Positions 1 through 63,581 of a stretch of DNA of 63,581 bases are shown here, in pieces. The stretch lies in IMG/VR virus record IMGVR_UViG_3300036830_000158, positions 1 through 63,581 of that record. One strand, 5' to 3'. The position numbers were made by a program, and so were the translations under genes. The number at the start of each line of letters is the position of its first letter. The stretch's first letter is position 1. The notes below the pieces were generated by a model. It did no database searches, was not told the DNA's origin, and saw only the letters and a list, made by a program, of their open reading frames with translations. The DNA is from a virus.

Positions 1-134
1 CTCAACCGGGCCGTTGGTCTGAATTTGCGTGCCGGTCGCGGCGTCGATGAGGCCGAATCCGACGGCAATTCCGACCGCCATCTGCAAAATGCTGGCCCAG
101 ATCGTTTGTGAGAGATACCAGGGTTTCGTGTCGT
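1..134. repeat. Terminal direct repeat (left copy)
   Basis: The first 134 bases recur at the right end of the window (63448-63581) with a single difference: C at 127 here, T in the other copy. The repeat lies inside a membrane-protein gene that can be completed only by joining the two ends. It marks a circular contig overlap or a short terminal redundancy. The one mismatch could be a real polymorphism or a read error near the contig end. Confidence 0.9.
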
Positions 135-138
135 CCAT
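1..138 (-). CDS. Small membrane protein, holin-like, 5' part (continues across the contig ends)
   Basis: Reading leftward from an ATG at 138 gives MDDTKPWYLSQTIWASILQM and then a hydrophobic segment. The frame runs off position 1 and continues in the right-end copy (63310-63581). The joined protein is about 93 residues with two hydrophobic stretches and an Ala/Pro-rich tail. It sits between the endolysin gene and the spanin-like genes, so a holin or another lysis-cassette membrane role is likely. No family was recognised with certainty. Confidence 0.65.
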   Translation of the reverse strand, partial: MDDTKPWYLSQTIWASILQMAVGIAVGFGLIDAATGTQIQTNGPVE

Positions 139-153
139 GCCATGTTCCTTAGA

Positions 154-735
154 TTAAGTTAAGTCTTGGAGATTCACAATTCCAGCGGCGGCCATCGCTT
201 TTAAAATGGCCGCGGCGCCGCATTGTTTGCTGACCGCGCCCGCGTTGAACCGTCCGTCTGCGACATATTTGCCCCTGGTGTAGAGCGTGGTGAAGCTCCA
301 GACATACGGGCTGTTGATGGCGTGGTTGAAGTAGGCGAAGCCGTTGTACTTCTCGAATTGATAGAGCGCGCGCGGGACCGTCCACTTATTGACGGCGGCG
401 ACGCCTTCGAGCGTCAGCGCATCGGCGGCGGATTGCTCCCAGGCAAACGGCGGCATCAACGGTTTCGGCGGCCGTCCTGCGGGCACATGCACGGTGCGCG
501 CGGTCAGCGGATCGCCATTGTGGAGGTGCTTGGTGAAGTTGGCGTCCGCCTCCATTTGGTGAATGATCGCCACCCACCACCAAGGCGCGCCGACCTTTTC
601 CGAAACGGCCTCATACCGCGCCTTGTCGCCGGCGAGCTTTTGCGCAATCGTTTTTGCCGCGCCGGCGCGCTCCGGCCGGATCTCGGCCTTCGCCCACAGA
701 TTGGCGTAGCCGTGCTCTACGGATTCAAATTGCAT
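154..735 (-). CDS. Endolysin, lysozyme-like
   Basis: 193-aa protein that should cleave host peptidoglycan at the end of infection. It resembles phage lysozyme-family proteins with a conserved core: a Trp-rich strand followed by HQMEADANF (its Glu is the probable catalytic acid), then HNGDPLTARTVHVPAGRP, and a later YNGFAYF segment. No signal peptide is seen, so export would depend on a holin. Small membrane-protein genes flank it on both sides and the spanin-like genes lie just across the contig join, making a coherent lysis cassette. The catalytic Glu is inferred from the family pattern. Confidence 0.85.
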   Translation of the reverse strand: MQFESVEHGYANLWAKAEIRPERAGAAKTIAQKLAGDKARYEAVSEKVGAPWWWVAIIHQMEADANFTKHLHNGDPLTARTVHVPAGRPPKPLMPPFAWEQSAADALTLEGVAAVNKWTVPRALYQFEKYNGFAYFNHAINSPYVWSFTTLYTRGKYVADGRFNAGAVSKQCGAAAILKAMAAAGIVNLQDLT

Positions 736-746
736 CTATTCGCTTT

Positions 747-1067
747 CTATTGATCGGATTGCGGGAGTTCGGGGCAGCGGAAATTCTTGTTGATCCGCTC
801 GGCGGCGAGGCAAAACCGGAACATATCGCTTTTCCGCAAGACATCGCGCGGCAGGGTGTTCATGCTGGTGCGGATCAAATCCATACTGGCCTTGAGCGCC
901 GAGATATCGGCCTGGATCAGCCCGACCTGCTGTTGCGTCACCGTGCCGGCGACGTTGATGCCCGTGTAGACCGAGCCAGCCTGGAAGGCGACGAAGATGA
1001 TCGCGGCGACGACGCCGAGGGGCATGAAGCCCTTCGAGACGTCGACCATTTTATCTCCAAGCGTCAT
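747..1067 (-). CDS. Membrane-anchored coiled-coil protein of the lysis region
   Basis: 106 aa. Residues about 15-35 form one transmembrane helix (LGVVAAIIFVAFQAG), followed by a heptad-like helical region (about 40-85) and a short polar tail with two cysteines. It ends 11 bases before the endolysin start. A single N-terminal membrane anchor followed by a helical ectodomain suits a holin-associated protein or an inner-membrane spanin, but a separate spanin-like pair lies at 62609-62930. The function is therefore open. Confidence 0.6.
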   Translation of the reverse strand: MTLGDKMVDVSKGFMPLGVVAAIIFVAFQAGSVYTGINVAGTVTQQQVGLIQADISALKASMDLIRTSMNTLPRDVLRKSDMFRFCLAAERINKNFRCPELPQSDQ

Positions 1068-1086
1068 CGTTGTTCCTCCGTTCTCC

Positions 1087-1113
1087 CAATAAAAAGCCCG
1101 CCGGAGGCGGGCT
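1087..1113 (-). terminator. Rho-independent terminator
   Basis: On the minus strand an 8-bp G+C-rich stem (AGCCCGCC/GGCGGGCT, 3-nt loop) is followed by a run of T. It lies between the tail-fibre block (last gene ends at 1148) and the lysis genes, so it would end the structural transcript. Confidence 0.8.
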
Positions 1114-1147
1114 GTGTGGGCTGGAAATCAGCGCCTAGGGGCCATCC

Positions 1148-1366
1148 TTATTCGGTCGCGTTCGCTACATCCGGCGGCGCGAGCGCGCCGTCGCGGTGCA
1201 ACCAGCCGATCTGCGCATCGCCGGCGTCGACCAGAAGCGCGCCGGGGATGGCGAAATCCGCCGCGCAGACGATGACGTTGACGACGACGCCGTCAGCCAC
1301 CACCGCCTTGCGCAGCCGCTCATTGTCATGAATTGTGACTTTCATCCTGCCGCCAAACCCTATCAT
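1148..1366 (-). CDS. Small protein downstream of the tail fibre
   Basis: 72 aa, beginning MIGFGGRMKV; an AAGGGA sequence precedes this ATG at good distance, though the internal Met8 is another possible start. The C-terminal half (AADFAIPGALLVDAGDAQIG) resembles small proteins often encoded directly after phage tail-fibre genes. Role unknown; fibre assembly or attachment is suggested only by position. Confidence 0.55.
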   Translation of the reverse strand: MIGFGGRMKVTIHDNERLRKAVVADGVVVNVIVCAADFAIPGALLVDAGDAQIGWLHRDGALAPPDVANATE

Positions 1367-1392
1367 TGGTGCATCCCTTAAGCCCGCGCCGC

Positions 1393-2610
1393 CTACGCGA
1401 CCGGGAAGACGTAAACGTCGATGCGGCCGTCTGCTCCGGCGCCGAAAGTTCCGCTCTCCGATCCGCCGCCGCCGCCGCCCGGTTGCGTGCCCGCGCTGGC
1501 GGCGGCCGCGCCAGTCGCTCCGGCTCCTCCATCGCCGCCTTCGATGGACGTTCCTCCGATGGAGCCCGTTCCGGTATCCGATCCACCGCCGCCGCCGCCG
1601 CCGCCCTTAACAGACTTTCCACCTGCGGTATTCAGGTTTGTGGTCGCTCCGCCGCCGCCGCCGCCGCCGCCCCATCCGGAATCTCCGGCCGCCAAATTGT
1701 CGCCGCCGCCGCCGCCGCCGCCGAAATCGCCCGCCCCCGCAGGGGTAGTGCCTGAGATCGATCCAGCGCCGCCGTTTGGACCGCCGCCCGCGCCGCCATT
1801 CGTTCCGTTGCCATTGCCGCCCGCAGCGAGCGCCCCCCCTCCGCCGCCACCGGTGACGCCTAACGACGAGCCGCCATGATGCGCCGTGAGGTGAGAGCCG
1901 AAAGTGGTATCGCCGCCCGCAGCGCCGCTCGTGACGCCGCCCGCGCCAACCGTTGCGGTCTCCGTGCCAGAAAGCTCGGACAGCAGCATCCACCGCTCAT
2001 TATAGCCGGCGCCAGGACCGCCAGCGGCGCCAGTGCCCGCTATGCCCTGAACGCCGGCGGTGCCGCCCGCCCATTCCCGAATAAACACCAGGCTGTTCGG
2101 TCCATAGGCCGGGTCAGTCGGCTTGGTCCATGTGTCGGAGGAGTTGAAGCGCTGAAAATCGACGCTAGGAGCATTGGCCCATGCCGGATTAGCGCCCACG
2201 CCCTGTGTTTGCAGGAACTGCCCTGATGTGCTGGCGGCAAGACTGGTCCATTTCGTGCCATCGGCGTAAATAATATCGCCTTGGGAGGGCGCGTCGATCG
2301 CAACCTGGTTTCCAGCCGGCACATCATTGGTGACGTCCTTGGTCCCAGCCGAGAAATCCACCGCTGCGTTGGAATTCGTCGATTCCAATACCGTGTCGCG
2401 CACCAGCGTGTTGGCGTCCGACATATGCCCGGCGCCGCGCTCCCACTCCGCAGCGGCCTGGTTCGAGATGAAATAGTCGAACACATCCGTCGTGACGCCG
2501 GTCCCGAAAGCGGTCGAGAAGCGCTGCTTGCCATTGACGGCGGCGACGGTGAAATCGCCCGTTCCGGTGGAGGCGCTGGTTTCGTGGACGAGATTGGCGG
2601 GCGCTGGCAT
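1393..2610 (-). CDS. Glycine-rich tail fibre or receptor-binding protein
   Basis: 405 aa. The first 190 or so residues look like a fibre shaft or attachment domain (the segment SQGDIIYADGTKWTSLAA is typical of fibre repeats). From about residue 180 the protein is dominated by GGGG runs separated by short polar segments, and it closes with a short beta segment (RIDVYVFPVA). Poly-glycine tips of this kind occur in phage adhesins such as T-even gp38 and in many metagenomic tail fibres, where the intervening loops decide host range. It is encoded 3 bases downstream of another fibre gene (2614-4011). The DNA is a near-repetitive GCC/GGC sequence, so the length may vary between isolates. Confidence 0.75.
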   Translation of the reverse strand: MPAPANLVHETSASTGTGDFTVAAVNGKQRFSTAFGTGVTTDVFDYFISNQAAAEWERGAGHMSDANTLVRDTVLESTNSNAAVDFSAGTKDVTNDVPAGNQVAIDAPSQGDIIYADGTKWTSLAASTSGQFLQTQGVGANPAWANAPSVDFQRFNSSDTWTKPTDPAYGPNSLVFIREWAGGTAGVQGIAGTGAAGGPGAGYNERWMLLSELSGTETATVGAGGVTSGAAGGDTTFGSHLTAHHGGSSLGVTGGGGGGALAAGGNGNGTNGGAGGGPNGGAGSISGTTPAGAGDFGGGGGGGDNLAAGDSGWGGGGGGGGATTNLNTAGGKSVKGGGGGGGGSDTGTGSIGGTSIEGGDGGAGATGAAAASAGTQPGGGGGGSESGTFGAGADGRIDVYVFPVA

Positions 2611-2613
2611 CGG

Positions 2614-4011
2614 TCAGCCCATCCAACGGACGGCCATGATCATCGCAGTATTTCCGCCGGAGAATGTTGGCGCGCTGGCGTCCGCAATTTCCAAACACTG
2701 AATATCATTGATCCCCAACGCTAGTATTGCCTGGTGATACCCATTCAATGTTTCGTCTGTGATTGTACTGCTGTCGCTATGACCTGTTCCGGCGAATCCA
2801 GAGAATGCCGTCGTCGAGTTAACGCCGGCTCCGATGCGCGCCGTGTCGGAGTTGCCTAAATTGACGTTTTGATAGAACGTCGCCGATACAGGGCCATCTT
2901 GCAGCCCCTGGAATGCCGTTGCTTTGTTCGCCGAAGCTCCATTCGAAGCCCGAATGGTCGCCGTGCTATAAGCCCACGAGACAGTGGAATCGCCAGCCTC
3001 AAGGATAATTTCACGCTGGTTGTAGGCGTTCCAAAGCCCGAACTTTCGGCTTTGGCCATAGGCCCGATGACAGGTCACCTGCCCGTTTGTGCCATCCATG
3101 AAGATCGATCCGACATAGGTGGCCAGATTGGCGCCGACTGTATAGGTGGTGCTGCCATTTCTAGTCGTCATGGAAACGGCGTTGACGAGAAGGCCGTTGA
3201 TGCGCGTCAGTTCGGTTGACGACGCGCCAGTTCCGCGCGCGCCGGAACCCGCCGTCGATACGCTCCATGCCGGACCGGTCCCCAGCGTTAGAACGCCGGA
3301 TTCCGACCAGACGAAAATATCGTAGAGCGTGCTCGCCACATGCGAGGCGACCAGCGTAAGGCTAAGTTCTGAAAACGCCGTTGGCGTGAAGCTCGCGCCA
3401 TTATAGATCGGGATCAAATTGCCCTTATCGGGCGTGTAAAAGACGGTGGTCTTCGCGGACTGATCCGCCGTTATTACAGGAACGCCTGTGACGAGCGTCA
3501 GGTATCCCTGTGGCTGTGGAACCGATGGCGTGGCGGCAGAGGCATTCAAAGCCGTCCAGACGGCGGCGGCCGCATCGCCTGTGGCGGTGCAGATGTACAG
3601 GATCTGATTGGCGTAGTCCCAGTATTGGGTCGGCAGCACGCCGGCCGATCCAGCTGTGCCGGCCACGGAACCGTTCGGCGAGCCGGAGCCGACCTGGGTA
3701 TGCACGACCGCGGCGAAGTCGGTGCCGTAGTAATTATCCGCCGTCCAGATCGGCGAGGTCGGCGGGTCCGCATCCGTCGACGGCGCCAGCACGATCTTAT
3801 AGGCCTGGTTGGCGAGGAAGATGTCCGTAGGCGGATAGCCGGCCGAGTTCAGCACCACGGGATTGGTGTTCGGCGTCGCCAGCGCGGCGTCCGAATAGGT
3901 GTCCAGCTTCGTCGAGGTCCCGGCCTCATAGAAAAACAGCTTGGCGCCGGAAAGCACCTGAGGCGTCGAATTGAAGAATTGCGGGAAGGGATTGCTGAAG
4001 CGGGCGGCCAT
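2614..4011 (-). CDS. Tail fibre / tailspike-like protein
   Basis: 465 aa. The N-terminal about 110 residues (FSNPFPQFFNSTPQVLSGAK, then a strand-rich module ending near DNYYGTDF) form a domain common at the base of podophage tail fibres, where it attaches to the virion. The middle is Ala/Gly/Thr-rich with beta character. The C-terminal part contains ALGINDIQCLEI and may be a globular binding domain. The next gene downstream encodes the Gly-rich adhesin, so the two probably form one receptor-binding apparatus. Confidence 0.75.
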   Translation of the reverse strand: MAARFSNPFPQFFNSTPQVLSGAKLFFYEAGTSTKLDTYSDAALATPNTNPVVLNSAGYPPTDIFLANQAYKIVLAPSTDADPPTSPIWTADNYYGTDFAAVVHTQVGSGSPNGSVAGTAGSAGVLPTQYWDYANQILYICTATGDAAAAVWTALNASAATPSVPQPQGYLTLVTGVPVITADQSAKTTVFYTPDKGNLIPIYNGASFTPTAFSELSLTLVASHVASTLYDIFVWSESGVLTLGTGPAWSVSTAGSGARGTGASSTELTRINGLLVNAVSMTTRNGSTTYTVGANLATYVGSIFMDGTNGQVTCHRAYGQSRKFGLWNAYNQREIILEAGDSTVSWAYSTATIRASNGASANKATAFQGLQDGPVSATFYQNVNLGNSDTARIGAGVNSTTAFSGFAGTGHSDSSTITDETLNGYHQAILALGINDIQCLEIADASAPTFSGGNTAMIMAVRWMG

Positions 4012-4024
4012 CTGATTTTTCCAT

Positions 4025-4048
4025 TAAAAAAGCCCGCGAGAGGCGGGC
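4025..4048 (-). terminator. Rho-independent terminator
   Basis: Minus-strand hairpin GCCCGC / GCGGGC followed by TTTTTT, placed between the 528-aa virion gene and the tail-fibre gene. The same hairpin with flanking bases recurs at 5881-5905. Confidence 0.75.
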
Positions 4049-4076
4049 CTGAATCCTGTGTTCTGTGCGATGGCGG

Positions 4077-5663
4077 CTATCTGCCCGCAAGCGCCTGTTG
4101 CGGAATGCCCCGCAGCACGGAATGCACTTCATCGGCCGTGGTCCCGGCCAGATGGGCGATATCCTCGGGGTCCAGTCCGGAATCGCGGCTGAGCTGGATC
4201 GCCGTCGATCGCGGGCTTTGCCGCCAGGCGCGCGCCACGTCCGGGTCGCCGGCGGGCAGACGCGATTGGCGAGGGCCGGAATTCACCGGCGAGCGCTCGG
4301 GCATTTGCGCCATCTGATGGATCTCCTGCGCCTGCGGACTGATGCCGAGCAGGTGCTGTCCGCCCCATGGCCAGTGCTGCGCCACGCTCTGGCGGGCTTC
4401 ATCGATGTTGCGGGCGGTGGCCTCGCGGCTCTCGCCTTCGAGCGGGTCGAAGCTCATCGCCGTCAAGGGACCGCCCATGCCGCCCGCCAGCTCGCCAGCG
4501 CCAGCCGGGATTTTCGCCATCAGCTTCTGCGCCCCGTAGGCTGCCCCGCCCGCCGTTGCCGCTGCCGCGGCGCGCTCGCCGAAGCCGGGTTCGCGGGCCG
4601 GCGCCCCTGTGGCGGCTTCGGCGCGATCGCTGCCGGCCATCTCATAGGCCAGCCCACCGGCGGCGAGCGGCAAGAAAATCGCGGATCGACCGGGCAGCTT
4701 CATGATCGAGCGGGCATGGCTGAGCACGCTGGCCCGGTCGGCATTGCGGGCGAGGCCGAGCGCATCGGCGACATCGGGCAGATTGGCGGCGTTCAGGTTT
4801 TTCTTCATGATGTTGTAATGCGCCGTCTTGCCCGCCTTCGCCGCGATCGGCGCGCCGGTGGCGCTCACCGCATTACGCAGCCGCTCGGCGTTGGGGACGG
4901 GTGTCTGGGTGGCGTGTGGCGCGGAAGCTGCGGGCGGAGACGATAGCTCCGGCGGCGCGGGAGGCATATTCCCCGATCTAATTCTAGCCACATCGATCGG
5001 ATCGACGCCTTGGCCCTTCCGAAGACTATTCAGCGCGCCAATCGCCTGATGTGCCCCAAGCGCCAATGCTGCGGCATTCTCTCCGGCGCCGACGGAGTTA
5101 ATAACATCGCGCGCCTGCGGGTCGGAGAACATCGGCGCGACGTAATTGCGTGTCGCATAACCGCCGCCGGCAAGCAACGCAGGTCCAGCGAATTGACCGA
5201 TATCGCTCGCTGTCCTGCGTCTCAAAACAGCATTTAGTTCTGCCTCGCGAGCCGCCGGATGCAGGCCTCCCGTTGAAGCTAAATTTTTGACTTGCCGCCC
5301 AAGCGCTTCATCGGCGCCCCTACCGCTGTAATGGCCAATGGCCGCACCCGCGCCAACACCAACTCCGTAAGGCACAACTTCGGAGCCGAGCTTCGTCAGA
5401 CGATTGACTGGATTGTTTTCCGCAATCCTACCAGCGGCCTCCTGCCCATGAACCTGCTGATCGATCGCTGTTGAGATATCGCTGCGATATTTACCGATCG
5501 CGCCAGATGTGGCGGGGCCGAGTTTCCCATCGGGCTTGACATCGTAGCCGAGCGCCTGCAAATCCTTCTGAGCCGCCTGCACTTGCCTTACATCGCCAGA
5601 TGCAAGCATAGTGGCGAGCTGCTGAAGATGCTCTTGCGCCCGTCTAATTTGTTCGGGATTCAT
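4077..5663 (-). CDS. Putative virion-associated protein with peptidoglycan-binding-like N-terminus
   Basis: 528 aa. The N-terminal about 80 residues have the layout of a PG_binding_1-like domain (QKDLQALGYDVKPDGKLGPA). The rest is Ala/Gly-rich with several hydrophobic helices (for example VGVGAGAAIGHY and ALLAGGGYATRN), as found in internal virion proteins that help DNA cross the cell envelope. The C-terminal end is rich in Arg and Pro. It lies among injection-protein and tail-fibre genes. Function is inferred from context and the weak domain resemblance. Confidence 0.6.
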   Translation of the reverse strand: MNPEQIRRAQEHLQQLATMLASGDVRQVQAAQKDLQALGYDVKPDGKLGPATSGAIGKYRSDISTAIDQQVHGQEAAGRIAENNPVNRLTKLGSEVVPYGVGVGAGAAIGHYSGRGADEALGRQVKNLASTGGLHPAAREAELNAVLRRRTASDIGQFAGPALLAGGGYATRNYVAPMFSDPQARDVINSVGAGENAAALALGAHQAIGALNSLRKGQGVDPIDVARIRSGNMPPAPPELSSPPAASAPHATQTPVPNAERLRNAVSATGAPIAAKAGKTAHYNIMKKNLNAANLPDVADALGLARNADRASVLSHARSIMKLPGRSAIFLPLAAGGLAYEMAGSDRAEAATGAPAREPGFGERAAAAATAGGAAYGAQKLMAKIPAGAGELAGGMGGPLTAMSFDPLEGESREATARNIDEARQSVAQHWPWGGQHLLGISPQAQEIHQMAQMPERSPVNSGPRQSRLPAGDPDVARAWRQSPRSTAIQLSRDSGLDPEDIAHLAGTTADEVHSVLRGIPQQALAGR

Positions 5664-5675
5664 TGGGTTTCACCT

Positions 5676-5882
5676 ATGCCAACTATGTGGATCGAGCAGT
5701 TTTGGCCATTGCGCGAGCGACCGGAAGGTTTCGACGACGTTGAACTGTGGGCTGAGATGCAAGAATATGAACGGCAGAATCGCCGGCGTATGTTTTGGCT
5801 CCTTGTCCCGTGCGCTGCTGTCGTCTTGCTGACAGGCTTGCTCGCTCTTGTGGCCATCATCGACCCTAACTTTCCGCAATAA
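5676..5882 (+). CDS. Small single-span membrane protein
   Basis: 68 aa from the ATG at 5676 (MPTMWIEQFWPLRERPEG). It has an acidic N-terminal half, then a transmembrane helix (FWLLVPCAAVVLLTGLLAL). It is oriented against its neighbours. No clear Shine-Dalgarno sequence precedes the start, so it may not be expressed, but the charge and membrane pattern looks like a real protein. Confidence 0.4.
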   Translation: MPTMWIEQFWPLRERPEGFDDVELWAEMQEYERQNRRRMFWLLVPCAAVVLLTGLLALVAIIDPNFPQ

Positions 5883-5905
5883 AAAAGCCCGCGAGAGGCG
5901 GGCCT
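5881..5905 (-). terminator. Rho-independent terminator after brnA
   Basis: Nearly identical to the hairpin at 4025-4048, with six T residues on the minus strand. It lies just past the end of the BrnA-like gene (5944) and would end the toxin-antitoxin transcript. Confidence 0.75.
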
Positions 5906-5943
5906 TGATGGCATCCGTCATCGTGACGGATCGTTTAGATTTC

Positions 5944-6234
5944 CTACACCTTCTCGCGCTTCATCGCGTCGCGCAGCGTTTCATTGATCCGCTTGTGCCA
6001 GCCGTCGCCGGTGGCGCGGAAATGATCGAGAACATCCTGGTCCAGACGAAGCGAGACAAGCTTCTTGGTCAGCGCCTTTTGAGAACCGCGGCCTTTCGTC
6101 AACCGGGACAACTCTGCCGGCCGGAGAAATTTTCTCGCAGGCTTAAGGCGCGCCAGTTGCTCATCCGTAAGCGGCGGCGAGTCCACCGCGTCCCAATCTT
6201 CCTGGCTGATGTGGTCAGGTTTCTGCTTCAACAT
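5944..6234 (-). CDS. brnA: BrnA-type antitoxin
   Basis: 96 aa from the ATG at 6234 (MLKQKPDHISQEDWDAVDSP). It follows the BrnA pattern: a flexible acidic N-terminus that would wrap the toxin, then a C-terminal ribbon-helix-helix DNA-binding domain (VSLRLDQDVLDHFRATGDGW, then INETLRDAM). It overlaps the end of brnT by 20 bases, the usual toxin-first order of this pair. BrnA normally represses its own operon together with BrnT. In a phage the pair may stabilise the prophage or act against superinfection. Confidence 0.85.
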   Translation of the reverse strand: MLKQKPDHISQEDWDAVDSPPLTDEQLARLKPARKFLRPAELSRLTKGRGSQKALTKKLVSLRLDQDVLDHFRATGDGWHKRINETLRDAMKREKV

Positions 6235-6487
6235 AGGATTGCTGTTCACGTCCGTTCGCCTTTCGCAGGCTGATAATTCGATATTTGCGTCCGCGCGGCG
6301 CATAAGTCACGACATGGAGCCGGGCGCCAATAAACCCGATTGCGTTGATGCGGAGTTCACCATAATCATTTCGATCATCGACCGTGAACTGCGCGGTCGC
6401 CCAATCAAACCGATGGATCGCTTCAAACGCCACGCCATGCTTGACCGAATTGACGGCCGCTTTGCGCTCATCCCATTCATATAGCAT
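6215..6487 (-). CDS. brnT: BrnT-type ribonuclease toxin
   Basis: 90 aa. The opening YEWDERKAAVNSVKHGVAFE is the hallmark of BrnT (RelE-fold RNases), followed by VDDRNDYGELRINAIGFIGA and the closing RIISLRKANGREQ. These match family motifs around the known catalytic Lys, Arg and His positions. It should cleave mRNA and stop translation unless held by BrnA. It stands between two terminators, so it is a self-contained cargo unit inside the late region. Confidence 0.88.
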   Translation of the reverse strand: MLYEWDERKAAVNSVKHGVAFEAIHRFDWATAQFTVDDRNDYGELRINAIGFIGARLHVVTYAPRGRKYRIISLRKANGREQQSYVEAET

Positions 6488-6502
6488 ATTTCGTAGCTAC
6501 AA

Positions 6503-6529
6503 AAAAGAAGGGCCGATGACCCTTCTTAT
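6503..6529 (-). terminator. Rho-independent terminator
   Basis: Minus-strand stem AAGAAGGG/CCCTTCTT with a 7-nt loop, followed by TTTT. It lies between the 76-aa gene (ending at 6558) and brnT. Confidence 0.75.
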
Positions 6530-6557
6530 CATTCCTCGGCGCATTGCGGCCTGACGA

Positions 6558-6788
6558 TCACGTCAGCGCGAACAGCTCGTTGACGTTTCTCCGCAGCCTG
6601 CCATGCAGGCATTCCAGCGATTTGACGACATCGTCGCCGGGGGCTTCTTCGAGCCCTCTGACGGTGTCCATGACGCAGTAAAGCAGCATCACATCTTCGT
6701 CGACGCGGTGCAGGGCGTCGGCAAGCCGCTGCTTCTTGACCTGCGGATTGCTGAGACTGGGGTGCTCGTGTAGTTTCGCGATAGCCAT
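6558..6788 (-). CDS. Small hypothetical helical protein
   Basis: 76 aa, almost entirely alpha-helical by composition (MAIAKLHEHPSLSNPQVKKQ, then RLADALHRVDEDVMLLYCVM). A GAGGTCACC stretch precedes the start. It is followed by its own terminator. No family recognised. Confidence 0.55.
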   Translation of the reverse strand: MAIAKLHEHPSLSNPQVKKQRLADALHRVDEDVMLLYCVMDTVRGLEEAPGDDVVKSLECLHGRLRRNVNELFALT

Positions 6789-6851
6789 GGTGACCTCTCA
6801 TCTAGGTTGCTGTGGTTAGGCTTGGCGGCGAAGTTGCTACCTTCCCGTCAG

Positions 6852-6910
6852 GCCGCTATATACGCTAGCGCCGCTATACGGTATTGTCAATAGCGCCGTT
6901 ATAGGCGATA
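6852..6910. promoter_or_regulatory. Iterated operator upstream of the RHH gene
   Basis: Three copies of GCCG(C/T)TATA start at 6852, 6870 and 6895, immediately before the ribbon-helix-helix gene at 6920 and within the divergent space between two small genes. RHH proteins bind short tandem sites cooperatively, so autoregulation is likely. Confidence 0.55.
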
Positions 6911-6919
6911 GTTCCGCCC

Positions 6920-7093
6920 ATGGCTGATGTGATTTACCCCGTCAAAAAACTGGTTCGTCTTACCGAGGCCCAAGAGAAACGTATCGCGGACTTCCGGTTC
7001 GCCTCTCGGCTGCAATCGGAAAACGAAGCTATCCGCCGCCTGATCGAGCTTGGTCTTGAAGCGGCTGAGAAGCGGCAGAAAGAAAGCGCATGA
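6920..7093 (+). CDS. Ribbon-helix-helix (CopG/Arc-like) DNA-binding protein
   Basis: 57 aa starting MADVIYPVKKLVRLTEAQEK. It shows a short beta strand (KKLVRLTEAQ) followed by two helices (RIADFRFASRL and SENEAIRRLIELGLE), the RHH layout. Its stop overlaps the start of the next gene (ATGA at 7090), so the two are co-translated. The three GCCG(C/T)TATA repeats just upstream are the probable operator. Confidence 0.75.
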   Translation: MADVIYPVKKLVRLTEAQEKRIADFRFASRLQSENEAIRRLIELGLEAAEKRQKESA

Positions 7094-7458
7094 CGACCGC
7101 CGATACCATGAATGAGACCGTGATTTCGATGCTGAAGGATATGCAGCGTTCCATCGACGGCCAATTGAAGCTATCGATGCAAATATTCCGTAATGGCGAG
7201 CGCGTCGAAAAACGTGTTGACGTTGTCGACCGACGGCTAGGCGAGATCAATCGGCGTTTCGATGCTGTCGACCAGCGTATTGGTAATCTTGACCAACGCG
7301 TCGATGAAACCAATGAGCGGATCTCAGACCTCAAGGACGAGCTGTCGCTCATGCTAAAGATGGAACTCAGCGGCTGGGCTGCGAACTTTGAAACCAGGCT
7401 TGATCAGCGGCTGGAACGGATAGAGAACCGCCTCGATAGCTTGGCGCGTCACGATTGA
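7090..7458 (+). CDS. Coiled-coil protein partnered with the RHH regulator
   Basis: 122 aa, nearly all one amphipathic coiled coil. Heptads such as VDVVDRRLGEINRRFDAVDQ and IGNLDQRVDETNERISDL run for about 70 residues. It overlaps the RHH gene by four bases. Such proteins resemble SlyX/tail-shaft-like or DUF coiled coils; no enzymatic motif is visible. It may be a partner or antitoxin-like binding protein for the RHH product. Confidence 0.6.
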   Translation: MTTADTMNETVISMLKDMQRSIDGQLKLSMQIFRNGERVEKRVDVVDRRLGEINRRFDAVDQRIGNLDQRVDETNERISDLKDELSLMLKMELSGWAANFETRLDQRLERIENRLDSLARHD

Positions 7459-7510
7459 GACCCCCGGAAGCCTGCATTTGCTTCACCCGCATCTCAATAA
7501 GAGGTTCTCA

Positions 7511-7708
7511 ATGAAAAAACTCAAGCGCCGCGAGCCTATTCTTGCGCCCGGAGGTCTCGGCCGGCTGATACAAATCATTGCAGTTATGATCATCGCGAAC
7601 CTGATCACCCGGTTCATGATCAGTCCGCTGGTGGGCATTCCCGTCAAGGCTGCATTTGAGGCTGCGGGGATCGTCGAGCCTCATAATTCCCAGCAATCTC
7701 GCCCGTGA
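7511..7708 (+). CDS. Small membrane protein
   Basis: 65 aa from the ATG at 7511, preceded by AAGAGG at good spacing. It has a basic N-terminus (MKKLKRREP) and a transmembrane helix (LIQIIAVMIIANLITRFMI). Its 3' end overlaps the end of the convergent 717-aa virion gene by 65 bases. Confidence 0.5.
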   Translation: MKKLKRREPILAPGGLGRLIQIIAVMIIANLITRFMISPLVGIPVKAAFEAAGIVEPHNSQQSRP

Positions 7709-9797
7709 TGCCGCTGAGCGTGCGCCGCATCGTCGCCATGCGTTGTTTCAGCACCCGCTGCGCCCGGTTGATCACGGCGCGCGTATGGCCGCGACCATAA
7801 GTCTGGGCAAGCCTTGACAGCGTCGCCCGCTGCGCCGCCGGATCGGTGTCGAATAGGGCGCGCGTCAGGGCGACGGCGTCATCGTCGCGCATCGCAAAGA
7901 ACTTGGTGACCTGATCGAAGACCTCATTGGACAAGGCGCTGCGAAGACCCTGGTCCTTGATCATACGGCCGAGCCGGGTGCCTAGGCTGAAATCGAGGAT
8001 GTTCTGCTGCCGTCGCGCCGTCGCCGAATTGCCGCGCACGGCATTGTTCGTAGCGGCAAGTCCCTGTTCCAGTTCGACGAGTTGATAGAAGCGGTCGCGC
8101 TGCTTCGGCGTCATGATCTCGCCGAGAACCTCGCGGGTATTCGGCCGGTCGAAATAGCTGATCATATCAGTGCCGAGCCGCTTGCCGCCGAGTGCTTTGC
8201 GAACTTCGCGGGCGATGCCGATGCGGAACATGCGTTTTTCGCCAGTGGACAGGGCGCGATATTGATCGCCGGTGATTTCAGCGTCACCTTTCATGAAGGC
8301 CCGGCCCGAATCGAGCGCCTCAAGCATCTCGGCGCGGCTGCCATAGACATCGCGGGCCTTGGCGTAAAGCGATTCCGTCAATGGTTGTCCGGTTTTCGCA
8401 TCGATTGCCGGTTTGCCGGTTGCATCGAGCACCGGCGCCATCGTCGATTCGTCGGCAACCTTGACAAGCTGTTTTTTCAGCGTGGTCAGCAGTCGCGCCT
8501 CGTTGTTGCGGCCGGCCTTCTGCGCGCTTCCGATCATGTCGTCTATGGCGCGCTTGCCAGCATCGAAACGGGCAGGCGACAGATCGGTGTAAGCCTGTTT
8601 TACGGTTTGACCGCCCACATCGCGCGTCGCGGTCGCGGCGATGAACTGTTCGCGCGCCTGATCGAGCGTGCGCTTCAGTGCTGGCGCGGCGGCCAGATCC
8701 TCGATCTGATTGCCGTAGAGCACATCGCCAACCGGGATGCGCACATCCATGTTGCGGAAGGCGTCATACGCGGTTTTCGATAGGCGCTGCTGCTCATCGG
8801 TCAGTTTCGCCTGCGTCTTGGCAAAATCGCCCGTCGTCACTTGCATCGACCGGCGCAGATAATCATTGATCCGGCCATATTGCCCGCGAGCCCGATCGAC
8901 CAGAAAATCGCCCGATATCGCCCTGGCCTCAGGCGACACCAAGGCTGCAGTATCGGCAAGGTCGCGCGTCACCGGCCCCAGATCGGCGATGCCCATCTGC
9001 GGATTGAGCTGCGTCTTGCCGAATTTCGTCGCCGCCTGCGCCTCGTCCAGCATCCGCTGGGCTTCCCCCGGCGGCGTATTCTGGGCCGCCAGAGCTTGGT
9101 TTAGCCTGGCGTCAACGTTCGCGCTGCGGGAGCGGACAAAGCCGGCCGCCTGGCCGAGACCACGAGCGCCGGAGCCAGCAGTCCGTGCCACAGCGCCAAC
9201 CACAGGCGCTACGACTTCGGTGATTAATGGAGCGGCAACCGCGCCTGTCCCGGCTCCCCAGGCGGTTCCCTCGATGCGACTGCCGACGCCGCCCTCGCTA
9301 TGCCCGAAGCCCGACGCGCCGCCATACTCGCCGCCGCTGATGATGCCTTGCCTGACGCGACCGGCAAGCGTCGGGGCCAACCGGAAGCCCTTGGCGATGC
9401 CGGCGGAGCCTACCGCGCCGACCAGCTCGGCCGGATAGCGGACGTACCAGGGAATATACTCTTCGGCTTGCTGTTCCTGCTTCCTGGTGCGCCCGGCAGC
9501 TTCGGAATAGGCTTCGCCGGCGCTGTTCCAGATCGACGGATTGCCAGTCCGGCGAGCGCGACTGCCCGTGACGAATTCCTTGGCCGCAGCTCCGGCGCCG
9601 ACAATTTCGTCGCGCAGACCGAGTGGGTCAACGGCGAGATTGGTGAGGTCCTCAAACCCACGCGCCGTGGAAGCGAGCGGCCCGAAGCTCTCGTAGCGCG
9701 TGTCCTTTGGCGGCTCTTGCGCCGCAGCGTATTTTTCCCATGGACCACTCGCTGGGGCCGACGACTGATCGGCATATTTTTCCCAAGGGCCAGCCAT
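7644..9797 (-). CDS. Large internal virion / DNA-ejection protein
   Basis: 717 aa from the ATG at 9797, which overlaps the stop of the upstream gene (TAATG). The N-terminus carries two copies of a GPWEKYA motif 17 residues apart, as seen in many podophage internal proteins. A long helical, Ala/Arg-rich body follows, with Gly-rich stretches near residues 130-220. In P22-like phages the genes at this place (after the gp7-like gene) encode ejection proteins that leave the capsid with the DNA and form a channel across the envelope. The role here is inferred from order and composition. Confidence 0.7.
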   Translation of the reverse strand: MAGPWEKYADQSSAPASGPWEKYAAAQEPPKDTRYESFGPLASTARGFEDLTNLAVDPLGLRDEIVGAGAAAKEFVTGSRARRTGNPSIWNSAGEAYSEAAGRTRKQEQQAEEYIPWYVRYPAELVGAVGSAGIAKGFRLAPTLAGRVRQGIISGGEYGGASGFGHSEGGVGSRIEGTAWGAGTGAVAAPLITEVVAPVVGAVARTAGSGARGLGQAAGFVRSRSANVDARLNQALAAQNTPPGEAQRMLDEAQAATKFGKTQLNPQMGIADLGPVTRDLADTAALVSPEARAISGDFLVDRARGQYGRINDYLRRSMQVTTGDFAKTQAKLTDEQQRLSKTAYDAFRNMDVRIPVGDVLYGNQIEDLAAAPALKRTLDQAREQFIAATATRDVGGQTVKQAYTDLSPARFDAGKRAIDDMIGSAQKAGRNNEARLLTTLKKQLVKVADESTMAPVLDATGKPAIDAKTGQPLTESLYAKARDVYGSRAEMLEALDSGRAFMKGDAEITGDQYRALSTGEKRMFRIGIAREVRKALGGKRLGTDMISYFDRPNTREVLGEIMTPKQRDRFYQLVELEQGLAATNNAVRGNSATARRQQNILDFSLGTRLGRMIKDQGLRSALSNEVFDQVTKFFAMRDDDAVALTRALFDTDPAAQRATLSRLAQTYGRGHTRAVINRAQRVLKQRMATMRRTLSGITGEIAGNYEARRSPQPQMQP

Positions 9798-11314
9798 TAC
9801 TGAACCTTCTCCCAACTATTGGGGTCCGCCGGATTGCCGCCCTTAAAGCGGTGTCCGTCTTCAATGTCGCCGATCCGTGGGCCACCGCCCTGCACTGGCG
9901 TGCCAGCAGGCGGCCCGGACGGCGCCGCCGTCTGCCCGCCCGGTTTCTGCCGATGCGCCTCGCGCGCCATCTCCGGCGCTTGCGTGGCAAGCATGGCCTC
10001 ATTGGCGAGCGTATCCAGCACGGCGCCATAGACATCCTGGTCCATCGCGGCGCTCAACTGTTCGTTGGCGTTTTTCTGCGCGTTGACGGTGACGGTCGAA
10101 TTGCCGCGGCCGATGATGGCGGCATAGGCGTTGATGACAGCCTGCGTTCTTGACCGCAAGATGGCCTGGGCGGGGTTAAGCGTAGCGTTCTGGTAGCCCT
10201 CCAGCAGCTTGTTCCACGGCAAGAATGAGGATCGCGGAACATTCTTGATCGCTTCACGGGCCGGCGGAAGGAATTGCTCCAATTCCTTGGTGGCGATCTC
10301 CATCTTGCGCTCTTGAACCGATCCGGTGCGCTCCGCCGCTTTCTTGCCGCCGAATTCGATCCTGCGATTGAAAAGCTCTTCCGGCGTCAGCCCGCCTTCT
10401 TCCTGCAACTTCTGCGAGAATTCGATCACCTTGGCGCGGTTCTTGTTGCCGACATCGCGCGTGCCGAGACCTTGGAGAACGTCGGTCTCGCCCATATTGT
10501 AGCGCTTGGCCAGATTCATCGCCGCCTCGTCGGACAAATAGCCCGAGCCTTGCGTGCCTGGCGGCAGCGGCGGCGTCACGTCCGTCGCCTCGCCGGTTTT
10601 CGGATCGTAGCGGAGCAGCCGCCCATCATACGTCTTCTCGATCTTTGGCAGGAACACGCCGCCGGTCAGCGCCGTGCGGCCTTCAGGCGAGGTCGGCTCG
10701 ATGCCGGCCGCCTTGAGGTTTCTGACCTCGGCTGTCGGTTCTTGCGCCTTGTACAGCTCCTGGATCGGCACGGCCTGCGAGATGATATTGTGCAAGAGCA
10801 GATCGTTCGGCGGCTGCTGGGAAAGCTGCTGGAACTGCTGCGGCGGGATATCGCCGTGATCGGCGGCGTCCTTCAGGCTCTCCTGCCAGCCTTGCGTCTT
10901 GGCGTCGCCCTGCAGGCCCATCACATACTGCGCCCGCCTGGCGTTGCGCATCATCTTCTGGTCGAACTGCTGCCGCTCGCCTTCGGCCATCTGGCCGCGC
11001 ACCGCCAGGACATGCGACTGCACTTCAGGATATCTCGACAGCTTGTCGACGGCGCCGGGCGCGTTCGGGTCCTTGCTGTATTCCGTGAGAGCGTTCTGCT
11101 CGCCCCGCTGCTGAGAAAGCTGCAGCTGGATCAGACTATTACGCTGCGCCGCTTGCTGGCGCTCCATCGCCAGCCTTTGATCCTCGATCCCCATCGAATG
11201 CCGGGCCTGCTCTTCGGCGAGTTGCTCGCGTCTGAGCTGCGCGGCCATCGCAAACGGTCGCGCGATATCGATCGTCGGCGACTGGACGCCGAGGGCGACG
11301 GAATAATCGGCCAT
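9797..11314 (-). CDS. Virion protein, probable DNA-ejection component
   Basis: 505 aa. A long Gln/Arg/Glu-rich helical N-terminus (residues about 20-110) is followed by a mixed region, and the C-terminal end GDIEDGHRFKGGNPADPNSW is a short module that recurs at the C-termini of many podophage ejection and virion proteins. It sits between the gp7-like gene and the 717-aa protein, matching the ejection-protein cluster. Confidence 0.7.
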   Translation of the reverse strand: MADYSVALGVQSPTIDIARPFAMAAQLRREQLAEEQARHSMGIEDQRLAMERQQAAQRNSLIQLQLSQQRGEQNALTEYSKDPNAPGAVDKLSRYPEVQSHVLAVRGQMAEGERQQFDQKMMRNARRAQYVMGLQGDAKTQGWQESLKDAADHGDIPPQQFQQLSQQPPNDLLLHNIISQAVPIQELYKAQEPTAEVRNLKAAGIEPTSPEGRTALTGGVFLPKIEKTYDGRLLRYDPKTGEATDVTPPLPPGTQGSGYLSDEAAMNLAKRYNMGETDVLQGLGTRDVGNKNRAKVIEFSQKLQEEGGLTPEELFNRRIEFGGKKAAERTGSVQERKMEIATKELEQFLPPAREAIKNVPRSSFLPWNKLLEGYQNATLNPAQAILRSRTQAVINAYAAIIGRGNSTVTVNAQKNANEQLSAAMDQDVYGAVLDTLANEAMLATQAPEMAREAHRQKPGGQTAAPSGPPAGTPVQGGGPRIGDIEDGHRFKGGNPADPNSWEKVQ

Positions 11315-11324
11315 GGTCGACCTC

Positions 11325-11972
11325 CTACATCGTCACCGGCACAGAGCCGGTCATCATGGTTGGATTGGCGAAGGACGCCGGCGGCGAATAGGCGCTGGTT
11401 GATGCCGGGTTCTGGTTGAGCAGGTTGTAAAGCATCAGATTGTTGGCGGTCCCGCTGAGGCTGGAGTTGAGCGCGTTCGCCGATCCAACCAGCCCAGAGG
11501 CCGTCGCCTGACCGGCATTGCCGATCTGATTGCCTTGGCCAGCGGCGGCGTTCTGGCCGATGCCGGCGAGCTGCAAGAGCTTGTTCGCATAGTTCTGGAA
11601 ATTCTGCGTCGCCATGCCTTGTCCGTAACCGACAAGATCGCGCGCATTGTTGCCGGACAACAGCTGCCCTTTGGCCGCGTTCGAGAATTCGAGCGCGCGC
11701 TGGCCCTCGCCAAAGGCGAACTGATAGTCGGGCGAGTTCTTGAACGCATCGAGTGCGGCGGCGTTGAACGGCGTCGTCGGCTGGCCGTCCGGGCCGATGC
11801 CGTAGAGCTGACCGAGCGTTGCGATCGCGCCGGTCCCGGCATTGGTGAACGGGGCTTCGAGCGCGGCGGCTTTGTTGGCTGCCTTGGTTTGCGTCGACGC
11901 CGCTTTGTTGGCGGCAAAGATGGACGCGCCACCGCCGATCACGGCGGAGCCGATAGTCGCGCCGATTGGCAT
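11325..11972 (-). CDS. P22 gp7-like DNA-injection protein
   Basis: 215 aa. The N-terminus (IGATIGSAVIGGGASIFAA) is a Gly/Ala hydrophobic helix. The core shows the signature of phage DNA-transfer proteins: LDAFKNSPDYQFAFGEGQRA, then AAKGQLLSGNN and LVGYGQGMATQNFQNY. It is likely packaged inside the capsid and ejected with the DNA. Confidence 0.8.
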   Translation of the reverse strand: MPIGATIGSAVIGGGASIFAANKAASTQTKAANKAAALEAPFTNAGTGAIATLGQLYGIGPDGQPTTPFNAAALDAFKNSPDYQFAFGEGQRALEFSNAAKGQLLSGNNARDLVGYGQGMATQNFQNYANKLLQLAGIGQNAAAGQGNQIGNAGQATASGLVGSANALNSSLSGTANNLMLYNLLNQNPASTSAYSPPASFANPTMMTGSVPVTM

Positions 11973-12002
11973 GATCAGTTCATCCTTAAATGATGACGGC
12001 CG

Positions 12003-12773
12003 TCAGTGCAGTTCTCTGACGACGGGAACGAAGAAATCGTCCTTGCCCTTGGCCTTGACGACGACCGCGTTGCCGATATCGAGGGTGACCGGGTCGCGGC
12101 ACATGATGGACATCGGCACATAGCCGGCCATGGCTGCAAATCGGTTGTAGAAGATCACCGCCTTATCGAGCTGCCCGCCCAGCAGCATTTCGACGGCGGC
12201 GCCGACATAACGGTCATGGATGTTGTCGTCAGGATGTTGCGGCTCCTTGCGGCCGCGCAGAGCGAATTCGGCCGCAAGCCGTTCATGGAACCAGGTCCCA
12301 CGGTCATTGAGGCCTGGGGCGGTGCGAATCCAGTCCTGAACGGTGAGGGCATGGATATCGGCCGGGATCGGCTGGCCGTCGCTGGTCCACCCAGTCGGAT
12401 TGGTGAACTGATAGACGCCGTGGATTGCTCTGGCGAGCGCCCTGGCGGCGATATTGCCCTTCGGACAGCGGGTCATCAATTCCATTGCCGGCGTGCGGCA
12501 GAACATCCATTTCAGGCAGCCCTGAGCGAATTCAAGCGTCCAGGCGCCTCGTCCCTCCGATAGCACCATGGTGTGCGCTTCGTAGATCCCTCTCTGCAGA
12601 TGCGCGAACAGCATGACGCCGTGCGCGCCGGCAAGCGCGATGTTGGCGGAATCGGCCACGGCCGGCGTCAGATCAAGGTCACGATCCGGGGTCGGATTGA
12701 CCCAGGCGCGAATATCGGGATGGTTGGCGATCGCATTGATGCGTTCCGGCGAAACGGTGCGCTCGATGTTCAT
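12003..12773 (-). CDS. Phage protein with possible acetyltransferase (GNAT-like) fold
   Basis: 256 aa. The N-terminal two thirds (SANIALAGAHGVMLFAHLQR, then GIYEAHTMVLSEGRGAWTLE) resemble GNAT-like proteins often encoded next to podophage gp10 genes. A catalytic assignment is not possible by eye. Its start overlaps the stop of the 148-aa gene (ATGA at 12770), so the two are translationally coupled. Confidence 0.55.
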   Translation of the reverse strand: MNIERTVSPERINAIANHPDIRAWVNPTPDRDLDLTPAVADSANIALAGAHGVMLFAHLQRGIYEAHTMVLSEGRGAWTLEFAQGCLKWMFCRTPAMELMTRCPKGNIAARALARAIHGVYQFTNPTGWTSDGQPIPADIHALTVQDWIRTAPGLNDRGTWFHERLAAEFALRGRKEPQHPDDNIHDRYVGAAVEMLLGGQLDKAVIFYNRFAAMAGYVPMSIMCRDPVTLDIGNAVVVKAKGKDDFFVPVVRELH

Positions 12774-13216
12774 TTCAGGATGAATCCTCCATTGCCGCTG
12801 TCGAAGGCGTCGGCGACGACCAGCAGATAAAGGCTGCCGGAGACGATGTCGGCATTGCCGGCCTGAGACGCCCCATCAGACTTGTAGACCTTCAATGTCG
12901 GCAGGGCGCCTTTCGCGGGAACCACGGTCGCGGTCACCGATCCGGTCGAGCCCGCGTCGGCGACAAAGGCGAAGATGTCGTAATCGCGATAGCCGGTCAG
13001 GCGCGGCGAGGCGTTGTTCGGCGTCAGCGTAATCACATTCGATGTGGTCGACGCCGAGCACGGGATGACCCGGCTACCCGCATTGATGTAGCCGGATAGT
13101 CTCTGCCAGGCCAAAAGGAACTCCGCGGTCGGCAACCCGGTTTTCACATCGACGATCGGCACATTGGCATTGAGCGGCGGCAAGGCGTCGGCGATCCAGG
13201 CTGTCGGAATGGTCAT
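12770..13216 (-). CDS. Small virion-region protein, beta-rich
   Basis: 148 aa with a first segment (PLPPLNANVPIVDVKTGLPT-like, ending AWQRLSG) typical of short podophage neck or fibre-attachment proteins. The second half is beta-rich, Ser/Thr/Gly-laden. It is encoded one base after the gp10-like gene and overlaps the next gene. Possible tail-spike connector; not certain. Confidence 0.5.
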   Translation of the reverse strand: MTIPTAWIADALPPLNANVPIVDVKTGLPTAEFLLAWQRLSGYINAGSRVIPCSASTTSNVITLTPNNASPRLTGYRDYDIFAFVADAGSTGSVTATVVPAKGALPTLKVYKSDGASQAGNADIVSGSLYLLVVADAFDSGNGGFILK

Positions 13217-13217
13217 G

Positions 13218-14639
13218 TTAAAGCCCGATGCTCATTTCAGGGCCGCGCGCGGCGTAGATCGTGCGGCGCACCGGATCGGAGCAGGTCACCTTCAGGCAGC
13301 GCTCGAAGAAATTCCCGAGCCGGTCCCATCTGAGCTGATAGGCGGCGCCATCGGTCTCTCCTCGCCTGCCCATCGACGCCCAGAGTTCCGGCGTATCGAA
13401 CGTCCAGCCGCCATCGTCGGAGATCGACAGCATCATCTGCGGGTTCTCGCCCTGTCCGGCGGTGAGACCGACGCCGGTTTCAATATCAAGCTCGAACCAG
13501 GGCATGAAGACGCGCTTGCCGGAGCCATGAAGAGGCGGCGAAACCGCCTCTGCGCGGGTGTCCTCGCCGAACTCGGTGTAGGTCGCGTTCGAGAGATAGG
13601 CGATCTTGCCGGTAAAGGCGTCGCCGATATAGGTGCGCCCATAAGCCGATACGGCGCAATTGGCCCGCCACCGGCCAAGACTGTTGCCGAGCCGGTCGTG
13701 GCTTTCCCGTTCATGCCAGAGCCCGGTGGCGATATCGTACTCCCACGTCGCCGCCACGCTCGGGAAGGTGAAGCACACGAATTTATGTCCGTTCCAGCCA
13801 TAGCTGCAGCAGAAGGCGTCCGAGATCGAGCCGTAATCTTCCCAGGCCTGTTCGATGGCGTGCGTCGAGATCCGCTGCAGGGATCTTCCGCTAAGCCGAT
13901 AAGCGATGCGGTCGTTGCCGAGAATGTACAGCCCCTCGTCTTCCGATGCGATCGCCGCGGCGGCGGCAAGTCCGCGCTGGATCGTGGCGCCTGGAATGCG
14001 TTCGAATGGGAAGTTAGCGGCGCCTGTGTTGGAATAAAGCTCGGTTGATCGGGTGCCGAGGACGTAGACGATCTGGTTCTGATTGAAGACGGCGACCACA
14101 TTGTCGGAGTTCGATTCCGCCGTGGCGAAAGCGGTCGAGTCATAGCTGGTTCCGTCGAGCAGATCGGAGCGGAACCATTTGCTGGTGCCGTCCCGATCGA
14201 ACAAGAAGAACTCGTCCATGAAAGTGACCGATTTCGCGGCGTTAAAATCGGTATCCGAGATCAGCCGGAACCCGGCGGCGGCCGACCAGATATAGCCATT
14301 GACGCCGTTCACGACGACGGTCTGCGTGCCGTTGTCGGACATCGACACCGGAGCCGAACCGGAAATCTGTCCGCCGAGTTGCGTCACGGTGTGATCGGAA
14401 TCGATCTGATAAAGGAACGCCCCGGACACCGCGAAAAGCGTTTCGTTCATCACCCGGAAGCCGCGCACCGGCCCGTTGCCGAGGGTTGCGGCGGTGACGA
14501 CGCCCGGAGAGCCCAGCAGCGCCACGGACGACTTCGCGCCTTTGGGTTGCGCTTCGGCGTAATAATTGACGAGACGCTGCGCTGAGAGCGGCTTTGACGG
14601 GTGCCGGTAGCTTTGCGTCGCGAACGGGATATCGGTCAT
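13218..14639 (-). CDS. P22 gp10-like packaged-DNA stabilisation / tail hub protein
   Basis: 473 aa. The start YRHPSKPLSAQRLVNYYAEA and the following LGSPGVVTAATLGNGPVRG are hallmark segments of the P22 gp10 family, which forms the hexameric ring below the portal that plugs the DNA exit. Several beta-propeller-like repeats follow. It is placed next to the gp4-like gene, as in P22. Confidence 0.85.
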   Translation of the reverse strand: MTDIPFATQSYRHPSKPLSAQRLVNYYAEAQPKGAKSSVALLGSPGVVTAATLGNGPVRGFRVMNETLFAVSGAFLYQIDSDHTVTQLGGQISGSAPVSMSDNGTQTVVVNGVNGYIWSAAAGFRLISDTDFNAAKSVTFMDEFFLFDRDGTSKWFRSDLLDGTSYDSTAFATAESNSDNVVAVFNQNQIVYVLGTRSTELYSNTGAANFPFERIPGATIQRGLAAAAAIASEDEGLYILGNDRIAYRLSGRSLQRISTHAIEQAWEDYGSISDAFCCSYGWNGHKFVCFTFPSVAATWEYDIATGLWHERESHDRLGNSLGRWRANCAVSAYGRTYIGDAFTGKIAYLSNATYTEFGEDTRAEAVSPPLHGSGKRVFMPWFELDIETGVGLTAGQGENPQMMLSISDDGGWTFDTPELWASMGRRGETDGAAYQLRWDRLGNFFERCLKVTCSDPVRRTIYAARGPEMSIGL

Positions 14640-14642
14640 CGG

Positions 14643-15593
14643 TTACGGGTTCATGTCCGGACCGAACTGTATGGGTTCGGCTTCACGGTCCCAGCCTTCC
14701 ATGTCGTCGAGGAATTGCGCCGCCTTTTCGGCGATCATCGCCGCCTTTTGCGCCGGCACGTCGAATTCAGGGGCGAGCTCGTCGGCGAGCTGCCATTTCA
14801 TGGTCCTGATCCATTCCTGCGGCAGGTCGGGATTGTCGCCGGCGGCGTCGAAATCCATGATCGGACGCCACCAGGTGAAGTTGACGAAGCCCTCGAAGGG
14901 ATCAGGCACATGCCAGAGATTGAGATAGCCGGTCGTCAGTTGCGGGTCGTAGAAAGCCGAAACCGCCGCTCCGGACTCGGTTTTGTTCGGCAGGCGGCGG
15001 TAGTCGAGCCTTGAGATCATTCTGATCACAGGACTTTCCGTGCCGGTGTCGGCGTCCTGCCACCTGGCGTCGACAATCTTCAGAGGCCGCACGATCTTGG
15101 TCGTGTAGGCGTAGACATGCGATCCGGCCGACACTGAATCTGTCAGCGTCGCCGCCAGCGTAATGGTCGATCCGGCCGGCGCGCCGCTGACTGTGGTCCA
15201 TTGCAGCGAGCCGGCGTCGAGCACGACGCCGATATGGTCCCCGTCGGAGATCCCCGTGATGGAGTCGACATCGATGCTGCTCGCGGCTGTTGAGGCTGCG
15301 GCAGAGACGGAGGTCGCCGTATAGCTCTGCGTGGCGTGGTCGGATAATGCGGCGTCGGAGAGCGCATACGTGACTTGCCCAGGCTGCGGAAACAGCGTCG
15401 CCTCGGTCTCGGTCCAGACGTGGAGGCCCTTGCCCTGCCAGTGCTTGACCAGCATGTTGAGCGCCTGAGCGCTATCGGTCACCATCTTGGCGTTCGGCGT
15501 CTGTGTCGCCCGAATCGCGCCGATCAGACGCAATGCGGCAAGAACGATATCGTCGCGGACGACGTTGAAGTCGGAAGAACCGGACGTCGCCAT
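14643..15593 (-). CDS. P22 gp4-like head-tail adaptor
   Basis: 316 aa. The N-terminal about 80 residues (VLAALRLIGAIRATQTPNAK, then ALNMLVKHWQGKGLHVWTET) match the gp4 tail accessory factor, which binds the portal. A Ser/Thr/Ala-rich beta domain of about 90 residues is inserted after it, followed by the rest of the adaptor fold (LDYRRLPNKTESG to AAQFLDDMEGWD). This makes the protein roughly twice the length of P22 gp4. Confidence 0.8.
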   Translation of the reverse strand: MATSGSSDFNVVRDDIVLAALRLIGAIRATQTPNAKMVTDSAQALNMLVKHWQGKGLHVWTETEATLFPQPGQVTYALSDAALSDHATQSYTATSVSAAASTAASSIDVDSITGISDGDHIGVVLDAGSLQWTTVSGAPAGSTITLAATLTDSVSAGSHVYAYTTKIVRPLKIVDARWQDADTGTESPVIRMISRLDYRRLPNKTESGAAVSAFYDPQLTTGYLNLWHVPDPFEGFVNFTWWRPIMDFDAAGDNPDLPQEWIRTMKWQLADELAPEFDVPAQKAAMIAEKAAQFLDDMEGWDREAEPIQFGPDMNP

Positions 15594-16060
15594 TACGCCA
15601 GATCCGATCGCGCCACGGCGCTTGTGTTGATGACGCTGTTGCCGCTGGACGCAGCCCAGGTCAGGGGAGAGACCACGGTGACGGACGTTGCATCGGGCAC
15701 GGTCTGTACTCGCGTTGAGAACATCTGCTTATTGTCCAGCCCGACGAGCAGCCGGTCGCCAACTCCGAAGCGCGCCGATGACGTCAAAGTGAGCGTCGAC
15801 GCGCCGGCGGCATGATCGCCGTCGAGCTCCGCCGTCAGTGGTCCGATGAACTGGGATATCTGACGCGGGCGGGGATCTTCGACGAAGAGGTCATCGGTCA
15901 GGCCGCGCACCAGATCCTGCGGCTGGCGCGGAAACCAGGCCCGCGTCCAGGTTCTGAGGCCGTTCCACTCCTTGCGGGTTTCCGAGGCGTAGCGGACGAA
16001 CCCGGTGCGGTCGCAAACAACCAGATGATCGCCGAGCTTCCAGCGATTACGGATCGGCAT
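15593..16060 (-). CDS. Small virion-region protein
   Basis: 155 aa from the ATG at 16060 (MPIRNRWKLGDHLVVCDRTG), which has an AAGGA ribosome site; an upstream in-frame ATG at 16105 would overlap the previous gene. The N-terminal half shows a short conserved segment (EWNGLRTWTRAWFPRQPQDL) seen in small phage neck genes. The C-terminal half repeats the Ala/Ser/Thr beta style of the inserted domain in the gp4-like protein. Confidence 0.6.
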   Translation of the reverse strand: MPIRNRWKLGDHLVVCDRTGFVRYASETRKEWNGLRTWTRAWFPRQPQDLVRGLTDDLFVEDPRPRQISQFIGPLTAELDGDHAAGASTLTLTSSARFGVGDRLLVGLDNKQMFSTRVQTVPDATSVTVVSPLTWAASSGNSVINTSAVARSDLA

Positions 16061-16061
16061 G

Positions 16062-16358
16062 TCAATTCCTTCCCCGCCAATAGCCGCGCGCAATCCCGAT
16101 TCCACGCAGCAATGGCCGTGAATTTAACCGAACCAGCGCAAGGATCGACCCAAGGACTGACGCCATCGCCGTGACGGTCTTGGCGATGGAGTTCGGTCCA
16201 AGGCTCATGGCTAGCTGCATATTGGCGATAACGCCCTTTCCGGTTGACCGGACAACCGTTGCGGCTAGAGAAACATTCGCGACGATGGCCTGAGTGAACA
16301 CTGTTCCGGTTGAGGAGATCGGCTCCCCAATCGCCTTGCCGACAAAGCCGCCGATCAT
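16062..16358 (-). CDS. Hypothetical hydrophobic virion-region protein
   Basis: 98 aa, rich in Ala, Val, Ser and Gly with no clear membrane helix boundary, ending in a basic tail (RGIGIARGYWRGRN). It lies one base before the 155-aa gene. No family recognised. Confidence 0.5.
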   Translation of the reverse strand: MIGGFVGKAIGEPISSTGTVFTQAIVANVSLAATVVRSTGKGVIANMQLAMSLGPNSIAKTVTAMASVLGSILALVRLNSRPLLRGIGIARGYWRGRN

Positions 16359-16361
16359 GGA

Positions 16362-16751
16362 TCAAGCCTGATCCAGAACCGCTTTGACGGTGAAACTGAT
16401 GCTGTCGCCACTCGACAGGTTGATCACCCCGAAATCTCCGTAGATCCCGAGATTTCCGCCAGCGGGTGGGTTGCCGGCCCCCGCCGCATCGAACACTCCC
16501 ACCTCGGTAATTGCCCTGCTTCCCGTTGCAACGATGGTTCCCGTTATCTGATAGGTGTCATCAGCGGTGTTGGTGGTCTGCTGGCTGCTTGTGCCGGGGA
16601 CGCGGGATTCATTGGCCGGCGTCGCCAGATCGGTTGCTGTAGCCGTCTGACCTGATCCGGTTCCCCAGCCTACATGGAGAGGGCGAGAGGCGTAGCTGTT
16701 CCATGCGGCCGTCGCATTGGCGAGGCCGGTATTCACGACGAGCGAAGCCAC
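16362..16751 (-). CDS. Tail-fibre-like small structural protein
   Basis: 129 aa with a strand-rich, fibre-like sequence: GWGTGSGQTATATDLATPAN, then QITGTIVATGSRAITEVGVF and SGDSISFTVKAVL. This is the arrangement of phage proteins related to tail-collar or decoration domains. Its start lies inside the end of the preceding 57-aa gene. Confidence 0.6.
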   Translation of the reverse strand: MASLVVNTGLANATAAWNSYASRPLHVGWGTGSGQTATATDLATPANESRVPGTSSQQTTNTADDTYQITGTIVATGSRAITEVGVFDAAGAGNPPAGGNLGIYGDFGVINLSSGDSISFTVKAVLDQA

Positions 16752-16906
16752 GCGATCAGTCTCCTGAGCCTGTAAGCAAGACGGCGGAATGGGTTCTTGT
16801 GCCAGTAGGAGACCGTTCCAAGGTCTTCGACAGTCCCGTCGGCGCGGGTGATGACCGCAGTGATCTCGACCTGCCCAAAGCCAGACCGGGCCTGAACATT
16901 AGCCAT
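16733..16906 (-). CDS. Small basic-tailed hypothetical protein
   Basis: 57 aa, MANVQARSGFGQVEITAVIT then DGTVEDLGTVSYWHKNPFRR and a basic/hydrophobic tail ending IAWLRSS. It overlaps the upstream gene (start inside 16899-17306) and the downstream gene (19 bases), and it fills what would otherwise be an empty gap. The two-strand start and tight overlaps favour a real gene. Confidence 0.6.
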   Translation of the reverse strand: MANVQARSGFGQVEITAVITRADGTVEDLGTVSYWHKNPFRRLAYRLRRLIAWLRSS

Positions 16907-17306
16907 GGCTCTTCTTTGTGACCGCGATGATGATTGACCCGAACCGGTCGGACCGAAGCCCGATCGTCGTCAGTTTAAGACGACCGCTGCCGCCCATTTC
17001 CGTCGCTCTGTCCGGGAGGCTGCCGCACCAACCGAAATCAGGCGCCCCGCTGCCTCTGACCAGCGTCCAGACCGGAACGTCGCCGCCGTCATATTCGAAT
17101 TCCAGCCGGCAATCGAATCCGATGAGGCCATACATGATCTTGTCGATGCACAGCGTCGGGACCTTGCCGCCGTTCGGATCGAAGGTCTTCTCCGGGTCGA
17201 TGACGATCCGATCGACAAGATCGCCATCATCGTCGCCGACGATATCGACATGCAGAAAAGCTTGGCGACTGCCGTCCATGAGTTTGGAGACCACGAGACC
17301 GGACAT
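16899..17306 (-). CDS. Structural protein, paralogue of the 17306-17707 product
   Basis: 135 aa. Its opening (SKLMDGSRQAFLHVDIVGDD) aligns with that of its neighbour (TKILDGAKNSVVHVFLRGDG). Both end in a shared pattern (GSGRLKLTTIGLRSDRFGSI here). It is therefore one of a tandem duplicated pair. A virion decoration or fibre-base role is likely from position only. Confidence 0.65.
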   Translation of the reverse strand: MSGLVVSKLMDGSRQAFLHVDIVGDDDGDLVDRIVIDPEKTFDPNGGKVPTLCIDKIMYGLIGFDCRLEFEYDGGDVPVWTLVRGSGAPDFGWCGSLPDRATEMGGSGRLKLTTIGLRSDRFGSIIIAVTKKSHG

Positions 17307-17707
17307 CAGGACTTTTTCACCAACAGAATCAGCGTGCCGATGCTGCTGGCGTCGAGCCCCATCGTGGTGAGTTTCAACTGGCCGGAGCCATCGAGTTGAT
17401 CGGATCTATCGGTGAGACCGCCGAAACAGGAGAAGTCCGGTTGGTTCGCTTGGCCGGCCGACATCGACCACACCGGCGTGCCGGTGACCAGATCGTCGAA
17501 GAACAGGTAGCCGGTGAAGCCGATGAAATCATACCAGAGCTGTTCGATGCGCAGCTCCGGGACCGGCGGCAGCGGCGGCGTGAAATCCACGGCTGGATCG
17601 ATGATGACCTCGCCGTTCAGATCGCCGCTGCCGTCGCCGCGCAGGAACACGTGGACGACGGAGTTTTTCGCTCCGTCGAGGATTTTGGTGACGGTGATCT
17701 GCGACAT
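17306..17707 (-). CDS. Structural protein, paralogue of the 16899-17306 product
   Basis: 133 aa, beta-rich. It shares with the next gene the N-terminal LDGxxxxxxHV pattern, the acidic ID(P)xxDF segment, a central IGF(T/D) segment and the C-terminal GSGxLKLTTxGL block. The stop overlaps the start of the copy. Function unknown. Confidence 0.65.
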   Translation of the reverse strand: MSQITVTKILDGAKNSVVHVFLRGDGSGDLNGEVIIDPAVDFTPPLPPVPELRIEQLWYDFIGFTGYLFFDDLVTGTPVWSMSAGQANQPDFSCFGGLTDRSDQLDGSGQLKLTTMGLDASSIGTLILLVKKS

Positions 17708-17719
17708 CGACGTGCCTCG

Positions 17720-18247
17720 TTACGCGGGGATCTCGACCCAGGTGATCGAGGCAATACCGACCGCCGCTGTTGTCAGATAGGATAGCGACAAGTTGGCGCC
17801 CGGCGGGATGATGATGTCGCCGTCGGTGCGGTCTTCGTAAACCGTGGGTGTAACCGATGATGCAGCGACCACGGCGGCAATTGCCCGGAGCCATACAGGG
17901 GCGGCAGGAAGCGTGGCCGCGGCGTCAACGAGCCCGACGCCGACATTGAGGTTGCTGCCGTTGGTGATGGCGTTGTGAATAACCATCGGCGTCGTATGCG
18001 TAACAGCGGTGACGGTGACCGCCGGACTGATTGCAAGTCCAACGACCGACGCGCCTGCAGGCGCGGTCGACGGCGCGAAGCGCACTTTTCGCACGACGAG
18101 TTTTTTGGCGGAGCCGGCCGGATTGGAAAGCGCTAGGCCCGTACATGTGGCGCTGACGGTTGAAAGCGTGACGGCGCCGGCTGAGCAAGCATGAAACATA
18201 TGACCCAACCGGGCTTGTTCCACCCACCAATCGAGGGATGCGGACAT
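17720..18247 (-). CDS. Putative virion surface protein
   Basis: 175 aa, low in charge and rich in Ala, Val, Thr and Ser, with alternating strand segments throughout (for example LVVRKVRFAPSTAPAGASVV). The C-terminus TTAAVGIASITWVEIPA ends in a typical beta hairpin. This composition is common for small head-decoration or tail-surface proteins. Not assigned to a family. Confidence 0.55.
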   Translation of the reverse strand: MSASLDWWVEQARLGHMFHACSAGAVTLSTVSATCTGLALSNPAGSAKKLVVRKVRFAPSTAPAGASVVGLAISPAVTVTAVTHTTPMVIHNAITNGSNLNVGVGLVDAAATLPAAPVWLRAIAAVVAASSVTPTVYEDRTDGDIIIPPGANLSLSYLTTAAVGIASITWVEIPA

Positions 18248-18281
18248 GGGAGTAATCCTTCAGAGAATTCGGGGGAGCGGG

Positions 18282-18428
18282 TTAATACGCGGACTTGCGC
18301 TTGGCTTTCTTCTTCGCCTTGGGCTTGGCTTTCGCCTTGCCCTTGGCGGGTTTGGCGATCATGTCCTCGGCCTTCTTGGCGAAGGGATTGGCTTTCGCTT
18401 TCGTGGATTTCTTCGACTTCTTAGCCAT
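18282..18428 (-). CDS. Lys/Ala-rich, histone H1-like small basic protein
   Basis: 48 aa: MAKKSKKSTKAKANPFAKKA, a short acidic break (EDMIAKP), then a Lys/Ala-Pro tail ending KRKSAY. About half of all residues are lysine or alanine. It lies between the 175-aa and 238-aa structural genes and is two bases from the latter's stop. Such proteins can bind packaged DNA or RNA. It is easily missed because of its size. Confidence 0.65.
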   Translation of the reverse strand: MAKKSKKSTKAKANPFAKKAEDMIAKPAKGKAKAKPKAKKKAKRKSAY

Positions 18429-18430
18429 TA

Positions 18431-19147
18431 TCAGCGCTCCTTCGCGACAAGTAGGTAATCGATGGACATCACCTTCGCGACCGCTTCGCCGTTCTGAATG
18501 CCGAAGCTGATGGTCAGCTCCTCGTCGTCCACCAGATTGGTCAGATCCGAAGTTCCAAGCTGCACGCCATCCTTGTAGTACGCGATGCCGGCGCTGCCGT
18601 CGTAATAGAACGACAGCTCCATGTAGGTGTCGTCGGCGACCGTCGCAAACGCTGTCGCGGTCGAGGCCGTCGAGTTCTTGATCACCACAAAGTCGAGATC
18701 GGCATCGCCGTCATCCTTGCGGAAATAGACGCCGTCCGTCACCGCAAGCGGAGTGGTGTCGGTGATCTGCAATCCAATGACGAAGTCAGATTGCGTGGCG
18801 TCCGAAACCTTGAAACGGGTTTTGAAGAAGAGCTTCTTCCCGGCAATAAATTTGAAGGTCTCGACAGCGCCAGCAGCGTCGACGCCGGACCATTGGAAGA
18901 AATCGGCGTCATTGTCGGCGTCGTCATTGGTGACGACCAGGATGCCGCCGTCGGCGCTCGCAACGGCCTCGGTCGCCGATCCGCTGCCCGCTTCAGTGGT
19001 GGTGATGACCCATTGGGCGGCGGCGTAATCGTCGAAATCATCGAACCAGACATGATACCGCGTCGGGTCCGGCAGGCCGAACATGCCGAGTGGATCGGTC
19101 TTATGGACCGTGGCCACGCCGGATGGAAACCTAGCGGGTGAAGGCAT
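18431..19147 (-). CDS. LamG/concanavalin-like virion protein
   Basis: 238 aa. The sequence VWFDDFDDYAAAQWVITTTE, several Asp-rich turns, then GKKLFFKTRFKVSDATQSDF and MELSFYYDGSAGIAYYKDGV have the strand pattern of a jelly-roll lectin-like domain seen in phage capsid-associated proteins. It directly follows the major capsid gene, which favours a decoration role. Confidence 0.7.
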   Translation of the reverse strand: MPSPARFPSGVATVHKTDPLGMFGLPDPTRYHVWFDDFDDYAAAQWVITTTEAGSGSATEAVASADGGILVVTNDDADNDADFFQWSGVDAAGAVETFKFIAGKKLFFKTRFKVSDATQSDFVIGLQITDTTPLAVTDGVYFRKDDGDADLDFVVIKNSTASTATAFATVADDTYMELSFYYDGSAGIAYYKDGVQLGTSDLTNLVDDEELTISFGIQNGEAVAKVMSIDYLLVAKER

Positions 19148-19203
19148 TAGAAAACCTCATGCGTCTGAGTGGAAAACAGACGCCGGGGTCGCCCCGGCGC
19201 ATG

Positions 19204-19226
19204 AAAAAGGCGGCCCTGAAGCCGCC
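19204..19226 (-). terminator. Rho-independent terminator after the capsid gene
   Basis: Minus-strand stem GGCGGC/GCCGCC followed by TTTTTC, 20-45 bases past the capsid stop codon. A partial stop here would let capsid protein be made in excess over downstream products. Confidence 0.75.
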
Positions 19227-19247
19227 TGATGGTTTTAGGAGGCGGGA

Positions 19248-20156
19248 TCACGCGCCTTGGGTGCCATACATGCACCGCCAGTCGTCGAAGCCGTGCGTGT
19301 AGATCGCAATGACCGAGGCGCAGGCGTTCTTGGTGTCGAACTCCTGGTCCTTGTCGAACGTCGCCGGCATTGCGGTGTAGTGCACCATGCCGTTGTCGCA
19401 GTCGGTCTGGATGAAGAACGCATCCGCGTCGGTGAGGTATTCCCAGACCAGGATGCCCTCCGGGAAGATGTTCATCATCTTGATGGCGTTCACCGCGTTA
19501 TTGGCGGTGTCGTTCTGTAGCACCGACTTCACGATCCGGGTCGATTCGAACATGTTGGCGTGCTGAACGATCAGCCGCCGGGGCATGTTGTTGAAGCGGA
19601 GCCCGCGGCTATCCTTGGCGTCGCGGATCTGAATGCAGAGATCCTCGATCGAGGCCTCGGAAAGATCGGCGTCCGTCGACAGCCTATTGGACTGATTGCC
19701 GCTGTCGGTCGGATGGCTGGTCGACAGAAACGTCGCGCCGTCGCCAAAGGTGAAGTTGCTGTCGAACGCCCGATTGAAGTCCTGGGCGTGCGTGGTTTCC
19801 TCGGTCTCGCGGGCGGAGCGGGCAAGCCGTCCGGCGCGCTTCAGCGAGATCTTCTCGTAGAGATTGAAGAGGATTTCCTCCAGCGACACCTTGAAGCCGA
19901 GGCCGTAGGTGATGTGGGTGTGCCGCTGGGTGTAGCCCTGGTGGCTGATGTCGTAAACAATCGATCCGGTCTCGCTCTTGGTCGACATCAGACCGAACGG
20001 GACTTCCTCGATCGACTCCTCGTAAGACTGTGAGGACGGCTGGTCCTCGTAAATGGCGCGCCACCGGGGCTGATAGTCCTTGTACGATGTGCCAAACCAG
20101 TCTTTCACGCCCGGCCACTGCGCGGCGGGGTGCTGGGCTCTTGTAATTGTAGCCAT
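19248..20156 (-). CDS. Major capsid protein
   Basis: 302 aa. The N-terminal segment (VKDWFGTSYKDYQPRWRAIY) and the centre (THITYGLGFKVSLEEILFNL, then ETEETTHAQDFNRAFDSNFT) match major head subunits of the Mu gpT/HK97-like class. It is encoded after the scaffold and the 196-aa head protein, is about the usual length, and is followed by a terminator. A strong GGAGGG site precedes the start. Confidence 0.85.
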   Translation of the reverse strand: MATITRAQHPAAQWPGVKDWFGTSYKDYQPRWRAIYEDQPSSQSYEESIEEVPFGLMSTKSETGSIVYDISHQGYTQRHTHITYGLGFKVSLEEILFNLYEKISLKRAGRLARSARETEETTHAQDFNRAFDSNFTFGDGATFLSTSHPTDSGNQSNRLSTDADLSEASIEDLCIQIRDAKDSRGLRFNNMPRRLIVQHANMFESTRIVKSVLQNDTANNAVNAIKMMNIFPEGILVWEYLTDADAFFIQTDCDNGMVHYTAMPATFDKDQEFDTKNACASVIAIYTHGFDDWRCMYGTQGA

Positions 20157-20165
20157 TGGTCCCTC

Positions 20166-20756
20166 CTAGACGCCGGTGGCGGCGAGCATTTGATGCTCGA
20201 AGATGCTGACGAGCCATTTGGCGTTGGTCAGCGTGGGGTCATTATCGGCCCGAAGCACCGCGGCGATAATGCGGAGCGTTGCGGCGGTCGTGGCCAGCGT
20301 GTTGCTATCCAGCTGAAAGCCGGACCACCCGGTGACCGTCGAGCCGGAGCCAGCGACGAGATCGGCGTTGCGGCCAACCGCGCCGACGCCCATGGCGCCG
20401 CCGATCCCGTCCTCCTGAATCTCGAACAGAATTTCAGGATCGTCGACGACGAGGACGTAGCCCTCGGTCGAGGCGGCATGATGCCGGCCGGAATCCCTCA
20501 GAACCGGAATGGCCGGATCGCCGCCGAAGCCAAGCGACAGAACGGCGCCGATGATGGTGTCCCCAGCCGATGCGGCCGCGACGGTCTGGATGCCGTTGCC
20601 GTCAGCGGAGTCGGTGACGGTTTTTACCGGGTCACCGACGAATAGCGCCGTGCCGTAGGATGCAGGAACGTAATAGACATTCGCAGCCCCATTATACGGC
20701 GCGCCATTACGATGCCGCACGGGGACAAGCCCGCGCGGAATGTTAGCGTTAGCCAT
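20166..20756 (-). CDS. Head decoration / capsid-associated protein
   Basis: 196 aa. The first part (RGLVPVRHRNGAPYNGAANV, YYVPASYGTALFVGDPVKTV) is typical of small phage head proteins encoded immediately before the major capsid gene. The rest is beta-rich. It has a GGAGC ribosome site and a 9-base gap to the capsid gene. Confidence 0.7.
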   Translation of the reverse strand: MANANIPRGLVPVRHRNGAPYNGAANVYYVPASYGTALFVGDPVKTVTDSADGNGIQTVAAASAGDTIIGAVLSLGFGGDPAIPVLRDSGRHHAASTEGYVLVVDDPEILFEIQEDGIGGAMGVGAVGRNADLVAGSGSTVTGWSGFQLDSNTLATTAATLRIIAAVLRADNDPTLTNAKWLVSIFEHQMLAATGV

Positions 20757-20853
20757 GTTGGTAAGCTCCTAAAAAGGATGAGACAGGCCCTCGCCTGCCG
20801 GTGAAGGTGGATGTTCGAAGTCGATGGGGCGTCGATGGAATGCTTAAGGTCGT

Positions 20854-21501
20854 TTACAGCCGCCGGCCGGCCCGCACCATGCGGATGCCGGTGTCCGGAA
20901 CGTAGGTTTTGTCGTCGGGCTGCGCGTTCAGCGAGCCGCGATTGAGCGCGCGGTCGACCTCGTCATTCTTGGCCGATTTGGCCTCAAGGTCTTCCTCGCG
21001 CAGATGCATCGGTAATTCCATGGCGTAGGCCCGCATGCCGCCGCCTTGTTCCAAGGTGCCGGCCGGGGCCGACTTCGGCTGGCCGTCACGTCCCATGATG
21101 AAGGTGTAGCCGGCCGCCTTGGCGCGCTCGATCCGGCCGGGGACGTCATTGAGCCAGCGGCGATAGAAACCGGGTCTTGGATCGAGACGCAGCCTGGCGC
21201 TGAGCGTGCCCATTGGAATGCGGCGGATATTGCTCGGCCCAAGGGCTTCGCCATTCTCGTCGCCGAACGGGTCATCGGCGTTCTCGGCGACAATGCCGGC
21301 GTCAATTTCAGGCGCGGGCTTGGCCTGCTGGAGCGCGGCCTGGACAGCGGCGATCGACGCCTTCAGCGCCTGTTTGTTCAGGCCGAAGGAATTGATGCCG
21401 AGTTCCTTGGCTTCGCCTCGCAGCGCCCCGATGGTTTCGGTTTCGGCCTCGTTCTCGGCCTCGACTTCTGTGCGTTTGGCATAACGGACGGCTTCGCTCA
21501 T
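20854..21501 (-). CDS. Head-assembly associated protein
   Basis: 215 aa. An acidic helical N-terminus (about residues 1-70) precedes a conserved central segment (RLRLDPRPGFYRRWLNDVPG, then RIERAKAAGYTFI) and a helical segment (LPMHLREEDLEAKSAKNDEV). It overlaps the scaffold gene by four bases (ATGA). The central segment is widespread in phages between scaffold and head genes; its precise job is unknown. Confidence 0.65.
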   Translation of the reverse strand: MSEAVRYAKRTEVEAENEAETETIGALRGEAKELGINSFGLNKQALKASIAAVQAALQQAKPAPEIDAGIVAENADDPFGDENGEALGPSNIRRIPMGTLSARLRLDPRPGFYRRWLNDVPGRIERAKAAGYTFIMGRDGQPKSAPAGTLEQGGGMRAYAMELPMHLREEDLEAKSAKNDEVDRALNRGSLNAQPDDKTYVPDTGIRMVRAGRRL

Positions 21502-22478
21502 TGCTGGCCTCGCTCAAGCTCGAAATAATAGGTCTGGGCGTATTGTTCTGGCGTGTATTTCTTGCCCTTGGATTCGTAGTACCGCGCCAGGCGTTCATAG
21601 GTCTCCTTGGCGTTCTGCGGCAGACTGTCGAAACCCTTCTTCTTCGCGTCCCGTCGCGGCGGCGATGTCGTCGCGACCGTCGACGGCTCCTCACGGCGGC
21701 CGTTGTTGAATTTGTGCGGCACTTCCTTCTTGATCCGATCCGTCAATGTCCGGAACGAGTCTTCCTCGCTGACGCCGCGGGCTAGGTCCTGCGTATGCAG
21801 GGCAACGGCTATGGCGTTGGTGACGGGGTCCGCCATGAGCGGTTTGTTGTCATCGAGCCAGCCCTGCGCCTTTTGGCTGATCTGTGTTTGCTGCTGCGTT
21901 TGCTGCTGCTGCGCAGGCTTGCGCTCGGTCTCGCTGCGTTGCCGCTGTGTTTCCTCTGGATCCTCACGACGACGCGTTTGCTGCTCGTTGCGGTGGCGCT
22001 GCAGCTCTTCCAGACGGCGGTCGGCTTCGTCGTAAGTCGCTTCGTCCGCCTCGGCCACCGCACGGCGCTTCACCGCCTCCAGGTCGCGCCTGGCGGCCTC
22101 ATAGGCGCGCTGACCGATCTGCTTATTTTGCTCATTCAGCGACTCGACCAGCTGGCCGAGGTCTTCGAGCCGTTCCGCGGCGGTCTTGAGCTGCGTCGAC
22201 ATCTGGTCGAGCTTGTTGTCCTGCTTGGCGACGGTCTGATCGAGAAAGCGGTTGCGCTCTCTCAGGATCGGCAGATCGCTTTCGACCTTGTCGATGTATT
22301 CGTCGGCGCTCAAGAATTTCTTGGGCTTCCGCTCCATGGAGGCGTCATCCCAGTCCGTTTCCGGGATCCAGCCCATTCGGCGGGCGCGGGCCTCTGCGCC
22401 GGCGTCGACAGGTTCACGCTGCTCGGATTGCGAGCGCGCGCCCTCATTCGCCGAAATTTCGGCGTTCTCGTCTGCCAT
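21498..22478 (-). CDS. Scaffolding protein
   Basis: 326 aa. It has a short N-terminal module (RRMGWIPETDWDDASMERKP, then KFLSADEYIDKV) found in phage scaffolds, a coiled coil from about residue 70 to 165, a Gln-rich linker, and a basic C-terminal helical region that would bind capsid subunits. It is encoded just before the head genes in transcription order, and it should guide procapsid assembly and be absent from the mature virion. Confidence 0.8.
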   Translation of the reverse strand: MADENAEISANEGARSQSEQREPVDAGAEARARRMGWIPETDWDDASMERKPKKFLSADEYIDKVESDLPILRERNRFLDQTVAKQDNKLDQMSTQLKTAAERLEDLGQLVESLNEQNKQIGQRAYEAARRDLEAVKRRAVAEADEATYDEADRRLEELQRHRNEQQTRRREDPEETQRQRSETERKPAQQQQTQQQTQISQKAQGWLDDNKPLMADPVTNAIAVALHTQDLARGVSEEDSFRTLTDRIKKEVPHKFNNGRREEPSTVATTSPPRRDAKKKGFDSLPQNAKETYERLARYYESKGKKYTPEQYAQTYYFELERGQQ

Positions 22479-22500
22479 CGATGATGTCCTTGAAAGTCGT

Positions 22501-22971
22501 TTAAGCGGCGATTAGCGGATCGCTGGCCTGATCGGGAAGAGCGATGCGCTCAACCGTCGCGGCGATCTGCGGTGTCGGGGCGCGCAGGCCGCCGATGCAG
22601 TTGTCCGACATCAGACGGTAGAGCTGACCGTCGTCGCCGAACACCTCCAGCCCCGCATAACGGGTAAAGCAAACGCGCTGCCCGACGACGGGTCTGGCGC
22701 CTTCAAAGCGGCGGGTGCGGTCCATGTTCCACGACCATGCGCCGTCGCCGATTTCGATGATGACGCCGGTCTCCGCCGCGCCGCTCATACGCTCGCGTGT
22801 CGTCTCATCAATATAGACGCCGCCCTTGGTTTGCTCCGGCGCGGCGTCGGGCAACACCAGCACCTGGTCGCCAATCGGCGTGATGCCGGAACGGTTCTCG
22901 CCGTCCCAGGCATTGGCGACATATTCCCCGATCCGGGTTTTACTCAGAATTTTGTCCTTCATCCGGGTCAT
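22501..22971 (-). CDS. GroES-like co-chaperonin (phage Cpn10)
   Basis: 156 aa. The core from residue 31 follows the Cpn10 beta-barrel: ITPIGDQVLVLPDAAPEQTK, GGVYIDETTRERMSG as the mobile-loop region, GVIIEIGDG, then VGQRVCFTRYAGLEVFGDDG and LMSDNCIGG. N- and C-terminal extensions of about 30 residues are unusual for Cpn10. As T4 gp31 does, it may replace host GroES on GroEL during folding of the capsid protein, which fits its place just upstream of scaffold and capsid genes. Confidence 0.8.
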   Translation of the reverse strand: MTRMKDKILSKTRIGEYVANAWDGENRSGITPIGDQVLVLPDAAPEQTKGGVYIDETTRERMSGAAETGVIIEIGDGAWSWNMDRTRRFEGARPVVGQRVCFTRYAGLEVFGDDGQLYRLMSDNCIGGLRAPTPQIAATVERIALPDQASDPLIAA

Positions 22972-23233
22972 TTTCCTCGTTTTGTTGATGGTAGAACTTG
23001 TCGATATTGTCGTGCCTGAGATCGCCGATCTCTTGCAGCGTCAGCACGCGCCCGCGCGCCTCGGCTTCGAGATCGGCGTCGGCCGGCCCCTGTTTCCAGC
23101 GCTCGACATGATCGCGTTCGAGCGCGGCGGCGTAGTCGGCGAGATAGGCCATGAACGCCTTGGTCGCCGGATGATTGCGCCAGACGGCGAAGCTCTCCTC
23201 GGTGAGGTCGCAGGGGGCGATGTCGATGGTCAC
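22940..23233 (-). CDS. Small acidic protein coupled to the LPD-type gene
   Basis: 97 aa from the GTG at 23233, which overlaps the stop of the upstream gene (GTGA). A longer reading upstream would only retrace the neighbouring gene in another frame. Sequence: a segment CDLTEESFAVWRNHPATKAF followed by a helical stretch ending in an acidic tail. The helix contains the residues LEAEARGRVLTLQEIGDLR. Related small proteins are common next to podophage portal genes. Function unknown. Confidence 0.6.
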   Translation of the reverse strand: MTIDIAPCDLTEESFAVWRNHPATKAFMAYLADYAAALERDHVERWKQGPADADLEAEARGRVLTLQEIGDLRHDNIDKFYHQQNEENDPDEGQNSE

Positions 23234-24453
23234 CTCTGGCGCACGATCTGCTGTTCGCGAGGCACGTCCTCGGTCTCCCATGGCGGAGAGGCGCGGCGCT
23301 GCTCGGGCGTCATGTCCATGCGCGACTGGACGTTGCGGGCTTCCACCTCGCCGGCGAGACGGCGATATGCATCGCGTGCGGACCATGGCCGAGTGAAAAC
23401 GTCCGGCGACATGGCGATATCCATAATCTGAGGCGTCGCTTGACGGCCCGTCAGTCGTTTGAGTTCAGCCGCCGCCTCTGATGGCTGCCGTCCCCTGGCG
23501 ATAAGTGCAGCAACGATACGACCGTCATTAACATCCTGCTCGACGATATGAGGAAAATCTCCCGGCGCCCCCCCCCGCGCAAAGCCTTCACGCATCTGCA
23601 CGCCGTGCTGCGTTTCATGTAATCCGGTGCTGAGTGGCGCATAAGCGTGCGATGGAATCACGTTCAACCTGAACACGTCCATGTCAGGATAATATGTGCC
23701 GCGAGCGAAACGGCCGCCTGGAGCCGGATCGAGCCTTTGATAAAGCAGCGGGCGCTCCGGAATATCCGGGTAAGCAGCGGCCAGTTCTGGATGCTGTATC
23801 GCCTCGCCATGCGTCGTCTCGACGGGCAACTCGCCAGGACGCATTTCTGCATGAGCAGGCAAATCGACCCGCGCAGCGTCATCCGAGATCTCAAACCGCC
23901 ATTTGTCGTCCGCGCCACGGCCCCAGCCGGTCGCGCGCCAGATCTCGTCAGGGTGCTGGCCCTGCGCTTCCATCTCGGCTGCCCGCGAGAGCGCAACGTG
24001 ATTGGCCGTCTTCGCCATCGGCCCGGCAAAAATCCGCGTCGCCGACGGTCCCATCTCGGCCGCCGTGCGCGCCGTCTCGCCGAATGGCAGGCCGGTCACG
24101 GCGCCCAGCGTCGATAGCTCCGCCATGATGGCGGCCTTCCGCGCGGCCTGCGGATCACCGGTCCGCGCCGCGCGCGCCCATTCGGAAGCGTAATGCGGCA
24201 CGTCCATCGCCGACATGACGTTGCCGACAACCGGCGTGATGTAGCCGATATCGGTGAGCGTCTGCCGCCGGTTCGCCGAAGCCTGATCCGGGGAATAGCC
24301 GCCGCGGTTGACGATCCCGGCGCGCAGCTTGATGGTCTCGTAGGGATCGAGCGAGGACAGATCGCCGTCCATGCTGACGCCAGCGGGCGGCGAGAACGGA
24401 TCGTGGTCGACGGGAACCAGCGAGTAGCCGGGCGAGGCTTGCGGGTCAGGCAT
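23230..24453 (-). CDS. Large polyvalent-protein-like virion-associated protein with HExxH-like motif
   Basis: 407 aa. The N-terminus (SLVPVDHDPFSPP) matches a short tag also present on the next protein upstream (24453-25862). Residues about 280-300 contain STGLHETQHGVQMREGF, a zinc-peptidase-like HETQH in a context typical of large polyvalent protein-associated domains, and the end (EVEARNVQSRMDMTPEQRRA) is a widespread LPD segment. It may be carried in the virion and act on entry. Whether it is a protease is not shown. Confidence 0.65.
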   Translation of the reverse strand: MPDPQASPGYSLVPVDHDPFSPPAGVSMDGDLSSLDPYETIKLRAGIVNRGGYSPDQASANRRQTLTDIGYITPVVGNVMSAMDVPHYASEWARAARTGDPQAARKAAIMAELSTLGAVTGLPFGETARTAAEMGPSATRIFAGPMAKTANHVALSRAAEMEAQGQHPDEIWRATGWGRGADDKWRFEISDDAARVDLPAHAEMRPGELPVETTHGEAIQHPELAAAYPDIPERPLLYQRLDPAPGGRFARGTYYPDMDVFRLNVIPSHAYAPLSTGLHETQHGVQMREGFARGGAPGDFPHIVEQDVNDGRIVAALIARGRQPSEAAAELKRLTGRQATPQIMDIAMSPDVFTRPWSARDAYRRLAGEVEARNVQSRMDMTPEQRRASPPWETEDVPREQQIVRQR

Positions 24454-25862
24454 TACAGCTCGATCCCGAACTCTTTCAGCTTGTCGATCTCGCCCTGCGC
24501 GTCGTCAAGGGCGCCCGGCGTCGTCTCGATGCAGTAGCCCTTGACCTCATCGGCGATCTCCTTGACCTCCTTGATCGCCGCGTCCAGCGTGTCGCCGATC
24601 GCCACGATGCCGCCGATCTGCGGCATGTCATCGCCCTGAGGCACGAAGTAGTACTTCCCGTCGATCATGGTCAGATTGGTGATCCGCACATTGTCGCGGA
24701 TATCCTCGGGGAACTCGATCGGCTGCCAGTTTTCTTCAGCCCAGTCCGAGATCATGATCAGCTCAGCGCCGGCTTTGCCGGCGAATTCCGGCTCGACAAC
24801 CACGCCGCCGGCGCCTTCCCAGATGATGTCGCCCCAGTTCTTGATCATGACCCAGTAAAGTTGCGATGGCGGCGAAGGCGCCCTGCAGGTCGGATCGATG
24901 ACATAAGACCTGCCATCCCTGGTGATGCGCACCTCGTCGGAAAAGAAGCCCCGGTACTGAAAGTCCCGGAAACTGGGAGCCAGCTTCGCGTTGATGTCGC
25001 GCAAGGCTTGCGGCAACTCATCGTAGCGCCCCGTCTTCATGACGAAGCCCTTGTCCTTGATCTCGATGCCGCGCGTCGCCTTCGCGGCGAATTCGCCGTC
25101 GATGGTCCAGCCATCATAGCCGATCTCGACGGCGTCCGGGATCGCCTCCTCGACGATGAACTCGATCAACCCCTTCTTCGGACCGAACTTATGTTCGAGA
25201 TCGTCGAGCAGCGGCTCGATCAGCTCGTAATTCTCGGAGTGGAAACTCTCCATATCGCCGCGGGTGCGGCTGATCTTGACGTACTGGTCCTCATGCGCCC
25301 GCAGATAGTTGCGCAACGCCGGCAGGCCGGTGACGATGGCGTACTCGCCAATGTCGATGCCGAGCGCGCGCATATGCTGTTTGGCGGCGGCGCGGTCGAG
25401 CTCTAACTCCTCGCCCATCCGCGCGCCCCAGACACGCTTGCCGAGCCTCACCAGGTGCAGCTGCAGCGGACCGAAATTCACATCCGGGAACACGAACAGA
25501 TCGATCTCGTCGAGCAGCGGCCAGAACGCGCCGATCTTGCGCACGCCCGGAATGCCGTCGCCGAGCAGCATGCGGTTGGTTTTCGGGAACGTATATTCCC
25601 ACGGCGCATAGTAGTAGACCGCGCCGAACTCTTCGGCGAGCCGCACGGCCATTTCGACGAACAGGCCGTTGTCGACGACGCAGACGGTCTTGTCGGCGTA
25701 TCCAGAACTTTCAGTGGACCGGCCCTCGGTCTTGCGCTTCGGCGCGCGGCGCGGACCGGCTTGGCCTCGCGCGGGCAGCGGCTCCGGCCTATCGCCCGGC
25801 AAGGGTTCGCGAAACGGATCGTGATCGACGGGGATCAGGGCGATGTCAGACCCCATCGCCAT
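24453..25862 (-). CDS. ATP-grasp-like protein (PurD-related) of the head region
   Basis: 469 aa. After an IPVDHDPF N-terminal tag and a basic linker, residues about 58-440 have the layout of an ATP-grasp ligase. VCVVDNGLFVEMAVRLAEEF is a Rossmann-like preATP-grasp start. YVKISRTRGDMES occupies the place of the ATP-binding loop. FSDEVRITRDGRSYVIDPTC carries the acidic metal-site region. GGIVAIGDTLDAAIKEVKEI resembles the C-terminus of phosphoribosylamine-glycine ligase. What it ligates is unknown. It is encoded directly after the portal gene and overlaps it by 17 bases. Confidence 0.65.
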   Translation of the reverse strand: MAMGSDIALIPVDHDPFREPLPGDRPEPLPARGQAGPRRAPKRKTEGRSTESSGYADKTVCVVDNGLFVEMAVRLAEEFGAVYYYAPWEYTFPKTNRMLLGDGIPGVRKIGAFWPLLDEIDLFVFPDVNFGPLQLHLVRLGKRVWGARMGEELELDRAAAKQHMRALGIDIGEYAIVTGLPALRNYLRAHEDQYVKISRTRGDMESFHSENYELIEPLLDDLEHKFGPKKGLIEFIVEEAIPDAVEIGYDGWTIDGEFAAKATRGIEIKDKGFVMKTGRYDELPQALRDINAKLAPSFRDFQYRGFFSDEVRITRDGRSYVIDPTCRAPSPPSQLYWVMIKNWGDIIWEGAGGVVVEPEFAGKAGAELIMISDWAEENWQPIEFPEDIRDNVRITNLTMIDGKYYFVPQGDDMPQIGGIVAIGDTLDAAIKEVKEIADEVKGYCIETTPGALDDAQGEIDKLKEFGIEL

Positions 25863-28083
25863 GCGGCACCACCCTCATAAATTTTCCCGGCCTTGCCGGA
25901 TCATCGACATAGTGATGCCCGTCCGGCGCCTGCCTGGCCCCAGGAATGCCGATCTGCGAGCCAGCGCGCGTTCCCGCGCCGGGCGAAGCCGCGCCGCCTG
26001 GACCAGCGGCCCCCGGCTGCTGTCCGCCCGCCATGGAGCCATTAACGGCCTCCATGCGGAATTTCAGGATCTCCATCTGGTGCTCGGCCCAGGCGATATC
26101 GTGCTCGCGATCCGTTTTCGACGCCTCGTTGGCGGCCGCGCTCAGCGCCTGGATCGCCTTTGCATAGTTCAGCACCTCAATCGATCGCGCCTTGGCCCCC
26201 TCGCGCTCGATGTTGGCGGCCTCGATCATCAGCATCGGATTGGGCGGCTGCTGTTTGACGATCAGTTTGTCGGCGTCCGGGATATCGGCCGCGTCCAGCT
26301 GCCGGCGCCTGATCTCGACCTGATCGATCAGCGGGTCGTTCTTGAAGCTGCCAAGAAACTCCGCGCGCGCCAGCTTGATCTGGTTCGACACCATCGACGG
26401 ATCGGAGATGGGTTCCACGCCGGCGCCCTTGGCGTAGTCGTCGCGGCCGATCGCACGCCACTGATCGCCTTCCTGGTAGCGGGAGTGGTCCTCCAGATAA
26501 ATCCGGTTCAGCCGGTAGTGCTTGCGGTACTCGGCTTTCATGCTGCGGTGGATGCGCTTATAGATGCCGACGAACACCTGCAGGCCCTGATCGATCAGCC
26601 CCATGAACGTCGTCGGCGACATGTTTGCCGAGACCGCCTGGCCAGACAGGATGTCCTTGATCGATCCGACTTCCTTCGCCGCCTCGACCATGAGCCCAAG
26701 CAGCGAGAACAGCACCTGGCTCGGCTGCGGGAATTGCAACGGCACGATGGCGTCGCGGATGCGTCCGCCCGGCGCATTGACCGGCATGAACTGGCCCATC
26801 TTGAAGCGCACCGCGCCGGTGTTCATGCTGAGGCCGCGCCCGATGAAGCCGGTTGCCGTATTCGATAGCGTCCCGGCGTCGATCAGCTGGTTGATCAGCG
26901 TGTTCACGGAATGATTGAGCGGCTGCAGAAGCTGCCCGAAACCGACGCCGTAGATGCCGCCTTCCGGGTTCGGGAAAAAGTCGTACTTGGTGTAATACTG
27001 CACCGGCTCGATGCGCATGATCGTCTGGCCCCGGATCTTGACGCCGTCGGCATCGTATCGGGCGACGATACGGGCAACCTTGCCGGTGCTCTTGTGCACG
27101 GTGACCACATAAGGCTCGGCGTAGCCGTCATCATCGAGGTCGAGCCGGCGATGCTGCTCGATGAACTCGTGCGGGGCGTCGTCATCTTCTGAAGAGATGA
27201 CCGGCTTGTCGTCGCTTCCCGACGGCATCGCCTTGCCGAAATCTTCCTTCAGCCAGACCTCGGAGCGCTGCAGCTCCTCGATCTCGGTCGGATAGAACCA
27301 GACGCATTCGGAGATCCGCGCCGCGCGGGCCAGCGATTTCGCCCAATAGTGGATGACGACGTTCTCGGCCGTGGCGAGATCGCAGACATTCTGGCCCAGG
27401 GCGCGATCGAAATAGGACTTCGTGAAGCAGCAGCCGGCGATCGGCAGCATGTGCGCCAGCTTGTCCTTGTCGTCCTCCCATTCCTCGATTTGCGAGAGGA
27501 ATTGCCAGGACATATGCGCGGCGATCTTATCGGCGCGTTTGCGTTTCGTCCCTGGCTGGACCGCCCATACGGGCTGCGGCTGCCCGTCGGGCTGCATCTG
27601 CATCGCGGGCGTTCCATCGGGACCGACCCGTGGCTCGCCATTATCGTCGCCGATGACAATGCCCTTAACGACGCTGCGGCCCGGCACGATGGCGGGCGTC
27701 AGCCGGCCCGCGAAGTGGATCGCGGCCGTGGTCATCAGCGGAAAGATGACGTTCGACGCCTTCGGCCACGGCGAGGTCTTCTCTTCGGCGACCTGCATGG
27801 CCAGCTTGAAGGCGGCGCGGTTCTTCTCGACGTAGTCGGAGCGGCTTTGATCGTCGATGTCGAATTCGCGCGTTACCTGCCGACCGATGGTCTGCAGCCT
27901 GTCGTTGTCGAACTCATCGGCGATGTTCGGCGACTTGATCCAGTCAACGAGATGGCTGTGCGGCCCGTTGTCGGGAGAGCGCTCCATACCGCCAGGGATC
28001 ACCGCCGGGGCGGGGAAAGACGGCGCTGACAACGGGTCGCCGTCCCCAGCGTCTGAGAACGGCGGGCTATCGAGTGGGTTCAA
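25846..28083 (-). CDS. Portal protein, P22-like
   Basis: 745 aa, the usual length for P22 gp1. Recognisable segments are YVEKNRAAFKLAMQVAEEKT, SNVIFPLMTTAAIHFAGRLT, then the wing/stem region GFGQLLQPLNHSVNTLINQL and the barrel helix rich in Gln near the C-terminus. Twelve copies would form the DNA entry ring. It is followed by head genes and preceded by the terminase block. Confidence 0.88.
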   Translation of the reverse strand: MNPLDSPPFSDAGDGDPLSAPSFPAPAVIPGGMERSPDNGPHSHLVDWIKSPNIADEFDNDRLQTIGRQVTREFDIDDQSRSDYVEKNRAAFKLAMQVAEEKTSPWPKASNVIFPLMTTAAIHFAGRLTPAIVPGRSVVKGIVIGDDNGEPRVGPDGTPAMQMQPDGQPQPVWAVQPGTKRKRADKIAAHMSWQFLSQIEEWEDDKDKLAHMLPIAGCCFTKSYFDRALGQNVCDLATAENVVIHYWAKSLARAARISECVWFYPTEIEELQRSEVWLKEDFGKAMPSGSDDKPVISSEDDDAPHEFIEQHRRLDLDDDGYAEPYVVTVHKSTGKVARIVARYDADGVKIRGQTIMRIEPVQYYTKYDFFPNPEGGIYGVGFGQLLQPLNHSVNTLINQLIDAGTLSNTATGFIGRGLSMNTGAVRFKMGQFMPVNAPGGRIRDAIVPLQFPQPSQVLFSLLGLMVEAAKEVGSIKDILSGQAVSANMSPTTFMGLIDQGLQVFVGIYKRIHRSMKAEYRKHYRLNRIYLEDHSRYQEGDQWRAIGRDDYAKGAGVEPISDPSMVSNQIKLARAEFLGSFKNDPLIDQVEIRRRQLDAADIPDADKLIVKQQPPNPMLMIEAANIEREGAKARSIEVLNYAKAIQALSAAANEASKTDREHDIAWAEHQMEILKFRMEAVNGSMAGGQQPGAAGPGGAASPGAGTRAGSQIGIPGARQAPDGHHYVDDPARPGKFMRVVPHGDGV

Positions 28084-28262
28084 TAGCCGCTCGTCTTGCC
28101 GCGCTTCACCCTGACGCGCGCGGGCGACTTGCGCGGCGCGCGGATCGGCTTCTTCTTCGGCATGCGCTTCATACCCTTCTCGCCGCCAATACCCATGGCG
28201 AGCCCCTTACGCAGAGACACGCCGGTCGCGACGATGCGTTCCAGATGTGCGGTGTCGTCCAT
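28080..28262 (-). CDS. Small basic protein
   Basis: 60 aa; the C-terminal half (KKKPIRAPRKSPARVRVKRG) is strongly basic. It overlaps the portal start by four bases (ATGA), so it is translated from the same message. It may bind nucleic acid in the procapsid. Confidence 0.55.
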   Translation of the reverse strand: MDDTAHLERIVATGVSLRKGLAMGIGGEKGMKRMPKKKPIRAPRKSPARVRVKRGKTSGY

Positions 28263-28271
28263 GACAAATCC

Positions 28272-28349
28272 TCATGCGCGCTTGCGCGTCTTCCGTTTCG
28301 TCTTCCGCACCGGCTTGCGCCAGCCGTCGGTCGCGTAATACGCCTTCAC
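28272..28349 (-). CDS. Possible 25-aa Arg/Lys-rich peptide
   Basis: A GTG at 28349 preceded by GGCAGG opens a 25-residue frame, KAYYATDGWRKPVRKTKRKT followed by RKRA, ending 10 bases before the next start. The basic composition resembles the neighbouring gene. Only context supports it. Confidence 0.35.
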   Translation of the reverse strand: MKAYYATDGWRKPVRKTKRKTRKRA

Positions 28350-28355
28350 CTGCCG

Positions 28356-29444
28356 CTAAAAGATCGTCCCATTCTTAGCAAATCTCTTCATTGCTGAAGA
28401 AAGACCTTGCTCAGTATAACCTCGGATCATGTGAGCGCCATTTTTTGCGGTTGCGTTCGAGAACGTTAATTCATCGTATCCGATATGATGCGCATCATAT
28501 CGCGTCTGATTCACAATGAAATCAGCAGTTTGCAGAGGAATAACTCGTTTTGGAAAATCGAAAGCTAGCGGCCCTAGCGCGTCCTGATACCAGTCTTGCG
28601 AACCATAGACCCTAACTGTGCGAGGACTATATTCCGGATGATAGGCGAACATCGGCGCAACCAACTCCCCATCCGCTCTCTTTTTTGACCATCCGCGCAA
28701 CCATCGAACGGTGTGCTCGAAACAAAGATCATAGGGTGTAGGAAATGTGGTCAAAAAGCTGTCGTCTTTAACCACCTCGGCCCAGTCTGCATTGTCTACC
28801 CACACCCCAATTGCATGGATGTCCGCGTCTCTTAGGATTTCGGATAGGCGTTTGATATGTGCTAATCGGTGGAATTCTTCGACAAGGGCATATTCCCCTT
28901 CGCCCACAATGCATTCATGCATGTGAAAGGTTTTCACGCCCCTCTCCGCCAACAGCGCCAATTCTTCTCGCCAAAGCTTCTCGACGCTTGCCCATGCATC
29001 TTTGGTTGCTACATAGCCAGCTATGGCCGTAATAGTCGAACCGCCGCTCGTACCACTTTCGTCAAAATATGCCCTAAACAAACCGATCGCCCTCCATCTC
29101 GCAGAGGCCGGATGTAGCCAGTCCGCAACCTCGATGATGGAAACGGACTCTACATCATGCGCATCGGTATGTGAAGTGTAACGTTGCCGACTTTCTTGAA
29201 CGGCATCGTGCGAATTTCCATTCAGCTTCGACCGCCATTCCGCGCACCATTCCGTCAGCTGCATGGTCGGAAAAGCGGTCACGGTCAGCGGCCCCTGCGG
29301 CGAGCCGAGCACACACACCTGCGGCGGACGGGCGCGGCAGCTCACGGTTTTGCCGTTGGAATCGCCGTTCTTGCAGGTCTCGCAGCGCTGTGGGCGGATC
29401 AGCTTCTGTCCCCCAGGCAAGCCGGGCAGGATGACTTTGTTCAT
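28356..29444 (-). CDS. Fusion of a small Cys-rich phage domain to a DUF3800 protein
   Basis: 362 aa from the ATG at 29444. Residues 1-75 (MNKVILPGLPGGQKLIRP, CETC, further Cys at 36 and 44, then LTEWCAEWRSKLNG) look like a stand-alone small zinc-ribbon-like phage protein. From about 122 to the end it is a DUF3800 domain: FRAYFDESGTSGGS, IAGYVATKDAWASVEKLWRE, ending HMIRGYTEQGLSSAMKRF. DUF3800 proteins resemble RNase H-like fold enzymes of unknown activity. The DUF3800 part is visibly more A+T-rich than its neighbours, which suggests a recent insertion that joined the two reading frames. Confidence 0.7.
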   Translation of the reverse strand: MNKVILPGLPGGQKLIRPQRCETCKNGDSNGKTVSCRARPPQVCVLGSPQGPLTVTAFPTMQLTEWCAEWRSKLNGNSHDAVQESRQRYTSHTDAHDVESVSIIEVADWLHPASARWRAIGLFRAYFDESGTSGGSTITAIAGYVATKDAWASVEKLWREELALLAERGVKTFHMHECIVGEGEYALVEEFHRLAHIKRLSEILRDADIHAIGVWVDNADWAEVVKDDSFLTTFPTPYDLCFEHTVRWLRGWSKKRADGELVAPMFAYHPEYSPRTVRVYGSQDWYQDALGPLAFDFPKRVIPLQTADFIVNQTRYDAHHIGYDELTFSNATAKNGAHMIRGYTEQGLSSAMKRFAKNGTIF

Positions 29445-29640
29445 TGGGTGTCTCTCGTTTCGATGTCGATTGCCGTCATTTCGTCGATGGATGCCGGGAG
29501 CGCTAGAAGGCGGGGCGCTCCCGGTCTTGAGGCTGCCGGACTCGTGGGTGGTGGGCGTTCGGCAGCAACACGCTTCCATCCCGGTCGACCATACGGAAGC
29601 CGTTTAGTATGGATGGTTTGGCGATTTGCCTATTTAAATC

Positions 29641-31449
29641 TCAATATCCTGTGACCGGGTTGCGGCTCTGATCGGCCCATTCGTCCATGGTCTCCTCAAC
29701 GACCCGGCGCTCGACCGAGGCAATGCTGAGCCCGGAGGCCAGCAACAATCCCGTCGCATGCATGAGGCCATCGTTTTCCTCGACGATCTCCCCCTTCTTA
29801 CCGCGGCGATAGGCGCGGTACTGAGCCAGCCATTGAGCCAGATTGGCGGCCACGCGCAGCTGGCGCGAGGCAATCCGAGCGTTGATCTCGGCCGCGGCGT
29901 TCTCGGCGTCGAACTCGGCGGTGTAGATGTCGATGTCGCTATCGATTAACCCTTCGACGATGCGCTCGCCTTGCTCTTCGGATCGGCCGCGGGCGCGAAG
30001 ATCGAATACGCCAGGGATCAGCTTGCCGCGCCGACGGATCGCATTGGCCCAGATCTCCGGGCGCGCCCGATCCTCGGCGTACTCGCCGTAGAGATAGACC
30101 ACATCGCCGTGCGGATCCCATGCCGCCCACACCCCCGACACCGCGCCGCCCACAACATCGAGGCCGAAGACGCGCGGCCAGTCGGTCAGCACCTTGACCT
30201 TGGTCGGATCGAACAGGAAGTTGCGTTCCGATGTCTCGCCCACGAGCGCCATGCGCACTCCTTCGACGGCGTAACGCGCCGCATCGATGACGTTGTTGTC
30301 CTTATCCTCAAGCACCGGCAGAACCTGCTGCGTGATTTTGTCGATCTTGTAGGAATAATGCGTGAACTCCGCGATCGTGTGCTTGCAGCGCGGATGAATG
30401 ATGATGTCGTAGCTCTTCAGGAACTCGACGCCATCCTCGATCGAGCCGGGGCCCTTGATCGCGGGCACGATATGCGGGTAACCGTTGCGGCGCATATAAG
30501 AGACTGTCTCCGGCCGGGCCGAATCCGCGGTGATTGGCCATTGCCTGGCGTGACCGTCATCGATCTCGTCGAACAGCGCCGGCGTATCGTCGATCTCGCA
30601 GCCGACCTTATAGGCCTCTGCGTCGATGTAGAGCGTCTTTTCCGCGATGATCCAGCACCGCACCAGCACGCTCGGATCGACGGCGAAACCCCAATCCGCG
30701 CCGTAATAGGGCCTGGCGTCATGCGGGATCTCGGCCTCATCGACGCGCCAGTTCTTGAATACGCGGGCTTCCGAATGCCGGCGATAATGCCCCAGCCAGA
30801 TATGCTGGTATTTCTCGAAATCGCGGCGCTTGTCGCGCTCCATGTCCCGGCGCAACTCATCCGGGAACCATGGGTTGTCGAGATAAGAGACATCGACCAG
30901 CACAAAATCTGGATCGCCCGCCGCGACATTCTCACGGAAGAACTTATCGACCGGATCATCCGGCGACATCGGGTTCCAGCCGAACATCATCTGCGAGCCC
31001 GGCGCACGGATGGTTGGGTAAAGCAGATCGATCGATGTTTGGCTGATCGTCTGCGCTTCTTCGACGAAGGCCCGCGTATATCCCTCAAGAGACTTCATTG
31101 AGGTGGCCGTCGCCCCCTTCAAGCCCTTGAAGATCATCAGGCTATCGTTGGGGCCAACAATCTCCTTTTCCGTGATCTTAAACCGACCCGCATAGCCGAA
31201 CTTGTGGATTTTGTCCTCGACCAGCTGCTTGACCGAGTCCTTGATGCTGCTCTGCACCTCGCGAAGACAGGCGACGCGGTGATGCTCCGCGATCATATCC
31301 TCAACCAGCAACTCACAGTAGAAATGCGACTTTGCCGCGCCGCGTCCGCCTCTGGCGCCCTTGTACCGATGCCCGCCTAAAAGCGGGACGAAAGCCCGAG
31401 GCGTCTCGATACGGAGGACGCCAGCGTCAGCGGCGCTTCTCTCGGTCAC
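29641..31449 (-). CDS. terL: Terminase large subunit
   Basis: 602 aa. It packages DNA into the procapsid. The ATPase has a Walker A loop (GGRGAAKSH, residues about 35-43), a Walker B motif followed by catalytic Glu (RAFVEEAQ) and the coupling region FGWNPMSP. The nuclease follows: YYGADWGFAVDPS (first acidic residue), then ITADSARPETV (second) and NNVIDAARYA (third). The C-terminal 170 residues are an extra RNase H-like extension (VFGLDVVGGAVSGVWAAWDP). It belongs to the PBSX/terminase_3-type class. It overlaps the 74-aa gene before it. Confidence 0.92.
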   Translation of the reverse strand: MTERSAADAGVLRIETPRAFVPLLGGHRYKGARGGRGAAKSHFYCELLVEDMIAEHHRVACLREVQSSIKDSVKQLVEDKIHKFGYAGRFKITEKEIVGPNDSLMIFKGLKGATATSMKSLEGYTRAFVEEAQTISQTSIDLLYPTIRAPGSQMMFGWNPMSPDDPVDKFFRENVAAGDPDFVLVDVSYLDNPWFPDELRRDMERDKRRDFEKYQHIWLGHYRRHSEARVFKNWRVDEAEIPHDARPYYGADWGFAVDPSVLVRCWIIAEKTLYIDAEAYKVGCEIDDTPALFDEIDDGHARQWPITADSARPETVSYMRRNGYPHIVPAIKGPGSIEDGVEFLKSYDIIIHPRCKHTIAEFTHYSYKIDKITQQVLPVLEDKDNNVIDAARYAVEGVRMALVGETSERNFLFDPTKVKVLTDWPRVFGLDVVGGAVSGVWAAWDPHGDVVYLYGEYAEDRARPEIWANAIRRRGKLIPGVFDLRARGRSEEQGERIVEGLIDSDIDIYTAEFDAENAAAEINARIASRQLRVAANLAQWLAQYRAYRRGKKGEIVEENDGLMHATGLLLASGLSIASVERRVVEETMDEWADQSRNPVTGY

Positions 31450-31651
31450 GAAAGATTTTTTCTACGATGTCGAGCCAGGCATGGCAGCAAGCCGGATCCT
31501 TTTCGGCCACATAAAAGGCGAAGACGCCGGCGACAAGAACCGGGTCGTACCGATCGCAAAGCTCGACCATCCGATTTGCAGCTTCCTCTCCCATGAGTTT
31601 GAAACGCTCCGTCTCGGAGAGGACCCGGAGCAGCGCCGGCGGCAGAGTCAT
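31427..31651 (-). CDS. Small protein between the terminase genes
   Basis: 74 aa, helical (ALLRVLSETERFKLMGEEAA), overlapping terS by four bases and terL by 23. It may assist the terminase complex. No family recognised. Confidence 0.6.
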   Translation of the reverse strand: MTLPPALLRVLSETERFKLMGEEAANRMVELCDRYDPVLVAGVFAFYVAEKDPACCHAWLDIVEKIFRDREKRR

Positions 31652-32235
31652 TTCGATTTCGGGTCGACGATCACCCGCTCGACGCGCCTGATCTCGATCG
31701 GCTTGCCGTCCTTGCCGGTGTGCTCGTGCCGTTCCACGAACATATTCAGATGCTTCGCCATGCTGTCGAGCGCGCCCTTCTTGTCGTGGAACTTGATCTT
31801 GACGCCGTTCTGGGTCTGCGAGACCTCGGCGATGGCGGCGGCCGTGTCGTCGTCGAGGTCGTCGCTCGACATCAGCTCGATCGCATTCGAGTAGATGTTC
31901 TTAATCACCAGGACCTCTCCGCCGTCCGGGTTGTCCTCTTCCGTGATCAGATCGCCGCGCCAGCACACCGCCTTGCGGATGTCGGCGAAACCGATCCTGG
32001 CGTATTCGGCGAGAATCCGCTCCTTGGTGACCTCGAACTTCGTGTGCAGACGGTTTTCGCGTTCGGCGAGAAGCTCTTTGCCGCGGGCCTGTATCCGTTC
32101 ATCTCCGTTCAGGCGTGCGGAATTGCTGTCGTTTCGTTTGTATCCGGCCCTGACATAGGCCTCGTCAGCCGTCAGCCCATCCAGATATCTGAACTGTGCG
32201 AACGCCTCGTGCTTCGGATTGGTGAGTGGCGGCAT
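31648..32235 (-). CDS. terS: Terminase small subunit
   Basis: 195 aa. Recognised by the N-terminal HTH region (PKHEAFAQFRYLDGLTADEA, then YVRAGYKRNDSNSARL), a central helical oligomerisation part and the typical end KKGALDSMAKHLNMF-VERHE. It selects the packaging site for terL. Its start codon lies inside the 5' end of the IS1595 remnant read from the other strand, so the insertion happened right beside this gene and probably replaced its old promoter region. Confidence 0.88.
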   Translation of the reverse strand: MPPLTNPKHEAFAQFRYLDGLTADEAYVRAGYKRNDSNSARLNGDERIQARGKELLAERENRLHTKFEVTKERILAEYARIGFADIRKAVCWRGDLITEEDNPDGGEVLVIKNIYSNAIELMSSDDLDDDTAAAIAEVSQTQNGVKIKFHDKKGALDSMAKHLNMFVERHEHTGKDGKPIEIRRVERVIVDPKSK

Positions 32236-32644
32236 CTGTCATTGTGGTTTAATGGATCATTTGTCGCTGCGCAAGACGCTGGTCACTCAGGCCAATCGCA
32301 AGTCCTATCTGATGACCGATGAAGCCCAAGCCTATAAGGGCGTCGGCAAGGAATTCTCCGGTCACGGATCGGTCAATCATTCAGCCGACGAATATGTGCG
32401 CGGCACGTTCTGGCATACGAACACCGCCGAGAGCTTTTTCGCCATCCTGAAGCGCGGCGTGTACGGAACCTTTCATTCGGTTTCCGAAAAGCACCTTCAA
32501 CGTTATGCCGATGAATTCGCATTCCGCTGGAACACTCGCGTCAAGCTCGGCTTTGACGATTTCGAGCGCGCCAATCTCGTGCTGCAAGGCGCGGTAGGCA
32601 AGCGCCTGACCTATCGGCGGACTGACGAAGCCGCGCACGCTTAA
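32219..32644 (+). pseudogene. IS1595-family transposase remnant (C-terminal half)
   Basis: 141-codon frame in which the catalytic-domain end of an ISXO2/IS1595 transposase is clear: RKSYLMTDEAQAYKGVGKEF, VNHSADEYVRGTFWHTNTAE, FFAILKRGVYGTFHSVSEKH, ending VGKRLTYRRTD. The N-terminal zinc-binding half and the first catalytic Asp are absent, replaced by the terS gene. It therefore cannot transpose by itself. No intact terminal inverted repeat was seen. Confidence 0.85.
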
Positions 32645-32645
32645 G

Positions 32646-32672
32646 CAGAAAGCGAGGCGCTTTCTCAGAAAA
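32646..32672 (+). terminator. Hairpin at the end of the IS remnant
   Basis: AGAAAGCG-AGG-CGCTTTCT, an 8-bp perfect stem followed by CAGAAAAATG. It lies just after the remnant's stop codon. It may be an inactive terminator or part of the old insertion-sequence end. Confidence 0.45.
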
Positions 32673-32689
32673 ATGCGCGGACGATCAGG

Positions 32690-32860
32690 TTAAGCGCCCT
32701 TCGATTTTGGGCGTTTGCTCTTCTTCATGTCCTTGTGCTGCTTGGGCGGTGTCTTCAGCATGCGTTTCAGGATCGCATCGCCACGATCGGTTGCGTCCTT
32801 GCGATCTCCGCAATCATCCGCTGTGGGCGGATTTTCTTGTGCCTCTTGTGACTTAGGCAT
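32690..32860 (-). CDS. Small Lys/Asp-rich phage protein
   Basis: 56 aa from the ATG at 32860 (MPKSQEAQENPPTADDCGDR), ending in a Lys-rich tail. The segment RGDAILKRMLKTPPKQHKDM is a short conserved pattern of small phage proteins of unknown function. A longer frame upstream is possible but lacks this family character. Confidence 0.55.
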   Translation of the reverse strand: MPKSQEAQENPPTADDCGDRKDATDRGDAILKRMLKTPPKQHKDMKKSKRPKSKGA

Positions 32861-33016
32861 GGTCAATCCCGCTGCGAAGCAGCTATCTTCCCGTTGCCAG
32901 ATTCGACGGAGGGGAGCCACCAGCAAGTGATTCTCCCCGCCATCTCTTCGTGGCGTCTGGCTGGCGTACCCGACCTAGCGGTGGGTGCCTTTGGAGTCGA
33001 TCCGTCGCGGCTCCAT

Positions 33017-33091
33017 TGTGGGGACGGCAGGTTCGCGGGAGGCTCCCTTGCGAAGTAGCGCCCGTCGGTTCAAGTCCGACCGTCTCCAACT
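33017..33091 (+). ncRNA. tRNA-like element (T-arm and acceptor stem) of uncertain nature
   Basis: GTCGG-TTCAAGT-CCGAC is a perfect T-arm with the conserved GTTCAA loop, followed by CGTCTCCA. An upstream GGGGACG can pair with CGTCTCC (7 bp, one G-U) as an acceptor stem. The middle does not fold into D and anticodon arms; instead it makes one long hairpin (TTCGC-GGGA-GGC-TCCC-TT-GCGAA). It is therefore not an ordinary tRNA. It may be a decayed tRNA gene, a fragment of an attachment site or a tRNA mimic. Confidence 0.4.
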
Positions 33092-33264
33092 CGAATCAAG
33101 CCAAGACCTAGCTTGATCCATTCCTATGTAAGCAGCCATTGCCGGTCTGGCAATTTCTAAGTGCACAGATTGTGCACTCGACCGCGCATTCCCTGTTTGC
33201 GGCTCAAACATTTCTGGAGCCATACCGCAATCTACCGGAATGATTTTTGAATTTTCGCTTTTTG
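33092..33264. other. Gene-free stretch with one operator
   Basis: No gene was found. The stretch holds the palindrome at 33161-33177 (separate entry) and otherwise moderately A+T-rich sequence without a clear promoter. Confidence 0.5.
33161..33177. promoter_or_regulatory. Repressor operator, TGCACA-N3-TGTGCA type
   Basis: GTGCACAGATTGTGCAC is a perfect dyad around a 3-base centre. The same half-sites cluster around the repressor gene at 42,080-43,050 and at 53,572-53,622. Its place upstream of the small leftward genes and terminase block suggests that the prophage repressor also controls this region. Confidence 0.65.
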
Positions 33265-33906
33265 TCAAGCGCCGATCTTCCATGGCTCACGTAAGGCGCC
33301 GATTCCAGACACTTCGAAGCAGGCCAGACGTGGGTCGACGCGAAACGCCGACTTCAAGCTGGCCAAGCCCTCCCACCAGGTCAGGTAGTGGCCCCTGGCC
33401 TCGTCACGAATGGCGTCCGCGATCGCCGGCGGGGTGCCCTGATATTCGATCAGACATCCGATCGCATGCCGATGTTTGTTCCATATCATTCGGATCTCTC
33501 CGCCACCCGCCTTCCGCGACGGCACGATACGAAACCCAGGAACGATGGGATTCCAGTTCGGCGGTATCGCTGTAGAGCCAGCCTTGACGATCAGGCGCTG
33601 CGCTATGCTGGAACGCTGCCTGACATGGGCGTGAACGACATGAGCAGCCAGGGCGGCGGATGTGCCGGCGCCATTGATGCAGCCCCTGCCATCATAACCG
33701 CGCCGGACGCCGAGGAGGTCGTCGATCCAATTTCTGTCATTCCGACCGGGCAGGAATTCAGCATGCCTGTCGACCTCATACTGCACCATCTGTATCCGGT
33801 ACGCCCAGATCGTCAGATCGAACACGGAAATGGTTCGGCGTCCGCCTTTGGGGTTTGCAGGGTTCGCGGGGTTCGCTACACCCGCACCTATGAAACTGTC
33901 AAACAT
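33265..33906 (-). CDS. Hypothetical phage protein upstream of the terminase region
   Basis: 213 aa. Central residues look like a conserved domain of unknown function: FDLTIWAYRIQMVQYEVDRH, GRNDRNWIDDLLGVRRGYDG, then LIEYQGTPPAIADAIRDEAR. No catalytic motif is recognised. It follows the primase gene. Confidence 0.6.
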   Translation of the reverse strand: MFDSFIGAGVANPANPANPKGGRRTISVFDLTIWAYRIQMVQYEVDRHAEFLPGRNDRNWIDDLLGVRRGYDGRGCINGAGTSAALAAHVVHAHVRQRSSIAQRLIVKAGSTAIPPNWNPIVPGFRIVPSRKAGGGEIRMIWNKHRHAIGCLIEYQGTPPAIADAIRDEARGHYLTWWEGLASLKSAFRVDPRLACFEVSGIGALREPWKIGA

Positions 33907-33913
33907 TCACCAC

Positions 33914-33925
33914 CATTGTATACAA
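33914..33925. promoter_or_regulatory. Palindrome upstream of the 213-aa gene
   Basis: ATTGTATACAAT is a perfect 12-base palindrome 8 bases before the leftward start codon at 33906, in an A+T-rich gap. It may be an operator or part of a leftward promoter. Confidence 0.4.
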
Positions 33926-33979
33926 TTGACACTTTCTACACGAGTAATAAGGGAAACCCCTGTTTCCCCATAAACCCCC

Positions 33980-36547
33980 TCAGAGGAGTCGCCTCGTCGG
34001 ATCGTCCAAAAAGAACCGGTGTCCGTTCTTCGAATCAGCCATTTTTCTCAGTTTCAGCCCATCACTGACTTTGTTCTCTTGTCGCACCAGCCACCGTCCC
34101 AAGCTCTTGGAATTCAATCGTTTTTCTGGGATAATGTCGTGTAGACATTCCCTGAGTTGCGGACATCTGAACACGCCGGCCTGACCGTCACCGGCGGCCT
34201 TGATCAGCTCCGCCGCCGTCATCTCATAGTTGCGCCCGGTCCCGATCTCTGCAGCCCATGCGTGCATCAATCCGACGAAGCTGACGCGCGTCGGATCGTT
34301 GTCGCGCGCCTTTTCCATGGTGACAATCGGGTCGTCTTCACCCAGCCAGACCAGTGCGGAGCGCACCATATCCGACCAATCCTCGAAGGATGCCAGCGGT
34401 GCAAGGCGCCCAGGACGGCCGGCGAAATGGTAGGTGCGAACGATCGTCAGGCATGCGGCGATGTAAGGTCCGCGCTCGGCCAGAACGGCGTGTACCGGTT
34501 TGGTTCCGAAGACGCGAAGCTCGGGGCGTTCCTCGCCGCTGTCCATTGCACAGATCACCGCGCGCCGCGTCATGTCGTCGAGCAGGACAAGATTGTTGCC
34601 GGTGGCGAAGAACGTCGCCCGGTTCTGGACCTGCCCGATCTCCGACTTGCCGAGAATACGGGGCGTGATCAGCGGGCGCTCGATCGCCTGGCAGAGCAGA
34701 TCGCCGCCGAGCTCGCCATTGACGTTATCGATGGAGATCAGTGGCTGGCCGGCCATCAGAGCGGCGCCGAGACGTTTTTCCATCTCCTCCTCGGTCTTGC
34801 CGGCGGCGATGACGGGACAGACCTGTCCGAGCGATATCGCGGCGGCGATATCGAAAATATAGCTCTTGCCGGTTCCGGCCTGCGGGGCCGTGGTGACGTG
34901 CATCGGCGCCGCGCTCATCGCGGCTCTGACGACCGGGGTGATCAGCGCCGAGAGCGCCACGGCGCGGCTGCCGGGGCCGACGAAGGGGAACTCGGCGAGC
35001 AGCTCGTTCAACAAAGCGATGGCGTCGAGCGCATCCTCGCGTGTCGGCTTCTCGACGATTTCCGGCAGCTCAGGCGGATTGATCAGAATCAAGCCCGTTC
35101 GGGCGTCATAGCCGGGCTCAATGATCATACTGCCGTCGCGGCGGATCGTCGGGGCGCCGATGATGCCGCAGACGCTGGGAAAGCCCCAGTCGCCGTAGCG
35201 CGCATTGAGGATCGAGGAGATGTCCTTCGATGGGTCGGCCCGGACCCAATCGCCGACGCGCCCATCGAATTTCTCCCATTGGATATGACGGGCGAGGGCC
35301 AGACGCATATAGACATCGTCGACCATGGCCAGGCGCGGGATCTGTGTTTGTCGCTCGTCCGATGCTGACACCGTCTCGATTACAGGGCGCACCAACCGGT
35401 TGCCGCGCCGATAGAACGGCACTTTGGCGTCGATCAGATAGGCTTCCGCCTCATCGACGATGCGTGCGAGCTCGCCGGCGGCGATCTGGATCAGGGGACG
35501 GCAACCGCTGGTCCACGCCCCGCCCGATGATCCACCTGCGGACGCCGTCTCCGGCTTGCGTTCCCGCTTCGGCCTGGCCTTCGGCGGCGACCATGGCTTG
35601 GCGATCGCAACGGCCGCCCGGATATAATCAGCAGGCGTCTCGTCCCAATCCTTGCCGGCGAGCGGCGGATAGAGCAGATCGAGTGCGATGCCGTCCTCCT
35701 CCATCGCCTTCGCGGCCTTGTGGATGGCGGCTTCGCCGGCGCCGTTCGGATCGGCGCACAGGGTGACCCTCGTGGTCCCGCGCGGCCAGACGATCGACGG
35801 CAGCAGTGTCGCCGAGAGACCGACCGCGCACGGGATGCCGGTGGCGGCCTGACAGGCCAGACCTTTCTCGATGCCTTCGGCGCAGAGCATGTGAGCGGCG
35901 AACTCGCCAAGCCAAATCGCGCCGCCCTTGCAGGATCCAAACATCTTCTTCGCCGGCGAGACCTGCGCCTTGGCGCCGGTGCTGGGATCGAGGAACGTGA
36001 CATGGACGGCGCTGATGCGGCCCGCGGTTTCATCGGTGCGGGTGATCGGCGCGATCATCGCCGGCAGAGACGCGGCGGCTTCCTTGTGCCAGACGCCGGA
36101 ATTGAAGCGGAAATGGTCCGGCGGCGGACCATCGATGCCGCGGCGCTCGCTCAGATAGCGTTCCGCAAGAGTGTTGGTTATGGGGACGCCGGCGCGATAG
36201 AACTCTCTGGCCCGGTCTTCGGTCGACTTCTGTCTTTGCGGGGCGGGCTGCGCCGCAGCCGGCGCATAATTACTGGAGCCATTGAGCTGACGCGGGGTCT
36301 GCATGCCGCTGCTCAGACCGGACTCGACCGTGCCCTCGGCTTCATGTCGATCGATGCCGCAGAGCTTGGCCGCCCCGAGGAGAGCGACGCGGGCATCGCT
36401 GAGACCGATCGCGCCGGCGCCGATCAACTGGCCGATGCCGTAGCTTTCAGAGTTCAGGACTTGATTGCGGACGCCGGATTGCGCCGTCGAAATAGCCGCG
36501 CAGGCGCTGTCAAGGGCGGCCTGCCCGTATTTCTCGGCGCGCTCCAT
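33980..36547 (-). CDS. Primase-helicase (Toprim plus SF3-like ATPase)
   Basis: 855 aa. The N-terminal 100 residues are helical. Residues about 110-330 hold a Toprim primase domain: FYRAGVPITNTLAERYLSER, then LCAEGIEKGLACQAATGIPC and VTLCADPNGAGEAAIHKAAK (acidic Toprim motifs). The helicase half has a P-loop APQAGTGKSY near residue 540, a Walker B ISIDNVNGE, and the sensor region ATGNNLVLLDDMTRRAVIC. It should open and prime the phage origin. It is followed by the cytosine methyltransferase and preceded by unknown genes. Confidence 0.85.
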   Translation of the reverse strand: MERAEKYGQAALDSACAAISTAQSGVRNQVLNSESYGIGQLIGAGAIGLSDARVALLGAAKLCGIDRHEAEGTVESGLSSGMQTPRQLNGSSNYAPAAAQPAPQRQKSTEDRAREFYRAGVPITNTLAERYLSERRGIDGPPPDHFRFNSGVWHKEAAASLPAMIAPITRTDETAGRISAVHVTFLDPSTGAKAQVSPAKKMFGSCKGGAIWLGEFAAHMLCAEGIEKGLACQAATGIPCAVGLSATLLPSIVWPRGTTRVTLCADPNGAGEAAIHKAAKAMEEDGIALDLLYPPLAGKDWDETPADYIRAAVAIAKPWSPPKARPKRERKPETASAGGSSGGAWTSGCRPLIQIAAGELARIVDEAEAYLIDAKVPFYRRGNRLVRPVIETVSASDERQTQIPRLAMVDDVYMRLALARHIQWEKFDGRVGDWVRADPSKDISSILNARYGDWGFPSVCGIIGAPTIRRDGSMIIEPGYDARTGLILINPPELPEIVEKPTREDALDAIALLNELLAEFPFVGPGSRAVALSALITPVVRAAMSAAPMHVTTAPQAGTGKSYIFDIAAAISLGQVCPVIAAGKTEEEMEKRLGAALMAGQPLISIDNVNGELGGDLLCQAIERPLITPRILGKSEIGQVQNRATFFATGNNLVLLDDMTRRAVICAMDSGEERPELRVFGTKPVHAVLAERGPYIAACLTIVRTYHFAGRPGRLAPLASFEDWSDMVRSALVWLGEDDPIVTMEKARDNDPTRVSFVGLMHAWAAEIGTGRNYEMTAAELIKAAGDGQAGVFRCPQLRECLHDIIPEKRLNSKSLGRWLVRQENKVSDGLKLRKMADSKNGHRFFLDDPTRRLL

Positions 36548-36550
36548 GGG

Positions 36551-37615
36551 CTAGCCTCGCGCTTCGTTGGCGAGAATGGCGCGGCCGGTCGGCTCGGAGC
36601 GATAGATTGCAGCAATATAACGGCTTAGCGGCAGCGGAATTTTCGCGATCATTGCTGACGCGAATTTGCGCTTCGTGCCGATGTGGTCGCGCTTGTCTTT
36701 CTCGCTGCGCTTGATCTTCACGCCTTCGACCATGTGTCCGAACTTGTGCGCGGATGCCACATTGAACCCGATGTCGCCAAGCTCAATGCCGGGGTTCTTG
36801 CGTCCGTCCGGATTGCATCCCTTGCCGCTGGTCGTGTTATGGGCGACATTGAACCAACTGCCGCCGTTGTCCTTGTGCTTCACGCCGTCGTGCTCAGCCG
36901 GATTGGTCAGATGGCGGGTATGGCTGTGCCCGTCCCTTTTGTTCAAATGCCCGGCGTTTTTGATGGCCTGATCGCCAGCGACGCGGGTAAAGTCCTGGCC
37001 CCGCAGCGTCGGATCGCTCCAGTTCATGCCGACAGACTTATGCCCCGTCGCTTCGACGGATGCGGTCTGAAAACTCCCGCCACTGCCGTCGAAGCGGAAG
37101 CCATTTACCTTGACGGCCCTGCTCGTGATCGGCATCAACGCCGGGACATCGCCCCAAAGGTAAAAGCTGCCGAAGTTCCAGCGTGCCCGCCCGACCCAGG
37201 GCTGGGCGCCTTTTACGTTCTCGACGATCAACGGGATGTGGCGTCCCGCAGCCTCGGTGGCTTCCCGCTGAATGCGGAAGCAGGCATCGAACAGACGATT
37301 CAGATCGGCAAGCTTCGTCCCCGTCTCATCGGCGCGAATCGTTGAAGCCTTCGCCTTCGCCTTCTTCCACGGCATCGCCATGTAGGAATAGGCCTGGCAT
37401 GGCGGCGACGCGACGATCAGATCGGCCGACCGGAACTGCGAGCCATGCAGCGTAAGCACGTCCTGGACGACGAGCTGCGCGGGATAGCGGTGATCGCCAT
37501 ATTCGTGCCGCTCGATGTCGAAGCCGATCACGTCATAACCTTCGGCGAGCAAGCCTTCGGTCCAGCCACCAAGGCCGCAGAAGAGATCGATCGCCAAGGG
37601 CTTTAGTACGCGCAC
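36551..37615 (-). CDS. DNA (cytosine-5) methyltransferase, orphan
   Basis: 354 aa. Motif I DLFCGLGGWTEGL at residues 9-21, motif IV SPPCQAYS with the catalytic Cys (about residue 73), motif VI IVENVKGAQ and the C-terminal motif X region. The target-recognition part (about 165-300) is unusually long and rich in His, Asn and Gly. No matching restriction enzyme is next to it, so it probably shields phage DNA from host restriction or alters expression. It starts 14 bases after the SSB stop. Confidence 0.85.
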   Translation of the reverse strand: MRVLKPLAIDLFCGLGGWTEGLLAEGYDVIGFDIERHEYGDHRYPAQLVVQDVLTLHGSQFRSADLIVASPPCQAYSYMAMPWKKAKAKASTIRADETGTKLADLNRLFDACFRIQREATEAAGRHIPLIVENVKGAQPWVGRARWNFGSFYLWGDVPALMPITSRAVKVNGFRFDGSGGSFQTASVEATGHKSVGMNWSDPTLRGQDFTRVAGDQAIKNAGHLNKRDGHSHTRHLTNPAEHDGVKHKDNGGSWFNVAHNTTSGKGCNPDGRKNPGIELGDIGFNVASAHKFGHMVEGVKIKRSEKDKRDHIGTKRKFASAMIAKIPLPLSRYIAAIYRSEPTGRAILANEARG

Positions 37616-37629
37616 GGAACACCTTTATC

Positions 37630-38049
37630 TCAAAACGGCAGAGCGTCGCCCTTGGAGGCGTCGGTCCCATCGGCGAATTCGATCGGCGCCTGGGGATCGA
37701 CTTTCGGCTTACCGGCCGCCCTCGGCTTCTTCGGCCTGGCCCGGCCAATGAGCGCCATGGGCTGGACGAGAGAAGCGGACACCGATAATCCGTGGCGTGT
37801 CTGTCCTTCGGCGCTGTCCCAGGTCTTGAGCTTCAGCTTGCCTTCGACATAGACCTCGGCGCCCTTGATCAGATGCGCGGCGATCTCGGCGATGCTCTCC
37901 GACCAGGCGACGACATTGAGCCACTGGACGTCGTCATCCTCGCCCTCGATCACGGACATCGCCACGAATTGCCGGCCCGAGGCGCGCGCCGTCTTGATCT
38001 CGGCGTCGCGGCCGAGACGGCCCTGGAAAGCGCAGTGGACGCCTTTCAT
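37630..38049 (-). CDS. ssb: Single-stranded DNA-binding protein
   Basis: 139 aa from the ATG at 38049, which overlaps the upstream stop (ATGA). The OB fold is seen in FQGRLGRDAEIKTARASGRQ, then WLNVVAWSESIAEIAAHLIK and GAEVYVEGKLKLKTW. A basic linker follows, and the acidic tip ends DALPF, as in bacterial SSB tails that recruit repair and replication proteins. It works with the primase-helicase. Confidence 0.85.
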   Translation of the reverse strand: MKGVHCAFQGRLGRDAEIKTARASGRQFVAMSVIEGEDDDVQWLNVVAWSESIAEIAAHLIKGAEVYVEGKLKLKTWDSAEGQTRHGLSVSASLVQPMALIGRARPKKPRAAGKPKVDPQAPIEFADGTDASKGDALPF

Positions 38050-38813
38050 AGCGCCAGCTCCTTCGGGAACAGAGCCGCCCATTTCGGCTTATCGGCCTCG
38101 ATCTCGGCGTAGTTTTTCGGGTGCTGCGCCCGGAAATCAGGGCAATGCTTGCCGCGCATATAGCCGCGATCCGATTTGACCAGCCAGCCGGCGTAAGGAT
38201 CGGTCCAGCGGGATGGCGACAGGCCTAGCGCCTTGAAATCGCGCCGGGTCACCGGGCGCTGATCAAGTAAGATGCTGAGCTTGATGGCTCTGATTTTCCA
38301 ATCGGAAAGCTTTACCGGCGCGCTGTCGCCGGCGCGGACATCGGGGACATAATCCGGAAGCCGACAACGCTCCGAAGGACACCAATCGAACCAGTCCCCT
38401 TCTCCGCCATAGGCGTACCATTGCCCTGGTTTCGGCAGCGGCGGCCAGATCGGACTATTCCATTTATCGGTCAGGAATTGCCGTCTGACCACAATAACGG
38501 TGATGCCGAGCGCCTCGCAAATTGGGGCGAGATCTGATGTCGCATATTCCGGCACCAGGACGGCCCGATAATCCGGCCCCCTGAAATCATGGATTAATCG
38601 GATATGCTCCGGCAATGCTTGCGCGACCACCTTACCGTTGAGCTTGAGCTTGGCCTCGACGCCGATCTGGATGTCGTCGGCTTTGCGTCTGAGCAGGATG
38701 TCGAAGCCAGCTGTCTCCGGATAGCAGACCCAGTCGCCTTCCTTGGCAACAACATCGATGAAGTCCCGGCAGAGATCGGACTCTTTGAGATATTTTCCCG
38801 GATCCGGTCTCAC
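38046..38813 (-). CDS. PD-(D/E)XK-like nuclease
   Basis: 255 aa from the GTG at 38813, which overlaps the stop of the upstream HTH gene (GTGA). Reading further upstream merely traces that gene in another frame. The motif FDILLRRKADDIQIGVEAKL, residues about 35-55, carries the Asp...Glu-x-Lys layout of PD-(D/E)XK enzymes, and ALGITVIVVRRQF follows as a core strand. The C-terminal half is a separate basic domain. It may be a Holliday-junction or repair nuclease. The active site was assigned by eye. Confidence 0.6.
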   Translation of the reverse strand: MRPDPGKYLKESDLCRDFIDVVAKEGDWVCYPETAGFDILLRRKADDIQIGVEAKLKLNGKVVAQALPEHIRLIHDFRGPDYRAVLVPEYATSDLAPICEALGITVIVVRRQFLTDKWNSPIWPPLPKPGQWYAYGGEGDWFDWCPSERCRLPDYVPDVRAGDSAPVKLSDWKIRAIKLSILLDQRPVTRRDFKALGLSPSRWTDPYAGWLVKSDRGYMRGKHCPDFRAQHPKNYAEIEADKPKWAALFPKELAL

Positions 38814-39292
38814 GCCACGTCCTCCATCGCCCTCTGCATCCAAGCCCCGGCCCTGAGATCGGCGATATCGATCGCGCCGTCCGGAACTGGCGGCAGCGCC
38901 GGCAGGCTGATGCTTTCCGCTACGGCTGCGTCCGCCCTGTCCAAACGCTTCGGCCTCTTCGGCTTCAGATTGCGGCGGTCCACGAAACCGGCGACGGCGC
39001 CCGGCGTCGAGCCGATCTGTCTGGCGATGCCGCGCAGGCTGTGGCCGGTCCGGAGCAGATCGCCGATCTCGGCTTGTCGGCCCTCCAGGATGGAAATTTG
39101 CCGCTTGCGCGGCCGCGCCGCATAGCCGAGCCGGCGGGGACAGCGCCCGATCCTCTCTAGCCATTGATGCAAGTTGTTGATCTGCTTAACCGTCAGGCCA
39201 AGCCGCGCCGCGATCAGATCGCGCGGCGTCCCGGCTCGGCACAAAGCGAGGAATTCATCGGTCTTCTGAGCATAGGAAGCTCTGCGCCGCAT
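38810..39292 (-). CDS. HTH DNA-binding protein
   Basis: 160 aa with two HTH-like segments: LIAARLGLTVKQINNLHQWL and SLRGIARQIGSTPGAVAGFV, separated by a basic linker. The arrangement resembles transposase- or GcrA-like DNA-recognition modules. It lies between the ribonucleotide reductase and nuclease genes. Confidence 0.6.
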   Translation of the reverse strand: MRRRASYAQKTDEFLALCRAGTPRDLIAARLGLTVKQINNLHQWLERIGRCPRRLGYAARPRKRQISILEGRQAEIGDLLRTGHSLRGIARQIGSTPGAVAGFVDRRNLKPKRPKRLDRADAAVAESISLPALPPVPDGAIDIADLRAGAWMQRAMEDVA

Positions 39293-39299
39293 CGGAGCC

Positions 39300-41021
39300 T
39301 CAGGCGTCGCAAGTTCTGTGTCCGGTCGCCAAGTCGACGCGGCAGGCGCCGCCGTTTAGGGTGGCGATCGGCTCCTGCTTGTTGTCCTCCTTCGCCTTGA
39401 GGACCCCGCTGCGCTTGCCGTCAGCTCGGAAAGTAGAACAGCTCTTGGCGCCCTCCCGCCAAGCCACCGCATAGACGTTTTTGAAATCGTCCCATGTTAC
39501 ATCCGGGCCGACATTGCAGGTTTTAGAGACGGCGCTGTCGACCATCTGCGATGCCGCGCAAAGCACGGCGAGATGGTCGTTAACCGTGCATTCCAGCGCG
39601 GTGCGGCCCCTTACGCCGAATCGCGCCAGGCCGTAATCCTGCATCTGATAGACTTTCGGCCCATCGGGAGTGATCAGCGTGCGGTCATATTGGTGGGCGA
39701 AAACCGGCTCGATGCCGGATGAGATGTTGTCGGCGGTGATCGAGATCGTGCCGGTCGGAGCAATCGAGGTGAGATGCGAATTGCGGATGCCGTATTGCCG
39801 GATGCCGTCGCGGATGTCCGCCGGCAGGGTCTGAATGAATTTGCCTTGTAGATATTTTTCAGCGTCGAATAATGGGAAACGGCCTTTTTCATCAGCCAGC
39901 CGCACCGATGTCCGATAGGCCGTGTCGCGCAATATCGTCAGAATGGAACGAAGCACCTTTAGGAATTCCGGGGAGCCATAAGGCGCGCCGAGAACTTCGA
40001 TTGCGTTTGCGGCCCCGGTGACGCCGAGCCCCATGCGCCGCTTCTGGATTTCCTCATGCTTTTGCTGCGGCAGCGGATAAACCGCCAGATCGATGACGTT
40101 GTCCATGCCACGCACCACAGCGGCAATGTCGCCTTTGAATTGATCTTCATCGAAATAAAGCCCCTTGCTGTCGCGATGGATGTAACGGACCAGATTGAAG
40201 GAGCCGAGTAGACAGGCGCCGAATGGCGGCAGTGGCTGTTCTGCGCACGGATTGGTGCTGGCGATAGTCTCGCAATAGCGCAGATTGTTCAGCCTGTTCA
40301 CTGCGTCGATGAAGATGATGCCAGGCTCGGCCCAATCCCACGTCGACCGCATGATTTCCGCCCAGAGATCGACGGCGCGCACCGTGGAGTGCACCCGGCC
40401 GCCGAATTTGAGATCAAAGCCGGCGTCGGCTTCGACGGCATGCATGAACTCGTCGGTAACCGCGACCGATATGTTAAAATTGGTGAGACTGGACTGGTCG
40501 CGCTTGGCGTGAATGAAGTCCAGGATATCGGGATGGTCGACACGCAAGATCCCCATCATCGCGCCGCGCCGATGCCCGGCGGAGCAAACCGTGCCGCACA
40601 CCGAATTGAATACGTCCATGAAGCTGATCGGCCCGGACGATGTTGACTGCAGGGACCTGATCAGATCGCCCTTGGGCCGGATCGTCGAAAAGTCGCTTCC
40701 CCAGCCGCCGCCCATGCGCAGCGTTTGCGCGCATTCGGTCGCCGCAAGCATGATGCCGTCCATGGAGTCTTCGATGGCGCGGCCGACGAAGCAATTGATC
40801 GGCGTCACCTTGCGCAAACTGCCAACGGCCGCCTGCACACGCCCTGCGGGCAGAAAACGCATGTCGAGCAAGATGTCGCGAAGAGCGTGGAAGTGTTCGG
40901 GGGAATCCTTCATGCCATCCGCAATCCGATTGATGGCGGCGCGGAAATCCTCGTTTGGTCCGCGATATTTCTCAGAATGGATTAAATCAGAAACCGTCAG
41001 CGTAGGCCCGCTCATCCGCAC
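39300..41021 (-). CDS. nrdJ: Adenosylcobalamin-dependent ribonucleotide reductase (class II)
   Basis: 573 aa. It makes deoxynucleotides with B12 as radical source and needs no second subunit. Recognised by LRDILLDMRFLPAGRVQAAV, NCFVGRAIEDSMDGIMLAAT, the redox and active-site loop STNPCAEQPLPPFGAC, and the late TGTISITADNISSGIEPVFA. Cys residues at the ends (CSTFRADGKR, and the final CDA) may form the shuttle pair. It is slightly short because the N-terminal ATP cone is absent. It would feed the phage's own DNA replication. Confidence 0.9.
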   Translation of the reverse strand: MRMSGPTLTVSDLIHSEKYRGPNEDFRAAINRIADGMKDSPEHFHALRDILLDMRFLPAGRVQAAVGSLRKVTPINCFVGRAIEDSMDGIMLAATECAQTLRMGGGWGSDFSTIRPKGDLIRSLQSTSSGPISFMDVFNSVCGTVCSAGHRRGAMMGILRVDHPDILDFIHAKRDQSSLTNFNISVAVTDEFMHAVEADAGFDLKFGGRVHSTVRAVDLWAEIMRSTWDWAEPGIIFIDAVNRLNNLRYCETIASTNPCAEQPLPPFGACLLGSFNLVRYIHRDSKGLYFDEDQFKGDIAAVVRGMDNVIDLAVYPLPQQKHEEIQKRRMGLGVTGAANAIEVLGAPYGSPEFLKVLRSILTILRDTAYRTSVRLADEKGRFPLFDAEKYLQGKFIQTLPADIRDGIRQYGIRNSHLTSIAPTGTISITADNISSGIEPVFAHQYDRTLITPDGPKVYQMQDYGLARFGVRGRTALECTVNDHLAVLCAASQMVDSAVSKTCNVGPDVTWDDFKNVYAVAWREGAKSCSTFRADGKRSGVLKAKEDNKQEPIATLNGGACRVDLATGHRTCDA

Positions 41022-41041
41022 TCATCCTTTTGTTGGTTTTG

Positions 41042-41689
41042 TCATCCCAGCGCCACCATTCGTCTGCGCGGCTTGCTCAGCAGTCTGGCGAAGTGGTGGT
41101 CGCAATAGCCGGCGAACTTGGCGCCGCTCCGAGGATCGGGGCGGCGCTTCGGGGCGCCACAGAACAGATACGGGTTGCCATCGTTAACCGGCCAGCAGCA
41201 TTGGTCGCGGCGGCGATCGGCTAAGGTGACGGGGACGCAATCCGGAGCGGGCGCATGGGCAACCGGGACCGGCCTCGGCGCCACGACCACGACCGCCGCG
41301 CACCGCTTTGGCTTCAGGACATGATTGCCGCCGGAATTTTTGAGATCGCGGAGCCCAAGCTTCTTGACCTGGTTCACCGTCCGCTGGCGTGAATAGCGCC
41401 AGCCGAATTCGGCGGTCAGCTTGTCCGCGAGCCCATCATAGGTGAGACCTTCGCCATGCCCGGCCTTGAGCGCCTCGACTACCTCTGGGCGCCAGTGGTC
41501 AATGGCTTCCAGAGGCTGAACGCCTCCCATGCGTCTGAACCGCGAGAGCACGGCGTTCTTGGTCAAACCGGCGCCAAACATCTCGTTGAGACGGCTGGCT
41601 ATGGTTTCGAAGGCGAGATCGGCATCCCGCAGGCGCAGCAGCGCCCGATCCTTTTCATCGTCCCACGGCGAAACGCCCTGCCGCATCAT
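41042..41689 (-). CDS. GcrA-like transcription regulator
   Basis: 215 aa. The N-terminal HTH region (WDDEKDRALLRLRDADLAFE, then TKNAVLSRFRRMGG) and a C-terminal module CCWPVNDGNPYLFCG...YCDHHFARL match GcrA, the cell-cycle regulator found in alphaproteobacteria that senses methylated DNA and binds sigma70-RNA polymerase. The middle has a second HTH-like segment. It may steer host transcription. It overlaps the Cro-like gene by four bases. Its presence supports an alphaproteobacterial host. Confidence 0.75.
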   Translation of the reverse strand: MMRQGVSPWDDEKDRALLRLRDADLAFETIASRLNEMFGAGLTKNAVLSRFRRMGGVQPLEAIDHWRPEVVEALKAGHGEGLTYDGLADKLTAEFGWRYSRQRTVNQVKKLGLRDLKNSGGNHVLKPKRCAAVVVVAPRPVPVAHAPAPDCVPVTLADRRRDQCCWPVNDGNPYLFCGAPKRRPDPRSGAKFAGYCDHHFARLLSKPRRRMVALG

Positions 41690-42069
41690 GCCGCCTCCGC
41701 GGATTCGGTCGATTTCCGTTCCTGGGTCTCTTCAGATAGGACGAGCGCTTCGCGGCGGCGCTTCCAGCCCTTATAGGCGGCAAGCGAGCGGCGCGCTTTT
41801 GCAATGCGGTCATTCTCAGCCGGCGAACGGGCCGGCGGGGCCGGGGCTGTCGCCACGGCTATACGGCCGAGAAGATCGTAAGAAATCTCCCGGCCGGTTT
41901 TGCGCCGCACCGCTTCAATCAGCGCAGGCCAGTACGTTGGACGCAGAGACCCGCGCGCCCGCCACTGACGCGCCGTGCACTTTTTTACATTCATAGCCAG
42001 CGCGATCTCCTCATCGGTTCGACCGATGCACGACAAAAGCTCAATGAAAGTAGGGATTTGTTCAGACAT
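41686..42069 (-). CDS. Cro-like HTH regulator
   Basis: 127 aa from the ATG at 42069. Residues 5-60 are an HTH (PTFIELLSCIGRTDEEIALA, MNVKKCTARQWRARGSLRP), similar to phage Cro/YdaS-type proteins. It is transcribed away from the repressor gene, with several shared operators between. It would repress the lysogenic promoter at the start of lytic growth. Confidence 0.7.
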   Translation of the reverse strand: MSEQIPTFIELLSCIGRTDEEIALAMNVKKCTARQWRARGSLRPTYWPALIEAVRRKTGREISYDLLGRIAVATAPAPPARSPAENDRIAKARRSLAAYKGWKRRREALVLSEETQERKSTESAEAA

Positions 42070-42081
42070 GTTTGAAAATAA

Positions 42082-42177
42082 TGCACAAATCCGGCGCCTG
42101 CGCAATGCACAAAATGCGCACTACAGTGCACAGCGCGGCGCGTGACAAAACACGAAAAAAAGTGTACAGTTTGTGCA
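42082..42177. promoter_or_regulatory. Operator cluster between cro-like and repressor genes
   Basis: Half-sites and dyads of the TGCACA/TGTGCA family: TGCACA at 42082, TGCACA-AAA-TGCGCA at 42106-42120, TGCACA at 42127, and TGTACA-GTT-TGTGCA at 42163-42177. The last overlaps the repressor's start codon, and no Shine-Dalgarno sequence precedes that start, so the repressor message may be leaderless, as in lambda cI. Confidence 0.7.
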
Positions 42178-42950
42178 TGGATAAGAAAAAGCTGACCCCC
42201 TACAAAGAGTTTGGATGCCGGCTGGCGGAGGCGCGCATTAACGCTGGCTTCCAAACTGCGGTTCAGGCGATCCACGCCTTGAAGCTGATCCGGCGCACCT
42301 ACTACAGCCACGAAGCCGGGGAGCGGATGCCATCCGACGATGACATCTGCCGCTACGCCGATCTTTACGGCGTCACCCCGACTTATCTTCGGTATGGCGA
42401 CGACGCCGCAGAGCAAGATCGCGGCGCCGGGAGGTCAGCTAAGAATTCTCTAGTCCCTTCAACGGTTTTGGTTAACCAACCGTCACAATTGTCCAAATTA
42501 AGCGCTTCACAAAATTATGGCGTCAGGCCTATAGTCATCCTGTCGGCGAAGGACATCAGGAGCTTGAGCAAAGGACGAGGGGTCCTGACCTTCATGTCGC
42601 GAGAAACATTGCCCGTGCCGGAATTTCTCGCCGCCGGTCCGGATGCGTTTGCTTATATTATACCGCCAGGTGATTTTTCCATGATCGCCAGGAACGGTCC
42701 ATCATTTCACCCCGGCACGGCTCTGGTGGTGGATCCGGAGCGCCGGATCGAGCCCGGCGATAAGGTATTGGTGGACCTCAAAGATTTCGATGCGCCGCTG
42801 CTGCGTATCTATAAGGCCGTGCGGCCTTATATTCCCGGCACGCCCTTCACGCTCTCAGCTCTGAACGAGGCCTTCGACGATATCCGAGTCGATGACGCCG
42901 ATCGCGTGCTCTCCATAGCCAGACTGATCTGGACTGGCCATCAGTGGTAA
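42177..42950 (+). CDS. Prophage repressor, CI/LexA-like
   Basis: 257 aa from the ATG at 42177 (MDKKKLTPYKEFGCRLAEAR). N-terminal HTH: YKEFGCRLAEARINAGFQTA, then YYSHEAGERMPSDDDICRYA. A linker precedes an S24-peptidase-type C-terminal domain (FSMIARNGPSFHPGTALVVD, GDKVLVDLKDFDAPLLRIY) with the Ser and Lys/Arg of the self-cleavage site in place, although the usual GDSM reads GPSF. It should maintain lysogeny and be cleaved after DNA damage. It reads outward from the operator cluster. Confidence 0.85.
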   Translation: MDKKKLTPYKEFGCRLAEARINAGFQTAVQAIHALKLIRRTYYSHEAGERMPSDDDICRYADLYGVTPTYLRYGDDAAEQDRGAGRSAKNSLVPSTVLVNQPSQLSKLSASQNYGVRPIVILSAKDIRSLSKGRGVLTFMSRETLPVPEFLAAGPDAFAYIIPPGDFSMIARNGPSFHPGTALVVDPERRIEPGDKVLVDLKDFDAPLLRIYKAVRPYIPGTPFTLSALNEAFDDIRVDDADRVLSIARLIWTGHQW

Positions 42951-42981
42951 TCCCGTCCCGTTTCTGAAATCCGCCTTTTAA

Positions 42982-43051
42982 TGCACATTTTGTGCATTAG
43001 GCTCTTGACATCGGTGCACAGCTCAGTGCATTAATATGCACGTAGCGTGCA
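42982..43051. promoter_or_regulatory. Right operator-promoter region
   Basis: Contains TGCACA-TTT-TGTGCA (42982-42996), a TTGACA (43005-43010), TGCACA-GCTC-AGTGCA (43015-43030), TAATAT (43032-43037) and TGCACG-TAG-CGTGCA (43037-43051). The TTGACA-TAATAT spacing is longer than ideal. This is the probable early rightward promoter controlled by the repressor, as it precedes the recombination genes. Confidence 0.7.
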
Positions 43052-43157
43052 CTTGAGTGCGCTGCAACGCTGGTCAGTCAGCGTTTCCTCCCTCAAACTT
43101 GCCGGCTGCCTCTCACGTTCCCTGCGTCGCAGCCGGCTTTTTCGGAGCAGTGCACAT

Positions 43158-43499
43158 ATGTTCGAGATTCGGTGCACACATCGACCGACTGCCTCCAGCC
43201 TCATCTTCCTGCCCGAGGACATCGAAAGCGATCGCGGCGCCGCGCTGCGCGTCAGTTTCGAGACCGTGGCCTATTGGCCGGCAGAGCGCGATGTCGGCGC
43301 CGGAGATGATTTCGACGCCAGAATTATCTGCGTCGAAATCAATGATGACCGCGACAACGGCTGGCGCCGCCTCGATGGCCAGTCCAGAGAGAACGCCGAA
43401 AAATTTCTTGAGACCCACTATCACAACGAGATGTGGGAGGCGGCCGGCGAGCAGGCCCGTGAGGATTTCGCCATCGTCAGATATGGGTGGGCGGCATGA
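43158..43499 (+). CDS. Early hypothetical protein
   Basis: 113 aa from the ATG at 43158 (MFEIRCTHRPTASSLIFLPE), just after another TGCACA at 43151. It is acidic with mixed secondary structure and ends GEQAREDFAIVRYGWAA. First gene of the rightward early transcript; function unknown. Starts further upstream would be longer but cross the operators. Confidence 0.5.
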   Translation: MFEIRCTHRPTASSLIFLPEDIESDRGAALRVSFETVAYWPAERDVGAGDDFDARIICVEINDDRDNGWRRLDGQSRENAEKFLETHYHNEMWEAAGEQAREDFAIVRYGWAA

Positions 43500-43798
43500 C
43501 GGAGCCCGCTCTTGATTTCGATCTTGATTTTTCCCGTTACGCCCCGTCGCCGCCTCGACTTGTGGTCCGTCAGGAAGTCGCGGCTCCAGGGGAGCTGGCG
43601 CTGGCCTTCGGCGAGATCGCGCACGCTCTCGGCGTGATCTGGCGATGCCTCGTATTCGCCGCGGCTACGATCTGGCGTCGCGGCGCTCTCTGGTTCGAGA
43701 TCCGCATCCTGCATTCACTCCATGCCGCCTGGAGCATCGGCTCCATCGGCTGGGGCGCCTTCTTATCCCTTTTCGCCATCGAACTCTTCATGAGGTAG
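43496..43798 (+). CDS. Small membrane protein
   Basis: 100 aa; the start overlaps the previous stop (ATGA). An acidic N-terminus is followed by hydrophobic helices (ALGVIWRCLVFAAATIW, then WSIGSIGWGAFLSLFAIELF). Possibly a superinfection-exclusion or holin-like protein; not assigned. Confidence 0.5.
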   Translation: MTEPALDFDLDFSRYAPSPPRLVVRQEVAAPGELALAFGEIAHALGVIWRCLVFAAATIWRRGALWFEIRILHSLHAAWSIGSIGWGAFLSLFAIELFMR

Positions 43799-43801
43799 CC
43801 A

Positions 43802-44176
43802 ATGTCCTGGCCGAATGACGAAGTCTACAGCAAAGCTGCGCTCGCCCTGCTCATAATGGAGGAACTCCACGGTGACGAAGAAACCATCCGATTCCTGCAA
43901 CAAGAGCTCGTCCGCCGCCACGTCATCAAAGAGCACAGAGCCGCCCATCGCGCGCTCGTTGCTATTGCGCAGCGTCAGGCGACGGACGCATCTGCTGAGA
44001 CCGATCGGACCGTTGCCGCTCTCATCGCAGCGCTCGAATTCTATGCGGACCAGGATAATTACAAGAGGCGCGGCAACAAGCCCTCGGACGTCTCGGCAGA
44101 TGGCGGCTTCGTCGCTCGGGAAGCGCTTGCGAAAATAGCAAATGACAGCGACGCCGATGGCGAAGGGGGGCAATAA
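43802..44176 (+). CDS. Hypothetical early protein
   Basis: 124 aa, helical, containing AALALLIMEELHGDEETIRF and a later IAALEFYADQDNYKRRGNKP, the latter a short pattern common in phage proteins. It overlaps the exonuclease start by one base. Confidence 0.5.
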   Translation: MSWPNDEVYSKAALALLIMEELHGDEETIRFLQQELVRRHVIKEHRAAHRALVAIAQRQATDASAETDRTVAALIAALEFYADQDNYKRRGNKPSDVSADGGFVAREALAKIANDSDADGEGGQ

Positions 44177-45111
44177 TGGCCGCATCGTCAATTCAGCGCT
44201 GGACCATCACCGGGCGCGAGGAATGGCTCGCCCGCCGGAAGCCCAACATCAACGGGTCCGAGATCGGGGCGCTGTTCGGCTGCTCGCCGTTTATGACGCC
44301 ATACGCGCTCTATGCGGAGAAGGCGGAGCTGGCTGCGTTGCCGGACATCGACAACGACGCCATGCGCCGGGGCCGCATCATGGAACCGGCGGTCGCCCAG
44401 GCGATTCGGGAGCAGCATCCGGATTGGAGCATCGTCAAAGCCGACGATTACGTCTGGTCGCCGGACTGGCGGCTGGGCTGCACGCCGGATTTCTGGATCA
44501 GCGCCCCAAGCACCGCACGCCATGGCGTGTTGCAGGCCAAATCGGTTGCGAAGCCGATTTTCGACGCCGAATGGCAGGACGGTCCGCCGCAGTGGATTGT
44601 CCTGCAAACCCTTCAGGAAATGATGCTGGCGGATGTCTCCTGGGGTGTCATCGGCGCGCTGGTGCTGTCGACTTTCACCGTCGATCTGAAGCTTTTCGAG
44701 TTCACCCGCCATGCCGGCGCCGAGGCGAAGATGATCGCTGAGGCCAAGCGCTTCTGGGCCGATGTCGAGGCGGCCCGGCCACCGAAGCCGGATTACGCCG
44801 CCGACGGCGACGTCATCAAGGCCATTTATGCCCGCGACGATGGCCCGACCCTCGATCTAAGCCGGGACAACAGGATGCCGGAGCTTTTGGACCGACATGA
44901 GCAGCTCGCCGCCATGGGGCGGCATGCCGAGACCGAAATGAAAGCCATCAAAGCCGAGATCGCCGACAAGCTCGGCGCTGCTGCGGCGGCGACGGTGCCG
45001 GGCTGGCAGATCACCAATAAGCTCCAGCACCGCAAGGAGACCGTGCAGAAGGCGTCATCCTTCCGGGTGCTGCGCATCAAGCGGCTCCAGACGCAGAGCG
45101 AGGCGGCGTGA
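44176..45111 (+). CDS. YqaJ / lambda-type exonuclease
   Basis: 311 aa. The family signature is clear: REEWLARRKPNINGSEIGAL, then MRRGRIMEPAVAQAIREQHP, the Asp at LGCTPDFWIS and the Glu/Gln-Lys strand (VLQAKSVAKP, where Gln stands beside the usual Glu position), with WIVLQTLQEMMLADV after it. It would resect double-stranded ends to leave single strands for RecT annealing. The final 100 residues are coiled coil. It starts the recombination cassette. Confidence 0.85.
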   Translation: MAASSIQRWTITGREEWLARRKPNINGSEIGALFGCSPFMTPYALYAEKAELAALPDIDNDAMRRGRIMEPAVAQAIREQHPDWSIVKADDYVWSPDWRLGCTPDFWISAPSTARHGVLQAKSVAKPIFDAEWQDGPPQWIVLQTLQEMMLADVSWGVIGALVLSTFTVDLKLFEFTRHAGAEAKMIAEAKRFWADVEAARPPKPDYAADGDVIKAIYARDDGPTLDLSRDNRMPELLDRHEQLAAMGRHAETEMKAIKAEIADKLGAAAAATVPGWQITNKLQHRKETVQKASSFRVLRIKRLQTQSEAA

Positions 45112-45356
45112 CGACAGAACCGGAAATCATCACTGGGCCGCAGGAATGGTGCGAAGCCGGACGGGCGCAACTTTACACCCGCGCCTGTCATCTTGAGGTC
45201 GCGCTCGCGATCGTCTGCTCACATCTCGAACACCGGGAGCAGGCGCTTGAGGCGCTGGGGATGCCGCGCTCTGGGGTTGTCACCGACCGGCTGGAAAAAT
45301 GTCAGGAGCTGCTGGAGCGCCGTCCCTATCAGCCTCCTCGGGAGAAAGCGGCGTGA
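45108..45356 (+). CDS. Small recombination-cassette protein
   Basis: 82 aa; helical (EWCEAGRAQLYTRACHLEVA). It overlaps the exonuclease stop (ATGA) and the next start (GTGA). No family recognised. Confidence 0.5.
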   Translation: MTTEPEIITGPQEWCEAGRAQLYTRACHLEVALAIVCSHLEHREQALEALGMPRSGVVTDRLEKCQELLERRPYQPPREKAA

Positions 45357-45568
45357 CCAAAACCGTCCTTGGCGAGCAGATCGCGGAAATCGAGCGCGAG
45401 CTGGCGCTGAGGCGGTCCGTCTACCCGAAATGGGTTCAGACCGGAAAGCTCAGCCAGGCGCTCGCCGACCGGCAAGTCGCCTGCATGGAAGGGACGCTGC
45501 GGACATTGCGGTGGCTCGAAAAACACGAAGTCAGGATCAAGCAGATGCTCAAGGAAACGCAGCCATGA
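45353..45568 (+). CDS. Small coiled-coil protein before RecT
   Basis: 71 aa from the GTG at 45353, coupled to both neighbours by 4-base overlaps. Mostly helix (LGEQIAEIERELALRRSVYP). A partner of the exonuclease or RecT is possible. Confidence 0.5.
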   Translation: MTKTVLGEQIAEIERELALRRSVYPKWVQTGKLSQALADRQVACMEGTLRTLRWLEKHEVRIKQMLKETQP

Positions 45569-46737
45569 ACCAGATCACAACTCAGGCCCAGGCAGAGCGG
45601 CGCGTCTCGCCGGTTGAGGCCTATACGGCCCAGGTCATCGGCGATGAAATCACAAGCGCGGAGTTGTTCCGAGCGCTGCCGTCGCATATTCCGCCAGAAC
45701 GTTTCAAGCGCAACCTCATCAATGCGCTGATGCAGAACCCTGACATGCTGAAATATGACCCACGCCTTGTTTATCGTGAGGTTTCCAAGGCCGCCGCACT
45801 CGGGCTTCTACTCGATCCGCAGCTTGGCGAGGCCTACATCGTGCCGGTCTGGAACGCCAAAGCTGGGCGGCCGGAGCCGCAATTGCGCGTCGGCTACCGC
45901 GGCATCATCAAGCTCGGCCGGCAGTCAGGCGAAATTACAGCGATCTATGCGCACGAGGTTCATGAAAACGATGAGATCGATTGTGATCTCGGTGTTGATA
46001 AGCGCCTGGTCCATAAGCCGCTTCTGTTCGGTGACCGTGGCCGTGTTGTCGGCTATTATGCCGTCGCCAAGTTCAAGGATGGCGAGGCTGATTTCGAGCC
46101 GATGACGCTTGATCAGATCCACGCCATTCGCGATAAATCCGATGGCTGGCGGGCATTCAAGGCTGGCAAGATCAAGTCGACGCCATGGTCGACGGATGAA
46201 GGCGAGATGGCCAAGAAGACGGTCATCAAGCGACTTTGCAAGCGCATCCCGCAGTCTCCGGACTTGGCGACGGCGCTCAGTCTGGAGAATGACGCCAATC
46301 CAATCGAGCCGACGCGCATAATCAATCTCAATGCCGGCCGTCCATTGGCTTCGCAGACACGCGCCATCGAATCCCGTCTCGACCAATTCGCCGCCGCCGG
46401 CGACCAGTCCCCCCAGCATCAGCCAGCCGAGGATGCGCACCCTCAGTCGGCTGATGAGCCCGAGGCCTTCACAGCTCCCGCTGAGGCCGACGGCGCGCCC
46501 GCGTCATCTGAAAACTCAGCAACAGATCCTGGGACTGAGGATGACGCGGGCGCTCCCCTGCCGGAAAAGATTGTCGTTGCGATGGAGATGGGACGAGGCG
46601 CTCGCCGCAGCGGCTTGCCGCGCGAGACGCCGCGCACGCTGCAATACAAATCCAAGCAGGATGAGGCCGCCGCGTTCCGGCGCGGCTGGGATGAAGAGAA
46701 CCTGGAAATCCAGGCCGAAGACGGTGGCACGGTGTGA
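45565..46737 (+). CDS. recT: RecT single-strand annealing protein
   Basis: 390 aa from the ATG at 45565. The RecT core is strong: HIPPERFKRNLINALMQNPD, VYREVSKAAALGLLLDPQLG, EAYIVPVW, LRVGYRGIIKLGRQSGEITA, and FEPMTLDQIHAIRDKSDGWR. An acidic, low-complexity C-terminus (about residues 275-350) ends in a conserved RGWDEENL segment. It binds resected DNA and anneals it to homologous single strands. Confidence 0.9.
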   Translation: MNQITTQAQAERRVSPVEAYTAQVIGDEITSAELFRALPSHIPPERFKRNLINALMQNPDMLKYDPRLVYREVSKAAALGLLLDPQLGEAYIVPVWNAKAGRPEPQLRVGYRGIIKLGRQSGEITAIYAHEVHENDEIDCDLGVDKRLVHKPLLFGDRGRVVGYYAVAKFKDGEADFEPMTLDQIHAIRDKSDGWRAFKAGKIKSTPWSTDEGEMAKKTVIKRLCKRIPQSPDLATALSLENDANPIEPTRIINLNAGRPLASQTRAIESRLDQFAAAGDQSPQHQPAEDAHPQSADEPEAFTAPAEADGAPASSENSATDPGTEDDAGAPLPEKIVVAMEMGRGARRSGLPRETPRTLQYKSKQDEAAAFRRGWDEENLEIQAEDGGTV

Positions 46738-46799
46738 CCAACATCGACATCACCCGCAAGCCGGACATTATCGCTCAGACCTATGAGGCGGCGGAATGA
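46734..46799 (+). CDS. Possible 21-aa coupling peptide
   Basis: From a GTG at 46734, the frame TNIDITRKPDIIAQTYEAAE ends in an ATGA overlap with the NUDIX start. It bridges the only gap between RecT and NUDIX. Support is context only. Confidence 0.35.
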   Translation: MTNIDITRKPDIIAQTYEAAE

Positions 46800-47185
46800 A
46801 ACTCGCCGTCGATATCGTCGTCCAGCGTGGGCACGACTTCCTCTTCATCCGCCGCAAATTTCCACCGTTCGAGGGCGAGTTGGCGCTACCGGGCGGTTTC
46901 GTCGAGGACAACGAAACCTGCGAAGCCGCAGCGGTCCGCGAACTTGCCGAGGAAACCGGCGTCCGCGTCGAGGAAAAGCAGTTGCGGTTGATCGGTGTAT
47001 TCTCAAAGCCGAAGCGCGACCCACGCCAGCGCGTCATCTCCGTCGCTTACCATGTCGTCATCCCGCTCGGAACCGAGGCGCATGCCGGCGATGACGCAGC
47101 CAGTTTGATCTGGATAAAGAAATCTGATTGGCTCAATGAGCCGCTGGCGTTCGATCACGCCTGGATTGTGGAGGCCGCGCTATGA
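46796..47185 (+). CDS. NUDIX hydrolase
   Basis: 129 aa. It hydrolyses a nucleoside diphosphate linked to another group. The Nudix box is seen as GGFVEDNET then AVRELAEETGV, with the metal-binding Glu residues (RELAEET) in place, at residues about 36-60. The exact substrate is unknown; a house-cleaning role during phage replication is usual for this family. Confidence 0.85.
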   Translation: MKLAVDIVVQRGHDFLFIRRKFPPFEGELALPGGFVEDNETCEAAAVRELAEETGVRVEEKQLRLIGVFSKPKRDPRQRVISVAYHVVIPLGTEAHAGDDAASLIWIKKSDWLNEPLAFDHAWIVEAAL

Positions 47186-47424
47186 GGAAAGTTCTAGTGC
47201 TCGGCGTCCTGCTCCTTGCCGCCTGCACCGATCCCGATGGCGCCACGCGCGCGCTTCGGGATCAAGGGTTCAAGAATATCGAGATCACCGGATATCAGTT
47301 CGTCGGCTGCGACGACAAGGACACCTTTCATACCGGCTTCAAGGCGACCACCGTCAACGGCGTCCCAACGATCGGCGTGGTCTGCTCGGGCTTGATGAAG
47401 GGGTCTACCGTGAGGTTCCAATGA
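47182..47424 (+). CDS. Small lipoprotein
   Basis: 80 aa. N-terminal signal sequence MRKVLVLGVLLLAAC has a lipobox (LAAC) with the lipidated Cys15. The mature part has two further Cys residues that could form a disulphide. Overlaps the NUDIX stop and the next mini-gene by four bases. A periplasmic role, for example superinfection exclusion, is possible. Confidence 0.65.
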   Translation: MRKVLVLGVLLLAACTDPDGATRALRDQGFKNIEITGYQFVGCDDKDTFHTGFKATTVNGVPTIGVVCSGLMKGSTVRFQ

Positions 47425-47480
47425 CCGTCGCCGCGATTGTCCTGGCCGTCGTTCTAATCATTACGGAGCCGAGCCGATGA
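47421..47480 (+). CDS. 19-aa membrane peptide
   Basis: MTVAAIVLAVVLIITEPSR, a single short hydrophobic helix, starting in an ATGA overlap with the lipoprotein stop and ending in an ATGA overlap with the next gene. The double coupling suggests that it is translated. Confidence 0.45.
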   Translation: MTVAAIVLAVVLIITEPSR

Positions 47481-47782
47481 AACCCTCCCGCGCACTCGCC
47501 ACGCTCATTACCGGCAAGGTCTTGGACAAGATCGAGCAGACCCGCACGCTGAACAGCGACCAGATCGAGGCTGCGGCCTGGGAGGCGCTGCTGGTGGCGT
47601 CCGCCGATGATGACGAGGCGTCGCAGAGCGCGGAGACCGACGGCCCGGTCCGGAATGCGGCGATCGCGCTGGTCAAATTCGCGCTCGCTAATCCCGAGAT
47701 AATCAAGAAGATCGATCAAACGATTTGCATATACATGAACGAGCTTTACCACACCCTCTTAGATACGGGGTGGAAGCCATGA
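47477..47782 (+). CDS. Hypothetical helical protein before RusA
   Basis: 101 aa, helical and acidic in the middle (ASADDDEASQSAETDGP). It overlaps the RusA start (ATGA at 47779). Unknown function. Confidence 0.5.
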   Translation: MKPSRALATLITGKVLDKIEQTRTLNSDQIEAAAWEALLVASADDDEASQSAETDGPVRNAAIALVKFALANPEIIKKIDQTICIYMNELYHTLLDTGWKP

Positions 47783-48189
47783 CCCTCTCCGTCTTCGTCG
47801 CAGGCCAACCGGCGCCGCAAGGTTCCAAGCGTTATGTCGGGCGCGGGATCCTTGTCGAGTCCTGCAAGGCCGTGAAGCCATGGCGGTCCGATATCCGCTC
47901 TGCATGTGTCGATGATCGAGGCGGCCCCCTTGTGTTCTTTTCCGGCCCGGTCTCGGTGCGCCTCGAATTCGTCATGAAGCGCCCGGCATCCGCGCCGAAG
48001 CGGATGACGCCGGCGGCGGTCAGGAAGCCCGATATCGATAAGCTCGCCCGCGCCGTGCTCGACGCCATCGGCTCGGCTGGCTGTTGGCGGGATGACAGCC
48101 AGGTCGTAAAACTGTTGGCGGACAAGCGGCTTGCCGAGATCGGAGAGACACCCGGCTGCAAGATCAGGATTGAGGAGGCGGCAGTCTGA
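47779..48189 (+). CDS. rusA: RusA Holliday-junction resolvase
   Basis: 136 aa from the ATG at 47779. RusA signature: GQPAPQGSKRYVG at residues 8-20, then RKPDIDKLARAVLDAI with the catalytic Asp pair and WRDDSQVV with the third acidic site. It cuts four-way DNA junctions symmetrically and completes the exonuclease-RecT recombination set. Confidence 0.88.
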   Translation: MTLSVFVAGQPAPQGSKRYVGRGILVESCKAVKPWRSDIRSACVDDRGGPLVFFSGPVSVRLEFVMKRPASAPKRMTPAAVRKPDIDKLARAVLDAIGSAGCWRDDSQVVKLLADKRLAEIGETPGCKIRIEEAAV

Positions 48190-48353
48190 TGGACCATGAA
48201 CGGCTTATTCGCGTTATCGCCTGGCTGGGCATCGGCCTGATCCTGGCCTCGCCGGTGGCGGCGTTCTGGAGCTTCTGGGCATCGGTGCTGATGCTGCTCG
48301 CCGGCATGGTGACGATCATTTTTGCCGATGAGAACTGGCCGTTCGATCGATGA
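48189..48353 (+). CDS. Two-span membrane protein
   Basis: 54 aa: RLIRVIAWLGIGLILASPVA then SVLMLLAGMVTIIFADENWP, two hydrophobic helices. Its ATG overlaps the final base of the RusA stop. Unknown role. Confidence 0.5.
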   Translation: MDHERLIRVIAWLGIGLILASPVAAFWSFWASVLMLLAGMVTIIFADENWPFDR

Positions 48354-48360
48354 GCGGCGA

Positions 48361-48513
48361 ATGAACTTCCCGCGCCGGAAGAGCGGGCGGGCCGGGGCGT
48401 CCAGACCAAGGGACGATGCGGAGGTGCGGGGAAAGAAAACGCACCGCAAATCGCGCCTGAGCCGCGAGGAATACAGCGCCCTCGCGGGGACCCCGGCAAC
48501 TTTATGGAGGTGA
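48361..48513 (+). CDS. Small Arg-rich protein
   Basis: 50 aa from the ATG at 48361 (MNFPRRKSGRAGASRPRDDA), basic throughout, ending GTPATLWR. Its last codons are the repeat at 48493-48510, so its end overlaps the next ribosome-binding site. Confidence 0.4.
   Translation: MNFPRRKSGRAGASRPRDDAEVRGKKTHRKSRLSREEYSALAGTPATLWR
48493..48510 (+). repeat. Duplicated ribosome-binding leader, copy 1
   Basis: CCGGCAACTTTATGGAGG occurs here and again, identically, at 49076-49093. Each copy supplies the GGAGG Shine-Dalgarno sequence 8-12 bases before a start codon (48522 and 49103). Perfect identity over 18 bases around two unrelated genes suggests recent copying or a conserved translational control element. 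Confidence 0.75.
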
Positions 48514-48521
48514 GAAGCATC

Positions 48522-49067
48522 ATGGAGCGAGAATTCCCTTTGCAATGGCCGGCGAGCCAGCCACGGACCGAGCGCAGGGACCCCGGCAAGTTTCAGCGCT
48601 CACTAAACGATTCTCGTGTCCATCTAATCAAGCAGGTTCAATTGGCAGGAGGCTCCGATATTCTGATCTCCTCCAACTATGGCGGTCTCAGCGGCAAGTC
48701 TCCAGCCGATCCGGGCGTCGCGGTTTATTTCAACCGCCGCAATAAGCGGCTCGCAATGGGCTGCGACCGCTGGCGCCTGGTTGCTCACAATCTGACCGCG
48801 CTCGGCAACAGCATAGAGGCAATGCGCGGCATCGACCGCTGGGGCTGCAGCCATTTGATGGAACAGGCCTTTTCGGCATTTGAGGCGCTTCCCGCGCCCG
48901 GATGGCGACAGGTGCTTCAATTAATCGGGGGAAGGCCGTCCCTTGAAGATGCCGAGGCCAGCTACCGGGCGCTGGTCAAGAAGCATCACCCCGATGCAGG
49001 AGGCAACCAGGAGCAGTTCCTGCGGATTCAGAAGGCCGTCGAAGACGCCAGGCGGGAGTTGAATTGA
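48522..49067 (+). CDS. Phage protein with C-terminal J-domain
   Basis: 181 aa from the ATG at 48522. The last 40 residues, AEASYRALVKKHHPDAGGNQ then EQFLRIQKAVEDAR, form a J-domain end with the HPD motif that stimulates DnaK. The first 140 residues (ISSNYGGLSGKSPADPGVAV, YFNRRNKRLAMGCDRWRLVA) form a conserved phage domain of unknown function. It may recruit the host Hsp70 chaperone. Confidence 0.7.
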   Translation: MEREFPLQWPASQPRTERRDPGKFQRSLNDSRVHLIKQVQLAGGSDILISSNYGGLSGKSPADPGVAVYFNRRNKRLAMGCDRWRLVAHNLTALGNSIEAMRGIDRWGCSHLMEQAFSAFEALPAPGWRQVLQLIGGRPSLEDAEASYRALVKKHHPDAGGNQEQFLRIQKAVEDARRELN

Positions 49068-49075
49068 GCGAGAGT

Positions 49076-49093
49076 CCGGCAACTTTATGGAGG
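49076..49093 (+). repeat. Duplicated ribosome-binding leader, copy 2
   Basis: Second identical copy of the sequence described at 48493-48510, here preceding the gene starting at 49103. Confidence 0.75.
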
Positions 49094-49102
49094 ATATGGA
49101 CA

Positions 49103-49555
49103 ATGGGATACAGCACAAGCTTTGAGGGCGTCATTAAATTCAGCCGCGATCTTACTGCCGCTGAATTGCGTGAGATCAATGAGATCCTTGAGATTGACGA
49201 TGTCGCCGAACACGCCAAGAGCATCGGCTTCATAGCGACGAAAGAGGATATGTTCAGTTGGCTGGCTCTTCGTCTCGCCAAGGATTTCACAGGCCTTGAA
49301 TGGGATGGGAGCGAAAAAACCTACGGCATGATCACGGCGCTCAACGTCATCATGCAGGTGATCAAGCGGAAGATCCAAGACCTGTCATTTAGCGGTCGAA
49401 TGACGGCCCAGGGTGAAGAGGTCGGGGATATCTGGGGCATTGAAGTATCTGATGGGAAGGCGGTCCGCACTGAGCTGAAAAAGCCGGCCATGATGAAATG
49501 CCCTCGATGCCGTGAATGGTTCAGAACCGAAGATGCCGAAGAACGCTCAGAATAG
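49103..49555 (+). CDS. Hypothetical protein with C-terminal CxxC
   Basis: 150 aa from the ATG at 49103 (MGYSTSFEGVIKFSRDLTAA), with a copied Shine-Dalgarno leader before it. The opening resembles a widespread small phage family. It ends KCPRCREWFRTEDAEERSE, a lone CxxC that could bind zinc in a dimer. Function unknown. Confidence 0.6.
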   Translation: MGYSTSFEGVIKFSRDLTAAELREINEILEIDDVAEHAKSIGFIATKEDMFSWLALRLAKDFTGLEWDGSEKTYGMITALNVIMQVIKRKIQDLSFSGRMTAQGEEVGDIWGIEVSDGKAVRTELKKPAMMKCPRCREWFRTEDAEERSE

Positions 49556-49556
49556 C

Positions 49557-49631
49557 CGCACCGCGTCGCCCCGCTACGCAGCGCCACGCTTCGCCACGCC
49601 TCGCGGCGCTTCGCATCGCATCGCAACGTCA
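49557..49631 (+). repeat. CGCNN pentamer tract 1
   Basis: Fourteen consecutive CGCNN units (49557-49626) and one CGTCA, with the two variable bases changing freely. It fills the gap between the 150-aa gene and the 201-aa gene. Two further tracts follow in the next two gaps (50261-50330, 50860-50929). Such strict 5-nt phase without a conserved protein reading looks like a DNA- or RNA-level element. Confidence 0.85.
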
Positions 49632-49650
49632 ATAAAAAGGAAGGCCGCAT

Positions 49651-50256
49651 ATGTCACTGACGACCGTTACAGCCCAGCTCAAATCGGTTTCGCCCTATTC
49701 GCAGAGTAAGCATTATCAGGTCGATCCTCTTCAGGGGGAATCGAAGGACGACCATTACCGCCGCACCTGGCGCAATCATATGCATTGCGATCAGGACGGG
49801 CAGGTTTTCATTCCCCCGAACGCATTCAAGAATGCGGTCGCCGAAGCCGCGAAGTTCTTGTCGATCTCGGTCCCCGGCGGTGGCAAGGCGAAATATACCA
49901 AACATTTCGAGGCCGGGATTCTTGTGATCAAGCCGGTCTTGCTGGGTGTCCACAAAGACAGCGTCGAATGTGAAAATCTGTTCCTTCCCAGCGACGGGCG
50001 GCGAGGCGGCGGCAGCCGTGTCAATAAGTACTATCCCTTCATTCCGGATTGGACGGCTGCGGTCGAATTTCTCATCACGGATGAAACCGTGCTGCAAAGC
50101 TCCGTCGTGGATAAAGACCGCACCATTTTCGAAATCGTGCTGGAGGCCACCGGGAAGCTGATCGGGATCGGCCGCTTCCGTCCGCGAAACAACGGCTATT
50201 ATGGCCGGTTCAAAATCGAAACGCTTGAGATCAGCCGCATGGCTATAGCTGCTTAA
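49651..50256 (+). CDS. Conserved phage protein, possible RAMP/Cas7-like fold
   Basis: 201 aa. Conserved blocks: TVTAQLKSVSPYSQSKHYQV, FIPPNAFKNAVAEAAKFLSI, GGKAKYTKHFEAGILV, LFLPSDGRRGGGSRVNKYYP and the Gly-rich IGIGRFRPRNNGYYGRFKIE. The proline-led helix and the late Gly-rich loop recall RAMP proteins, where the helix follows a PG and the loop contacts RNA. This is only a resemblance; no family assignment is claimed. It stands between two pentamer tracts with an AAGGA site before its start. Confidence 0.6.
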   Translation: MSLTTVTAQLKSVSPYSQSKHYQVDPLQGESKDDHYRRTWRNHMHCDQDGQVFIPPNAFKNAVAEAAKFLSISVPGGGKAKYTKHFEAGILVIKPVLLGVHKDSVECENLFLPSDGRRGGGSRVNKYYPFIPDWTAAVEFLITDETVLQSSVVDKDRTIFEIVLEATGKLIGIGRFRPRNNGYYGRFKIETLEISRMAIAA

Positions 50257-50260
50257 TCCG

Positions 50261-50330
50261 CGCAGCGCTACGCGCCGCTCCGCGCCGTGGCGCGCCGCCC
50301 TGCCACGCATCGCGCCGCAACGCAACGAAT
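50261..50330 (+). repeat. CGCNN pentamer tract 2
   Basis: Fourteen 5-nt units between the 201-aa gene stop and the next start; 11 are CGCNN and the others (CGTGG, TGCCA, CGAAT) differ by one base. The last unit overlaps the ATG of the following gene. Confidence 0.8.
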
Positions 50331-50850
50331 GAGTACAGAAATGTTGAAGCCGCCGGAATTCCGCCAATCCAGGGAAGCGCAGATCATCTCGGAACTGTTT
50401 CGAGATATCGAGCAGAAGGACGGCGGCCTGATCACATGGCGAGAACTCTGTTCGGCGACAGGCAAGGGCCGGGCTGAACTGAAAAGCCCGATCCAGACGG
50501 CCATTCGCCGGATGCGCAAAGACCACGGGCTCGTCATCGAGAATGACCGCGACCTTGGCTACCGGCTGAAGGCCAACAATCGTCTGGTGGGGTCGGGCCG
50601 GACCGCGCTGGAAAGATCCAGGCGGATTGAAAAAGTTGGCCTGGAAAAGATGGATTGCTGCGAGCTGGCCAAGCTGTCGATGGAAGAGAAGGCCGAGCAC
50701 ATGGTGGTCAAATCCGCGATTCAGCTCGGCTTGATGACCAAGCGCTCTCGCGTGCGCAGCAGTCTGACGCAGATGGTCATCCGCAAGCACAACGCGCTGA
50801 CCGAGCAGGAAATGCTGCAAGCCATCGTCGAAAGGCTGGGGCAGAAATGA
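50329..50850 (+). CDS. Hypothetical protein with winged-helix-like part
   Basis: 173 aa from the ATG at 50329 (MSTEMLKPPEFRQSREAQII). Residues about 25-85 (LITWRELCSATGKGRAELKS, IQTAIRRMRKDHGLVIENDR) look like a DNA-binding wHTH. It lies between pentamer tracts 2 and 3, so it could be their binding protein, but nothing shows this. Confidence 0.55.
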   Translation: MSTEMLKPPEFRQSREAQIISELFRDIEQKDGGLITWRELCSATGKGRAELKSPIQTAIRRMRKDHGLVIENDRDLGYRLKANNRLVGSGRTALERSRRIEKVGLEKMDCCELAKLSMEEKAEHMVVKSAIQLGLMTKRSRVRSSLTQMVIRKHNALTEQEMLQAIVERLGQK

Positions 50851-50859
50851 GTGGTTTAT

Positions 50860-50929
50860 CGCCGCGCCCCGCATCGCATCGCGGCGCTCCGCCCCGCCCC
50901 GCCACGCATCGCAACGCACCTGTACGCCC
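50860..50929 (+). repeat. CGCNN pentamer tract 3
   Basis: Twelve consecutive CGCNN units (50860-50919), then CTGTA and a final CGCCC, upstream of the excisionase-like gene. Confidence 0.85.
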
Positions 50930-50940
50930 ATGAGTAAGCC

Positions 50941-51210
50941 ATGAACGAGCATGTCAAGCCCCGCAATGTTCTTCCGGCCTCGCTGCCGCCGCGGGGCTTG
51001 AGGCGTGTGGAGGCGGCGGCATATGTCGGGGTCTCCCCGAGTACTTTCGATGAAATGATCCGCGACGGGTTCATGCCTACCCCGAAGCGGTTCCGCGGCT
51101 GCATTATTTGGGACCGCATGGCATTGGACGAAGCCTTCACTTGTCTTCCTGACAGGGAAGGCGCAAAACCGGCCTCGACCAATCCGTGGGACGCCATGAG
51201 CAATGTTTAA
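50941..51210 (+). CDS. Excisionase / AlpA-like HTH protein
   Basis: 89 aa with a MerR-type short HTH: LRRVEAAAYVGVSPSTFDEM, IRDGFMPTPKRFRGCIIWDR. Proteins of this type direct the integrase toward excision. Its stop overlaps the integrase start (TAATG), so both are made together. Confidence 0.75.
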   Translation: MNEHVKPRNVLPASLPPRGLRRVEAAAYVGVSPSTFDEMIRDGFMPTPKRFRGCIIWDRMALDEAFTCLPDREGAKPASTNPWDAMSNV

Positions 51211-52298
51211 TGGTTAGGGTGCGGCTCAAATATGTTATCGCCGATGTTGATCGGCACGGGAACGTTCGCTATTATTTTCGCCGTCGCGGACGCAAGGGCA
51301 AACTCCGATTGCCTGGCCTGCCTGGCTCCGATGAGTTCAACGCGGCCCATGCCGCCGCTCTAGCAGGCAGGCCGCCGCCGGTCAAAATTACTCAACCGCT
51401 TTTAGAGCGCGCACCGCTCGGGACGCTTGAATGGCTCCGCAAGAGCTATTTCTCTTCCATCGAGTTCGGTGGGCTTTCTTCTTATACGCAGCGCGACCGC
51501 CGGAATATTCTGAAGGCGATTTGCGCCGAAACCCTCTCGCCCCATGATCCAACGCGCATTGGCGACCTGCCCTTCGTGCAGATGTCGGAAAAGAGCGTTC
51601 GGATGCTCCGCAACCGCAAGAAAGACGCCCCGAACGCAGCGAACAATTGGGTCAGCGCCCTGAGCACTCTCTTCAAATGGGCAATCGAGGAGAACCTTGC
51701 CGAAGTCAATCCGGCGCGCGACGTGCCGAAAATCGGAATATCGACTGAAGGCTATCATACCTGGGCAACCGAGGAGATCAAACAATACGAGGCTGTCCAC
51801 CAGATAGGAACCCAGGCGCGTCTCGCCCTCGCGCTGCTCGCCTATACCGGGCTGCGTCGAAGCGATGTCATCCGCATTGGCCCCCAGCACGTCGATGCTG
51901 ATGGCGCGCTGGTCCTCAAGCCTCAGAAGACGAAGAAGACTAACGTAACCGTCCATGTGCCGATTTTGCCGGAGCTGCAAAAAGTGATCTTGGCAACGCG
52001 CTGTGGACATCTCACATATCTGACCAGCGAATGGGACCGGCCATGGTCCGCGGCGGGCTTTTCGTCTCGTTTCAAGCAATGGTGTAAGGAGGCCAAGCTG
52101 GGGCATTGCAGCGCTCATGGCCTGCGAAAAGCTGGGGCCTGTTTAGCTGCCGAGAATGGTGCGACAGAACAGCAAATGATGGCAATTTTTGGCTGGAAAA
52201 CAGCCAGCATGGCGAGCAAATATACGCGGGCCGCGAACCGCAAAAAGATCGCTGGCGCAAGCATCCATTTGCTCTCGAAAAGGCGGAACGAGACTTGA
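51210..52298 (+). CDS. int: Tyrosine integrase
   Basis: 362 aa from the ATG at 51210. A small N-terminal arm-binding domain (MVRVRLKYVIADVDRHGN) and a core-binding helical domain come first. The catalytic domain has Arg in YTGLRRSDVIRI, a Lys-containing turn, then HGLRKAGACLAAENGATEQQ and the closing GWKTASMASKYTRAA with the nucleophilic Tyr. It inserts the phage at a host attachment site. Xis lies directly upstream and a candidate attP directly downstream. Confidence 0.9.
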   Translation: MVRVRLKYVIADVDRHGNVRYYFRRRGRKGKLRLPGLPGSDEFNAAHAAALAGRPPPVKITQPLLERAPLGTLEWLRKSYFSSIEFGGLSSYTQRDRRNILKAICAETLSPHDPTRIGDLPFVQMSEKSVRMLRNRKKDAPNAANNWVSALSTLFKWAIEENLAEVNPARDVPKIGISTEGYHTWATEEIKQYEAVHQIGTQARLALALLAYTGLRRSDVIRIGPQHVDADGALVLKPQKTKKTNVTVHVPILPELQKVILATRCGHLTYLTSEWDRPWSAAGFSSRFKQWCKEAKLGHCSAHGLRKAGACLAAENGATEQQMMAIFGWKTASMASKYTRAANRKKIAGASIHLLSKRRNET

Positions 52299-52560
52299 AC
52301 AAATGTGTCCCACTTTCGCTCCCGATTTTCCATCGGTGGGACCATTTAGCGAGAAACACCAATGAAATCAATGCTCAATTTAAGCAGATAAAGTTTTATC
52401 TTTTCTTTCTTTTTCTAGTGGAAACAACAACTTAAACGGCGGTGGGACTCATTTTTATTTTGATTTTTATTAAGCTTTTCGCCGTTTGTGTCCCACCCAA
52501 AAAGGGGGCCGAGCCGGCCAATGTGATCGATTTGAAGCTATCCAAGAGGAAGGCGGGGTG
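52299..52560. other. Candidate attP region with arm-like repeats
   Basis: No gene is evident. The stretch is unusually A+T-rich and carries four copies of GTCCCA/TGGGAC at about 52309, 52337, 52441 and 52491 in inverted pairs, spaced like integrase arm sites. Directly after int is the usual place for attP. The core crossover sequence cannot be identified without a host junction. Confidence 0.5.
52525..52545 (+). repeat. Duplicated leader B, copy 1
   Basis: TTTGAAGCTATC-C-AAGAGGA, matching the copy at 52808-52828 except for one central base. Both precede short genes (52561 and 52836) and supply the AAGAGGA Shine-Dalgarno sequence. Confidence 0.65.
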
Positions 52561-52737
52561 ATGGGCGGCGAGGATAGTCAACCATGCACGCCGAGTTGGT
52601 GCGGCGAAGGCCATGGGGCGAAATGCTTCAACGCCGGACGTTGCCTTCGGAACGTAAAACGCGGATCCCATGCGAAAGGGGATGATGAAGCCCGCAGACC
52701 AGGAACCAAAGCGTCGGCGGGGGGAGTCCCTAAGTAG
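52561..52737 (+). CDS. Small Cys-containing hypothetical protein
   Basis: 58 aa from the ATG at 52561 (MGGEDSQPCTPSWCGEGHGA), with three Cys and one His in the first 32 residues that might bind zinc. It follows leader B. Weak support. Confidence 0.4.
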   Translation: MGGEDSQPCTPSWCGEGHGAKCFNAGRCLRNVKRGSHAKGDDEARRPGTKASAGGVPK

Positions 52738-52807
52738 GCCGGTCGCCCGGCGGAGGGCGACTGCAACGTCTGAGATATGGACGCGACAGGAGGGAGAGAC
52801 CCCGTCA

Positions 52808-52828
52808 TTTTGAAGCTATCGAAGAGGA
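52808..52828 (+). repeat. Duplicated leader B, copy 2
   Basis: Copy of the element at 52525-52545, here just before the TTG start of the 142-aa gene. Confidence 0.65.
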
Positions 52829-52835
52829 GAGCAGT

Positions 52836-53264
52836 TTGAGTAAGCGCAAAGGCGATCCCGGCTATTCCGATGGCTGGTGCATTCATTTTCGAAGCATCGG
52901 TCAATTTGATACGTGTGAGGTGGGTGTCAGCTATAACGATTTTCATGGCACGCCATTCGCCGAACGTCCCTGCTTTTTGCTCAAGGGCAAGCCGAAACCG
53001 GGCGCGAAATCATGCCCGCACTTGCGCCTTCCGACGGCGGAAGAGATGGCTGCGCATGAGATTTGGGTGCAGGGGCACATGGGCAAGGTGGCGACCGTCA
53101 TGAAGGGCATCGCCCCATGGCGACAGAAGCACAAGGGCAAGTCAGCGCGAGAAGTCGTCGAATGCCCGGCTTGCAGGGGCCGACTTCATCTCTCGATAGC
53201 GGCATATAATGGGCACGTCCACGGCAGATGCGAGACCGATGGCTGTGTTAATTGGATGGAGTAG
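52836..53264 (+). CDS. Putative zinc-binding protein
   Basis: 142 aa from a TTG at 52836 with AAGAGGAG upstream. The C-terminal 35 residues (VVECPACRGRLHLSIAAYNG, then CETDGCVNWME) form a clear C2...C2 zinc ribbon. The middle has further Cys residues (CEVGVSYN, ERPCFLL, SCPHLR). Function unknown. Confidence 0.6.
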   Translation: MSKRKGDPGYSDGWCIHFRSIGQFDTCEVGVSYNDFHGTPFAERPCFLLKGKPKPGAKSCPHLRLPTAEEMAAHEIWVQGHMGKVATVMKGIAPWRQKHKGKSAREVVECPACRGRLHLSIAAYNGHVHGRCETDGCVNWME

Positions 53265-53277
53265 ACGATGGTGGACG

Positions 53278-53442
53278 ATGCTCGCTGAAATGCGTGCCGC
53301 CGAGACCTTGCCCTGGGACCGCAAGCGGGCGCTGCTCAACGCGAAGATTTTTCCCCAAATGACAAACTGGCTGCCGGATGACGAGGCGGCGCAACTCCGT
53401 TTCGAGTTTGCGGCGGAATTGGCGCGTCTCAACCTGGCCTGA
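53278..53442 (+). CDS. Small helical hypothetical protein
   Basis: 54 aa from the ATG at 53278 (MLAEMRAAETLPWDRKRALL), ending LRFEFAAELARLNLA. Helical throughout; the longer in-frame start upstream would overlap the zinc-ribbon gene. Confidence 0.45.
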   Translation: MLAEMRAAETLPWDRKRALLNAKIFPQMTNWLPDDEAAQLRFEFAAELARLNLA

Positions 53443-53571
53443 ACCGAGGCCAGACATTGGCGGCCCGCATTCGCTGTTGGCCAGCCGCGCTGACAATCCA
53501 TCCGACCGCTGATTATCCTCGTCTCGAGATCCGCTTACGTAATTTTCCCTATGCCGGATTATGCAAAGCAC

Positions 53572-53622
53572 TTGTGCAGCACAAAATGCACAACATGTGC
53601 AATTTTGCGCTTGCACCGTGCA
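53572..53622. promoter_or_regulatory. Operator cluster of the TGCACA family
   Basis: TTGTGC-A-GCACAA (53572-53584), TGCACA-ACA-TGTGCA (53587-53601) and TGCAC-C-GTGCA (53612-53622) stand close together in a gene-free stretch, about 50 bases before the gene at 53671. GTGCAT and GTGCAC follow at 53701 and 53711. This looks like a second repressor-controlled promoter that governs the membrane protein and glycosyltransferase genes. Confidence 0.65.
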
Positions 53623-53670
53623 TTTCTTTACGCCACAGTGGAAATGCACTGGATGCGAGGGGATTGAGCG

Positions 53671-53940
53671 ATGTCGGAACGCCATTTGGCGGGCCGCGAT
53701 GTGCATAAATGTGCACACCGTCCGCATATATTTTTTGATCGGACCACCGATTTCGGTTCGAGCGGCTCCGATCCCGCCATTGCCACGGACGGTGCGGCTC
53801 CGTTCCGTACACAGACCTCTCGGCGCCCCATTCTCGGAGCCGTCATGGCCATGGCCGTCGGCATCGTCCTGGTGGTCGCGGTCTGGCTGCTCGGGTCTGC
53901 GGCCGTCGCGGTGTCGGGGTGGATCGGGGGGATGCTGTGA
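53671..53940 (+). CDS. Membrane protein partnered with the glycosyltransferase
   Basis: 89 aa: a polar N-terminus with His and Asp, then one hydrophobic helix (AVMAMAVGIVLVVAVWLLGS). Its stop overlaps the glycosyltransferase ATG (TGATG). It may anchor that enzyme. Operators stand directly before and inside its first codons. Confidence 0.55.
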   Translation: MSERHLAGRDVHKCAHRPHIFFDRTTDFGSSGSDPAIATDGAAPFRTQTSRRPILGAVMAMAVGIVLVVAVWLLGSAAVAVSGWIGGML

Positions 53941-54875
53941 TGCAGCGCGTGCTGATCGGGGTCTGCACATGCCTGCGTCCAAAAATGCTGGAGCGCTGTC
54001 TCGACAGTCTCGTTGAGCAGCTGTTCAGTTCCGATATCGTCGTCGAGACCATCGTCGTCGATAATGACCGTGATCCATCGGCGCGTGACGTGGTCCAGCG
54101 CATCGCGGGTCGATCCTGGCTCCCGCTCAAATACAAGCATGTCCGGCGGCGCGGCATTGCGATCGCCAGGAACGCCGTGCTGGATCACGCCAAATTACGG
54201 CATTGTTTCGATTGGGTCGCCTTCATCGATGACGATGAGGTCGCCGACCCGGATTGGATTGCGGCCCTGATGGCGCCGGAATATCGCGCCACCCCAGTGC
54301 TGATGGGACGGCAGGAGCTCATCTATCCGGACCCGTTGCCGTTCTGGGGGACGCGCCGCCAAAAGCCGCGACGGCGCGAAGGCGAGGCCGTGAAAACGGC
54401 GTATACCAACAATGTGCGATTCAGCACCGATCTGATCGGCGCGGGACTGCGCTTCAATGAAGCGCTCGGGCTCATGGGCGGCGAGGATCAGGAGTTTTTC
54501 ACCGAGGCCTACAAACGCGGCTTCCAGATCCGGCGCACCGAGCGCGCGATCACTCACGAAACGGTCCATGCCGAAAGGCTCACATATCGCGCCCAATTCG
54601 GCCGCGCTTACTGGTGTGCGGCATCAAACCTGCGCCGGCTGGCCGTCGACAGAGGCTGGCTGCGCGCGGGACTGATCAAGGCGCATACGGTGCCGATCAG
54701 CATTGTCTTCGGCGCGCTTGAAGTCCTGGCGAGTCCGCTTTTCATCGCTGGCGGCGTGACGACGTTCAAGCGGCGAGCGCTCGCCGGCGGCAAGAAGATT
54801 GCCAAAGGGCTAGGACGGGCGACAGCCATGACTGGATGCCTGCCAAGGCCGTATCTGCATGTGGTGGGGGAATGA
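53940..54875 (+). CDS. Family 2 glycosyltransferase
   Basis: 311 aa from the ATG at 53940. A GT-A fold: VLIGVCTCLRPKMLERCLDS at the start, VVDNDRDPSARDVV, RGIAIARNAVLDHAK, then VAFIDDDEVADPDWI with the DxD-like metal site. The acceptor region FNEALGLMGGEDQEFFTEAY has the ED motif, and two hydrophobic C-terminal helices suggest membrane contact. Temperate phages use such enzymes to change lipopolysaccharide and block superinfection (seroconversion). Confidence 0.8.
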   Translation: MQRVLIGVCTCLRPKMLERCLDSLVEQLFSSDIVVETIVVDNDRDPSARDVVQRIAGRSWLPLKYKHVRRRGIAIARNAVLDHAKLRHCFDWVAFIDDDEVADPDWIAALMAPEYRATPVLMGRQELIYPDPLPFWGTRRQKPRRREGEAVKTAYTNNVRFSTDLIGAGLRFNEALGLMGGEDQEFFTEAYKRGFQIRRTERAITHETVHAERLTYRAQFGRAYWCAASNLRRLAVDRGWLRAGLIKAHTVPISIVFGALEVLASPLFIAGGVTTFKRRALAGGKKIAKGLGRATAMTGCLPRPYLHVVGE

Positions 54876-54976
54876 TGACCGGTTCCAGACCTATGAATTT
54901 CAGCGGCGCCTCCCGCCACTGGTCACAGTTCCCGACGATGCGTCGGGAAGGTGGCCCTGGCCTGGCGAAATCCTGA
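54872..54976 (+). CDS. Possible 34-aa peptide
   Basis: A frame MMTGSRPMNFSGASRHWSQF then PTMRREGGPGLAKS starts in an ATGA overlap with the glycosyltransferase end. No other gene occupies 54876-55094. Only the overlap supports it. Confidence 0.3.
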   Translation: MMTGSRPMNFSGASRHWSQFPTMRREGGPGLAKS

Positions 54977-55094
54977 TGATCCTTCGCCGGACGCAGGTCA
55001 CCAGGTCGGGGCCAACCGGCCAGTCAATCCCAGCAAAGGGTTGACCGGCGAAGCGCATGACGGAGCCTTATCTGACAACCCACGGGGATTAATA

Positions 55095-55493
55095 ATGAGA
55101 ATCCAGAGCTTTGAAATCCCGCTCAGAGGCCACGTAAATAACAATGCGCCATCCGCCGAATTGCCGCGCCCGATGCAGGCCCGGCGCTTGCTCGATCATT
55201 GGGCGGATTTCAGGCGCCAGCATCAATTCAAGCTCGGCGATTTGGTCGAATGGAAACCGGGGTGGAACGGCGAATATCGGGTGCCATCGATAGACGCCGT
55301 CGCTGTCGTGATCGATCTTTATGATCCGCCATTATTCGATGACGAATCGAGAGCCGGCATGCCCTGTTTCGGACACGAATTCGATATCCGGATCGCCTTT
55401 ATCGACAATGATGGCGGCCTGATCTCCCTGGCGGTCTCATCGCGGCTTTTCCAGCCCTATGCCGGCGCGGTTGAGACCGGCGTCGGGGAGTAG
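55095..55493 (+). CDS. Hypothetical protein
   Basis: 132 aa from the ATG at 55095 (MRIQSFEIPLRGHVNNNAPS). Beta-rich with a conserved-looking strand-turn core (FKLGDLVEWKPGWNGEYRVP, FDIRIAFIDNDGGLISLAVS). No family recognised. Confidence 0.5.
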   Translation: MRIQSFEIPLRGHVNNNAPSAELPRPMQARRLLDHWADFRRQHQFKLGDLVEWKPGWNGEYRVPSIDAVAVVIDLYDPPLFDDESRAGMPCFGHEFDIRIAFIDNDGGLISLAVSSRLFQPYAGAVETGVGE

Positions 55494-55497
55494 CGCG

Positions 55498-55860
55498 ATG
55501 GAAACGAAGCTCTTCGAAATCCGCGACCGGGGGACCTTTATGCCGATGCTGGCAATCCGGCTCCAGATCGATCCGGGCTCGTCAAACGACGAATGGCTGC
55601 TCCGCCGCGCCGGCTATGCGGCGGAAGATATCGAAGCTGGCCGGCTCGTGCTCTTCGTCATGCTTGCGGGGGGAAATGGGTCAGCAATATGCGATCCATA
55701 CGATTGGGGATCGCATAGCCACACGCTGACGCCAGCGCATGAATACATCGCCTCGCATTGGGACGAACTCATATCAGGCCAAGTCATCGACGCCGAATTC
55801 ATCCGCAGCGAGCGGGATGAGCCAAGGAAGAGCGAGCGGCTGACGGAAGTGGCGTGGTAG
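55498..55860 (+). CDS. Conserved small phage protein
   Basis: 120 aa from the ATG at 55498 (METKLFEIRDRGTFMPMLAI). This opening and the segment RLVLFVMLAGGNGSAICDPY belong to a family frequent in phages of alphaproteobacteria; function unknown. Four bases after the preceding gene. Confidence 0.65.
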   Translation: METKLFEIRDRGTFMPMLAIRLQIDPGSSNDEWLLRRAGYAAEDIEAGRLVLFVMLAGGNGSAICDPYDWGSHSHTLTPAHEYIASHWDELISGQVIDAEFIRSERDEPRKSERLTEVAW

Positions 55861-55884
55861 GGGCGGAAAGGAGACCGGCAGCCA

Positions 55885-56157
55885 ATGATCGACACAAGCG
55901 CAAAATATCTGATCTGGCTCAATGAGAAGCGTGGCTGGCTTGGGCCTCGTGCGTGCGGGACGATGGGAGTTGCCTCTCATGCCGGCCGGTACAGTCTCAG
56001 AGAAGCCGAGGCATTCTGTGAGACCGCCAACCGACATCTGGAGCCGAGGCGGGAGCCCAGCGCGGTTCTCTTTCTCGCGCCCGAGGCTTTACAGATCGAC
56101 AGGATCGAAACCTTTAGCGGTGGGTCTTCTCTGGCCGCCGCTTCTCCCGGCCCCTGA
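55885..56157 (+). CDS. Small hypothetical protein
   Basis: 90 aa (MIDTSAKYLIWLNEKRGWLG, then RYSLREAEAFCETANRHLEP). It ends directly before a strong terminator, so it is the last gene of this transcript. The middle resembles short phage ORFs of unknown role. Confidence 0.55.
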   Translation: MIDTSAKYLIWLNEKRGWLGPRACGTMGVASHAGRYSLREAEAFCETANRHLEPRREPSAVLFLAPEALQIDRIETFSGGSSLAAASPGP

Positions 56158-56167
56158 AGCCGGGCGT

Positions 56168-56208
56168 CCGCCGAGGCTGCGCCCAAACATAGCCTCGGCG
56201 GATTTTGT
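56168..56208 (+). terminator. Strong rho-independent terminator before the CRISPR operon
   Basis: Perfect 11-bp stem CCGCCGAGGCT/AGCCTCGGCGG with a 12-nt loop, followed by ATTTTGTT. It separates the upstream early genes from the CRISPR module, so that module needs its own promoter. Confidence 0.85.
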
Positions 56209-56426
56209 TCCTGGCCTGAAAAACCGGGAAAGCCCTGAACCGGCAGTTTTATCTTCTTCAGCGTCGACGGGACGCCGATCCAGGGCCACTACGCGTGAGA
56301 GCGCAAAAAGCGGGGTGGAGGATGCTCGGGGCTGTTTTTGGCTCCCTCGAAACGACTTCGAGCATCCAACCGCCGAATCAGTACAGCGAACGAATCGGTA
56401 TCGCGAAAAAGTGACGGGTCGATGAC
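56209..56426 (+). promoter_or_regulatory. Control region of the CRISPR operon with an inverted repeat
   Basis: Gene-free stretch holding GGATGCTCG (56320-56328) and its exact complement CGAGCATCC (56359-56367), 30 bases apart with a T-run between. It may be a bipartite operator for the downstream XRE protein or an RNA stem. No good -35/-10 pair was found by eye. Confidence 0.5.
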
Positions 56427-56783
56427 ATGGATATGCGCAGTGAGAAACCAACTGGCCTTGCAGCGCGCATCGGCGCGGCGCTTAGAGCGATACGGAAAGA
56501 GCGCGGGCTGACCTTGAAGCAGATCGCGAATCATATGCAGACGACGGCGCAAACCGTGCAGCGGCTGGAAACCGCCAATATGACGATGTCACTGGAGTGG
56601 CTCGATGAATATTGCCGTATTCTTCATATCCCTCCCGCCGAGCTCTTCGACGATGATGTCGAGGACATCCTATCGCGGCGCAAATCCATCGGCAAAGCCC
56701 GCAGCGATGCTAAGAAGCTACGGATCGACGCCCTCGATTTTATCGGCCATGTCGACGAATTCCTGGAGCGGACCGATGGCTGA
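56427..56783 (+). CDS. XRE-family HTH regulator, first gene of the CRISPR operon
   Basis: 118 aa. HTH at residues about 14-60: GAALRAIRKERGLTLKQIAN, then TTAQTVQRLETANMTMSLEW, and a short helical C-terminus. The internal start codons favour the ATG at 56427. It overlaps the LuxR-type gene by 8 bases. As the leading gene with a dyad upstream, it is the likely autorepressor of the CRISPR-Cas operon. Confidence 0.75.
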   Translation: MDMRSEKPTGLAARIGAALRAIRKERGLTLKQIANHMQTTAQTVQRLETANMTMSLEWLDEYCRILHIPPAELFDDDVEDILSRRKSIGKARSDAKKLRIDALDFIGHVDEFLERTDG

Positions 56784-57048
56784 TGGCGTTGAACCGGTCG
56801 GGCTGCTGGCGTGCCCGAGGCTGTCGCCGCGCGAATGGCAGGTGCTCGGCCACATCGTCAATGGCACTTCGACAAAGATGATCGGACGGCTGCTCGATCT
56901 GTCGCCGCGCACGGTCGAGGTGCATCGGCAGCGCGTGCTCAGAAAGACCGGCGCCAGAAACGCCGCCCATGTCGCCGCGCTTGCCGGGCGGCATGGCTGG
57001 GTTGCCGATATCGCCCCCCCGAAACGGGCAAGGCCACCCGATGTCTGA
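56776..57048 (+). CDS. LuxR-type HTH protein
   Basis: 90 aa from the ATG at 56776. It is essentially a bare GerE/LuxR DNA-binding domain: LSPREWQVLGHIVNGTSTKM, IGRLLDLSPRTVEVHRQRVL, RKTGARNAAHVAALA, without a sensor domain. It overlaps the XRE gene and, by 8 bases, the small membrane protein gene. It probably takes part in switching the operon on, but the target sites are unknown. Confidence 0.8.
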   Translation: MADGVEPVGLLACPRLSPREWQVLGHIVNGTSTKMIGRLLDLSPRTVEVHRQRVLRKTGARNAAHVAALAGRHGWVADIAPPKRARPPDV

Positions 57049-57325
57049 CACTGATCTTTGCCCGGACCTTGAGGGCGTCGACCGGGAACGCCCCGGCGAC
57101 ATCCTGACGATCTTGATCGGCTACCCGGCGATGCTCGCCGCCATTTTCGCAGCGCTCTACAACGCGGAGACGCTTATCTGGAAATGGGTCGTGCTGCTCT
57201 GCGCCGGCTTCATGATTGCCCGGTTCGGTAATCTGCTTGCCCAGGACAAAGCCCGTATCGATCGTAATATCGAGCGGCTCCATCGCGAAATTCGGCGCAG
57301 AACGGAGCAGAACGGAGATGGCTGA
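57041..57325 (+). CDS. Two-span membrane protein of the CRISPR operon
   Basis: 94 aa from the ATG at 57041. After an acidic N-terminus it has two hydrophobic helices (ILTILIGYPAMLAAIFAALY and IWKWVVLLCAGFMIARFG), then a basic helical tail (DKARIDRNIERLHREIRRRT). It overlaps the Cas12-like gene by 8 bases. It may anchor or sense at the membrane for the CRISPR module. No known cas family matches. Confidence 0.6.
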   Translation: MSDTDLCPDLEGVDRERPGDILTILIGYPAMLAAIFAALYNAETLIWKWVVLLCAGFMIARFGNLLAQDKARIDRNIERLHREIRRRTEQNGDG

Positions 57326-59339
57326 TCAGTCAACAATAATGCGAATGCGCGGCACAGAGATCCGTTGCTATCCTTCGAAGAGCAAGCAGCGCAAGCTTGC
57401 ACGCTGGTGTGCGCGATCCACCCAGCTCTGGAACCTCATGCTCGATCTGCAAAAGGCCGCCTATAGCGGCGAGAACCGCTGGTCTGGCCTCGCTTGGCGG
57501 CCGATGTGGGCGCAAATCGTTAAGGACGATTATGTCGAGGCTGAGCGCATCTACCGCGACGGCAAGCGGGCCGCAGACAAGACCGTCAAGGGGCTGGTCG
57601 TTCCAGGCAAGATCATCAAGGAGCCAGGTGTCGGGCGCGAGGAAGAACGTGAAGAGCTCAAGGCCAGGTTGAAACAATTGGAGACGGAAAAGAAGAAAAA
57701 AACGCCGGAATTCCAAGCCGTCAAAGACAGCATAAATCGTATCGCGCCCAAACCGGAGCCGGTCGATCCGGCCTATCTCGAAAAGATTTTCTGGCATTGG
57801 CGTCCAAGCGGATTGCCATTGGAGGACGATCTGATGTTCGGCCTGTTCGCCGGCGTCCGGGAAGCGCTGCGCGGCGGCGGATGCCAGCATACCCATCGGC
57901 ATGCGCTGGCATGGTTGACCCGGAAAAAGCTCGCGGGCGACGTGGAGACGATCATCAGCTGGCTGAAGGAGCATGGTGGCGCTTGCGATTGCCAGGTGGT
58001 GGAAACCGCCGCCAAGGCGGCCCAGGAGACCGCCAAGACGAACCGGCCGGGTATTTTCATACCCGTCCTGACGCTGCAAAAGATTATGGCGCGGTTGAAA
58101 CGGGTCAAGCAATCCGAATGGATCGGCGATCTGCCAAGTCATGCCGCCCAGGCAGTCGTCAAGGACCTCGATCGCGCCATCGGCAATATGCTGCGCGAAC
58201 GCGGCAAAGTCGCCCGCGGCGAACCAAGCCGCAAGACCGGATTCCCGCGTCGCAAGCGCGCTGCCGACGGGTCGGTCTATCTGCCGAACACGACAGTGTT
58301 CTGGAATTTCCTGGCCAATGGCGTCAAGTTGCCGAATGGCGTCGGCACGATCTTTTATGAGCCGAAAGCATTGCGCAAGGTGCGGCGGGAGGCCGAAGAG
58401 CGCAAAGAGGAACGGCAATATAAGCAGGGCGCCGAAGTCGGCATGATCGGTGCGCGTATCTGGCGGCGCGGCCGGCAATGGTATCTGTCCGTGCAATGGC
58501 AGAGGCAGATCGAGCAACTGCCGCAGACGGGTCGCACAGCCGGCGTCAAGGTCAATGCGTCGATCCCGATTACTGTCTATGAGGATCGCCGGCCGATCAA
58601 AGAATATCCGATGCCACCCGTCGATGCAAAGTTGGCGGCTGCACACAAGGAAGTCTGCAGGGCGGTTTCCAGAACGCTGGATGTGCAAAAAAAACGCGAA
58701 GAGAAACTCACGCGCCGCAAACGGTGGCAGCGCCAGCGCGCCGCCGACGCCGGCAAGATCATCGCACCGATGGAAGCTGCTCGATTGCGGCGCAGCCGTG
58801 GCTTCCACCAGGCCAAGGACGAGATCGCGCGGCTGGAGAAGATTGACCAGGGAGCGCGCGACGACTTCATCCACGATGCGACAACCAAAATCGTCCGGCT
58901 CTTCGACGCCATCGCGGTGCAGAAAATGGACGTCGCCGGAATGATGAAAGACCGCGATGGCAAATTGGAAAAACGGCATGAACGTCGCCGCAAGCGGCAT
59001 GAAGGCAAGCCACGGCGGCAAGCAGGCCTGAAGATCGCCCGCAAAATGATGCGGCGTGCGGCCATGGCTCGGATCGTCTCGGTGCTGCAATACAAGTTCA
59101 CCGATCTGCGCGGCGAAGACAGTTTCCACGAGATCGACAAGCACGACGCCAATGCCTGTGTTTGCTCACGCTGCGGCACGATCCATCCCGATTGGCAGGA
59201 CGGCCGCAGAATCGTGCGCTGCAACGCCGTGCTGCCCGATGGAAGCACTTGCGGCAACGAGCTCGGGCGCGCCGCCAACGCGGCGCGTGTCAGCAAGCGC
59301 GAGCTGGATGCCCGGAAGAGAAAAGAAACCGCAATGTGA
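57318..59339 (+). CDS. Miniature Cas12/TnpB-like effector with degenerate RuvC site
   Basis: 673 aa from the ATG at 57318, which overlaps the previous stop like the other operon junctions; Met8 is another possible start. The N-terminal about 400 residues are helical and basic with an opening (RGTEIRCYPSKSKQRKLARW) like TnpB and small type V effectors. RuvC-I is GVKVNASIPITV (Lys411 where Asp is catalytic), RuvC-II is DAIAVQKMDVAGM (Gln535 for Glu), and RuvC-III is LGRAANAA (Gly650/Ala652 for Asp). The zinc ribbon is intact: C616/C619 and C635/C645. All three carboxylates are thus replaced, so DNA cutting is unlikely and guide-directed binding is likely. Closest in idea to Cas12m (type V-M), which binds without cutting; exact subtype not assignable by eye. 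Confidence 0.8.
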   Translation: MADQSTIMRMRGTEIRCYPSKSKQRKLARWCARSTQLWNLMLDLQKAAYSGENRWSGLAWRPMWAQIVKDDYVEAERIYRDGKRAADKTVKGLVVPGKIIKEPGVGREEEREELKARLKQLETEKKKKTPEFQAVKDSINRIAPKPEPVDPAYLEKIFWHWRPSGLPLEDDLMFGLFAGVREALRGGGCQHTHRHALAWLTRKKLAGDVETIISWLKEHGGACDCQVVETAAKAAQETAKTNRPGIFIPVLTLQKIMARLKRVKQSEWIGDLPSHAAQAVVKDLDRAIGNMLRERGKVARGEPSRKTGFPRRKRAADGSVYLPNTTVFWNFLANGVKLPNGVGTIFYEPKALRKVRREAEERKEERQYKQGAEVGMIGARIWRRGRQWYLSVQWQRQIEQLPQTGRTAGVKVNASIPITVYEDRRPIKEYPMPPVDAKLAAAHKEVCRAVSRTLDVQKKREEKLTRRKRWQRQRAADAGKIIAPMEAARLRRSRGFHQAKDEIARLEKIDQGARDDFIHDATTKIVRLFDAIAVQKMDVAGMMKDRDGKLEKRHERRRKRHEGKPRRQAGLKIARKMMRRAAMARIVSVLQYKFTDLRGEDSFHEIDKHDANACVCSRCGTIHPDWQDGRRIVRCNAVLPDGSTCGNELGRAANAARVSKRELDARKRKETAM

Positions 59340-59349
59340 GGAAGTTTCA

Positions 59350-59403
59350 ATGTTCGCTGCAATCTCATCGCTATCATCAAGAGCCATTATTGAGCCATCG
59401 TGA
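59350..59403 (+). CDS. 17-aa leader peptide coupled to cas1
   Basis: A strong GAGGAAG site precedes ATG at 59350; the frame MFAAISSLSSRAIIEPS ends at TGA 59401-59403, whose last base is the A of the cas1 ATG (TGATG). Cas1 itself has no good ribosome site, so translation of this peptide probably delivers ribosomes to cas1. Confidence 0.5.
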   Translation: MFAAISSLSSRAIIEPS

Positions 59404-60263
59404 TGCTTCCCGGACGTCTAGGTCTCGACAAGACCCGCATGCCTCACTCCGCGCGTCATGGCCTTCTTTGGCTCGATCGCGGCCGACTCGATGTCGAAGC
59501 CGGCTGCTTGCGCTTCACGACCGCTGGCGGCGCTCTTTCGGCGGGCGACTATCAGGTCCCGCAACAGGCTCTTTCCATGGTGCTGCTGGGGCCAGGATCG
59601 AGCGTCACGCATGATGCGCTCCGGCTGCTGGCCCACCAGGGAACGGGATTGGCCGCGATCGGCGAGGGTGGCGTTCGTCTCTATACCGCGCCGCCGTTGA
59701 TGGCTGCGACCTCGGCGCTGGCCAGGCGCCAGGCGGAACTTTGGGCGCGCCAGATATCGCGGATCGCCGTTGCTCGAAAGATGTATGCGCTTCGCCTCGG
59801 TGAGATCCTGCCGCATCGTGATATCGAAGTTTTGCGGGGCATCGAGGGCTCGCATGTCAAAGAGGCTTACAAGCGAGTCGCCGAAGAGTTCGGCGTCGAA
59901 TGGCGTGGACGGCGATACGACCGTGGCAATCCACAGGCGGCTGACCCGCCGAATCAGGCGATCAACCACGCGTCGAGCGCTGTGGTCGCGGCGGCTTCGA
60001 TAGCGGTTGCCGCGATGGCCGTAATCCCGCAGCTCGGCTTCGTCCACGAAGATTCCTCGCAGGCGTTCGTCCTCGACATTGCCGATCTCTTTCGCGATGA
60101 AGTGACGCTGCGCATCGCCTTTGGAGCGGTCAACGAGGCCAAGAGCAGCCAACGAACGCTTGAGCAACTCGTGCGCCGTCACGCCAATGCGATATTCGCG
60201 AAGACCGACCTCATTCCAACCATGATCGATCGCATCAAGACGCTATTGGAGGCGCCGCCATGA
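59400..60263 (+). CDS. cas1: CRISPR integrase Cas1, type I-E character
   Basis: 287 aa (GTG at 59400, or ATG at 59403). Cas1 inserts new spacers with Cas2. It follows the E. coli Cas1e pattern: ALSMVLLGPGSSVTHDALRL, ARKMYALRLGE, LRGIEGSHVKEAYKRVAEEF, GVEWRGRRYD, then LGFVHEDSSQAFVLDIADLF. Active-site residues are in place: Glu149, His216 and Asp229. It is close to full length, lacking only the Pro-rich tail of E. coli Cas1. The start overlaps the leader peptide, and the stop overlaps cas2 by four bases (ATGA). The catalytic residues argue for an active adaptation module. Confidence 0.92.
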   Translation: MMLPGRLGLDKTRMPHSARHGLLWLDRGRLDVEAGCLRFTTAGGALSAGDYQVPQQALSMVLLGPGSSVTHDALRLLAHQGTGLAAIGEGGVRLYTAPPLMAATSALARRQAELWARQISRIAVARKMYALRLGEILPHRDIEVLRGIEGSHVKEAYKRVAEEFGVEWRGRRYDRGNPQAADPPNQAINHASSAVVAAASIAVAAMAVIPQLGFVHEDSSQAFVLDIADLFRDEVTLRIAFGAVNEAKSSQRTLEQLVRRHANAIFAKTDLIPTMIDRIKTLLEAPP

Positions 60264-60565
60264 GCCTGACCATCGTCATCACACGCGACGTGCAGGATCG
60301 GTATCGCGGCTATCTTCGGTCGGCGATGCTGGAGGTCGACGCTGGCGTTTACGTCAGTTCGCGGCTCAATCGTGACGTGCGCGATAGGTTATGGGATGTA
60401 TTGGCGGAATGGTTCGGCGTGCTGTCGCGCGGTTCTATTGTTATGATCTGGCGCGATCGCGACGCGGCGTCGAATATCGGGATGAAGACGCTAGGCATTC
60501 CGAGACGAGAAATTGCAGATGTTGATGATTTACTCTTGACACGACGTGAATTGTCATCCAAATAA
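60260..60565 (+). CDS. cas2: Cas2, type I-E character
   Basis: 101 aa. Cas2 dimers bridge two Cas1 dimers and hold the incoming spacer. The opening SLTIVITRDVQDRYRGYLRS and the segment LEVDAGVYVSSRLNRDVRDR-LWDVL are the Cas2e (CasE-operon) type, not the general Cas2 family, and IVMIWRDRDAASNIGMKTLG is the second core strand. It is followed directly by the array leader. Confidence 0.92.
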   Translation: MSLTIVITRDVQDRYRGYLRSAMLEVDAGVYVSSRLNRDVRDRLWDVLAEWFGVLSRGSIVMIWRDRDAASNIGMKTLGIPRREIADVDDLLLTRRELSSK

Positions 60566-60819
60566 GCTTCACTGCCTTCGGGTGGTCTAGGGTTTGTCTA
60601 AACCCGACGTTAAGCCCGCCTCGGTCGCTCGCGTGAGGGCGCCGGGGCTGCCGAAGTAAGTCCCGTGTTTCCAGCGGGCCACGGCATCTGAGCGCCCTCT
60701 GTCGGCGGAACCCATCTGGGGTCTACGAGACATGGCGGTGCGGGGGGAACCTTCGCAGGCTTCGGCCGACCGACCGCTCTTTGAAATTGTGGATGGGCGA
60801 CAGCGACTTAGCGGCTAGA
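60566..60819 (+). promoter_or_regulatory. CRISPR leader
   Basis: 254 bases from the cas2 stop to the first repeat. It should contain the array promoter and the integration signals used by Cas1-Cas2. The far end of the array carries the broken repeat, so new spacers enter here. It is G+C-rich and strongly structured (separate entry). A degenerate repeat-like string GGTCGC-TC-GCGTGAGGG occurs at about 60623-60639. Confidence 0.65.
60581..60702 (+). ncRNA. Structured RNA candidate in the leader
   Basis: A hairpin GTC-TA-GGGTTT-GTCT-AAACCC-GAC (60585-60608) is followed by a long-range 8-bp perfect stem GAGGGCGC/GCGCCCTC (60635-60642 with 60692-60699) that encloses TGCCG/CGGCA (60649-60653, 60682-60686) and CCCG/CGGG (60662-60665, 60675-60678). 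The nested helices look like a folded RNA. It could be a tracrRNA/scoutRNA-like partner of the Cas12-like protein or an untranslated leader. No clear anti-repeat was found. Confidence 0.4.
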
Positions 60820-62604
60820 GGTCGCCCCAAGCGTGCGAGGGGAGACGGGGGCTCGGCATCGATGATGCCAGGAAGTTGCAGGTCGCCCCAAGCGTGCGAG
60901 GGGAGACGCAGAAGGGCCCTGAAAAACGCCCTGAAACGGCGGGTCGCCCCAAGCGTGCGAGGGGAGACGAAATTCCAGGAGCGCGTCGGCCTGACAGGCC
61001 CTGGTCGCCCCAAGCGTGCGAGGGGAGACGCCGCCGCGAATTGCGTTCCGCGATTTTCCGCTGGGTCGCCCCAAGCGTGCGAGGGGAGACGGCAGTCAAA
61101 ACCATCGCGGTCCGAGCAGAATTTGGTCGCCCCAAGCGTGCGAGGGGAGACGCCATCTATCCAAATCGGACGGTTGCCCGCTCTCGGTCGCCCCAAGCGT
61201 GCGAGGGGAGACGGCGCCGGAACCGAGCTTCTATTGAGGCCTGTGCGGTCGCCCCAAGCGTGCGAGGGGAGACGGTTTGGAGGCAATCGCCGCGAAAGCA
61301 TCATCCGGGTCGCCCCAAGCGTGCGAGGGGAGACGGGATTTCGATCTGCATGCTGCGGCCGAGGGCATGGTCGCCCCAAGCGTGCGAGGGGAGACGGGGT
61401 TGATTCCGCCCCTGCCCCGCAAAAAATCGGGTCGCCCCAAGCGTGCGAGGGGAGACGTTTTCCGACCGTGACTCTCCTTTAATAGCACCTGGTCGCCCCA
61501 AGCGTGCGAGGGGAGACGCTACGATGCTCGTTTCGGTCGACGTTCCAGGCAGGTCGCCCCAAGCGTGCGAGGGGAGACGCGGTCATGTCATTTTGGGTGC
61601 TGCCAAGCCGGGGGTCGCCCCAAGCGTGCGAGGGGAGACGTTGAATCGTTGGGCGAGCGACGGCCGACTGCCGGGTCGCCCCAAGCGTGCGAGGGGAGAC
61701 GTCGTTATGGCGTTCCATGATTGAGCTGGATCATGGTCGCCCCAAGCGTGCGAGGGGAGACGACATTTTATTGCGTTTTCTTATATGTAGCGTCTGGTCG
61801 CCCCAAGCGTGCGAGGGGAGACGTTGCGCAGAATACATAAGCGCGACCTCTGACCGGGTCGCCCCAAGCGTGCGAGGGGAGACGCCTCAGACGATAGGGT
61901 GTACGCGATGAGCGGCGGGTCGCCCCAAGCGTGCGAGGGGAGACGGCGATTCTGATCGGGATGGACCAGCATATCCTGGGTCGCCCCAAGCGTGCGAGGG
62001 GAGACGAAGTCGAGAGGCGCCTTAGGTTTCGTTGGCCGCGGTCGCCCCAAGCGTGCGAGGGGAGACGTTTCAGACGGCATGACGTGGCTCTGAAGTCACA
62101 GGTCGCCCCAAGCGTGCGAGGGGAGACGTCAAAATCCGCGAGCACGCCGCGTTCCTCGAAAGGTCGCCCCAAGCGTGCGAGGGGAGACGGCGGTCAGCTA
62201 CGAGCCGAGGAAGTGGGAAGCTGGTCGCCCCAAGCGTGCGAGGGGAGACGACTGTATCTTCGTCCTTCACGGCCTGATTTTTCGGTCGCCCCAAGCGTGC
62301 GAGGGGAGACGGTGGTTTGAATGCGAACGTCCGCTCCCCCGGGCGGTCGCCCCAAGCGTGCGAGGGGAGACGTTTCAGACGGCATGACGTGGCTCTGAAG
62401 TCACAGGTCGCCCCAAGCGTGCGAGGGGAGACGGAGGCGATTATCATCCCGCAAACGAGCTTACCTGGTCGCCCCAAGCGTGCGAGGGGAGACGTTTTGT
62501 CGTACTTCGATGCCATGGGGCATGCCGGGTCGCCCCAAGCGTGCGAGGGGAGACGTAGTATAGGGCGGCGATGTCTGTGATGGACATCGGTCGCAGGGGA
62601 GACG
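60820..62604 (+). CRISPR. CRISPR array, 29 full repeats plus one broken repeat, 29 spacers
   Basis: Each repeat is 28 bases beginning GGTCGCCCC and ending GGGGAGACG, with a 10-base loop between the CCCC and GGGG stem arms. Spacers are all 33 bases, and every unit measured is 61 bases, as in type I-E arrays. The repeats are perfect from 60820 to 62555. The last one (62589-62604) lacks 12 internal bases, which marks the leader-distal end. Spacers 21 and 26 (62068 and 62373) are identical. The array sits next to cas1-cas2 and is read in the same direction. Spacer targets cannot be named from this window. Confidence 0.98.
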
Positions 62605-62608
62605 GCCG

Positions 62609-62803
62609 CTATTTGCACAGCGCCTTATAAGCCGCATTGTGTTGCCTGATCTGAGCGATAGTTTCCGCCGTATCGTGGCGAGAATAGGTGATCGGATCGA
62701 TAGCCAGGCAGGTTGTATCAATCACGGAGGTTGGGGTCGTCGTCTGGCAGGCCGCCAACATCAACGGCAGCGCGAGCAGCGCGAGCCTTGGCAATACGCG
62801 CAT
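62609..62803 (-). CDS. Outer-membrane spanin-like lipoprotein (Rz1-like)
   Basis: 64 aa. Signal sequence with lipobox: MRVLPRLALLALPLMLAAC, Cys19 lipidated. The mature peptide has Pro and a few charged residues. Its start lies inside the gene of the helical partner (62718-62930), the classic nested Rz/Rz1 arrangement. It would help fuse the membranes at lysis. It ends 5 bases past the broken repeat of the array. Confidence 0.75.
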   Translation of the reverse strand: MRVLPRLALLALPLMLAACQTTTPTSVIDTTCLAIDPITYSRHDTAETIAQIRQHNAAYKALCK

Positions 62804-62930
62804 TGGTTTCCTTCAGGGCTTCACTGATCGCCAGCGCCTCGCCGGCCTGCAATTGCTGGCGCTGCTGCGCGTATTGCACGAGCGTCAGCGCCAGCTTGAT
62901 CAGTGCGGAGATAACGGTCAGCCAGCTCAT
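62718..62930 (-). CDS. Inner-membrane spanin-like protein (Rz-like)
   Basis: 70 aa. N-terminal hydrophobic helix (LTVISALIKLALTLVQY), then a helical charged region (LAISEALKETNARIAKARAA), and a short acidic C-terminus. It overlaps the Rz1-like gene by 86 bases. Shorter than usual Rz, but both form a plausible spanin pair. Confidence 0.65.
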   Translation of the reverse strand: MSWLTVISALIKLALTLVQYAQQRQQLQAGEALAISEALKETNARIAKARAARAAVDVGGLPDDDPNLRD

Positions 62931-63310
62931 TCAGAACTGGGGATCTGTTCCGGAACCGGGGCGCCCGTATCCGCCGGCGTGCCGGAAACAATCAGCGATG
63001 CGAGCCGATCCTGATTGGCGGTCATGGCGTCGTTGAACGCCTGCAGCTTGGCGATATCGGCGCCTTCGGCCTGAAGCTCCGCGGTGAGCTTGGCCTGGGC
63101 GGTGACATTGGCGTCGATGAACGCCTTGATCGCGTCGATGATCGAGGTTTCGCGAGAAACGGCGTCGCCGATAGCGGCGATGGTTGCGTCTGTGGTCTGG
63201 GTCATTTTACTGAATTCTCCTATCAGGTGTTCGAGCGCGGTCTCGATCCGATCCAGCCGGCGCTCAAGGGCCGGATCGGTCAGGTGACGGATATTGATCG
63301 TGAACCCCAT
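62927..63310 (-). CDS. Coiled-coil phage protein next to spanins
   Basis: 127 aa. The N-terminal 35 residues end in a helix (ALERRLDRIETALEHLIGEF), followed by an Ala-rich helical region (IKAFIDANVTAQAKLTAELQ) and an acidic tail. Met36 (MTQTTDATIA) is another possible start. It overlaps the Rz-like gene by four bases. Similar proteins occur near lysis genes; role unknown. Confidence 0.55.
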   Translation of the reverse strand: MGFTINIRHLTDPALERRLDRIETALEHLIGEFSKMTQTTDATIAAIGDAVSRETSIIDAIKAFIDANVTAQAKLTAELQAEGADIAKLQAFNDAMTANQDRLASLIVSGTPADTGAPVPEQIPSSE

Positions 63311-63581
63311 TATTGGGCTACAGGCGTCACGGGCGGCGTCGCGATGGGCGCTGCCGGAGCAGCGGGCGCCGTCGTGAGGTTCTTGCTGGCGACGATGCGG
63401 CCATAGAACGCCCAGATCGCCAGACCCATCTGAATCAGATTGATGGCCTCAACCGGGCCGTTGGTCTGAATTTGCGTGCCGGTCGCGGCGTCGATGAGGC
63501 CGAATCCGACGGCAATTCCGACCGCCATCTGCAAAATGCTGGCCCAGATCGTTTGTGAGAGATACCAGGGTTTTGTGTCGT
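63310..63581 (-). CDS. Holin-like membrane protein, 3' part (starts in the left-end copy)
   Basis: Continues the frame begun at 138 in the left-end copy, so no start is needed here. It has hydrophobic helices (AVGIAVGFGLIDAATG and AINLIQMGLAIWAFYGRIVA), then an Ala/Pro/Thr-rich tail. It overlaps the next gene by one base. See the entry at 1-138. Confidence 0.65.
   Translation of the reverse strand, partial: DTKPWYLSQTIWASILQMAVGIAVGFGLIDAATGTQIQTNGPVEAINLIQMGLAIWAFYGRIVASKNLTTAPAAPAAPIATPPVTPVAQ
63448..63581. repeat. Terminal direct repeat (right copy)
   Basis: Second copy of positions 1-134, with T in place of C at position 127 of the repeat. Confidence 0.9.

Follow-up and report, generated by a model that had tools for sequence, protein, structure and literature searches.

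A probable VIPR locus with three CGC-type guide-RNA arrays in the genome of a temperate phage

Introduction

VIPR (Viral Interference Programmable Repeat) systems were described in 2026 in Escherichia phage SUSP1 and a Pseudomonas fulva prophage (Vipr, vap1 and vrRNAs; PMC13142463; PDB 36pp). As presented in the preprint, a VIPR system is composed of the phage-encoded RAMP-like protein Vipr, the vap gene and vrRNAs; the systems are mostly phage-encoded, and vipr and vap form the minimal locus (PMC13142463). The vrRNAs are about 100 nt long, co-purify with Vipr and silence their targets, and they contain 9-16 pentamers, each made of a constant GGY triplet and a hypervariable dinucleotide, NN. 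Double-stranded DNA is bound through the NN pairs, one target base being left unread between successive pairs, and the natural guides are directed against rival phages, prophages and further VIPR systems (PMC13142463). The vrRNAs of the SUSP1 clade carry an invariable, folded 3' tail, and according to the preprint, which refers to its fig. S17, all seven VIPR types use GGY/NN "or a related consensus" (PMC13142463).

We analyzed a stretch of viral DNA of 63,581 nucleotides (IMG/VR record IMGVR_UViG_3300036830_000158, positions 1 to 63,581), hereafter called the window. A first-pass annotation of its sequence had drawn attention to three tracts of CGCNN pentamers and knew of no described element of this form. 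That statement no longer holds, as the VIPR guide RNAs described in 2026 have this form with GGY in place of CGC (PMC13142463). We consider it very probable that region 49557-50930 is a VIPR locus of a temperate phage, containing three guide-RNA arrays whose constant triplet is CGC. As the motif is given as GGY in the main text of the preprint, we file the locus as a variant relative to it (PMC13142463).

Results

Three CGCNN tracts in the window

Our recount of the tracts agrees with the coordinates and unit numbers of the first-pass annotation. They form part of a region (49557-50930) whose elements follow one another as array-vipr-array-vap-array on a single strand. The features of the locus and its neighbours are the following:

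45559-46737, + strand: RecT-like annealing protein, upstream of the locus (phrog_148, E=4e-65)
49557-49631, + strand: array 1, vrRNA-like guide, 5' of vipr and on the same strand (14/15 CGCNN units); NN: AC GT CC TA AG CA TT CA CT GG TT AT AT AA
49651-50256, + strand: vipr, RAMP-like protein of 201 aa, phrog_4652 (profile, hhalign and PHROGs matches)
50261-50330, + strand: array 2, vrRNA-like guide, between vipr and vap, its end overlapping the vap start codon (11/14 CGCNN units, three imperfect); NN: AG TA GC TC GC GG GC CC CA AT GC AA AA
50329-50850, + strand: vap (Vipr-accessory), small winged-helix-like protein of 173 aa (family profile)
50860-50929, + strand: array 3, vrRNA-like guide, 3' of vap (13/14 CGCNN units); NN: CG CC AT AT GG TC CC CC CA AT AA AC
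50941-51210, + strand: excisionase/regulator-like gene that immediately follows the locus (phrog_25900, phrog_66)
51186-52298, + strand: tyrosine integrase (PF00589, E=4e-14; phrog_1, E=1e-40)

Upstream of the locus, region 48504-49067 encodes a phage protein (phrog_9210) whose C-terminal segment is DnaJ-like, and the protein encoded just 5' of array 1 (49103-49555) is weakly similar to DUF6205/phrog_38666.

When both strands of the window were scanned, the sole other run scoring at least 4 was a single 4-unit run. The net scores of the tracts are 14, 12 and 9, and the best scores in 60 third-order Markov simulations of the whole window were 3-6, never above 6. The training sequence contained the tracts themselves, which makes this simulation conservative.

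Open reading frames cross the tracts (e.g., 49512-49709 and 50287-50850), as would be the case if the tracts were translated into low-complexity peptides of overlapping genes. Enumeration showed, however, that a stop codon is impossible in any forward frame of a CGCNN run, and because such runs cannot hold forward stops, the open frames are no evidence of coding. Moreover, array lengths are independent of multiples of three in the wider collection described below, where the NN positions are hypervariable. We therefore give the translated-peptide explanation almost no weight and agree with the earlier description of the tracts as intergenic and non-coding.

The genes at 49651-50256 and 50329-50850

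A profile of 42 homologues of the 49651-50256 product, compared with solved structures, matched PDB 36pp, "SUSP1 Vipr protein" (E=2.2e-13), and the next structure was CRISPR Csm5 at E=0.3. Alignment of SUSP1 vipr with the family profile by hhalign gave E=4.4e-13, with 22% identity over the alignment. In PHROGs the gene corresponds to phrog_4652 (unknown function; E=7e-12), and it is without a match in Pfam. Judged from these similarities, 49651-50256 encodes a Vipr homologue. The family has a conserved glycine-rich motif, GIGRFRPxNxGYYGRF; the pattern search used a 9-row alignment, the diverse 42-row alignment being too varied. The nearest Vipr from a cellular genome (65% identity) lies on a contig assigned to Rhodospirillales.

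The vap family profile finds the gene adjoining SUSP1 vipr (E=2.8e-5), and hhalign between the vap family and this SUSP1 neighbour gave E=3e-4 with a probability of only 39%.

The locus resembles the SUSP1 and P. fulva systems in having a homologous Vipr, a related accessory gene beside it and pentamers with two free bases, as well as in general layout, in array length (15, 14 and 14 units), in the location of the arrays on the vipr strand and in its presence in a phage genome. It differs from them in its triplet, CGC instead of GGY, so that it is not SUSP1-type in the strict sense; its Vipr and vap proteins are distant from theirs, and its arrays are located before, between and after the genes, almost reaching the start codons, and lack a hairpin tail.

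The RAMP complexes of Class 1 CRISPR-Cas systems (Cas7, Csm/Cmr) likewise place a RAMP-like protein along a guide RNA whose pairing is periodically interrupted. However, their guide is contiguous, whereas dinucleotides are used here, and the sequence similarity is weak, as the Csm5 match illustrates. Within the tracts, no long direct repeats with spacers of the CRISPR kind were found, and cas families were absent from the genes in and flanking the locus, where the matches were DnaJ-like, excisionase and integrase.

CGC arrays in other viral contigs

The first-pass annotation had proposed a scan for CGCNN runs elsewhere, and such runs do recur: at least 118 stretches in 2.9 million viral contigs matched a pattern of nine exact CGCNN units. 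Among the matches listed, 307 arrays with diverse NN were read across 97 loci; the arrays of one locus nearly always share a strand, are commonly 9-14 units long, frequently end in CGCAA CGCAA and frequently stop just before a start codon. Homologues of the 49651-50256 gene are present beside the arrays in 61/100 loci among the matches listed, the vap family in 58/100, and at least one of the two families in 73/100.

Each of the 16 possible dinucleotides occurs 105-311 times at the NN positions of 262 distinct CGC arrays from related phages. The constant triplet is CGC in 3356 units, the commonest substitutes being CTC (125), CAC (99), TGC (65) and CGT (35). The NN positions are therefore near saturation while CGC is conserved, in line with the earlier remark that the period rather than the word is kept.

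Pure repeats also exist: L025:255-434 is a perfect (CGCTG)n of 36 copies, and L048 contains, on the - strand, a perfect (CGCCT)n of 24 copies. Both were set aside as perfect microsatellites that fit the pattern but are not VIPR-like arrays. Together with block duplications within some arrays (e.g., L037 and L122), they would fit the idea that the tracts are functionless, degenerate microsatellite expansions. Such an expansion does not explain why CGC is kept with NN near saturation in the functional set, nor the strict co-orientation and association with vipr and the perfect target matches that the code predicts (both below), and its probability appears negligible to us.

Arrays beside vipr genes and the diversity of the triplet

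For the reverse approach, Vipr similarity was the sole criterion for choosing 94 loci, and both strands were then scanned within 2.5 kb for arrays built on any of the 64 triplets. Pentamer arrays were detected in 64/94 loci, with the triplets GGC (28), CGC (25), GAC (7), GTT (2), CAC (1) and CTC (1); near-copies among the 94 loci make these counts partly non-independent. The array was on the vipr strand in 64 of the 64 array-bearing loci, including all 25 CGC loci. Arrays were found in 0/94 loci of a Markov control, and the finder recovered SUSP1's own GGT arrays, on the vipr strand. Since CGC-type and GGC/GGT-type arrays both occur beside Vipr, the published motif and that of the window are two states of one system.

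The vap family is present in 84/94 of these Vipr-chosen loci, and the arrays do recur in phages close to a wHTH-like gene. The first-pass annotation had noted that the 5-nt period is near half a turn of the B-DNA helix and had suggested a binding test with the wHTH-like protein next to the tracts. On this view the tracts would be a phased DNA element (operator or iteron), and the frequent adjacency of this gene speaks for that idea. Yet a DNA element offers no obvious reason for the strand bias, the layout is kept in related phages with other triplets, and the content of the NN positions matches targets (see below). Besides, the constant partner of the arrays is the Vipr/RAMP homologue encoded by 49651-50256, a gene that the annotation of the tracts had not mentioned. 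The arrays look like guide RNAs, and a phased DNA element seems to us extremely improbable.

As to the rarer triplets beside Vipr, GAC was found in L166, L168, L185, L195, L207, L208 and L215, GTT in L179 and L217, and CAC in L220; in each of these GAC, GTT and CAC loci the triplet ends in a pyrimidine.

In a tree of 143 Viprs (FastTree, many weak branches), in which the share of CGC was raised by the first CGCNN scan, the triplets cluster and about 15 changes are needed. The window Vipr falls in a well-supported group of eight, of which six have CGC arrays and two have no detected array. Positions 112, 113, 95, 179, 126 and 181 of the window Vipr differ between CGC and GGY Viprs, a difference that is confounded with ancestry.

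CGC arrays of related phages follow a one-base-skip code

We compared 227 distinct CGC arrays, both real and order-shuffled, with 4.5 Mb of phage DNA in which arrays were masked, using skips of 0-3 bases between the NN pairs. Scores of at least 17 were obtained for 5/227 real arrays at skip 1, compared with 2/1589 in the seven other sets (Fisher p=5e-4); scores of at least 20 were obtained twice at skip 1 and never otherwise. The CGC arrays of related phages thus obey the one-base-skip rule, which they share with the SUSP1 and P. fulva systems.

Units 1-11 of the guide at L125:1370-1479 (CG CC AG AA AA GG TA TA GG AG TT) correspond to the first two bases of the RPRNNGYYGRF codons, the most conserved motif of Vipr. 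This guide matches the vipr gene of L193 at 22/22 bases, in frame and with the skip on the wobble base, and its own vipr gene at 19/22. It also fits the vipr motif of L176 and L196; with three mismatches to its own gene, this is a case of VIPR against VIPR.

Units 2-13 of the L022 guide match a gene in L163 at 23/24 bases; this gene was called primase-helicase-like from its translation, the L163 fragment having no match in Pfam. A search of IMG/VR with the perfect 24-base L022 pattern detected two further contigs, both with the match in the homologous gene (KAGIWSDFASGE), where the skips fall on wobble positions at which the bases of the two contigs differ. For five comparable exact patterns taken from other guides, each specifying 20-22 bases, IMG/VR contained no match, which indicates the chance level for such exact matches.

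Among the 19 best skip-1 matches, in which true and chance matches are mixed, 12 have the skip at the third codon position of the longest frame that covers the match (p=0.007, computed against a flat one third without base-composition control by codon position). The target is read with a period of 3, which allows a guide directed at coding sequence to have its skipped bases at wobble positions. A 19/20 match of the L079/L097 guide to a helicase gene was not counted as confirmed, the perfect match being absent from IMG/VR.

When the 53 non-CGC arrays were compared with this 4.5 Mb of DNA, clear targets were not obtained, and these arrays hence provided no positive control for the skip rule. For the window arrays, exact one-skip patterns of 20-22 bases had no match in IMG/VR, array 3 had none in 385 genomes of one class with up to three mismatches allowed, and searches of each of the arrays 1-3 in some related records gave no targets.

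The target matches also bear on a regulatory role of the arrays. TRAP binds RNA sites made of spaced GAG/UAG triplets with 2-nt spacers; the tracts of the window resemble these sites in their constant triplets and 2-nt spacers, and many arrays end just before a start codon. They might accordingly be TRAP-like or CsrA-like regulatory RNAs, in which a ring protein binds spaced triplets in gene leaders and controls translation, with NN being uninformative. TRAP spacers carry no guide information, however, whereas NN matters here, as guides match vipr at 22/22 and the primase gene at 24/24 bases with a fixed one-base skip. Furthermore, tandem series of arrays also occur away from start codons, and the partner protein is a Vipr/RAMP homologue, to which TRAP is unrelated. 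We consider such a regulatory RNA very unlikely.

Ends of the guides and linkers between them

The 3' ends of 80/262 CGC arrays read ...CGCAACGCAA. A strong hairpin follows the array in 49/233 cases; compensatory changes were seen in a subset picked for hairpins, which is a biased choice. None of the three window arrays is followed by a clear hairpin tail, and they run nearly into the next start codon. In several phages, successive arrays follow each other at 14-35 nt with linkers that are conserved within the locus, which suggests that these arrays are cut from one precursor.

Fourteen CGC arrays are present on the - strand of L068 (about 10096-12660), most of them followed by an identical strong hairpin, CGGCCAGCCCC-GCGA-GGGGCTGGCACC. 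L110:4537-4932 and L044 (- strand, 2262-2714) contain short CGC arrays in series, unlike the longer arrays elsewhere; the spacers between them are either just 4 nt long (GCAA/GCGT) or consist of a conserved linker of 14 nt, CCCATCACTGGCCG.

Discussion

By analogy with the SUSP1 system of the preprint, each array of the window would give rise to a transcript that is coated by consecutive Vipr subunits, with one subunit on every 5-nt unit, to form a ribonucleoprotein (PMC13142463). The CGC triplet would serve as the protein-binding scaffold, and the exposed NN pairs would base-pair with double-stranded DNA in the order NN-skip-NN-skip. Such binding would be expected to silence genes of competing phages or prophages.

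The guide-RNA system of the 2026 preprint (PMC13142463) was here rediscovered independently from raw sequence, and our results indicate that the VIPR code also operates with another scaffold triplet. Many phage contigs that carry CGC arrays thereby become readable, with the guides naming genes of rival phages. Differing triplets within one protein family offer a direct route to the residues responsible for triplet recognition; they might also yield programmable DNA-binding tools that are orthogonal to one another and about 20 kD in size.

VIPR may more generally constitute a set of orthogonal codes, a proposal for which we see the case as evenly balanced. The triplet would have switched repeatedly (GGC, GGT, CGC, GAC, GTT, CAC) within one Vipr/Vap family, with the Vipr of each lineage reading only its own guides; guides would target the vipr genes of other phages, with a few mismatches protecting the phage's own vipr, and the window would be a member with the CGC code.

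A distant Vipr homologue is encoded on Azospirillum oryzae plasmid NZ_CP054617 (L228; 567376-568140), where no array was detected. Genes for a DNA methyltransferase and a DEAD-box helicase are located downstream of it, and this locus may be a defence-type VIPR.

What the first reader, a model, noticed from the sequence alone, without database searches (positions are those of the whole stretch)
59400..62604. Hybrid layout: a type V-like effector with a type I-E-like adaptation module and array
Cas1 and Cas2 carry type I-E hallmarks, and the array has the exact I-E geometry (28-nt repeats, 33-nt spacers, 61-nt period). No Cascade gene or Cas3 is present; the only effector candidate is the Cas12-like protein. 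Either a type V-like effector captured a I-E adaptation module, or the phage array feeds a host I-E system. Both would be notable on a small temperate phage.
Basis: partly seen in the sequence, partly recalled or inferred. Interest (0 to 1): 0.9.

Follow-up and report, generated by a model that had tools for sequence, protein, structure and literature searches.

The report
Phage CRISPR: dead Cas12, I-E memory
A family of temperate phages carries a complete CRISPR system that joins a nuclease-dead Cas12-like protein, its own guide-partner RNA, and the memory-writing Cas1-Cas2 genes of an unrelated (type I-E) CRISPR, so it can probably record passing DNA and silence it without cutting.

Summary
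Window 59400-60565 encodes Cas1e and Cas2e. 60820-62604 is an array of 29 identical 28-nt repeats plus one truncated repeat, with 33-nt spacers. No Cascade or Cas3 homolog is found at E<=10.

The hybrid reading is supported and strengthened. Six further phage lineages (two of them circular ~56-kb genomes) carry the same order: cas12-like, cas1e, cas2e, array. Their Cas1 proteins form one clade (100/98) within ordinary proteobacterial type I-E.

Two features were not in the finding. First, all three RuvC catalytic residues of the effector are replaced in every member where they can be read (D to K, E to Q or P, D to A/N/T). Second, ~250 nt between cas2 and the array form a conserved structured RNA ending in an anti-repeat that covaries with the repeat across seven lineages (93% of cells paired; 30-50% when slid). 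This is a predicted tracrRNA, so the array should serve the Cas12, not a host Cascade. The repeats have also lost the 6-bp Cas6e hairpin.

A 97-99% identical sister phage shares no visible spacer, so the array turns over. Best explanation: adaptive, RNA-guided DNA binding that silences competing elements. Targets are unidentified. The effector family was already catalogued (PADLOC Cas12_x2).

The parts
57318..59339 (+). Cas12-like effector (673 aa; the ORF may start upstream at 57216 TTG), TnpB/Cas12f-like fold, all three RuvC catalytic residues replaced
   Evidence: PADLOC Cas12_x2 5e-158; TnpB NF040570 4.5e-22; family alignments A1 and A5; Foldseek of the homologous L054 model to TnpB, Cas12f and Cas12m structures
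57843..58001 (+). DUF2695 domain inserted in the effector (aa 176-228); also in L057, absent from L054 and L055
   Evidence: Pfam PF10905 4.9e-11; alignment A1
58548..58550 (+). RuvC-I position: Asp of TnpB replaced by Lys411 (Lys in all members that cover it)
   Evidence: A1 and A5
58920..58922 (+). RuvC-II position: Glu of TnpB replaced by Gln535 (Pro in L059)
   Evidence: A1 and A5; pairwise alignment with ISDra2 TnpB
59271..59273 (+). RuvC-III position: Asp of TnpB replaced by Ala652 (Asn or Thr in relatives)
   Evidence: A1 and A5
59400..60263 (+). cas1e, integrase of the adaptation module; catalytic E149, H216, D226, D229 intact
   Evidence: TIGR03638 3.2e-90; invariant in alignment A4; tree
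60260..60565 (+). cas2e
   Evidence: TIGR01873 1.3e-23
60566..60775 (+). predicted tracrRNA (structured noncoding RNA), conserved in seven phage lineages; 5' and 3' ends not determined
   Evidence: alignment A3; covarying helices
60750..60771 (+). anti-repeat CCTTCGCAGGCTTCGGCCGACC, complementary to the CRISPR repeat, 10 of 19 pairs with compensatory changes
60776..60819 (+). I-E-like leader directly upstream of the first repeat (TCTTTGAAATTGTG...CAGCGACTTAG...AGAGG), similar to the Sphingomonas I-E leader of L006
60820..62604 (+). CRISPR array: 29 perfect 28-nt repeats, 33-nt spacers, plus a terminal repeat with a 12-nt deletion
56427..56783 (+). Cro/CI-type HTH regulator upstream of the cas operon, homologs in G002, G003 and G008 (context; link not shown)

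Best explanation
This is a phage-encoded, tracrRNA-dependent type V-like CRISPR system with a borrowed type I-E adaptation module. Cas1e-Cas2e inserts 33-bp fragments of foreign DNA next to the I-E leader. The array transcript pairs, through each repeat, with the anti-repeat of a tracrRNA encoded between cas2 and the array. The duplex is matured by an unidentified nuclease (RNase III is the usual one for tracrRNA systems; inferred). The guide is loaded into the nuclease-dead Cas12-like protein. The complex binds matching DNA and blocks transcription or replication without cutting (inferred from Cas12m and TldR), so a lysogen silences competing phages or plasmids, or host genes. Shown from sequence: conserved gene order, I-E origin of Cas1 and Cas2, loss of all three catalytic residues, covarying anti-repeat, loss of the Cas6e hairpin, turnover of spacers between sister phages. 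Inferred: guide loading, DNA binding, silencing, the identity of targets.
For: Six further phage lineages carry a Cas12 homolog directly upstream of cas1e and cas2e, and an array. Two are circular genomes (127-bp end overlap, 55,991 and 56,466 bp). RuvC D/E/D is K/Q/A here and K/(Q or P)/(A, N or T) in relatives. Anti-repeat helix: 93.2% of 133 cells paired, 10 of 19 pairs with changes on both sides, 0 of 500 shuffles as high on percentage paired and covariation score, 30-50% paired when slid; it lies at or within a few nt of the best pairing site in every leader and pairs better than shuffled repeats (at most 1 of 300 as good). Whole tracrRNA: 28 of 58 pairs compensatory. Cas2-to-array gap 254-301 nt in the phages, against 19-124 (one 365) in the I-E loci. 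I-E repeats have a 6-bp perfect stem; phage repeats 3-5 bp at most. Cas1 catalytic residues invariant. The sister phage G001, 97-99% identical in DNA, shares no visible spacer with the window. Precedents for cleavage-free silencing: Cas12m (PMC11013384) and phage-encoded TldR (PMC13418256).
Against: No RNA or protein was assayed. None of the 126 spacers could be matched to a target, so PAM and targets are unknown and silencing is by analogy. Most of the spacer search was against small or pathogen-biased collections. An effector dead in cutting could serve another end, such as sequestering RNA. The AlphaFold models are of low confidence (mean pLDDT 46 and 57).
Confidence: 0.72

Rival explanations
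1. The phage array supplies crRNAs to a host type I-E Cascade, and the Cas12-like protein is unrelated to it.
For: Cas1e, Cas2e, the leader, the 61-nt period and the 28-nt repeat length are I-E-like.
Against: The repeat lacks the 6-bp hairpin that all 16 sampled I-E repeats can form and that Cas6e is known to recognise; it covaries with an anti-repeat next to the array; the Cas12 gene is adjacent in all seven lineages; no I-E tracrRNA is known.
Confidence: 0.06
2. Anti-CRISPR decoy: the dead effector, tracrRNA or array RNA sequesters or misdirects host CRISPR components (Cas1-Cas2 or crRNAs) rather than targeting DNA through its own spacers.
For: A phage-encoded RuvC-dead Cas9 without an array is proposed to act this way (PMC10910872, PMC11656645); the effector is dead in all members.
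Against: The adaptation module is intact and the spacers of two near-identical phages differ completely, which a decoy does not need; the arrays are 8-30 repeats long with near-identical repeats.
Confidence: 0.12
3. The system still destroys targets by recruiting another nuclease, phage- or host-encoded, to the Cas12-bound site, or uses the inserted DUF2695 domain as an extra activity.
For: A Cas12m-Cas3 pairing has been reported (PMC10910872); DUF2695 is inserted in two members.
Against: No nuclease gene is conserved in the operon across lineages; DUF2695 is absent from L054 and L055.
Confidence: 0.1

Closest known systems
Subtype V-M (Cas12m)
   Same: Compact Cas12 that does not cleave and protects by DNA binding; enriched on mobile elements including some prophages (PMC11013384, PMC11656645); structural similarity by Foldseek.
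   Different: No sequence match to solved Cas12m at E<=1; V-M uses a single crRNA without tracrRNA (PMC11013384), whereas here there is a predicted tracrRNA; Cas12m active sites are D-E-D, H-D-D or N-D-D, here K-Q-A.
Subtype V-F and the former V-U2/V-U4 (Cas12f-like, c2c8, Cas12u4), including PADLOC Cas12_x2
   Same: The effector matches Cas12_x2 over its length (5e-158; L057 1102 bits) and next best Cas12u4 and Cas12f; tracrRNA next to the array as in Cas12f.
   Different: RuvC triad replaced; I-E adaptation module; found so far only on phages.
Type I-E CRISPR-Cas of Proteobacteria
   Same: Cas1e, Cas2e, leader, 61-nt period.
   Different: No Cascade, Cas3 or Cas6e; repeat without the Cas6e hairpin; tracrRNA inserted between cas2 and the leader.
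TldR, nuclease-dead TnpB repressors of temperate phages (PMC13418256)
   Same: Phage-encoded dead TnpB-family protein guided by RNA.
   Different: TldR has a fixed guide (general knowledge); this system has an array and its own spacer-acquisition genes.
Phage-encoded CasPhi, CasLambda and other phage type V families
   Same: Type V effectors on phages (general knowledge; the 2022 survey of phage type V families was not found in the paper library).
   Different: Those described have an active RuvC and I know of none with I-E Cas1-Cas2 (from memory, not tested).

Membership tests
Type V (Cas12/TnpB superfamily effector) | Single effector with TnpB/Cas12-like WED/RuvC/zinc-finger architecture | tested here: met
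   TnpB and Cas12 profiles, PDB TnpB at 1e-12 by profile, Foldseek TnpB 1e-11, CxxC zinc-finger positions
Type V (Cas12/TnpB superfamily effector) | Catalytic RuvC D-E-D | tested here: not met
   K/Q/A; replaced in every relative that covers the sites. Natural dead members of type V are known (PMC12669027), so this does not exclude type V.
Type V (Cas12/TnpB superfamily effector) | Effector binds crRNA from the adjacent array | not testable with these tools
   Indirect: anti-repeat covaries with the repeat
Subtype V-F (Cas12f-like) | tracrRNA with anti-repeat near the array | tested here: met
   (predicted, not sequenced)
Subtype V-F (Cas12f-like) | Effector groups with Cas12f/V-U families | tested here: inconclusive
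   Best profile Cas12_x2, labelled V-F by PADLOC; Cas12f proper only 1e-13; no effector tree was built
Subtype V-M (Cas12m) | Effector homologous to Cas12m by sequence | tested here: not met
   No Cas12m chain at E<=1 in the profile search of the PDB; only a structural resemblance common to the superfamily
Subtype V-M (Cas12m) | Works without tracrRNA | tested here: not met
   Covarying anti-repeat; V-M described as tracr-less in PMC11013384
Type I-E | Cas1e and Cas2e | tested here: met
Type I-E | Cascade (Cse1, Cse2, Cas7, Cas5, Cas6e) and Cas3 | tested here: not met
   No hit at E<=10 in the window or relatives
Type I-E | Cas6e stem-loop in the repeat | tested here: not met
   3-5 bp stems against 6-bp perfect stems

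The most novel reading that the evidence does not exclude
A phage lineage has evolved an adaptive RNA-guided repressor: a type V-like subtype, not described as a system in the papers searched, in which a dead, tracrRNA-dependent Cas12 displaced Cascade from a I-E locus while keeping its Cas1-Cas2, leader and array geometry, and which keeps learning new targets in nature but silences instead of cutting.
Probability: 0.6. Interest if true: 0.9.

Novelty: new variant of a known kind. Interest (0 to 1): 0.85.

Why it matters
Adaptation modules and effectors are known to be exchanged between CRISPR systems, but this appears to be a complete Class 1/Class 2 chimera. It has a class 1 memory module feeding a class 2, tracrRNA-dependent effector, with the trace of the splice still visible: the tracrRNA lies between cas2 and a recognisable I-E leader. 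It would show that I-E Cas1-Cas2 needs no Cascade or Cas3 in its own locus to keep an array current. It adds a learning version of the mobile-element-borne dead repressors (Cas12m, TldR). It makes testable how an adaptive system remains useful without cleavage, and it offers a compact natural DNA-binding Cas12 with a ready recording module.

Tried and rejected
Membership in V-M rejected (no sequence match; tracrRNA present). Host-fed I-E array disfavoured. Spacer targets: array against phage and plasmid collections, all spacers against the related phages and their own genomes (best 25/33, shuffled best 24), against 50 loci that are mostly I-E, and two partial spacers scanned in IMG/VR: nothing beyond chance or the array itself. 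A hint that two spacers (L054_s4, L056_s1) target cas3 (coded DA....AFGK motif) was dropped: the conserved V/I-E of Cas3 is missing from both. Cas12_x2 was sought in about 394 bacterial genomes, mostly Alphaproteobacteria: none, but the search had no positive control. More members by tracrRNA pattern, Cas1 alignment and RecT: only known ones, plus L083, an ordinary I-E locus. Rfam: no hit. Fold energy of the tracrRNA alone is not unusual (z 0.21), and scanning the duplex energy over 300 nt upstream of the array does not by itself separate the phages from I-E loci, so the case rests on covariation. First AlphaFold model (pLDDT 46) not used. Promoter scan uninformative.

Full report
Observation. 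The window is a complete viral record of 63,581 bp. Cas1 (59400-60263) and Cas2 (60260-60565) pass the curated cut-offs of the I-E models (302 bits against 215.6; 82.9 against 33.15). The array at 60820-62604 has 29 perfect 28-nt repeats, 33-nt spacers at a constant 61-nt period, and a final repeat with a 12-nt deletion. Cascade and Cas3 proteins from three annotated I-E loci find nothing at E<=10 in the window or in eight related phage records, although the same queries hit nearly all I-E loci. The phage is temperate by gene content: integrase, an HTH/S24 repressor, RecE/RecT, terminase, portal and head proteins. Its terminase is closest to those of Xanthomonas, Aminobacter and Rhizobium phages and unnamed spring-water phages, 51-57% over two thirds of its length.

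A conserved system, not a chance neighbourhood. Searching viral contigs with Cas1 returned, besides a near-copy, six records with Cas1 70-74% identical, closer than any bacterial Cas1e found (at most 67%). All six have a homolog of the Cas12-like protein directly upstream of cas1e and cas2e and an array downstream. Two are circular, with 127-bp end overlaps (55,991 and 56,466 bp); in one the Cas12 gene runs across the record ends. Two further records (G004, G008) overlap by 127 bp and are pieces of one phage. In several lineages a spanin gene lies beside the array, so the cassette sits at a similar place in this phage group. Bacterial Cas1e relatives (L003-L006, L009-L051) have Cascade genes beside them.

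Origin of the adaptation module. In a 55-sequence tree the seven phage Cas1 proteins form one clade (100/98) among proteobacterial I-E Cas1e. Type V Cas1 proteins were not put in the tree; their exclusion rests on the family-model scores. The residues that correspond to the E. coli Cas1 catalytic residues (E141, H208, D218, D221, from general knowledge; here E149, H216, D226, D229) are invariant in the family.

The effector is dead. It belongs to the TnpB/Cas12 superfamily: profiles, PDB TnpB at 1e-12 by profile, and Foldseek of a model of the L054 homolog (mean pLDDT 57, RuvC region 70-89) to TnpB (1e-11), Cas12f and Cas12m. Aligned with three TnpB proteins, the RuvC Asp, Glu and Asp positions are Lys, Gln and Ala in the window; in relatives Lys at site I, Gln (Pro in L059) at site II, and Asn or Thr at site III. 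Two members carry an inserted DUF2695 domain. PADLOC already holds this effector family as Cas12_x2, labelled V-F.

A tracrRNA. In the phages cas2 and the array are 254-301 nt apart, against 19-124 nt (one exception, 365) in the I-E loci measured. This stretch is conserved (alignment A3) and folds into a shared structure with 28 compensatory pairs of 58; 93.8% of cells pair, against 39-46% for slid controls. Its 3' part, 60750-60771, pairs with the repeat: 19 pairs, 93.2% of cells paired, 10 pairs with changes on both sides, no shuffle as high on percentage paired or covariation, slid controls 30-50%. Each leader's own anti-repeat pairs with its own repeat at -26 to -41 kcal/mol; at most 1 of 300 shuffled repeats does as well. 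Between it and the first repeat lies a stretch resembling the I-E leader of Sphingomonas, as if the tracrRNA had been inserted between cas2 and the I-E leader. The repeats lack the 6-bp stem that all 16 sampled I-E repeats can form. The repeat thus appears to have been re-shaped from a Cas6e substrate to a tracrRNA partner. This is the main reason to assign the array to the Cas12-like protein.

The memory is used. A sister record (G001), 97-99% identical in DNA over most of the shared region and 99% in the effector, has the same repeat but none of its 13 complete visible spacers is in the window's array. Its array is cut by the contig end, so older shared spacers may exist.

Mechanism. Acquisition by Cas1e-Cas2e, guide formation with the tracrRNA, and DNA binding without cutting follow from these parts and from Cas12m, which protects by binding (PMC11013384; V-M also on plasmids and some prophages, PMC11656645), and TldR, a phage-encoded RNA-guided repressor (PMC13418256). 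The targets could not be found, so whether competitors or host genes are silenced is open; competition is the more likely given the turnover of spacers.

Comparison. The 2025 classification (PMC12669027) says about 50 independent captures of TnpB into CRISPR loci are inferred and that dead type V effectors arose repeatedly, so each ingredient is known. I found no description of this combination in the papers searched, but two key surveys were not held, and figures and supplements could not be read. Hence 'new variant of a known kind'.

Noticed in passing
window 57843-58001; L057 effector aa 218-265: A DUF2695 domain is inserted in the N-terminal half of the dead Cas12 in two members; by eye a second, diverged copy precedes the one in L057. 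It is absent from L054 and L055.
   Followed up: partly
window 62040-62128 and 62345-62433; L056 and L057 arrays: The same spacer occurs twice in one array (TTTCAGACGG... in the window, two spacers in L056, one in L057), suggesting duplication or re-acquisition.
   Followed up: no
L054 array spacer 4; L056 array spacer 1: Spacers of two different phages match at about 22 of 33 nt and both encode DA....AFGK in one frame, suggesting a common target gene; Cas3 was considered and not supported.
   Followed up: partly
L056 effector C-terminus: The zinc-finger cysteines are lost (SASSVTGT...) in this member, unlike all the others.
   Followed up: no
window 56605-57048 and 56427-56783: Two small regulators (LuxR-type HTH and Cro/CI-type HTH) lie just upstream of the cas operon, with homologs in some relatives; they may control it.
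   Followed up: no
L083: A viral-labelled 63.9-kb contig carries a complete ordinary type I-E locus, perhaps a mislabelled bacterial contig or a phage with a full I-E system.
   Followed up: partly
window 39300-41021: The phage encodes a ribonucleotide reductase large subunit, 74% identical to one in G008.
   Followed up: no

Follow-up and report, generated by a model that had tools for sequence, protein, structure and literature searches.

A phage-borne CRISPR locus with a Cas12-like effector

The window analysed here is a virus record from IMG/VR, 63,581 bases long, with a CRISPR locus near its right end and, elsewhere, phage genes for a head closure protein, a primase/polymerase-like protein, a ribonucleotide reductase, an integrase, and YqaJ and RecT recombination proteins; the stretch from the integrase to the CRISPR locus includes a family 2 glycosyltransferase gene (53919–54875). 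On the + strand, a gene for a 673-residue Cas12-like, TnpB/V-F-like effector (57318–59339) is followed by an I-E-type cas1 (59400–60263; TIGR03638 cas1_ECOLI, E = 3e-90; PADLOC Cas1e, 3e-140) and an I-E-type cas2 (60260–60565; TIGR01873, E = 1e-23; PADLOC Cas2e, 2e-40). The cas2 stop at 60565 and the start of the first 28-nt repeat at 60820 delimit a 254-nt gap, which ends in a CRISPR leader (TCTTTGAAA...CTAGA; 60778–60819) that adjoins the first repeat. The array itself (60820–62555, + strand) holds 29 identical 28-nt repeats and 33-nt spacers. One spacer occurs twice, at 62068–62100 and 62373–62405, five units apart, with different spacers in between, and a 16-nt shortened repeat (GGTCGC-AGGGGAGACG), from the middle of which 12 nt have apparently been lost, marks the array end at 62589–62604. 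Searches for protospacers gave no credible match in phages, in plasmids or, with two spacer seeds only, in viral contigs.

The effector is related to the V-F/V-U profiles: in PADLOC it matches Cas12_x2 (an unnamed V-F-type model; 5e-158), Cas12u4 (6e-16) and Cas12f (1e-13). Its sequence matches among solved structures are TnpB and TranC proteins; Cas12m and Cas12k are absent among these PDB matches, Cas12m is likewise absent among the profile matches, and Cas12c and Cas12d were not matched in profile searches. Marginal profile matches to unrelated chains (E ∼0.3) were dismissed as chance. Foldseek matches to Cas12 and TnpB chains serve only as support, because the AlphaFold model of the effector with which they were obtained has low confidence (pLDDT 52.8). 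When the effector is aligned by hhalign to three TnpB proteins (probability 99.3), the TnpB residues D185, E269 and D351, which are invariant in the three TnpBs compared and are the RuvC catalytic acids, fall on K411, Q535 and A652. The relatives that cover these sites have no acidic residue at any of them: K stands in place of the first acid, Q in place of the second (P in L009), and A, T or N in place of the third. All three catalytic acids are thus replaced, and the RuvC nuclease is apparently dead. The effector also contains a DUF2695 domain (Pfam, E = 5e-11) at residues 176–228 (window 57843–58001); among the relatives, L011 seemingly has one such segment, L007 has two, and L004, L005 and L008 have none. 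In the effector of L006, the zinc-finger cysteines are lost too.

Searches of viral contigs with the effector and Cas1 yielded eight further contigs, giving a comparison set of nine sequences in about four clades, all drawn from a single collection of assembled viral contigs. One of them (L002) is a 99% identical sister of the window; in the other seven, identity is ∼43% for the effector and 69–74% for Cas1 where cas1 survives. The order effector-cas1-cas2-gap-array, or a decayed version of it, is common to the nine virus loci, with a gap of roughly 250–310 nt before the array in the relatives, and the leader is kept in all nine. The RuvC acids are absent across the effector family, yet cas1-cas2 and long arrays are kept in most members. 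In L011, cas1 and cas2 have been fused by an internal deletion (L011:6995-7269 is the fused gene), with 23 N-terminal residues of Cas1 joined to ∼72 C-terminal residues of Cas2. No relatives were found in two peptide-pattern scans of 84,980 bacterial and archaeal genomes, nor among INPHARED phages and PLSDB plasmids. The leader pattern recovered no contigs beyond these eight except a chance match lacking cas genes (L021), and one match from the Cas1 search (L018) proved to be an ordinary type I locus.

A conserved structured RNA in the gap

A sequence-only reading of the locus had placed a nested stem structure at 60581–60702, between cas2 and the array, and had suggested it as a possible partner RNA for the effector, akin to a tracrRNA or scoutRNA. 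Folded alone, this 122-nt interval has an energy that is not significant (z = -1.0 on the + strand and -1.9 on the - strand), so the significance of any structure there comes only from comparison with relatives. We therefore aligned the gap plus first repeat of the nine loci with MAFFT and derived a consensus structure with RNAalifold. It has 75 pairs, including a duplex between the repeat and an anti-repeat upstream of it, and both sides have changed in 36 of them. In a pruned set of 60 pairs, 92.5% of the alignment cells are paired, as against 42–47% when the partners are slid by 1–3 columns; double compensatory changes are found in 32 of the 60 pairs (shuffled mean 19.5, with none of 500 shuffles reaching 32), and the covariation score is 0.504, compared with 0.10–0.15 for the slid controls. 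The covariation that the earlier reading had proposed to look for in related loci is thus abundant.

Because this structure was derived from the same alignment in which it was scored, two further tests were run. The two hairpins within the interval, 60618–60648 and 60649–60686, were scored alone: 95.4% of their cells are paired (32–50% when slid), with double changes in 12 of 22 pairs, a number reached by 0 of 500 shuffles. A hold-out covariance model, built from only the seven distant relatives (∼43% effector identity) with the window left out, matches the window at 60606–60771 on the + strand with 75.8 bits and E = 3.7e-19, the next match within the window having E = 0.13. Paired positions contain 62 G-U cells and 9 A-C cells; since G-U is far above A-C, the counts favour a + strand RNA running in the same direction as the array, and an RNA from the minus strand was rejected. 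A conserved structured RNA therefore lies between cas2 and the array. A search of Rfam gave no credible match to it.

The predicted RNA is ∼200 nt long and extends over ∼60571–60771 (+ strand), as judged from RNAalifold, the pair counts and the hold-out model. Its helix 1 (60571–60586), from RNAalifold, has the loop TTCG (GAAG in some relatives), with the register ACTGCC/GGGTGGT read from the window sequence. Helix 2 (60590–60605), the GGGTTT/AAACCC hairpin pointed out in the sequence-only reading, is indeed present in the sequence; its length and sequence vary among relatives, and gaps in the alignment at this point keep it out of the RNAalifold consensus. A short helix predicted by RNAalifold to close a multibranch loop, CCC at 60615–60617 with GGG at 60744–60746, is almost invariant and for that reason carries no covariation evidence. 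Helix 3 (60618–60648) is the most variable hairpin, with double changes in 7 of 11 pairs; helix 4 (60649–60686), made up of an outer stem UGCCG/CGGCA and an inner stem (60662–60667 with 60673–60678), has 100% and 98% paired cells and double changes in 5 of 11 pairs. Helix 5 (60695–60735), also from RNAalifold and the pair counts, is a hairpin with an internal loop and its tip at 60711–60720. The anti-repeat (60750–60771), identified by energy and covariation, pairs with repeat positions 60820–60841.

The interval picked out from the sequence alone thus includes two conserved hairpins but stops short of the predicted extent of the element at both ends, with the anti-repeat, which starts ∼50 nt past 60702, falling outside. 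The same reading had described an 8-bp perfect long-range stem enclosing two further stems. The complementary arms GAGGGCGC (60635–60642) and GCGCCCTC (60692–60699) do exist, but a conserved, enclosing role for them did not hold up: the stem is unused in the minimum-energy fold of the + strand, its pairing is complete in no locus but the window and its sister L002, it gives no sign of covariation (only 60% of its cells are paired, 151 of 500 shuffles score as high, and one slid control higher), and its left arm falls within the conserved, covarying hairpin 60618–60648.

Upstream of the RNA, a candidate -35 element, TTGACA, lies in the 3' end of cas2 (60536–60541, + strand), 35 nt before helix 1. 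TTGACA or TTGACG is found at the end of cas2, 34–36 nt before helix 1, in nine of nine loci, and this is the spacing expected between a -35 box and a start site. The motif encodes Leu-Thr near the C terminus of Cas2, but among the Leu codons of these genes TTG makes up only 8–25%. Although AT-rich, the -10 region is poor and non-consensus, and a general promoter scan listed no site here. The conserved position suggests TTGACR as the candidate -35 box of a promoter for the RNA.

The anti-repeat and the identity of the RNA

The anti-repeat at 60750–60771 pairs with the repeat over ∼20 positions at -33.5 kcal/mol, and nowhere within 57318–60820 does the repeat find a better partner than the sequence surrounding this segment (-35.2 kcal/mol). 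Taken alone, the energy in the window is unexceptional: against the whole gap, shuffled repeats equal it in 52 of 300 cases. Comparison among loci is more telling. Double changes are seen in 12 of the 20 anti-repeat:repeat pairs, and the co-variation can be followed by eye, with repeats that start GGTCG, GGCTG and GGTTC matched by CGACC, CAGCC and GAACC, respectively. When the anti-repeats of the eight distinct loci are assigned to repeats in all 40,320 ways, only two assignments, the real one included, give an energy sum equal to or better than that of each anti-repeat with its own repeat. L006 is an exception, its anti-repeat pairing better with the repeat of the sister locus L005 than with its own. 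Because the anti-repeat co-evolves with the repeat, and a conserved structured scaffold adjoins the effector and the array, we identify the element as a predicted tracrRNA with a hairpin scaffold and a 3' anti-repeat, and the earlier suggestion of a tracrRNA-like partner is borne out by the compensatory changes and the co-evolving anti-repeat. Finally, L011 retains the effector, the RNA, the leader and the array despite the loss of most of cas1-cas2, which ties the RNA to interference.

We considered three other explanations. The RNA and the dead effector could act as a decoy that sequesters host crRNAs, that is, as an anti-CRISPR, as has been proposed for phage Cas9 with an inactivated RuvC and a tracrRNA (PMC10910872, PMC11656645). 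The published precedent, together with the phage origin and apparently dead RuvC of the present effector, speaks for this idea, and the phage II-C2 Cas9 is likewise a phage-borne effector with an inactivated RuvC and its own tracrRNA; however, the II-C2 Cas9 is a type II protein without a CRISPR array (PMC10910872), whereas the present system is type V, and the phage has cas1-cas2 and its own 29-repeat array with spacers, whose repeat is the one that the anti-repeat matches. We regard a decoy as very unlikely.

Alternatively, the gap might be only a CRISPR leader, with DNA sites for Cas1-Cas2 and host integration factors and an array promoter, and have no RNA function, as its position directly upstream of the first repeat and beside I-E-type cas1-cas2, and the conserved leader motif at its end, would suggest. 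The leader motif, however, forms a separate 40-nt block (60778–60819), the compensatory changes preserve pairing within a single-stranded fold, G-U cells being far in excess of A-C cells, the anti-repeat tracks the repeat of each locus, and the element persists in L011 despite the deletion of most of cas1-cas2, so that we hold this explanation to be highly improbable. The location near cas genes and an array and the complex hairpins would also suit a scoutRNA, which in V-C and V-D aids crRNA maturation while matching the repeat over no more than a very short stretch and has Cas12c or Cas12d as its partner effector, but with pairing to the repeat that covers ∼20 positions rather than a few, 12 of them with double changes, and an effector that matches TnpB and V-F-like profiles and not Cas12c or Cas12d, this part of the earlier suggestion is disfavoured to the point of being scarcely credible.

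Relation to known systems and proposed mode of action

The predicted tracrRNA resembles those of V-F (Cas12f), V-B, V-E and V-K in having a 5' scaffold and a 3' anti-repeat and in being encoded beside the effector and array, and the small TnpB-like effector, with V-F models as its best profile matches, adds to the likeness with V-F. Unlike V-F and the other tracrRNA-using subtypes, the system has an effector that appears catalytically dead and adaptation genes of I-E type, and no Rfam relationship was found; with a dead RuvC, it falls outside canonical V-F, in which RuvC is an active nuclease. V-K has Tn7-like transposition genes beside Cas12k, and an assignment to it is unsupported, no tnsB, tnsC or tniQ being found among the ten flanking ORFs scanned (44–57 kb). 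A small effector with a degenerate RuvC is shared with V-M, whose Cas12m silences by binding and is found on mobile elements (PMC11656645, PMC11013384); Cas12m works with crRNA alone, a tracrRNA having been ruled out (PMC11013384), whereas an anti-repeat is present here, and V-M was therefore rejected. A 2025 classification names two inactivated type V subtypes, V-O and V-P, for which a block of transcription is predicted (Nat Microbiol 2025, PMC12669027), and the present system, likened to them by that description only, may be a member of one or the other.

In our view it is highly probable that the locus encodes a ∼200-nt tracrRNA that guides a nuclease-dead Cas12, most likely to bind targets without cutting them. 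The conserved structure, the strand preference, the co-evolution of anti-repeat and repeat, the replaced RuvC acids and the adjacent adaptation genes are the observed base of this reading; for transcription, protein binding, processing, silencing and the target, we draw on what is known of type V systems to propose how the RNA would act. The Cas12-like protein would bind to a scaffold formed by the 5' hairpins, and the 3' anti-repeat would pair in trans with the repeat in each pre-crRNA unit. Because tracrRNA, repeat and spacer follow one another on one strand, the anti-repeat could alternatively pair in cis, with the first repeat on its own transcript, so that the first unit would serve as a natural single guide. 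The effector would be loaded with the tracrRNA-crRNA duplex, which host RNase III, or else another nuclease of the host, would probably trim, and the complex would bind PAM-adjacent target DNA and block transcription or replication, an outcome of target binding that has been reported for V-M and V-C (PMC11013384, PMC12669027); since all three RuvC acids are lost, the complex most likely binds rather than cuts. New spacers would be acquired at the adjacent leader by the I-E-type Cas1-Cas2.

More tentatively, and with doubts that outweigh our confidence, we suggest that the nine loci may represent an undescribed, virus-restricted subtype that combines a dead Cas12, a tracrRNA and I-E-type Cas1-Cas2, acquires spacers for the phage and silences rivals or host genes through RNA-guided binding to DNA that is left uncut. 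With a predicted guide-RNA partner identified for this phage-borne, apparently cleavage-free CRISPR system, its reconstitution and testing become possible. The locus would also provide a natural case of a dead Cas12 retained together with an intact-looking adaptation module, through which the use of cleavage-free CRISPR by phages becomes testable.
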